IMG/VR virus record: IMGVR_UViG_3300025127_000374
Location: 1-20,343 of that record
Strand: one strand, 5' to 3'
Length of the DNA stretch: 20,343 nucleotides
From: a virus
Part shown: one piece after another, positions 1-20,343 of the stretch
How positions within the stretch are numbered: position 1 is the first letter of the stretch
How the letters are laid out: the number at the start of each line of letters is the position of its first letter
The notes under the pieces: generated by a model
Database searches by the model: none
Seen by the model: the letters and a program-made list of their open reading frames with translations, nothing else
Told to the model about the DNA's origin: nothing
Program-made: the position numbers and the translations under genes

Positions 1-1
1 T

Positions 2-1822
2 TATGGTAAAGCAGAATTACTAGGTGCTATGTTGCACACTGGTAATACTAGTAATTTAAGAAAATTATTATTAGGTAGAGGTTGGGCAGATATTAATGAA
101 GATGGATCAATGAATACAACTAAATGGGATACTTTTGTAGATCGTATGATTAATGAAGGAATTTTAACTAACGAAGATTTTGTGTTTATACAAGAAGTAT
201 GGGATCTTAACCAGCAAATGTTGCCACTTTTACAAAATGCACATCGAGATGTTTATGGATATTATTTCAAAACAGTAGAAGCAACACCTACAGTTAATAG
301 ATTTGGATCATTTAGAGGTGGATATGTACCTGCAAAAACAGATCCTTTTATGGTTGGTGAGACAGAAGTTAAAGCAAAACTAGAGGATTTAAGAAGTGAG
401 TTTAGACAATCATTACCATCTACTGGTAATGGTTTTACGCAAGAACGTGTGGAGTATAACAAACCATTATCTTTAGATTTGCGATTAATGACTAAACATA
501 TAGATGATGCTTTACGTTTTGCATTTGTCCAGCCTGCAATAGAAGATGTATTTAAGATTTTAAAAAATAAAAGATTTGCAAGTAGGTTATCACAACTAGA
601 TCCAACCATAATGGATGATGCATTAATGCCTTGGCTAAATCGTTCTGCACGACAGATAACAATGGTTCCCGGTAGATTTAAAGGATTTAATAAGTTTTGG
701 TTAGCTGTTAGAGCAAGAACTGGTATTGGTATAATGTTTGCAAACATAAGAAACGCATTGCAACAGCTAACAGGATATTTCCCTGCAATGTTAAAAGTAG
801 AACCTAAATATTTAAAAGGAGCTTTAGGAACCTATTTGCAAAATCCTATGAAGCAACAAGAAGAAATAGCAGAGCTATCTCCATACATGAAAGAACGTCA
901 ATTTAATCAGATATTTGATGTGCAAGATACATTAAATCAATTATTACTTAACCCAAATCAATTTAAAAAAATACAGAAATGGGCAGAAAGGCATGGATAT
1001 TTTATACAACAAGCGTTTCAAAATCAGGTTGATACTGTTGTATGGGCTGCTTCTTACAACAAAGTATTAGCAGAAAGTCCAAAGACAATGTCTGAAACTG
1101 ATGTACAGAAAGAAGCTATACAACAAGCAGATGCAAATGTTCGTATGACACAAGATAGTTTACAAGCAGAAGATTTAGCAGCATTCCAAGTTGGTTCACC
1201 TTTTTATAAAACTATGGTGCAATTTGGTGGTTACTTTAATATGATTGCAAATTTAAATGCTACACAATATAAAAAATTATTTAATGATCTTGGATGGCAA
1301 GGCACAAAAGGACAATTGTTTATGACTTATTTACTTGGTTTTGGAATGCCAGCTTTTGTCGCAGATTTAATAGTTAGGGCAACAGGTGGTGATTTAGATG
1401 ATGAAGACGAAGACGGTTATATAGATGATGTTGCTAGTTGGTTTTTTGGCTCGCAGTTTAGGTCTGCTGCTGCACTTGTACCTTTTGGAAACATAGCTAT
1501 TGTGCCATTTAATTCATTTAATGATTTACCATATGATGACAGAATAACTACAAGTCCATCTATTTCTACTTTAGAAGCAGCAGGTGTTGGTACTGCTAGA
1601 TTTCTTATAAATGCTGCTGATCCTGATAAAGAAATTACAGGTAAAAATGTACGAGATATTTTAACTTTAATGTCTTTAAGCACTGGTATACCATTTACTA
1701 TATTAGGTAGACCTGTAAGCGTACAAATAGATATAGAAAGAGGTGTGGTTGATCCCGAAAATATACCAGATCATATAAGAGCATTAATTACAGGTAAAGC
1801 TAGTCGCAGAAGTAGGGAATAA
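2..1822 (+). CDS. Large internal virion / polyvalent protein, C-terminal part (5' partial)
   Basis: The reading frame is open from the first bases of the window, nine codons before the first ATG at 29. This is therefore the 3' end of a larger gene cut by the window edge. Residues around RGGYVPAKTDPF and the C-terminal pattern VQIDIERGVVDPENIPDHIRALITGK resemble, from memory, the end of the very large phage polyvalent or internal virion proteins that sit just before tail fibre genes in podovirus-like genomes. A hydrophobic stretch (about 1311-1380, LLGFGMPAFVADLIV) is followed by a highly acidic DDEDEDGYIDD segment. No catalytic motif is visible in this portion. The role (ejected internal protein or head-tail component) is inferred from position and end-pattern similarity. 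Confidence 0.6.
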   Translation, partial: YGKAELLGAMLHTGNTSNLRKLLLGRGWADINEDGSMNTTKWDTFVDRMINEGILTNEDFVFIQEVWDLNQQMLPLLQNAHRDVYGYYFKTVEATPTVNRFGSFRGGYVPAKTDPFMVGETEVKAKLEDLRSEFRQSLPSTGNGFTQERVEYNKPLSLDLRLMTKHIDDALRFAFVQPAIEDVFKILKNKRFASRLSQLDPTIMDDALMPWLNRSARQITMVPGRFKGFNKFWLAVRARTGIGIMFANIRNALQQLTGYFPAMLKVEPKYLKGALGTYLQNPMKQQEEIAELSPYMKERQFNQIFDVQDTLNQLLLNPNQFKKIQKWAERHGYFIQQAFQNQVDTVVWAASYNKVLAESPKTMSETDVQKEAIQQADANVRMTQDSLQAEDLAAFQVGSPFYKTMVQFGGYFNMIANLNATQYKKLFNDLGWQGTKGQLFMTYLLGFGMPAFVADLIVRATGGDLDDEDEDGYIDDVASWFFGSQFRSAAALVPFGNIAIVPFNSFNDLPYDDRITTSPSISTLEAAGVGTARFLINAADPDKEITGKNVRDILTLMSLSTGIPFTILGRPVSVQIDIERGVVDPENIPDHIRALITGKASRRSRE

Positions 1823-1886
1823 AGGTGTGACCGTAATATATAAAGTTACTAGTACCCTTAATAAATAGGCAGAAAAGTTTTATTCT
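1823..1886 (+). other. Intergenic spacer before the giant tail fibre gene
   Basis: This 64-base AT-rich gap is one of the few on the + strand. It contains AT-rich boxes (TAATATATAAAG and TTAATAAATAG) that could be a promoter or part of one, but no convincing -35/-10 pair and no Shine-Dalgarno sequence before the ATG at 1887. I see no terminator hairpin. Confidence 0.3.
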
Positions 1887-4800
1887 ATGGCAATAAATTC
1901 TACGACACGCCAAACTACTGCGTACACTACTGGTAATAATTTTGCTTTTGCTTTTAAAGTATTTACAACAGCAGATGTAAAGGTAATAAAAATACAGACA
2001 AGTAATGGCGCAGAAACAGTTTTAAATTTAAATAGTGATTATACAGTTACATTAAATGGTGATCAGGATAATAACCCCGGTGGTTCTGTTACTTTGTCAT
2101 CAGGTAGTTTAGGTAGTGGTTCATTAGTTGGATTTAACATTGTCATTACTTCTAAAGTAGAAGCAAAACAATTAACAGAATTAACAAACCAAGGTGGATT
2201 TTTTCCGTCAGTTATTAATAATGCATTAGACAAATCAGTAATTTTACATCAACAACAACAAAACGTAATTGATAAAACTATAAGATTTAAACAAACCGAT
2301 GGTATTACTGGATTAGAAATAACAGATAGTGCTACTACTCGTGCAACTAAAACAATATCATTTGACAGTAATGGCAATGTAACTTTAATTGGCCCTGTCG
2401 TAACTACAGGTGATACAGGTACAGTCACGACTAATATGATTGGCGATGACCAAGTTACACCTGCAAAGATAGGAAATGCAGATTTAAAAAATTTATCTAG
2501 TTGTCAGACAGGTGGTTCTGCTGCACTATCTGATCTAACACAGGCTGAAGTACAGATATTAGACGGAGCAACAGTAAGCACTACAGAGTTAAATAAAATA
2601 GACGGTTTAACAGCAGTTGCATCTGACTTAAATAAATTAGACGGAATGACAGCAACTACGGAAAACCTTAGTACATTAACAGGTATTACAGCAGTAGAAA
2701 CTTCTGTTACAGTTAACAGCAATGCAAAGATACCAACATCAAAAGCTGTTAATGATCTTGTACTTGCCGTTACAAATGCTTTAGGTGGTTTTGTTGCGAT
2801 AGCAGATAAAACATCTTTTCCTACTTCACATCCTGATCCCAGTGAAAATGCTGGTACTGTAGTTTCTCTTACTGATGCTAACGGAATAGTTGTAAACAGT
2901 AGCGGTGTTGCAACTATATCTAATGGTGCTGGTAGTTCTACTGTAACTATAAATGGATTTCCTACTGATTTACGCAGTAAGACTTTAGGTAGTGGTATTG
3001 GTTTGCAGGTACAAACAACAACTACATTACATACTTACGATTACCATAAAGCATTAATAAGAGAAATAGATTTATTAAATTTTAGTGCAGATGTAGATAG
3101 TTTTAGAAGTAGGTACAGAGTTGTAAATTCTACACCTACATCTGATAATGATGAAGGAGATATTATTTATAGAACATCTGATGACAAACTACTTATTTAT
3201 AACGGAACAGCATTTCAAGACCCTTTAATTGGTAATTTTTATATAAATACACTTAGTAGTTATAACGGCACTGGTGGAAATAGTGCAACATTTAATGGTA
3301 GTGCTTATAGATTTAATATTAACAATCCACCAGAATTAGCACAACAGTTATTAGTTAGTGTTAATGGTGTCATACAAAAACCTAATAGCGGTACAAGTCA
3401 ACCAAGTGAAGGCTTTGCTCTTAATGGGTCATCAATATTATTTGGTGCTGCCCCTGCTAGTGGATCAGACTTTTTTATAATTACCATTGGTAAATCAGTA
3501 AATATAGGTGTTGTAAGTGATGGAACCATTGATAATGCAAAGGTAGCTAGTAATGCTCAGATTGCAGGTTCTAAAATTACTCCTAATTTTGGATCGCAAA
3601 ATGTAACTACGAGTGCAAATTTTTCATGTGGTGGTGGAATATTTACTTTTAGTAATGATTCTGGCGGTCAGATAAGATTTTTAGATACTAATAATAATCC
3701 TGATTATTACGTATTTTCTAGTCAAGGTTTATTTCAAATAGGTCAATCTTTAGATGACCCAATTTTTAAAATAAATACAGATAAACATATAGACCTAAAT
3801 TCTAGTGTAGATATTTCGGGTCGAATAGCACAGTCAGACGCTTCAGGTGCTGCAAATACTTTTGGTACGAATATTCAAATTAATACAGCTTTTCCATCAA
3901 TATCTCTTAACGATAGTGATTCAGAAAATGATTTTCAAATACAAAATCAAAATGGAGTTTTTGCAATAAAAGATTTTGATAGAAATGTAAATATTTTCAC
4001 AATAGAAGGTAGAAGTGGTGAGTCTAATTATGGTGAAATTGGAATAACTGGAAATATTGCAGTTCAAGGAATTATTACAGGCACAAGCCACATAGATTTA
4101 CCAAATAATGCAGAGTTAAAACTTGGCGATAATGATGAATTAGCAATATTTTATAACCAGTCAAATGGCAATTCAATTATAAGAGAAACAGGTAATGGAA
4201 TACTATCTCTACAAACAAATGGAAGTCAAATATCTTTTTGGGATAGTACTAATAGTCGCCTTATGGCAGAGTTTAATACTGGTGGGTCTTGTACGTTTAG
4301 ACATGGAGCAACTACACGTTTATCCACAACCTCGACAGGCGTAGATGTCACTGGTGCAATAACCGCAACAGCTTCTGTTGCTAATACCGACATACTGACC
4401 TTAGAAACTCATAATAGTAGGACATTAGTATTTACAACTCCTAATGGTGATTCTGGTTCACTTCCTTTTGTAATAAATACAGGTAACGCTATAGAATTTA
4501 AAGTTGATAATTCACGTGCAATACTTTTAGATCAAGACACTGCGGTACATCTACACCATGACGGTAGTTCAACTTCCAAGCTATCCACAACTTCTACTGG
4601 TGTAGATGTTAATGGCGGACTTAATGTTTCTGCTGGTGCTTTGGCTGGTCTTAAGATAGTAGATAGTAGTAATTCTGGCGGTTCACCTTATATAGAAGTC
4701 ATTGGAAAAAGGCAAGATGGCAATGGAAATCAAGCTTTTAGTGGAAACCTTTATTTAGGAGGTAATAGAACAGATCAAAAAGTTGAAACAAATAAGAAAT

Positions 4801-7800
4801 TAGGTTCTGTTAGTTTTGGCGGTAATCATACAGACGGCACTTTAGCTAATGTTGCATATGCAGCTTCTATAGCTGGTTTTGCTAGTGATAGTTTTGATTC
4901 TGCAACAGATATGCCAACTGATTTAGTATTTCTTACTGGATCTACAGGAGTACAACCTCTTGTTGGTGCTGCTGGACAGTCAAATGCTGGTACAGAAAGG
5001 ATGCGGATAACTGCAACTGGTCATGTAAAATTACCTGATAACGGACAGTTACAGCTAGGTGGGGCAACTGGTGGTGATTTAAAAATTTACCATGACTCGC
5101 AAAATAGTTATATTCAAGAAACTGGAACAGGTAATTTATTTATTGATGCTTCATATTTTACTTTAAGAAATGGTGGAGGTACTAATATTATTGCAACATT
5201 TTCTAATGGCTCTGGTAGTTCTGGTGGATGTCGACTGTTTTTCACTGGTTCCACAACTCCAAAACTATCCACAACTGCTACTGGTGTGACGGTTGATGGT
5301 GTACTTACTACTGGTGGATTAGCTGTAGATACAGATACGTTATTTGTTAACACTACACTTAATAGAGTTGGTATAGGTACATCATCAGTAGGAGCTACAC
5401 TTCATCTTTCAAGTACACTACCAGAACTAAGATTTACTGATACAGATAATAATAATATTGACCATTTTATAAGCTGTTCTGGTTCTGCTATGACTTTAAA
5501 AGCAGATGAAAGCCAAGAGGATAATGCTGGTGATACAACTATAAGATTTCATATTGATACAGTAGAAAGAGGTCGATTTGATGACGCAGGGTTAGATGTT
5601 ACTGGCTCTATAACTATTCCAGATGCCACTATAACAAATGGTGTTCCTAATAACGCTATCAAAATTGGTGATGCAACTAATGGCGATTTAATGATATATC
5701 ACGATTCTAATAATTCAGTTATTCGTGATGCTGGTACAGGTGCTTTAATATTTCAATCAAATCAAATTATTGGTTATAGATATGGCACATCCGAAAAGTT
5801 ATTTCAATTTGATGGAAATGGTGCTGCTTCATTTTTTCACGGTGGAGCTTCAACTGCCAAACTAGCTACAGTTGCTAATGGTGTGACGGTTAATGGAAAT
5901 ATTGGTATTGGTACTGCTACTCCAAATAGGTTATTACACATTGTCTCTAACGGAACATCTAAAATAGCTCTTACCGATTCTGATATAACAGCAGAAACAG
6001 ATAGTCTTGTAGGTGGTATAGATTTTACAACAACAGATACAAATAACGCTGGTATATCTGCACAAATAGGTGCTTACCATGAAGATGATCAGGGTAATGC
6101 TTACTTAAAATTTAATACAGGAAATGCAAGCAGTGCGCCCGAAAGGATGCGAATAACTGCAACTGGTAATGTAGTAGCAACAGGCGATGGCACGTTTGAT
6201 GACCTCAGAATAGGTGAGTGGTCACACGCTACTAATTACGGTGGAGTGTTCCATAAAAATCAGTCAGGCAGTGAGTATATGATGATTAGTGAAGATAACC
6301 ATACATATATAAGTGCTACAACTGGAAGTGCTGTAATTATAAGAGGTGGTAATAATTCTCAAACAAACCAAATAACAGTTAGTCCTACCAGTGGAGTAAA
6401 TATAACTGCTGCGAATAATGTCAATGTAACTGGTGGACACGTTGTTTTAGATAGTTTTAAAAACTTTATAGCTGCTGCTGACTCAAATGATAATAAGTTT
6501 GATTTCTTTGGAGGTTCTGGAGTATATGCAATAGGAATGTCTAATGGTTGGACATATGGTGGTTTAGATGGCTGGTCAATGAATTTTCATTTTAATAACA
6601 CTAATGCTTGGGGATGGGTTTTTAAAGATAGCGTACACTCCAAAGCTCAAGGTGCAATGGCACTTACCACCGAAGGTAAGATGACACTTGCTCACTCTTT
6701 ACGTCTTGGCTATGGAGAAAGTGATACAACAGCTTCTGGTGCTACTCATGCCTTAGATGTTAGTGGTGATGCAAATATAACAGGTACATTAGAAGCTAAA
6801 GCTTTTAGATATGGCGATAGTCTTGTTAAAAAAATATCCGTTGATTATTTTGGTACTTCTTATCTTGTAGATGGTGAATATCAAGAAATTTTAACAATAA
6901 CACCAAGTGCTAACTCACAGAATTATTCCATTATTGGCAAAATTACAGCTAATGGTGGATCTCAAGTTCACACTATAGATGTAAACATAGCATTACGCAG
7001 TAATACTCGTCCTGATTTATATGTTGCTGGAACATATACATCTACAATTTTAGGAACCGCAGAGCATATAACACCACGTTTGTTGCTGCAAGAAACAGGA
7101 ACGACAGGTTCTTTTAAACTATTTGTAGAAGTTAATAATCAAATTAATGGTTCAATTACAGCAAATTTAAATGTTATAACTCGTGGTGAGGCTCAATTAA
7201 ATGACATTGTTGTTAATACTACTTCGGGAAGTGAAGTAACTACACTTCCAACAGGTTATGCAGTAACTACACCAACAAAAATTTATCAAGCAGATGATGG
7301 TGTTGTTTCTTTTAATGGTGCTTTAACTGCTGGCGGTCTTACTTTCCCAACTTCTAATGGTACTGATGGACAAGTATTAACCAGTGATGGTGCTGGAACC
7401 GTGCAGTGGGAAGATGCTACAGGTGGGTCTACCTTTAATGGTGGTACTATTCAAAATGAACTTATTCTAGATCCATCTGATAGTACTCATCCAAAATTAA
7501 GATTTATACCCGCTTCTACTTCTCAACAACATGTTTATTTTACATTGGATGCTTCTGGTCTAAAATTAATGAAACAACTAGCAGATGGCAGTACACATAC
7601 AATATTGTGGAACTTTCAAGAGACAGAGAATGAAGTATATCAAAGTATAATGCCTCGTAAAACAGTAGATTTTACATTTTCAAATGTATATCCACATATA
7701 AATGCGAAAGCTGCACATAGTAGAAATAAAATTAACCTTTACGCTGGTAATAATTATCAAATAGGAACAGAAGTTGTAAGTTATGGTGGGCTAAATGGTA

Positions 7801-8132
7801 CTGCTATAACATTTCAAACACCAAATGTTGATGACGCTGGTTTTGTTTTTATGGATTCTGCTCATAGTAGTTCTGGAGGAGTTATGGCATTAACTAGTCT
7901 TGGTGAAATGACAGTTGCTCATTCTTTGAGACTTGGTTATGGAACAGGTGATTCAACAACCCCCGGTGCTACACACGCTTTAGATGTTAGTGGAAGTATA
8001 AGTTCTACATCTACAATCTCAGCTACAACAAGTAATGCTTCTACATCTACTGACCTTAGAAAAATTACAACATCTACATCACAACCTTCTGGTGGTGCAG
8101 ATGGCGACATCTGGATCGTTGTGCCTAGTTAA
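1887..8132 (+). CDS. Giant tail fibre protein with T7-type N-terminal domain and repeated beta modules
   Basis: The product is 2081 residues. Residues 1-150 resemble the N-terminal, virion-attaching domain of T7-like tail fibres: a beta-rich start, then a segment like INNALDKSVILHQQQQN. Residues about 223-275 are short repeats of the type ILDGATVSTTELNKIDGLTA. The long shaft repeats several modules: LSTTSTGVDVTG-like units (near 4320, 4580, 5267, 5867), GDLKIYHDSxNSYIxETGTGNL units (near 4134, 5077, 5684), ERMRITATG units (near 4999 and 6140), and a 52-residue duplication (see repeat entries). The C-terminus ends GGADGDIWIVVPS with no visible S74 chaperone. It should bind host receptors at the phage tail. 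No Shine-Dalgarno precedes the ATG. About three times the usual T7 fibre length (553 aa in T7 gp17, from memory). Confidence 0.85.
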   Translation: MAINSTTRQTTAYTTGNNFAFAFKVFTTADVKVIKIQTSNGAETVLNLNSDYTVTLNGDQDNNPGGSVTLSSGSLGSGSLVGFNIVITSKVEAKQLTELTNQGGFFPSVINNALDKSVILHQQQQNVIDKTIRFKQTDGITGLEITDSATTRATKTISFDSNGNVTLIGPVVTTGDTGTVTTNMIGDDQVTPAKIGNADLKNLSSCQTGGSAALSDLTQAEVQILDGATVSTTELNKIDGLTAVASDLNKLDGMTATTENLSTLTGITAVETSVTVNSNAKIPTSKAVNDLVLAVTNALGGFVAIADKTSFPTSHPDPSENAGTVVSLTDANGIVVNSSGVATISNGAGSSTVTINGFPTDLRSKTLGSGIGLQVQTTTTLHTYDYHKALIREIDLLNFSADVDSFRSRYRVVNSTPTSDNDEGDIIYRTSDDKLLIYNGTAFQDPLIGNFYINTLSSYNGTGGNSATFNGSAYRFNINNPPELAQQLLVSVNGVIQKPNSGTSQPSEGFALNGSSILFGAAPASGSDFFIITIGKSVNIGVVSDGTIDNAKVASNAQIAGSKITPNFGSQNVTTSANFSCGGGIFTFSNDSGGQIRFLDTNNNPDYYVFSSQGLFQIGQSLDDPIFKINTDKHIDLNSSVDISGRIAQSDASGAANTFGTNIQINTAFPSISLNDSDSENDFQIQNQNGVFAIKDFDRNVNIFTIEGRSGESNYGEIGITGNIAVQGIITGTSHIDLPNNAELKLGDNDELAIFYNQSNGNSIIRETGNGILSLQTNGSQISFWDSTNSRLMAEFNTGGSCTFRHGATTRLSTTSTGVDVTGAITATASVANTDILTLETHNSRTLVFTTPNGDSGSLPFVINTGNAIEFKVDNSRAILLDQDTAVHLHHDGSSTSKLSTTSTGVDVNGGLNVSAGALAGLKIVDSSNSGGSPYIEVIGKRQDGNGNQAFSGNLYLGGNRTDQKVETNKKLGSVSFGGNHTDGTLANVAYAASIAGFASDSFDSATDMPTDLVFLTGSTGVQPLVGAAGQSNAGTERMRITATGHVKLPDNGQLQLGGATGGDLKIYHDSQNSYIQETGTGNLFIDASYFTLRNGGGTNIIATFSNGSGSSGGCRLFFTGSTTPKLSTTATGVTVDGVLTTGGLAVDTDTLFVNTTLNRVGIGTSSVGATLHLSSTLPELRFTDTDNNNIDHFISCSGSAMTLKADESQEDNAGDTTIRFHIDTVERGRFDDAGLDVTGSITIPDATITNGVPNNAIKIGDATNGDLMIYHDSNNSVIRDAGTGALIFQSNQIIGYRYGTSEKLFQFDGNGAASFFHGGASTAKLATVANGVTVNGNIGIGTATPNRLLHIVSNGTSKIALTDSDITAETDSLVGGIDFTTTDTNNAGISAQIGAYHEDDQGNAYLKFNTGNASSAPERMRITATGNVVATGDGTFDDLRIGEWSHATNYGGVFHKNQSGSEYMMISEDNHTYISATTGSAVIIRGGNNSQTNQITVSPTSGVNITAANNVNVTGGHVVLDSFKNFIAAADSNDNKFDFFGGSGVYAIGMSNGWTYGGLDGWSMNFHFNNTNAWGWVFKDSVHSKAQGAMALTTEGKMTLAHSLRLGYGESDTTASGATHALDVSGDANITGTLEAKAFRYGDSLVKKISVDYFGTSYLVDGEYQEILTITPSANSQNYSIIGKITANGGSQVHTIDVNIALRSNTRPDLYVAGTYTSTILGTAEHITPRLLLQETGTTGSFKLFVEVNNQINGSITANLNVITRGEAQLNDIVVNTTSGSEVTTLPTGYAVTTPTKIYQADDGVVSFNGALTAGGLTFPTSNGTDGQVLTSDGAGTVQWEDATGGSTFNGGTIQNELILDPSDSTHPKLRFIPASTSQQHVYFTLDASGLKLMKQLADGSTHTILWNFQETENEVYQSIMPRKTVDFTFSNVYPHINAKAAHSRNKINLYAGNNYQIGTEVVSYGGLNGTAITFQTPNVDDAGFVFMDSAHSSSGGVMALTSLGEMTVAHSLRLGYGTGDSTTPGATHALDVSGSISSTSTISATTSNASTSTDLRKITTSTSQPSGGADGDIWIVVPS
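6612..6767 (+). repeat. Tail fibre internal duplication, copy 1
   Basis: This encodes residues 1576-1627 of the giant fibre. The 52-residue module contains VFKDSVHS, AHSLRLGYG and GATHALDVSG. It is repeated with no gaps at 7839-7994, with most positions identical. It looks like a duplicated fibre-shaft module. Confidence 0.85.
7839..7994 (+). repeat. Tail fibre internal duplication, copy 2
   Basis: This encodes residues 1985-2036, the second copy of the 52-residue module (VFMDSAHS, AHSLRLGYG, GATHALDVSG). It has the same length as copy 1 and lies close to the C-terminus of the fibre. Confidence 0.85.
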
Positions 8133-8134
8133 TT

Positions 8135-9106
8135 ATGTCAGGAGTTTTTGTTAACGTAGGTGGTACTTGGAAAGATGCCACAAACTATTTTGTAAATGTC
8201 AATGGCACTTGGAAAGAAGGTAATGAAATAAACGGAAGGATGGGTACAGATTGGAAAGATAGTGGAATTATAAAAGACAACCTAACTATTCATTATGACG
8301 GCTATAACACCAACAGTTATTCTGGTACGCAAACAACTATTGGTGGTGTGGCATATGATTGGCTTGATTTGTCTGGTAATGGTTATCACGCTCAAGTAGA
8401 TCCGGCAGCAACTTCTGGTCGTATAACTTTTGATACAACAGAAAAAGCATTTGAATTTGCAAATGTAACAGGTAATGCTGCTACTAATGACAATATTTCC
8501 ATCAGTAATCTTAATTACGTTTCTGGATCATCAGATGGTATTACAAACCTTACCCTTGCTGCTTGGATTAAAAATAATAGTAGTACTTTAGGTAGAGCTA
8601 ATGGTGATCCAAGGATTATTGCATCATTTGACCGAAGTGCTGTTTGGAGATTTGGTATTGGACTTGATGCTGGTAACAATGCTGCTAATGCTGGAAGAAT
8701 AGCTTTTAGTTTTGTCGGAACAAATGCTAGTGGTGGTGGTCAGCTTTACGATAGGGTTGCAACAGTTGGTAGTGATTTGAGAGATGATAGCTGGCATTAT
8801 GTGGCTGTTACTTTTACTACAGGCGAATTAAGATATTATGTAGATGGTGTAAAAATTGACACTAAAACAGCTACTTATGGCACATTGGGTGGTGCTGCTA
8901 CTAGTGAAACACCTAGATTTGGTTTTCTTGCTGCTGGTTCTGAAGCAACTACATTTTCTGGTAGCACTAACCCAAGGCATTTATTTGCTGGTAAAATAGG
9001 TGCCTTTCATTATTACACAAGTGGTAGTGATAGTGCAGCCACATTAACTGATGCACAGATATTACATAACTTTAATGCTTTAAAATATAGATATGGTTTT
9101 ACCTAG
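8135..9106 (+). CDS. LamG / concanavalin-A-like lectin-fold phage protein
   Basis: The product is 323 residues. The N-terminal 45 residues carry three spaced W-K motifs (GTWKD, GTWKE, TDWKD near 11, 25 and 39). From about residue 48 the sequence fits a LamG/ConA-like jelly roll: WLDLSGNGYHAQ near 76, LAAWIK, then SWHYVAVTFTTGELRYYVDGV near 219-240, and a closing strand GKIGAFHYYTS followed by LTDAQILHNFNALKYRYG. Such domains in phages usually bind glycans and decorate fibres or capsids. The gene starts two bases after the fibre stop codon and has no Shine-Dalgarno, so translational coupling to the fibre is likely. The glycan-binding role is inferred from the fold. Confidence 0.8.
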   Translation: MSGVFVNVGGTWKDATNYFVNVNGTWKEGNEINGRMGTDWKDSGIIKDNLTIHYDGYNTNSYSGTQTTIGGVAYDWLDLSGNGYHAQVDPAATSGRITFDTTEKAFEFANVTGNAATNDNISISNLNYVSGSSDGITNLTLAAWIKNNSSTLGRANGDPRIIASFDRSAVWRFGIGLDAGNNAANAGRIAFSFVGTNASGGGQLYDRVATVGSDLRDDSWHYVAVTFTTGELRYYVDGVKIDTKTATYGTLGGAATSETPRFGFLAAGSEATTFSGSTNPRHLFAGKIGAFHYYTSGSDSAATLTDAQILHNFNALKYRYGFT

Positions 9107-9138
9107 AGACAAATATTAAAAGTATTGATAATATAAAT

Positions 9139-9150
9139 GTAAATATTTAC
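9139..9150. promoter_or_regulatory. Perfect 12-base palindrome upstream of a small coiled-coil gene
   Basis: GTAAATATTTAC is a perfect palindrome 4 bases before the ATG at 9155, in a 48-base AT-rich gap. An AT-rich TATAAATG box overlaps it. It may be part of a promoter or a protein-binding site; the sequence alone cannot decide. Confidence 0.3.
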
Positions 9151-9154
9151 AATT

Positions 9155-9373
9155 ATGACAACAATTGAAGAAACTACTATTGGCTACTTAACAAAAAGTC
9201 AATCTGAAATTGAAGCTAGGTTTAATACTAATCTTGCTAAAGCACAAAAAATAGAACAAGAAATTACAAAGTTACAGGAACAACTAAGAGCGTTACAACA
9301 ACCATTGATAGAAGATCAAGGTGCTATAAAAGAAATAAAAAAAATTTTAAATCAAGTAAACGAAACTAATTAA
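9155..9373 (+). CDS. Small coiled-coil phage protein
   Basis: The product is 72 residues and rich in E, K, Q and I/L. A heptad-like pattern runs through the centre (QKIEQEITKLQEQLRALQQ), predicting a single long coiled coil. I recognise no family. It lies between the LamG-like protein and a small conserved-looking protein, all on the same strand with short gaps. It could be a structural or chaperone subunit for fibre assembly, but that is only inferred from position. No Shine-Dalgarno precedes the ATG. Confidence 0.7.
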   Translation: MTTIEETTIGYLTKSQSEIEARFNTNLAKAQKIEQEITKLQEQLRALQQPLIEDQGAIKEIKKILNQVNETN

Positions 9374-9377
9374 CATC

Positions 9378-9734
9378 ATGGCAATTACTAAAGTTTGGGA
9401 AGTTAATAAATGTCGTTTTGAAACGGCTGATAAATATATTTACGAGGTAATCTATCGTGTAAAAGGAATGGATGGAACAGAAGAAAAGTGGAGAGAAACA
9501 GGTGCAGTATCTTTACCAAAACCTGACACTTTAGTACCTTGGGATACAATTAAAGCTGAATCTGATGGAGGTAGAAGTATAGTTTTAGGTTGGGTAAAAG
9601 CTAAAATAGAAGCTGATGCTGCTGTGATGGGTGGCCCTACAGTTAGTGATATTGAGAAAAAAGTTGATGATGCTATTGCAGAATTAAACGCACCAACTAC
9701 TGCCGAGGGTACACCTTGGACTGTATCAGAATAG
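9378..9734 (+). CDS. Small phage protein of unknown function
   Basis: The product is 118 residues, acidic overall, starting AITKVWEVNKC. It has a beta-rich first half (IYEVIYRVKGMDG) and a helical second half (SDIEKKVDDAIAEL). From memory it resembles small proteins found next to fibre genes in many marine phages, where the function is not established. The gene begins 4 bases after the previous stop and has no Shine-Dalgarno sequence. Neighbours suggest a minor virion or fibre-associated role. Confidence 0.7.
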   Translation: MAITKVWEVNKCRFETADKYIYEVIYRVKGMDGTEEKWRETGAVSLPKPDTLVPWDTIKAESDGGRSIVLGWVKAKIEADAAVMGGPTVSDIEKKVDDAIAELNAPTTAEGTPWTVSE

Positions 9735-9743
9735 TAAAACATT

Positions 9744-10991
9744 ATGGCATTAACAGAAGTCAGTGCATTTAAAAACTTAAGTATTATTAATGACGATATT
9801 AATAGTAGTGCAGCGATAGCAGGGTCAAAGATTTCTCCTGACTTTGGATCGCAAAATGTAAGTACAAGCGGAAATATAACTACAAATGGAACTTTAAGAG
9901 TGCAAAGTACTTTTCCAAGAATTTCTTTAATTGATGATGATAATGATTCAGATTATGACATTAGAAATTCAAATGGTGGATTTGCTATAACTGACCAAAC
10001 TAATACACAACGTAGATTTCTATTAAATAACACTGGAAATTTTCAGTTTGGAAATGGATCAGTAGCCAGTGATGTTGATATAACTGGTAATTTAACAATA
10101 GCTGGAACAGTAGATGGGGTTGATATTGCTGCAAGAGATACTTTATTTGGTGGGTTAACTTCTAGCTCTGGTGTATTAACTAATGGGGTCACTGGAACGA
10201 CCCAATCAGCAGGGGATAACTCTACTAAGATTGCCACTACAGCTTACGTTGATAATGCAAGTGGTGGTGGTGGTGGAAGTTTGACAATTCAAGAAGAAGG
10301 ATCATCATTATCTACAGCAGCAACTACATTAAATTTTACAGGTATAGGCACAGCTAGCGGTACTACAGCAACTAAAACTATTAATATACCCGGCACAAAC
10401 CTTAGTGGCCCTTCTGGTCGTAGCGGTGCAGCTTTTGCAATTAATAGTAGTACAGGTTCAAGTTATATGATCCCACTAGCAACATCAAATTACAGTGGTT
10501 TATCAGGACTTATGGGAGGAACTCATGTTAACAGGGTTGATGGAACCGTTGATTTTACTCCAGCAACTTCTGATAGTGTTGATTTAGGTTCTAGTTCGCT
10601 TTTGTGGGATGATGTTTATGCGACAAATGGTACAATACAAACTTCTGATGAAAGATTAAAACAAGATATACAAGCATTAACAACTGCTGAAAAAACTGTA
10701 GCTACTACATTAAAAGGTTTAATAAAAACATTTAAATATAAAAGTGCAGTTGCAGCTAAAGGTGATAAAGCAAGAATACATTGTGGTGTAATTGCACAAG
10801 AAGTTAAAGCTGCATTTGAAGCACAAGGTTTAAAAGCAGAAGATTATGCACTATTTTGTTATGACGAATGGGATGCTGTAGCAGAAGAAAAAGATGAAGA
10901 CGGTTACATTACACAACGAGCATTACCAGCAGGTAGTAGATATAGCATTAGATACACTGAACTTTTAGCTTTTATAATTTCTGTTTTATAA
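9744..10991 (+). CDS. Second tail fibre/spike with C-terminal S74 intramolecular chaperone
   Basis: The product is 415 residues. The N-terminal part shares shaft modules with the giant fibre: AGSKISPDFGSQNVSTS matches AGSKITPNFGSQNVTTS there. The middle has a tail-protein motif (NSTKIATTAYVDNASGG). From about residue 295 the sequence fits the peptidase S74 endosialidase-type chaperone, which trimerises fibres and then cuts itself off. The SDERLK motif places the Ser-Lys dyad at S301 and K306, with the expected spacing of five. It continues with GVIAQEVKAAFE and ends at YSIRYTELLAFIISVL, the normal C-terminal pattern. The sequence gives no information on whether cleavage occurs. No Shine-Dalgarno is present. 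Confidence 0.85.
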   Translation: MALTEVSAFKNLSIINDDINSSAAIAGSKISPDFGSQNVSTSGNITTNGTLRVQSTFPRISLIDDDNDSDYDIRNSNGGFAITDQTNTQRRFLLNNTGNFQFGNGSVASDVDITGNLTIAGTVDGVDIAARDTLFGGLTSSSGVLTNGVTGTTQSAGDNSTKIATTAYVDNASGGGGGSLTIQEEGSSLSTAATTLNFTGIGTASGTTATKTINIPGTNLSGPSGRSGAAFAINSSTGSSYMIPLATSNYSGLSGLMGGTHVNRVDGTVDFTPATSDSVDLGSSSLLWDDVYATNGTIQTSDERLKQDIQALTTAEKTVATTLKGLIKTFKYKSAVAAKGDKARIHCGVIAQEVKAAFEAQGLKAEDYALFCYDEWDAVAEEKDEDGYITQRALPAGSRYSIRYTELLAFIISVL

Positions 10992-11000
10992 AATAACAAT

Positions 11001-11486
11001 TTGGATTTACCAAAAATATATTACCCAAATACTAAAGATATATTAATACCACCTAATACAAAATTTGATTTACCTATAGCAGACGTTCCATATCTAGATC
11101 CAGCCCTTTTACCTTCTCTGGAACAAGTTCAGTCGGGTTTATCGGAAGATCAGGCAAAAACTTCTGAAGAAGAAAAGGAGCAAGACGAGGAAGTGCAAGG
11201 TATAAAGCCAGAACAGATACCACTGAACCTGCCAAAAAACTTAGAAGATACTTCAACTGTTGAAACTGTAGGTACTTTTAATATACCCTTTTTTGGTGAG
11301 ATGCCTATACCAGCACCAGAAGTAATAGCTTCTAGTGTTATAGCTGCTGGTACTGCGTCTGTTGTATCTGTAGCTGGTGGTATTGCTATGCAGTCTGTAT
11401 TAGGTTTTATCAAAAAAACATTTAAGAAAATGTTTACTAAGGTTTTGAAGAAGGAGGTGAAGGAGATACAAACAAAGAAGGATTAG
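11001..11486 (+). CDS. Proline-rich, membrane-segment virion-type protein (TTG start)
   Basis: The product is 161 residues. The first 45 are proline-rich (DLPKIYYPN, IPPNTKFDLP), residues 50-66 are strongly acidic, about 108-136 form an alanine/valine-rich membrane segment, and the tail is basic (FKKMFTKVLKKEVKE). From memory, proteins of this layout occur among structural genes of marine cyanophages. No ATG is available: the only plausible start in the frame is TTG at 11001, three codons after the preceding fibre's TAA and in that same frame. The 3' end overlaps the end of the opposite-strand gene by 50 bases. Confidence 0.65.
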   Translation: MDLPKIYYPNTKDILIPPNTKFDLPIADVPYLDPALLPSLEQVQSGLSEDQAKTSEEEKEQDEEVQGIKPEQIPLNLPKNLEDTSTVETVGTFNIPFFGEMPIPAPEVIASSVIAAGTASVVSVAGGIAMQSVLGFIKKTFKKMFTKVLKKEVKEIQTKKD

Positions 11487-11985
11487 CTTTTACATAACTT
11501 CGTATATTGATTACATCATTGCAAATGTATGCGAACTTAGACTTAGGATTTATCATGTAGCCTGATGCGTGAAGTTGTCCGCACTTCAAAATACGAATTA
11601 GCTGCTTATCATGGACTTGCTTGTCTAGTTCTTCTTTGGCTAGGTCTAGCTTTACTTTTGCTAACTCAGAACACGTTTCGTTATTAGTTCCAAGTGGAAC
11701 CATAAATGACATTTGAAATCCCCATCCTTCATTAATGCTATATGTCTCTTCACCCTGTGCATCATTACCTGTATAGAAAGGTGTAAAACTCATTGACGGT
11801 TGAGAGCAAACAAGATTTCCATATTGATTCTTACTTGTTGCCCCCTGATTTATATTCATGTTTTGATTGATAATACTGGAATTACCAACAGCATTGGGTT
11901 GTGCTATTACATCTGTCTCAGCTTTGACAGAATTACTGACTAAACACAGACAGGCTAGTAATAACGCTTGTGGTCGTAATATCAT
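11437..11985 (-). CDS. Exported cysteine-containing protein, unknown function
   Basis: I chose the ATG at 11985, which gives 182 residues; a GTG at 12015 would add ten residues before the signal. Residues 1-22 are a clear signal peptide (MILRPQALLLACLCL... ending VKA before ET). The mature part has four cysteines (C60, C105, C135, C155), an NQNMNINQG segment, a beta-like FTPFYTG stretch and an EELDKQVHDKQLIRILKC helix. From memory it resembles exported proteins of marine picocyanobacteria and their phages. It lies downstream of another exported protein and a holin candidate, so a role in the periplasm during lysis or at the cell surface is possible but unproven. Confidence 0.65.
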   Translation of the reverse strand: MILRPQALLLACLCLVSNSVKAETDVIAQPNAVGNSSIINQNMNINQGATSKNQYGNLVCSQPSMSFTPFYTGNDAQGEETYSINEGWGFQMSFMVPLGTNNETCSELAKVKLDLAKEELDKQVHDKQLIRILKCGQLHASGYMINPKSKFAYICNDVINIRSYVKANPSLFVSPSPPSSKP

Positions 11986-12298
11986 CTGTTTGGGTGATCT
12001 GTTCAGTTGTAGCACTAGCAGCCCTTGAGGTAATGCTTAGTGTCCACTCAGCCGTATTATCAGTCGGAGTGAAGACAACATCTGAAGCTGTTATTCCTCC
12101 ACCTGTATCTGAAGTGGCAGTAATGTTAGTAGCTTCCCAAGTATCAAGAGCAGAGCCATATTTAATGGTGACAATTGTGCGGTCTATTGTCTGGGTAGTA
12201 TTTTCAGTTCTGTTAGATGAACCAGTAGTCCAAGTTGGAACTGTATTTGCGTAACATGGAACAATAAAAAATAAACTTAATAATAATAATTTTTTCAT
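11933..12298 (-). CDS. Exported threonine-rich protein, unknown function
   Basis: The product is 121 residues with a textbook signal peptide (MKKLLLLSLFFIVPCYA, cleavage before N18). The cysteine at 15 lacks a good lipobox, so signal peptidase I is more likely than lipidation. The mature chain is T/S-rich and beta-like (TIVTIKYGS, AEWTLSITSRA), suggesting a small extracytoplasmic domain. Its start overlaps the upstream stop in an ATGA, indicating coupling. Its 3' end overlaps the next exported gene by 53 bases. Function unknown. Confidence 0.65.
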   Translation of the reverse strand: MKKLLLLSLFFIVPCYANTVPTWTTGSSNRTENTTQTIDRTIVTIKYGSALDTWEATNITATSDTGGGITASDVVFTPTDNTAEWTLSITSRAASATTEQITQTDDITTTSVITSLSVFSQ

Positions 12299-12561
12299 TT
12301 GATACCTACTTTGTTATTTTTATTATCTACTATTTTAGGTGCATTGCCATTACCGTTCTTTTTTTTACCTACCTGTAGGCCAAAAGAAGCAAGCGATCCA
12401 CTAAAAATCGAAGCGATAAAAGTTGGATCAAAGTCTACAATTTTTTTTCCACTAGGCGGTTCGTAATAAGATGCTGTTAACATTCCAGCAGACCATACAA
12501 GAACAGCAATTTTAACAATCGTTTCAACACGATTACCTTCTTTTTCTTCTTGATCTTCCAT
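12295..12561 (-). CDS. Two-transmembrane small protein, holin candidate
   Basis: The product is 88 residues with a charged N-terminus (EDQEEKEGNR), two hydrophobic helices (about 12-32, IVKIAVLVWSAGMLTASYY; about 47-64, PTFIASIFSGSLASFGL) and a basic, asparagine-rich tail. Small size, two membrane spans and a charged tail fit class II-type holins. It heads a three-gene - strand unit with two exported proteins, which would suit a lysis cassette. However, no endolysin is visible, so the holin assignment is an inference. The stop overlaps the next start (ATGA). Confidence 0.55.
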   Translation of the reverse strand: MEDQEEKEGNRVETIVKIAVLVWSAGMLTASYYEPPSGKKIVDFDPTFIASIFSGSLASFGLQVGKKKNGNGNAPKIVDNKNNKVGIK

Positions 12562-12568
12562 GTAAAAA

Positions 12569-12622
12569 AACTGCCTAGTGTGTGAGGAGTAAACTGATAG
12601 CTACAGTTTATTTAAGGCAGTT
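12569..12622. promoter_or_regulatory. Nested inverted repeats between divergent genes
   Basis: An outer 8-bp inverted repeat (AACTGCCT at 12569-12576 and AGGCAGTT at 12615-12622) encloses an inner 7-bp one (TAAACTG at 12590-12596 and CAGTTTA at 12604-12610). The core AACTG is common to both. The - strand copy runs into a T tract just before the ATG at 12561. This could be an operator, an attenuator or a terminator for - strand transcription entering the holin candidate. It is the only sizeable spacer (12562-12672) in the region. Confidence 0.45.
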
Positions 12623-12672
12623 ATGACAAACTTAGCAAATGTTGTTATGTTTGGGAAGTAACACATAAACCT

Positions 12673-12837
12673 ATGTACAAAATTTTAAAAACTATAATTT
12701 TACACTTCCTTTCAAATACTCATGCAAAAAGGTTGGTGATTCAAATTTTACGATCTTTCGTAAAACAAAGTTCAAATACCGTGGACGATAAATTGGTTGA
12801 CTTGCTTGAACAAAATTTGTTTCCTAAATTAAACTGA
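12673..12837 (+). CDS. Small coupled phage protein (54 aa)
   Basis: The open frame gives MYKILKTIILHF... through ...LLEQNLFPKLN, with a helical, leucine-rich composition. Its TGA overlaps the next ATG in a TGATG at 12835-12839, which supports real translation and coupling to the 91-aa gene. No Shine-Dalgarno precedes its own ATG, like the other + strand genes. I do not recognise a family. An 8-bp perfect hairpin with a TCTT loop lies inside it at 12746-12765. Confidence 0.6.
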   Translation: MYKILKTIILHFLSNTHAKRLVIQILRSFVKQSSNTVDDKLVDLLEQNLFPKLN

Positions 12838-13112
12838 TGGCAAAAGATAGATTTCTTAATATCGAATTAGAAGAACCACCTGTAGAGTTACAACTTTCTG
12901 TGGAGATGCGTATTAGAGAAGTCTTAAAAAGCGATGATTACGATGGTGTAAAAAGATATTGCACACATCTTATACGTCATCAGATGAAACAGGATGTGTT
13001 TCTTGCAAGTTTATTAGGTCGATTAATAGAACTAGAAGCAATGTTAGTTAAAAAACAAATAAAAGAAGAGCGTAAAACTATGGACAGAATAAAAAAATTC
13101 TTTCATAATTAA
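12837..13112 (+). CDS. Small helical phage protein of unknown function
   Basis: The product is 91 residues (FLNIELEEPPVELQLSVEMRIREVL...) with a conserved-looking N-terminus, a central CTHLIRHQMKQDVFLASLLGRLIELE helix and a lysine/arginine-rich end. From memory it resembles small hypothetical proteins in marine cyanophages near structural or packaging genes. It is translationally coupled to the 54-aa gene upstream by a one-base overlap and is followed 20 bases later by a microprotein gene. Function unknown. Confidence 0.7.
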   Translation: MAKDRFLNIELEEPPVELQLSVEMRIREVLKSDDYDGVKRYCTHLIRHQMKQDVFLASLLGRLIELEAMLVKKQIKEERKTMDRIKKFFHN

Positions 13113-13132
13113 AATAAACAAGGAGGTTTATT

Positions 13133-13189
13133 ATGCCCAAAGGTAAAGGTACGTATGGAACTAAAAAAGGTAGGCCACCAAAAAAGTAA
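13133..13189 (+). CDS. 18-residue AT-hook-like microprotein
   Basis: A strong Shine-Dalgarno (AAGGAGG, 7 bases before the ATG) drives an 18-codon frame. Its product is glycine- and lysine-rich and ends KKGRPPKK (residues 11-18). The basic-GRP-basic core is the pattern of AT-hooks, which bind the minor groove of AT-rich DNA. Eleven of 18 residues are G or K. The excellent ribosome site contrasts with its weak-site neighbours and suggests high expression. It ends just before a terminator hairpin. From memory, similar tiny MPKGKG-type frames occur in marine phages. DNA binding is an inference from the motif. Confidence 0.65.
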   Translation: MPKGKGTYGTKKGRPPKK

Positions 13190-13204
13190 GCGGTTGGTCT
13201 ACTA

Positions 13205-13234
13205 GGTTCTAGTTCTCTACCTCACGCTAGAACT
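13205..13234 (+). repeat. Hairpin downstream of the microprotein gene
   Basis: GGTTCTAG at 13205-13212 pairs with CTAGAACT at 13227-13234 (8 bp including one G-T wobble, 14-base loop). It lies directly upstream of a stronger hairpin and probably forms part of the same 3'-end structure. Confidence 0.5.
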
Positions 13235-13238
13235 GATA

Positions 13239-13272
13239 CCTCAGAGTGATTATTGGTCTGCTCACTCTGGGG
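13239..13272. terminator. Terminator hairpin between convergent operons
   Basis: CCTCAGAGTGA at 13239-13249 pairs with TCACTCTGGGG at 13262-13272: 11 bp with one wobble and a 12-base loop. On the + strand it is followed only by the weak tract TTATTAATT. It sits between the end of the + microprotein unit (13189) and the end of the - early operon (13280), so it may serve transcription from both sides. Confidence 0.65.
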
Positions 13273-13279
13273 TTATTAA

Positions 13280-13570
13280 TTAAAAAGGTAAATCGTTGTC
13301 GTTGCCTTTATAAGATGGTGGTATGTCTTTGCGACTAGGTTGATAGTCATTATCTACATCAAACATACTTACCATTATTGATCCAGAATTTTCTTTACCA
13401 CTATAGTCAGGTATCCCTGCAAAATTTATCCATTTATCTAACAGCATAAATTGTTTGCCTTGGTCATTTTCCATAATGACTCCAATGTTGACCCAGTTTC
13501 CCTTTGGGTTGCCATCTCTATCTTTGTACTCTCGTGTTTTGACTGATAGGTTTTTGATTTTTCGTGCCAT
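13280..13570 (-). CDS. Single-stranded DNA-binding-like protein
   Basis: I chose the ATG at 13570 (96 residues), which has AGGAAA 7-12 bases upstream, rather than a longer frame from 13612. The sequence MARKIKNLSVKTREYKDRDGNPKGNWVNIGVI has the look of a small OB-fold strand region, and the chain ends in an acidic tip, GNDNDLPF, like the DDxxPF tail of SSB proteins that recruits partners. The neighbours (RusA, DnaC-like, RecT, exonuclease) fit a replication/recombination role. It is the last gene of the operon, and its start lies 53 bases inside rusA. Not matched to a named family, so SSB-like is an inference. Confidence 0.6.
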   Translation of the reverse strand: MARKIKNLSVKTREYKDRDGNPKGNWVNIGVIMENDQGKQFMLLDKWINFAGIPDYSGKENSGSIMVSMFDVDNDYQPSRKDIPPSYKGNDNDLPF

Positions 13571-13940
13571 AAGGAATTTCCTGTAATATGCGTATGCGGA
13601 CAAAACCACCAAGGTAGTCTGAGTCCATAGTTGAGATAACAGTATTAAAACGTTTATCGTTGATGCCTAATGCATCAGCAAGGCCGTCAATACCTGACTT
13701 CATTCTAGCAACTAAGTTATCTCGGTCATAACTTCGTCTATCTGGTGGAATAAAAGTCATTTCTAAAACTAATTTTTCTGGGATGTTTTTATAAACTCCT
13801 CTGTATTTTTTTAATTGTTCTTTCGATACACTTTGGCAATCTTTTCTGTATTGTTTTTTTGCTGTTGCCAGCTTTGCCCAATGCAATCTTTTATTTGGTG
13901 ATAGATCTGATGGCGGCCACCCTAAAACTATTTCAATCAT
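13518..13940 (-). CDS. rusA: RusA-family Holliday junction resolvase
   Basis: The product is 140 residues. The N-terminal LSPNKRLHW (13-21) is the RusA family signature. The acidic cluster YDRDNL (D72, D74) and the GIDGLADALGINDKRF block (K81, D95) supply the metal-binding aspartates and lysine of the active site. It would cut four-way junctions produced by replication and annealing recombination. GGAG lies 8 bases upstream of the ATG at 13940, which overlaps the previous gene by 8 bases. The 3' end overlaps the next gene by 53 bases in another frame, adding a basic tail beyond the usual domain. Confidence 0.88.
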   Translation of the reverse strand: MIEIVLGWPPSDLSPNKRLHWAKLATAKKQYRKDCQSVSKEQLKKYRGVYKNIPEKLVLEMTFIPPDRRSYDRDNLVARMKSGIDGLADALGINDKRFNTVISTMDSDYLGGFVRIRILQEIPYGTKNQKPISQNTRVQR

Positions 13941-14115
13941 ATGAAATCTCCCAAACTATAGGTGCTTTGCTACTTATAAAATTTGTTGCCATTTTAAATT
14001 TTTTAAGATCAACTATGTTTTTGTCACCACCTTCACCAGAACCAATCCAACAACAACCTGCTGTAATTACTTCGTTAAGGTCATAGTATTCGTCCATGCT
14101 ACAAATAATTTTCAT
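13933..14115 (-). CDS. Small protein (60 aa), unknown function
   Basis: I chose the ATG at 14115 rather than 14130: GGAG lies 9 bases upstream, and the ATG overlaps the stop of the 28-codon gene in an ATGA. The product, MKIICSMDEYYDLNEVITAG..., is 60 residues and has a CCWIGSGEGGDKN centre and an aromatic C-terminus. I recognise no family. It lies between the helicase-loader unit and rusA and overlaps the rusA start by 8 bases, so it is co-translated with the replication genes. Confidence 0.6.
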   Translation of the reverse strand: MKIICSMDEYYDLNEVITAGCCWIGSGEGGDKNIVDLKKFKMATNFISSKAPIVWEISYD

Positions 14116-14198
14116 TGTGTTTTGCTCCATAGTTTAATTAATAATTTTAGTTCTTTAATGCGTAATTTCGCTGCTAAAATTTTTTGTTGAGTTGTCAT
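14112..14198 (-). CDS. 28-residue micro-ORF coupled to the helicase loader
   Basis: The frame MTTQQKILAAKLRIKELKLLI... (28 residues) is a basic amphipathic helix. Its ATG overlaps the loader's TGA (ATGA at 14195-14198), and its own TGA overlaps the next ATG (ATGA at 14112-14115). AGGA lies 7 bases before the start. The perfect stop/start chain on both ends strongly supports translation. It could be a small regulatory or partner peptide, or only a relay that keeps ribosomes on the message. Confidence 0.6.
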   Translation of the reverse strand: MTTQQKILAAKLRIKELKLLIKLWSKTQ

Positions 14199-14971
14199 AA
14201 ATTTTTCCTATGTGAATCCCAGTTAAATCCAATTAATGCACCTCCGTTCTCACGCAACCTATCGGTTACACGTTCACCAAGGTAATCTCCTAATTGTTCA
14301 CTAGGAATATTTGATAATAAAATAGATGGCTTAAGTTTTTCATAGCGTTCATTTAGTACATCAAACAACAATTGTTTTTCAAACTCTGACCCAAACTGTA
14401 CACCAACTTCATCTAATATCAGCAAATCAGGTGACGCAAATGCATCAATTACTTCGCTTTCTGTTTCTGCTTTTGTATGCCAACTATCTTTTACCCTTCT
14501 TATAAGACGTTGTACGGTGACAAATACTGTTGATCGTTGTTGTTGCATAATGCTCAACGCAATGCCTATTGCCAAGTGGGTTTTGCCAGTTCCCGGCTTG
14601 CCAACAAAGATTGCAGAACGTCCTGTTTTTATTACTTGGTCAAAATTTTTTGCATAATCTTTTGCAAAAGCTAATGCTTTTTTTTGACCACTTGTTTTTG
14701 CTATATAGTTATCTAATGTCCGATCTTTAAATCGTTCTGGAATAGCTGCACTTCCTATTTTCCCTGCCCATCTACGTTGTTTACGTTCTACTTCTGCTTT
14801 TTTATCACGAGCTATTTGCAGCTTTGCTTCTGCATCCCTGCGTTCAATCATGCATTTTGGACACTCTGTCCAATGCTCGCCAAGGAAGTTTGTTGAAGTA
14901 TATGCACCATGCTTTAAACATTTGCGTTCTTCTGTTGGCCTATCCTTGTTAATTAATTTTTCTAAACTCAT
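14195..14971 (-). CDS. dnaC: DnaC-like AAA+ helicase loader
   Basis: The product is 258 residues. The N-terminal part has a possible zinc site (C18, H21, C37, C40) and a charged helix. The AAA+ core has Walker A GKPGTGKT (124-131), Walker B LLILDE (183-188), sensor-1-like LLSN (218-221) and the arginine-finger region GERVTDRLR (232-240). This is the DnaC/IstB-type family that loads the replicative helicase onto DNA. The strong site AAGGAGG lies 7 bases before the ATG. Placed downstream of a DUF1376 gene, it fits a lambda O/P-like initiator-loader pair, using host helicase since none is seen here. Confidence 0.9.
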   Translation of the reverse strand: MSLEKLINKDRPTEERKCLKHGAYTSTNFLGEHWTECPKCMIERRDAEAKLQIARDKKAEVERKQRRWAGKIGSAAIPERFKDRTLDNYIAKTSGQKKALAFAKDYAKNFDQVIKTGRSAIFVGKPGTGKTHLAIGIALSIMQQQRSTVFVTVQRLIRRVKDSWHTKAETESEVIDAFASPDLLILDEVGVQFGSEFEKQLLFDVLNERYEKLKPSILLSNIPSEQLGDYLGERVTDRLRENGGALIGFNWDSHRKNL

Positions 14972-14972
14972 T

Positions 14973-15206
14973 TTATAAAACCTCCTTCATAGTTTCTCTA
15001 CAGGTATTAATAAATCTATTATGAGATTTATTAAATTCTTCTGCCTTTTTAAAATTTTCTTCTCGTTTTTCTTTTTTCCAATCTGTATCTCGACCTCTTT
15101 TTGGCAGTGGATATTGTGTGGTCAGATAAAGTACTGCTAAAAAATAAGCCTTAAGAATTAATCCGTAGTCCTCCATTGTTATTTGTATTGTATATTTTTT
15201 ATTCAT
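14973..15206 (-). CDS. Small protein (77 aa) between replication genes
   Basis: The start ATG overlaps the stop of the DUF1376 gene (ATGA at 15203-15206), and GAGGGGG lies about 10 bases upstream. The protein has a hydrophobic segment (YGLILKAYFLAVLYL, 14-28) followed by a strongly basic, acidic-mixed helix (KKEKREENFKKAEEFNK). It ends one base before the loader gene. I recognise no family. It may be a small accessory factor of the initiator and loader. Confidence 0.6.
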   Translation of the reverse strand: MNKKYTIQITMEDYGLILKAYFLAVLYLTTQYPLPKRGRDTDWKKEKREENFKKAEEFNKSHNRFINTCRETMKEVL

Positions 15207-15856
15207 ATCTTTTGTACCCCCTCACCGTAGTTTGTTGTAGCAAATGACTTTTGTTCTTTACTAATCCAATCGGATTTAAAACTTTGCCATCCTCGTGCTT
15301 GGCACATGACCAATGCATCCTCCAGACTAATAGAAGTTTTCTTTACTTCATTCTTTATACCAATCAAAGCAGTTTCTGTTAATGGTGCTTTCTTGTTCTT
15401 TCTATGAACTAAGAAATCATCCCATGTTTTTTTGCTTACATTACGAGGACGTCTTAACGTCTTATTAATTGGTTTATGGTTATTGGTTATTGGTTTATGG
15501 TTATTGGTTGGCGTTAGTGTACTTGCGGTGGACTTACGGTTCACTAACGCTGCACTATAACCACCTCTAGATGATGCTGCTATTTTGTCTCTATATTTTT
15601 TAATTTCTTTATCACCTCTAGGATTAATCCATCCTTTACCTACATCATGTGTAAAAAATTCTTCTAATACAATTTTTACTTCTGGTACATGATCAGGCAT
15701 TCTTATTTTGCGAGCGACTATACTGGCATCCTCATGCAATGGCTTTTCGTGCAAGTAGTAGATGTCTAAGCATCTACGGTATGCAAGATCCTCCATAGGG
15801 TTAAGATGCCCTGTATGGCTCATATAGTCGCTGATGTGATGAGAATAATAATGCAT
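15203..15856 (-). CDS. DUF1376 (YdaU-like) replication-associated protein
   Basis: The product is 217 residues. Residues 1-90 match the DUF1376 pattern, MHYYSHHISDYMSHTGHL with LAYRRCLDIYYLHEKPL. A low-complexity linker (117-131) repeats TNNHKPI. The C-terminal part, WDDFLVHRKNKKAPLTETALIG... with ARGWQSFKSDW, resembles the ends of lambda O-like phage replication proteins. Many phages place such proteins just before DnaC-type loaders, as here. It likely recognises the phage origin or helps load the helicase. The linker-coding repeats could be origin iterons (see repeat entry). Confidence 0.82.
   Translation of the reverse strand: MHYYSHHISDYMSHTGHLNPMEDLAYRRCLDIYYLHEKPLHEDASIVARKIRMPDHVPEVKIVLEEFFTHDVGKGWINPRGDKEIKKYRDKIAASSRGGYSAALVNRKSTASTLTPTNNHKPITNNHKPINKTLRRPRNVSKKTWDDFLVHRKNKKAPLTETALIGIKNEVKKTSISLEDALVMCQARGWQSFKSDWISKEQKSFATTNYGEGVQKI
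15471..15512 (-). repeat. Two tandem 21-base repeats inside the DUF1376 gene (possible origin iterons)
   Basis: Copies at 15471-15491 and 15492-15512 share their first 18 bases (+ strand GGTTTATGGTTATTGGTT) and differ in the last three. They encode the TNNHKPI linker. A tandem 8-base ACGTCTTA pair and an AT-rich TTATTAATT stretch flank them on the left (15449-15470). Lambda places origin iterons inside gene O, which makes this a candidate origin. Confidence 0.55.
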
Positions 15857-15858
15857 TG

Positions 15859-16656
15859 CTACTCTTTGCGATAATTGTTTATAACGTTATCCGCTGCCTG
15901 ATCTACTTCTTCTTTTGCCATACCCATAGCTTCTTTTAATCTAGACAATGGCTGTTCTTGTTTATCAGGTGTAGGAGTTACATTTACTGCCTGTTTAAAT
16001 TCAGTATCATCATCTATTCTGACAACAGAACTAATTGCATCGTTCTTTGGTAATCGTTTTGCAATGCGATGGATAACAGTTTTCTTAGCCATCTGGTCAA
16101 ACCATTTAACCCAAGGACTATGAGGAGATGAACTAGCTTTGGATACCTGACGGCATTTATCTATTTCTGCCATGTTCATTACCTCGTAGTACTCACCTTC
16201 ATTAGTAGTAACAGCAACTGCATAAACACATATAGGTTTGCCACGGTCACCAGTTATTAAAGGTTTGTGTGTAATCTTTGGTGCAGTACCTAATTCGTAA
16301 TCAAACAAATCATTTTCGTATACAACTTCAGCACAAATAGTTTTAATTAAACCACTATTATGTAATACCTTGATAATGCCTTCGACCATTGGTATGTATT
16401 GAACTGAATTGCCATACTGAACTGCTGCTGCTTCTTTGCCATCCAAGTACAAACCGTCTTGTGCTGCCCTCATAAAAGTTTGCATCAAACTGTTTTTGTC
16501 TGCTTGTACTAATTTAGGATTTTTATTTAGCGTCAACTTTGCAACGCTAATAAATTTCCATTCGTCCATTGTTGATGGCAATGCTTCTTTAAATTTGTCT
16601 GCCATTTTTTCAAGTGTTCCCTGCATGGCTACAAGTGGTGTGATTGATGAGGTCAT
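15859..16656 (-). CDS. recT: RecT-family single-strand annealing protein
   Basis: The product is 265 residues. The core follows the RecT pattern: NSLMQTFMRAAQDGLYLDG (56-73), IPMVEGIIKVLHNSGLIKTI..VVYENDLFDYELGTAPKITHKP (88-132), and SPWVKWFDQMAKKTVIHRIAKRLP (180-203). The protein would anneal complementary single strands left by the adjacent exonuclease. The C-terminus is acidic and variable (DKQEQPLSRLKEAMG). AAGGAG lies about 8 bases before the ATG at 16656. The next gene upstream ends 3 bases earlier, so the pair is one unit. Confidence 0.92.
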   Translation of the reverse strand: MTSSITPLVAMQGTLEKMADKFKEALPSTMDEWKFISVAKLTLNKNPKLVQADKNSLMQTFMRAAQDGLYLDGKEAAAVQYGNSVQYIPMVEGIIKVLHNSGLIKTICAEVVYENDLFDYELGTAPKITHKPLITGDRGKPICVYAVAVTTNEGEYYEVMNMAEIDKCRQVSKASSSPHSPWVKWFDQMAKKTVIHRIAKRLPKNDAISSVVRIDDDTEFKQAVNVTPTPDKQEQPLSRLKEAMGMAKEEVDQAADNVINNYRKE

Positions 16657-16659
16657 TAG

Positions 16660-17625
16660 TTAAACTCCTTTTGGTTGATTAAATCTGAATTGGCGAAAAG
16701 CTTTGCGTGGGTTGATGTAAGTACCAACCATGTCTTGAGTAATGTATTTACCCTGACTAGCTTTACTCATGCCACAATTTATTGTTCCGTATTTAGAAAC
16801 AATCTTAGATGCACCTCCGCTTTTTTCTAAAATTTGTGCTTTTATTGCTTTTTTCTGTTGTTCTAACGAGACACATTCTCTGTTAATTGAATTGTAATCA
16901 TCAATTAAAATGTCTGTATCTTCATCAGCATTCATAATTAAACTTGCGTCTGCATCGTTATATAAATTTTTCATCATGTATTCTGAATCTCTAAGATAGT
17001 CAATGTTAGGTGCTGTACCTAACTTAACTCTTTCCCAAAACTCTTTTACTTTTGTTTCAAGCATCTCACCAACTTCTTTGTTTCTTGCCCTAACAATTGT
17101 TTTTGGTGTGTTGCCACCAACTAGTGCAGCAATACATCCCCAACTAACATTGGCAACATGAAGTTGATGTTGTAGTTGCATCTCAATGTGAGGTGGTGCT
17201 TCAATATGGCCATTGCCATCATCAATCCACTTCGTGCGATAAACCATTGAATCAACATTTTTAACCTCCATAATTCCAAGTGATCCTTCGCCAACAATTT
17301 TGTAGTCAAAGGATGATCCCATGCGTGTGTTGCTATTGCTGAGATAAACATCAAATGGTTCTACATCCCATCCCTGAGACTCTGCACAACCTTGAGCTAT
17401 AGAGTCTTCAAGTCTGCGACCCCATGCCATACGTTCATTGTCTTCGATGTTAATTACAACCTTATCTTTTTTCTGGTTGTACAACTCAAACTCTGTTTGG
17501 TATGGGTTGACGTTAAACAATGCTGATACTTCTGTAGAAGTTACATCAAGCAATCTGTTTTCTAACCAATCTTGTTTGTTGGTTATTGGAATTTCTTTTA
17601 CGGCTGAATCGTATTCGTGAATCAT
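16660..17625 (-). CDS. YqaJ-family (lambda-exonuclease-like) nuclease
   Basis: The product is 321 residues. It has the start pattern WLENRLLDVTSTEVSALFNVNPY (20-42), then WGRRLED (E73), GSSFDYK (D107), IMEVKN (E120, K122) and MQLQHQLHV (Q154 region), the usual metal-binding order of the PD-(D/E)XK YqaJ group. It would degrade 5' strands of duplex DNA to make substrate for RecT. AAGGAG lies about 12 bases before the ATG, and its start overlaps the stop of the previous gene by one base. The C-terminal part (230-321) contains a helical region and SKYGTINCGMSK of unclear role. Confidence 0.9.
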   Translation of the reverse strand: MIHEYDSAVKEIPITNKQDWLENRLLDVTSTEVSALFNVNPYQTEFELYNQKKDKVVINIEDNERMAWGRRLEDSIAQGCAESQGWDVEPFDVYLSNSNTRMGSSFDYKIVGEGSLGIMEVKNVDSMVYRTKWIDDGNGHIEAPPHIEMQLQHQLHVANVSWGCIAALVGGNTPKTIVRARNKEVGEMLETKVKEFWERVKLGTAPNIDYLRDSEYMMKNLYNDADASLIMNADEDTDILIDDYNSINRECVSLEQQKKAIKAQILEKSGGASKIVSKYGTINCGMSKASQGKYITQDMVGTYINPRKAFRQFRFNQPKGV

Positions 17626-17858
17626 TAGAATAATTCTCCTTGTTTTTGAATTTTTGGTAAAGAATAAACAGCAATTTTTTTGCCGTTCTTCTGTCTTTTC
17701 ATTTCTGTTTGTATGTCATGCCCTGCTTCCTTTAAATCATTTATTCTGGCAGCAAGTCTGAAACAAGCAAACAGTTCTAACGCTTCGATGGCAGTTAGTG
17801 GGCCGTAGTTCTGTAAGTGATACAGAACCTTGGCACTTTGTGATGTTGTTTGTTTCAT
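17625..17858 (-). CDS. Small winged-helix (HTH) protein
   Basis: The product is 77 residues. TAIEALELFACFRLAARINDLKEAGHDIQTE (22-52) matches the short winged-HTH family common in phages (of the HTH_39 type, from memory), followed by a wing-like KKIAVYSL. It is likely a transcription or replication accessory factor. The ATG overlaps the previous stop (ATGA at 17855-17858), and its TAA overlaps the exonuclease ATG by one base, so it is expressed with the recombination genes. Confidence 0.8.
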   Translation of the reverse strand: MKQTTSQSAKVLYHLQNYGPLTAIEALELFACFRLAARINDLKEAGHDIQTEMKRQKNGKKIAVYSLPKIQKQGELF

Positions 17859-18160
17859 AGGTCAGGAGTTTCTTGAAACTTAACGTACTCTTGGTCTGGA
17901 ACAATTTGCATTTTCCATTTACCAGTACAAACAGTATTGCCACCTGAGTTCCATGTAGGATCTTCTTTCTCATATTCATAATCAGAAAGTTGATACTGCT
18001 TTTCTTCTTCAATGCAACCTGATTCAAAATGTTTACGGCTGCCATCAGTAAAGCAACATGAAGGCCAAACAATTTTGGTAATTTCCATTTGTATTTCTTT
18101 TAGCCTGTCATCAAGTGAGTACTCGCTGTTGGCATAAAGTTGGATAGTAATTTTCCTCAT
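17855..18160 (-). CDS. Small protein (101 aa), unknown function
   Basis: The product starts MRKITIQLYANSEYSLDDRLKEIQMEITKI and continues with cysteine/aromatic-rich residues (VWPSCCFTDG) and DYEYEKEDPTWNSGG. It looks like a small alpha/beta protein, but I recognise no family. The gene is two bases downstream of the 61-aa gene and overlaps the HTH gene by four bases. It belongs to the early operon between the hydrolase-like gene and the recombinase genes. Confidence 0.6.
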   Translation of the reverse strand: MRKITIQLYANSEYSLDDRLKEIQMEITKIVWPSCCFTDGSRKHFESGCIEEEKQYQLSDYEYEKEDPTWNSGGNTVCTGKWKMQIVPDQEYVKFQETPDL

Positions 18161-18162
18161 GA

Positions 18163-18348
18163 TTAAACCTCCATGATGTGTTGGATCTCAGGTTCACCAA
18201 CGTTTGTGGTTACTTTCTCCCAAGGTGTTTTGTTCATAGCAGAGTTATTTCTCTGAACTATTTGTGCTGCTTCGAGAACGCTGTCTGCTTCAACAACAAA
18301 AGTGTGATGAATAATCTTTCGTTCTACGATTTCGTATTTTTTAGTCAT
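18163..18348 (-). CDS. Small protein (61 aa), unknown function
   Basis: The sequence is MTKKYEIVERKIIHHTFVVEADSVLEAAQIV followed by a polar tail ending QHIMEV. A beta-strand then a helix (EADSVLEAAQIVQ) suggests a small alpha/beta domain, as in many phage accessory proteins with an EADSxxEAxxI signature. The ATG overlaps the stop of the 41-aa gene in an ATGA, and AGGA lies 11 bases upstream. No known family can be assigned. Confidence 0.6.
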   Translation of the reverse strand: MTKKYEIVERKIIHHTFVVEADSVLEAAQIVQRNNSAMNKTPWEKVTTNVGEPEIQHIMEV

Positions 18349-18470
18349 TGGTCTAAATCCTGTAATTCACACTCCAAACGTAATTCTTCATCCCAATCTT
18401 CTGGAGTGTGGTCAAGATAGGGAAGGCTGGCCAAGTAGGCCAACCTTTGTAGTTTTTGCGTATCTGTCAT
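18345..18470 (-). CDS. Small acidic protein (41 aa) in the early operon
   Basis: A 41-residue frame, MTDTQKLQRLAYLASLPYLDHTPEDWDEELRLECELQDLDQ in short pieces, is acidic in its second half. Both ends overlap neighbours as ATGA (18467-18470 with the hydrolase-like gene, 18345-18348 with the 61-aa gene). This is strong evidence for translation by coupling, as no Shine-Dalgarno is seen. It is too short for family assignment. Acidic small phage proteins sometimes act as DNA mimics, but nothing here proves that. Confidence 0.6.
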   Translation of the reverse strand: MTDTQKLQRLAYLASLPYLDHTPEDWDEELRLECELQDLDQ

Positions 18471-18988
18471 TGGTATCTGTTGCTAACAAAGTTATCCCAA
18501 ACATCGTCATGACACCATAAACCATGCACCTGTTTTAATTTTTTAGTCTTACCCCTGCTATCCCAACTGTCGTAGATAGCACCATCTTTTACAGCTACAA
18601 AATGCTGGCATTGCTCAACAATGCAAACACTTGGTAATTGATCGACATGAAATTTAGCACTAAAAAGACCATGTCGACTCCAACGTCTGAGGTCTGTGTT
18701 GTAACTTCGGCCTATTGTATGAATGATAGAAGTCATGTCACCTGCGGTCATACCACCGTAGGAAGTTTTGTATCTAGTCCTGTAGCCCCAACATGGTTCA
18801 GAGTATTCATAATCATTCTCTTGAATCCATTGGTCGGCATAATATTTTACTCGTGAGTAATCTGTGCCTGTAGCTAGAGTAATAGCTCTAACTCCGCAAT
18901 CACCATGGTCTTCCTTTTTAGGATGTGGATTGCGTTTGAAAAAGTGTAGTCCTGTTGGATGTGAACTTTTTGGTAATTGAATTGTCAT
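18467..18988 (-). CDS. Papain-like cysteine hydrolase-type protein
   Basis: I chose the ATG at 18988 (173 residues); a longer frame to 19066 has only a TTG start and would cross the promoter. The pattern HGDCGVRAITLATG (C31), CQHFVAV (H129) and GAIYDSW (D140) is the Cys-His-Asp order of the papain-like fold, seen in many phage proteins with a DCxVRA motif. Substrate unknown: peptidase, transglutaminase and deamidase activities are all possible. It is the first gene after the operator-bearing promoter and is therefore the first product of the early operon. No Shine-Dalgarno is visible before the ATG. Confidence 0.65.
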   Translation of the reverse strand: MTIQLPKSSHPTGLHFFKRNPHPKKEDHGDCGVRAITLATGTDYSRVKYYADQWIQENDYEYSEPCWGYRTRYKTSYGGMTAGDMTSIIHTIGRSYNTDLRRWSRHGLFSAKFHVDQLPSVCIVEQCQHFVAVKDGAIYDSWDSRGKTKKLKQVHGLWCHDDVWDNFVSNRYQ

Positions 18989-19023
18989 TCGTTTTGTAAA
19001 TAAAAATTTGTAAGTGACGAATT

Positions 19024-19040
19024 GAAGGCATAACACCTTC
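19024..19040. repeat. Small hairpin in the leader of the early operon
   Basis: GAAGG at 19024-19028 pairs with CCTTC at 19036-19040 across a 7-base loop. It lies between the promoter's expected start point near 19041 and the ATG at 18988, so it would form at the very 5' end of the message. A role in stability or translation control is possible. Confidence 0.35.
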
Positions 19041-19047
19041 GTAATTA

Positions 19048-19076
19048 AGTATTGCACATAATGCAACCCCTGTCAA
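19048..19076 (-). promoter_or_regulatory. Sigma70-like promoter of the early operon
   Basis: On the - strand, TTGACA (19071-19076, full consensus -35) is followed after 17 bases by AATACT (19048-19053, four of six matches to TATAAT). It fires toward the hydrolase-like gene and the recombination/replication operon, with transcription expected to start near 19041. The spacer contains the dyad operator. Confidence 0.7.
19052..19066. promoter_or_regulatory. Operator 1 (perfect dyad TTGCA-N5-TGCAA)
   Basis: TTGCACATAATGCAA reads as TTGCATTATGTGCAA on the - strand. It is a perfect 5-bp inverted repeat with a 5-base centre, lying between the -35 and -10 elements and touching the -10. A near-identical dyad at 19471-19485 occupies the same place in the HTH gene's promoter. 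Binding by that HTH protein is inferred. Confidence 0.65.
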
Positions 19077-19084
19077 GTAACTGG

Positions 19085-19246
19085 TTAATCGAAGGCATCT
19101 CTTTTTTTTAAAACTTCTACCTGCGAACCGCATCTAAAGCAAGATAAATTTGTTAATACTGAAAACTCTGGGTATTGGGGCATTGACTCATCAATGTCTA
19201 TGTCTCCACTAGGTATTAGGTCAGTATCGCACCAATAGCAGTTCAT
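19085..19246 (-). CDS. Small zinc-ribbon-like protein (53 aa)
   Basis: The frame starts MNCYWCDTDLIPSGD and ends with LSCFRCGSQVEVLKKRDAFD. Two CxxC pairs (C3/C6 and C36/C39) are the pattern of a zinc ribbon. The ATG overlaps the stop of the HTH gene in an ATGA (19243-19246), and GGAAGAG lies a few bases upstream, so the two genes are translated together. It could be a partner of the HTH protein or a transcription-factor-like accessory, but the function is unknown. Confidence 0.6.
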   Translation of the reverse strand: MNCYWCDTDLIPSGDIDIDESMPQYPEFSVLTNLSCFRCGSQVEVLKKRDAFD

Positions 19247-19461
19247 TCTCTTCCAAAGATAAGTTCATGGGCTGATAGTTCTATACCTCTATCCCATGCA
19301 GTCTCAAGCAGCTTACGTTGGATAGATGTTGGTATAGTTCCATCTCCTTTCTGCCATTTAGATACTGATGCTGGATCTCTGTGGATGGCTCGTGCTAAAG
19401 CACGCACACCACCGAACTCGGCAATGGCTAATTGTACTGGTGTTTTAATAGTTGATTCCAT
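19243..19461 (-). CDS. Cro/CI-like helix-turn-helix regulator
   Basis: I chose the ATG at 19461 (72 residues); the longer frame to 19488 would run through the operator and -10 element. GGVRALARAIHRDPASVSKWQK (17-38) is a helix-turn-helix of the Cro/YdaS type, followed by a short helical end with PTSIQRKLLETAWDRGI. It lacks the C-terminal domain of LexA/CI-type repressors, so it should be a small dimeric regulator. The expected transcription start falls at or next to the ATG, so the message may be leaderless. It probably binds the paired dyads, controlling itself and the early operon. Confidence 0.78.
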   Translation of the reverse strand: MESTIKTPVQLAIAEFGGVRALARAIHRDPASVSKWQKGDGTIPTSIQRKLLETAWDRGIELSAHELIFGRE

Positions 19462-19466
19462 GTCTA

Positions 19467-19496
19467 TATATTGCCATAAATGCAACATTAATTCAA
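19467..19496 (-). promoter_or_regulatory. Putative promoter of the HTH gene
   Basis: On the - strand, TTGAAT (19491-19496) precedes AATATA (19467-19472) with an 18-base spacer. TATATA at 19465-19470 is an alternative -10 with a longer spacer. The operator dyad lies inside. Weak boxes suggest a modest or regulated promoter. The layout copies that of the early-operon promoter. Confidence 0.5.
19471..19485. promoter_or_regulatory. Operator 2 (dyad TTGCAT-N5-GCAA)
   Basis: The - strand reads TTGCATTTATGGCAA. It shares the outer six and four bases with operator 1 and the same 15-base length, differing only in the centre. It ends 10 bases before the HTH ATG, overlapping the -10 region, which suits autorepression. 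Confidence 0.62.
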
Positions 19497-19506
19497 GTAA
19501 TTGGGC

Positions 19507-19534
19507 AAAAAAAAAGAGGGTTGTTACGCCCTCT
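19507..19534 (-). terminator. Rho-independent terminator after the early small-gene unit
   Basis: On the - strand, AGAGGG (19529-19534) pairs with CCCTCT (19515-19520) over an 8-base loop, and a run of T follows (19507-19514). The stem overlaps the stop codon at 19533-19535. This would end transcription before the HTH gene, which then needs its own promoter. Confidence 0.85.
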
Positions 19535-19733
19535 AAAAATTGCTGTCTTCTAGCTCAGTAACTAAACCATCAAAGTCTTCTGATGGTGGGAGAACTGTTA
19601 GCAGTGCATTGACTTTCTCTTCACCGTACTGTTCTCGTAAGCTTTCCAAGTATTCGTATCTATTCTTGTAGCCGTTTTCTTGGTAACGAGAATTGTTGTA
19701 CTCAGAAATTATTTGTAAATAGAATGTGTCCAT
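19533..19733 (-). CDS. Small acidic protein (66 aa), unknown function
   Basis: I chose the ATG at 19733, which overlaps the previous stop (TAATG) and has GGAG 7 bases upstream; the frame could be read from 19766 but without that support. The product, MDTFYLQIISEYNNSRYQENGY..., is helical and acidic at the end (SEDFDGLVTELEDSNF). I recognise no family. It is the last gene before a strong terminator and belongs to the early unit at the right edge. Confidence 0.6.
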   Translation of the reverse strand: MDTFYLQIISEYNNSRYQENGYKNRYEYLESLREQYGEEKVNALLTVLPPSEDFDGLVTELEDSNF

Positions 19734-19936
19734 TATTGCTCTCCAGATTTCATTTCCCATCTCCATGGGTAAGTGTCAGATGTTCTTGTCTGGTCTGCGT
19801 CAGGATGGCGACAAAATAAATCTTCCCATTTACCAACTTCTTGTAACCAGTAATTGCTACCTTTGTCTTTTTGAATTTGTTTACCATGATCTTCTAGGTA
19901 GTTAAGTCTGGTAATAATTTCTTGAATAGTTTTCAT
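19733..19936 (-). CDS. Small protein (67 aa), unknown function
   Basis: The product starts MKTIQEIITRLNYLEDHGKQIQKDKGSNYW and contains an aromatic/charged second half (KWEDLFCRHPDADQTRTSD). AGGAG lies 9 bases before the ATG, a good site. It is predicted to be mostly helical. No family is recognised. It starts just after a terminator hairpin, so it is expressed by read-through or from a nearby promoter that I could not locate. Confidence 0.62.
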   Translation of the reverse strand: MKTIQEIITRLNYLEDHGKQIQKDKGSNYWLQEVGKWEDLFCRHPDADQTRTSDTYPWRWEMKSGEQ

Positions 19937-19956
19937 TTTTAAAATCTCCTGTAAAT

Positions 19957-19996
19957 AAAAAAAAAGGATGTAGGAGTAATTAAACTCCGTACATCT
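19957..19996 (-). terminator. Rho-independent terminator after the right-edge gene
   Basis: A 12-bp stem with one bulge (19966-19977 with 19984-19996, loop AATTAA) includes the stop codon of the right-edge gene. It is followed on the - strand by a run of nine T (19957-19965). A gene follows at 19936, so this could be a partial stop or an attenuator. Confidence 0.75.
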
Positions 19997-20343
19997 CCTT
20001 TAGTTTGTTGCGTGTGTCTACACCTTTGTCGAACAGTGCCTTGAGTCCTGTCTCGTCATTTTGCCAATGTCTGAGGTCATTTCTCAAAGTATTGTGTGTC
20101 TCGATGTCTTTAGAGATAGATTTAATTTTCCATTCCCTATCAAATTCGTAACCCATATGGTCTGCCGTAGCTTGAATGAGAGCTAAACCTTCTGGGCTAA
20201 TGATTTCAGCTAGTTTTTTAATTTCTTTGTCAATCCATTTCTCCATCTGAACTGGTAGCTTTTGGAATTTCTCCCACTTGGCCATTTGCTTTTCATTCTG
20301 GATAGCAAGTTTCTCGTCACGCTTGGCCTGTTTTTCAGCATCT
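19980..20343 (-). CDS. Charged helical phage protein, 5' end outside the window
   Basis: The frame stays open from the internal ATG at 20285 up to the window edge, reading DAEKQAKRDEKLAIQNEKQ before it. No Shine-Dalgarno precedes 20285, so the true start is most likely outside. The visible part is highly charged and helical (KWIDKEIKKLAEIISPEGLALIQ, HNTLRNDLRHWQNDETGLKALFDKG). I recognise no family. It ends with a terminator that overlaps its stop codon. Confidence 0.6.
   Translation of the reverse strand, partial: DAEKQAKRDEKLAIQNEKQMAKWEKFQKLPVQMEKWIDKEIKKLAEIISPEGLALIQATADHMGYEFDREWKIKSISKDIETHNTLRNDLRHWQNDETGLKALFDKGVDTRNKLKEMYGV

Follow-up and report, generated by a model that had tools for sequence, protein, structure and literature searches.

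What do two matching 15-base dyads do in the early promoters of a marine phage, and does the small HTH gene behind one of them decide between lysis and lysogeny? The window, i.e. the whole stretch of DNA analysed here, is the 20,343-base IMG/VR virus record IMGVR_UViG_3300025127_000374, a fragment from an uncultured marine phage. A first-pass annotation had read the two dyads as operators of a Cro/CI-like protein, lying between the -35 and -10 boxes of two promoters, and had proposed that they form a compact two-promoter switch.

Dyads and promoters in the window

Both dyads sit exactly where that annotation had put them on the - strand, as do the -35 boxes TTGAAT and TTGACA with spacers of 18 and 17 bases; the two predicted promoters (P2 and P3) point in the same direction, and the zinc-ribbon gene lies between the dyads O2 and O3. 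The features are as follows.

19507..19534, - strand: intrinsic terminator (hairpin 19534-19515, then a T run), just 5' of P2
19467..19496, - strand: promoter P2; -35 TTGAAT 19496-19491, -10 AATATA 19472-19467, spacer 18
19471..19485, - strand: putative operator dyad O2, TTGCATTTATGGCAA, between the P2 boxes
19243..19461, - strand: HTH gene, 72 aa, ATG at 19461, predicted all-alpha Cro type
19085..19246, - strand: zinc-ribbon-like protein, 53 aa, two CxxC pairs, ATGA overlap with the HTH stop
19048..19076, - strand: promoter P3; -35 TTGACA 19076-19071, -10 AATACT 19053-19048, spacer 17, extended -10 TG
19052..19066, - strand: putative operator dyad O3, TTGCATTATGTGCAA, between the P3 boxes
18986..19047, - strand: P3 leader, two predicted stems, the second pairing around the SD-less start codon of the "hydrolase" gene
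18467..18988, - strand: 173-aa gene, ATG at 18988, first in the P3 operon (the "hydrolase" of the first-pass annotation)
13280..18348, - strand: remainder of the P3 operon, small ORFs and recombination/replication genes, co-transcription being judged from gene order
17625-16660, - strand: YqaJ/RecE-like exonuclease, P3 operon
16656-15859, - strand: RecT, P3 operon
15856-15203, - strand: primosomal/O-like protein, P3 operon
14971-14195, - strand: DnaC-like loader, P3 operon
13940-13518, - strand: RusA-like protein, P3 operon
within 13280..18348, - strand: small phrog_37570 protein, P3 operon

The product of the 173-aa gene matches a PHROG family of unknown function and has no Pfam match, and the gene is swapped for others in many relatives. 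On the + strand, the late region of the window carries a 2081-aa ORF (1887-8132) with many repeated motifs, likely a tail fibre.

O3 has perfect 5-bp arms around five bases, while the arms of O2 (TTGC/GCAA) are perfect over 4 bp with a mismatched fifth pair, and the last one or two bases of each dyad overlap the -10 hexamer. Since a promoter scan found P3 (score 10/12) and missed P2, the latter is the weaker consensus match. The predicted P2 start falls 0-2 nt 5' of the ATG, which would make the HTH mRNA leaderless or nearly so; an in-frame ATG at 19488 was discarded as the start since it is not conserved in relatives.

The pattern TTGCAT-N5-GCAA, whose scan the first-pass annotation had suggested, has exactly two copies in the window, both on the - strand and identical with O2 and O3, and no copies at random positions. 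Dinucleotide shuffles contain 0.12 copies on average and reach two in 3/300 cases; both real copies have, at the right spacing, a -35 box that matches in 4/6 positions or more, and even one such site arises in 3/300 shuffles. As the pattern was read off the sites after they had been seen, these window counts alone are only suggestive; conservation in relatives was taken as the decisive test, and it is strong. A relaxed scan with two mismatches was dropped because it gave no excess over shuffles (35 versus 32.8 expected), and exact or promoter-anchored matches alone were therefore used.

A Cro-type protein and its predicted operators in relatives

The homology of the HTH protein to Cro is weak when the window protein is taken alone and emerges through its family. 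Pfam P22_Cro (PF14549) matches it at 1e-5 with 25.7 bits, under the curated cut-off of 30.2, and a relative (L047) that is 67% identical passes this cut-off with 30.4 bits. A profile of the family alignment retrieves the XPH1, Xfaso 1 and P22 Cro proteins from the PDB at 1.5e-4 to 3.4e-3, and N15 Cro more weakly. The AlphaFold model (pLDDT 89) contains five helices (residues 8-16, 19-25, 30-38, 45-57 and 64-69), consistent with the five-helix, single-domain fold of the all-alpha Cro family. In a VIA fold search, the top four entries are Xfaso 1, N15 (two entries, including an operator complex) and P22 Cro, with Z values from 8.8 to 6.8; Foldseek gave an E value of just 0.015. These Z values are moderate, and the Cro entries head the list in agreement with the sequence result. 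From family profiles and the modelled fold together, we place the HTH protein among the all-alpha Cro relatives; its predicted recognition helix spans approximately residues 30-38 (PASVSKWQK).

A search of viral contigs yielded 65 loci with the HTH gene; they are related, some being near-duplicates, and the counts below are thus non-independent trials. The promoter architecture of P2 and P3 is conserved among them. The dyad at the HTH promoter is present in 53/53 loci of the same recognition-helix class (class A) in the form TTG[CG]ATTTATGNCAA, ending 9-10 nt before the ATG, and the neighbouring bases vary. At the early promoter, the dyad lies 19-21 nt past the end of the zinc-ribbon match and 3-4 nt past the -35 box in 55/61 loci, and it stays even where the gene behind it differs; early operators of class A are often asymmetric (TTG..CTA). 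Almost every class A and class C locus has, 5' of P2, a hairpin with a T run similar to the terminator of the window; it would keep early transcription that arrives from upstream, such as from P1, out of the HTH operon.

Many loci contain a third promoter of the same build, P1 (TTGACA-N4-TTGGATTATATGCAA-CACT or a variant), 5' of the first early gene, where the leftward side with the terminase small subunit gives way to the rightward early region. In the window phage, P1 would fall past base 20343, outside the window, and we infer its presence from the relatives. A few relatives (L022, L031, L042) have a fourth copy together with an extra gene. The class A pattern has 24 sites in 16 records, all but one being P1, P2 or P3, with a single orientation per record, versus one match for the reversed control pattern in the same records. 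In class A records of 24-36 kb, the pattern finds P1, P2 and P3, sometimes just one or two of them. With a matrix search, these sites are the top two or three matches in most class A records; a symmetrised matrix built from P2 sites only ranked P3 second in the window and gave support to P3 and P1 in part of the records. A fourth strong matrix match, TTGCATTATGTACAA (G001 9314, G002 15217), was rejected as it is inside a long conserved ORF and no promoter site. Judged from the longer relatives, the regulon is thus composed of at least three tandem early promoters, and the two-promoter description of the first-pass annotation was too narrow. Close phages (L015 and relatives) differ in their cargo of small genes, both in the P1-P2 interval and in the stretch from P3 to the exonuclease gene, while the promoter/operator stays; this variable slot perhaps houses host-takeover or counter-defence genes.

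The arms of the dyads change with the recognition helix. Class A proteins (helix SVSKW) are associated with TTGC..GCAA. In class B (AAVSRW or AAISRW), the HTH promoter carries TTGA..TCAA arms (TTGATTATATGTCAA, TTGATGTTGTGTCAA) and the early promoter TTGA..TCTA arms (TTGACTAATCATCTA or TTGACATATCCTCTA, spacers read on the reverse strand). In class C (SAISKW or SGISKW), P2 and several of the P1 and P3 sites have TAG/CTA arms (TAGY/RCTA), e.g. TAGTATTTATGGCTA at the HTH promoter of L057 and TAGCCATATATGCTA at the early promoter of L076. Within one phage, the arms shift at more than a single promoter, as expected if one protein binds them all. The helix classes coincide with clades, so that the covariation does not represent many independent events, and in L026, a class A locus, the arms at P1 are TAG..CTA; we regard the covariation as supportive of the proposed pairing and not as proof. 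Considering positions, conservation and arms together, we hold it very probable that the dyads serve as operators for the Cro-type HTH protein, in line with the original proposal.

The P3 leader is also conserved in a particular manner. As RNAalifold gave no consensus over all P3 leaders, an arm-swap test was used: the arms change together in relatives, and pairing with their own arms yields a mean of -4.0 versus -1.9 kcal/mol with swapped ones (0/5000 permutations). Some P1 leaders display a hairpin at the same place. Such stems may possibly serve translational control or mRNA protection.

Gene layouts and lifestyle

Three layouts of the early region are found in the family. In layout 1 (freshwater and other relatives; MW202640, DC33, MW202722, zth2-2, L047), exo/recT are divergent from the HTH-RusA-replication genes. 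In layout 2 (L043-L046, L048), the entire recombination/replication operon is divergent from HTH-zinc ribbon-terS. In layout 3, which includes the window and most loci, all early genes run in one direction. Among layout-1 loci, L077 has clear dyads near both promoters and L047 and L099 have partial ones, and the same test revealed no clear dyad in L078 and L098. The divergent early promoter of L046 matches P3 of layout 3 in its -35 box, dyad position and leader (GAAGG hairpin, TTTACTAATTTCTATTAACAA-ATG); P3 consequently looks homologous to the promoter that is divergent in layout 2. The tandem layout would most simply result if the HTH-zinc-ribbon segment had been inverted; which layout came first is judged from the distribution of layouts and not from a rooted tree. 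The first-pass annotation had set the one-strand module apart from the divergent layout of lambda. The window is indeed tandem, but freshwater and some marine relatives with a repressor of the same family are divergent, which argues against a fundamentally different design. Beside terS, all three layouts keep a gene for a 108-aa HTH-like protein (L081 966-1292, - strand, and homologues), which matches no Pfam or PHROG family and is a candidate late-gene regulator.

Regarding lifestyle, models for tyrosine integrase, serine recombinase/resolvase, S24 and HTH_3 gave no match in the window record and the relatives searched, including the complete public phages MW202640 and DC33; most of these records, the window included, are fragments, in which the absence of an integrase is no proof. 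One pattern-based scan with the HTH alignment, covering genomes from 84,980 species, brought no confirmed relative. The cultured relative DC33 gives clear plaques (PMC12195039). The lack of matches to lysogeny genes in the records searched and these clear plaques make a lysis/lysogeny switch unlikely, and the picture agrees better with early genes being shut off or held in balance than with the switch first proposed. Incidentally, the public entry of this Limnohabitans phage (PQ492659.1) is labelled Inoviridae, yet the virion has an icosahedral head and a tail, and the label looks wrong.

A proposed circuit for early-gene shut-off

We consider it likely that this phage is lytic and that its HTH protein, an autorepressor of the Cro type, turns early transcription off, in a circuit for timing and homeostasis and not a bistable switch. 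After infection, host RNA polymerase would fire P1, P2 and P3. The 72-aa protein, probably as a dimer, would then bind the 15-bp dyad between the -35 and -10 boxes of P2 and P3 and, judging from relatives, P1 likewise. As it accumulates, it would compete with polymerase at each site by occlusion, so that early transcription is shut off and the repressor limits its own level through negative feedback; the terminator 5' of P2 would keep the repressor on its own feedback loop. What has been observed are the sites with their positions and conservation, the P1 copy in relatives, the Cro homology and predicted fold, and the joint change of helix and arms; binding, dimerisation, repression as the direction of control, and timing are inferred.

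Other explanations of the dyads are less convincing. They could be part of the promoter itself, as an extended -10 and a spacer motif recognised by sigma factor or by a polymerase that the phage has modified. Every dyad overlaps the -10 box, the right arm is a textbook extended -10 (TGCTACAAT) in many relatives, and the orientation relative to the promoter is fixed, as this would predict. Nevertheless, the left arm sits in the spacer, in which sigma-70 is not known to recognise particular bases, and both arms shift together between helix classes at HTH and early promoters alike, which renders a pure promoter element unlikely. That the dyads are bound by the zinc-ribbon protein or by a host regulator, the HTH protein acting elsewhere, would agree with the linkage of the zinc-ribbon and HTH genes in nearly all marine relatives. 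Yet layout-1 relatives, in which no zinc-ribbon gene is recognisable, keep the HTH gene and several keep the dyads; this designates the HTH protein as the likely binder, and since the arms also track its recognition helix, we deem another binder very improbable. As for a chance likeness of two AT-rich spacers, the unremarkable frequency of the two-mismatch pattern would be in its favour, but the exact pattern occurs at the two promoters only and at fixed positions in dozens of relatives, and this conservation refutes chance for all practical purposes.

A further option, to which we give about as little credence as to the promoter element and if anything slightly less, is that the HTH protein is a CI-like repressor maintaining a prophage, with the phage being temperate or plasmid-like and the tandem promoters silent in the lysogen. 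A lysogen would need one repressor over all its early promoters, and C1 of phage P1 uses dispersed, asymmetric operators in the service of lysogeny. The cluster A mycobacteriophage stoperators are also dispersed and serve lysogeny, being asymmetric and in many cases outside promoters (PMC9283540). Our system resembles both in that one phage repressor would act at several separated sites; it differs by having its dyads inside promoters and only two to four of them per genome. Against a CI-like role stand the absence of integrase, resolvase and S24 from the records searched, the scan of species genomes without a confirmed relative, a protein with no domain beyond a Cro-size HTH, and the plaque morphology of DC33.

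The preferred reading, Cro-type shut-off, can be compared with known systems. In lambda, cro-O-P and exo-bet run divergently. The layout-1 HTH gene similarly heads the replication operon with exo/recT divergent, as in the pL/pR arrangement with Cro, whereas the window lineage has its HTH gene and all early genes in one direction, with no CI found in the records searched and no operator cluster. In the window and in most marine relatives, the promoters stand in tandem and have a dyad each, instead of being divergent and sharing an operator cluster; we therefore did not class the locus as a lambda-type immunity switch. The closest profile and fold matches, the Cro proteins of P22, N15 and Xfaso 1, share with it a small single-domain HTH, dyads overlapping promoters, and a recognition helix and half-site that vary together, but here no divergent CI gene was found and single dyads lie in three tandem promoters and not in clustered OR1-3 sites. 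The helix/half-site correlation in Cro proteins was studied by Hall et al. 2005 (as cited in PMC4997575). PY54 Cro binds one 16-bp palindrome with high specificity, and the cI and cro mRNAs of PY54 are leaderless (PMC4488713), as we expect the HTH mRNA to be or nearly to be. This Cro reportedly suppresses cI and not its own synthesis (PMC4488713), in contrast to the self-repression that we predict. By analogy, the system would work like a Cro that has no CI beside it and acts at several scattered operators.

For lytic phages, the literature searched offered no match to an early regulon run by Cro alone. On a larger scale, we put forward, as a speculative and rather doubtful extension, that a widespread lytic group of marine podovirus-like phages has a CI-less Cro regulon (three tandem early promoters, at least three specificity classes) that confers same-class immunity without lysogeny, and whose operator set survived the inversion of a divergent lambda-like region. 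If this is true, a resident infection would keep a same-class newcomer from expressing its early genes, and lytic phages would thereby fall into immunity groups. The system suggests that a Cro-type repressor can persist without CI, and it offers a concrete, testable early-gene circuit for an uncultured and apparently common group of marine phages. Besides, the three classes, with two or three promoters each, form a natural helix/operator series for studies of repressor-operator co-change, and the presence of divergent and tandem layouts in one family may illustrate how a lambda-like control region rearranges while its regulation is kept.
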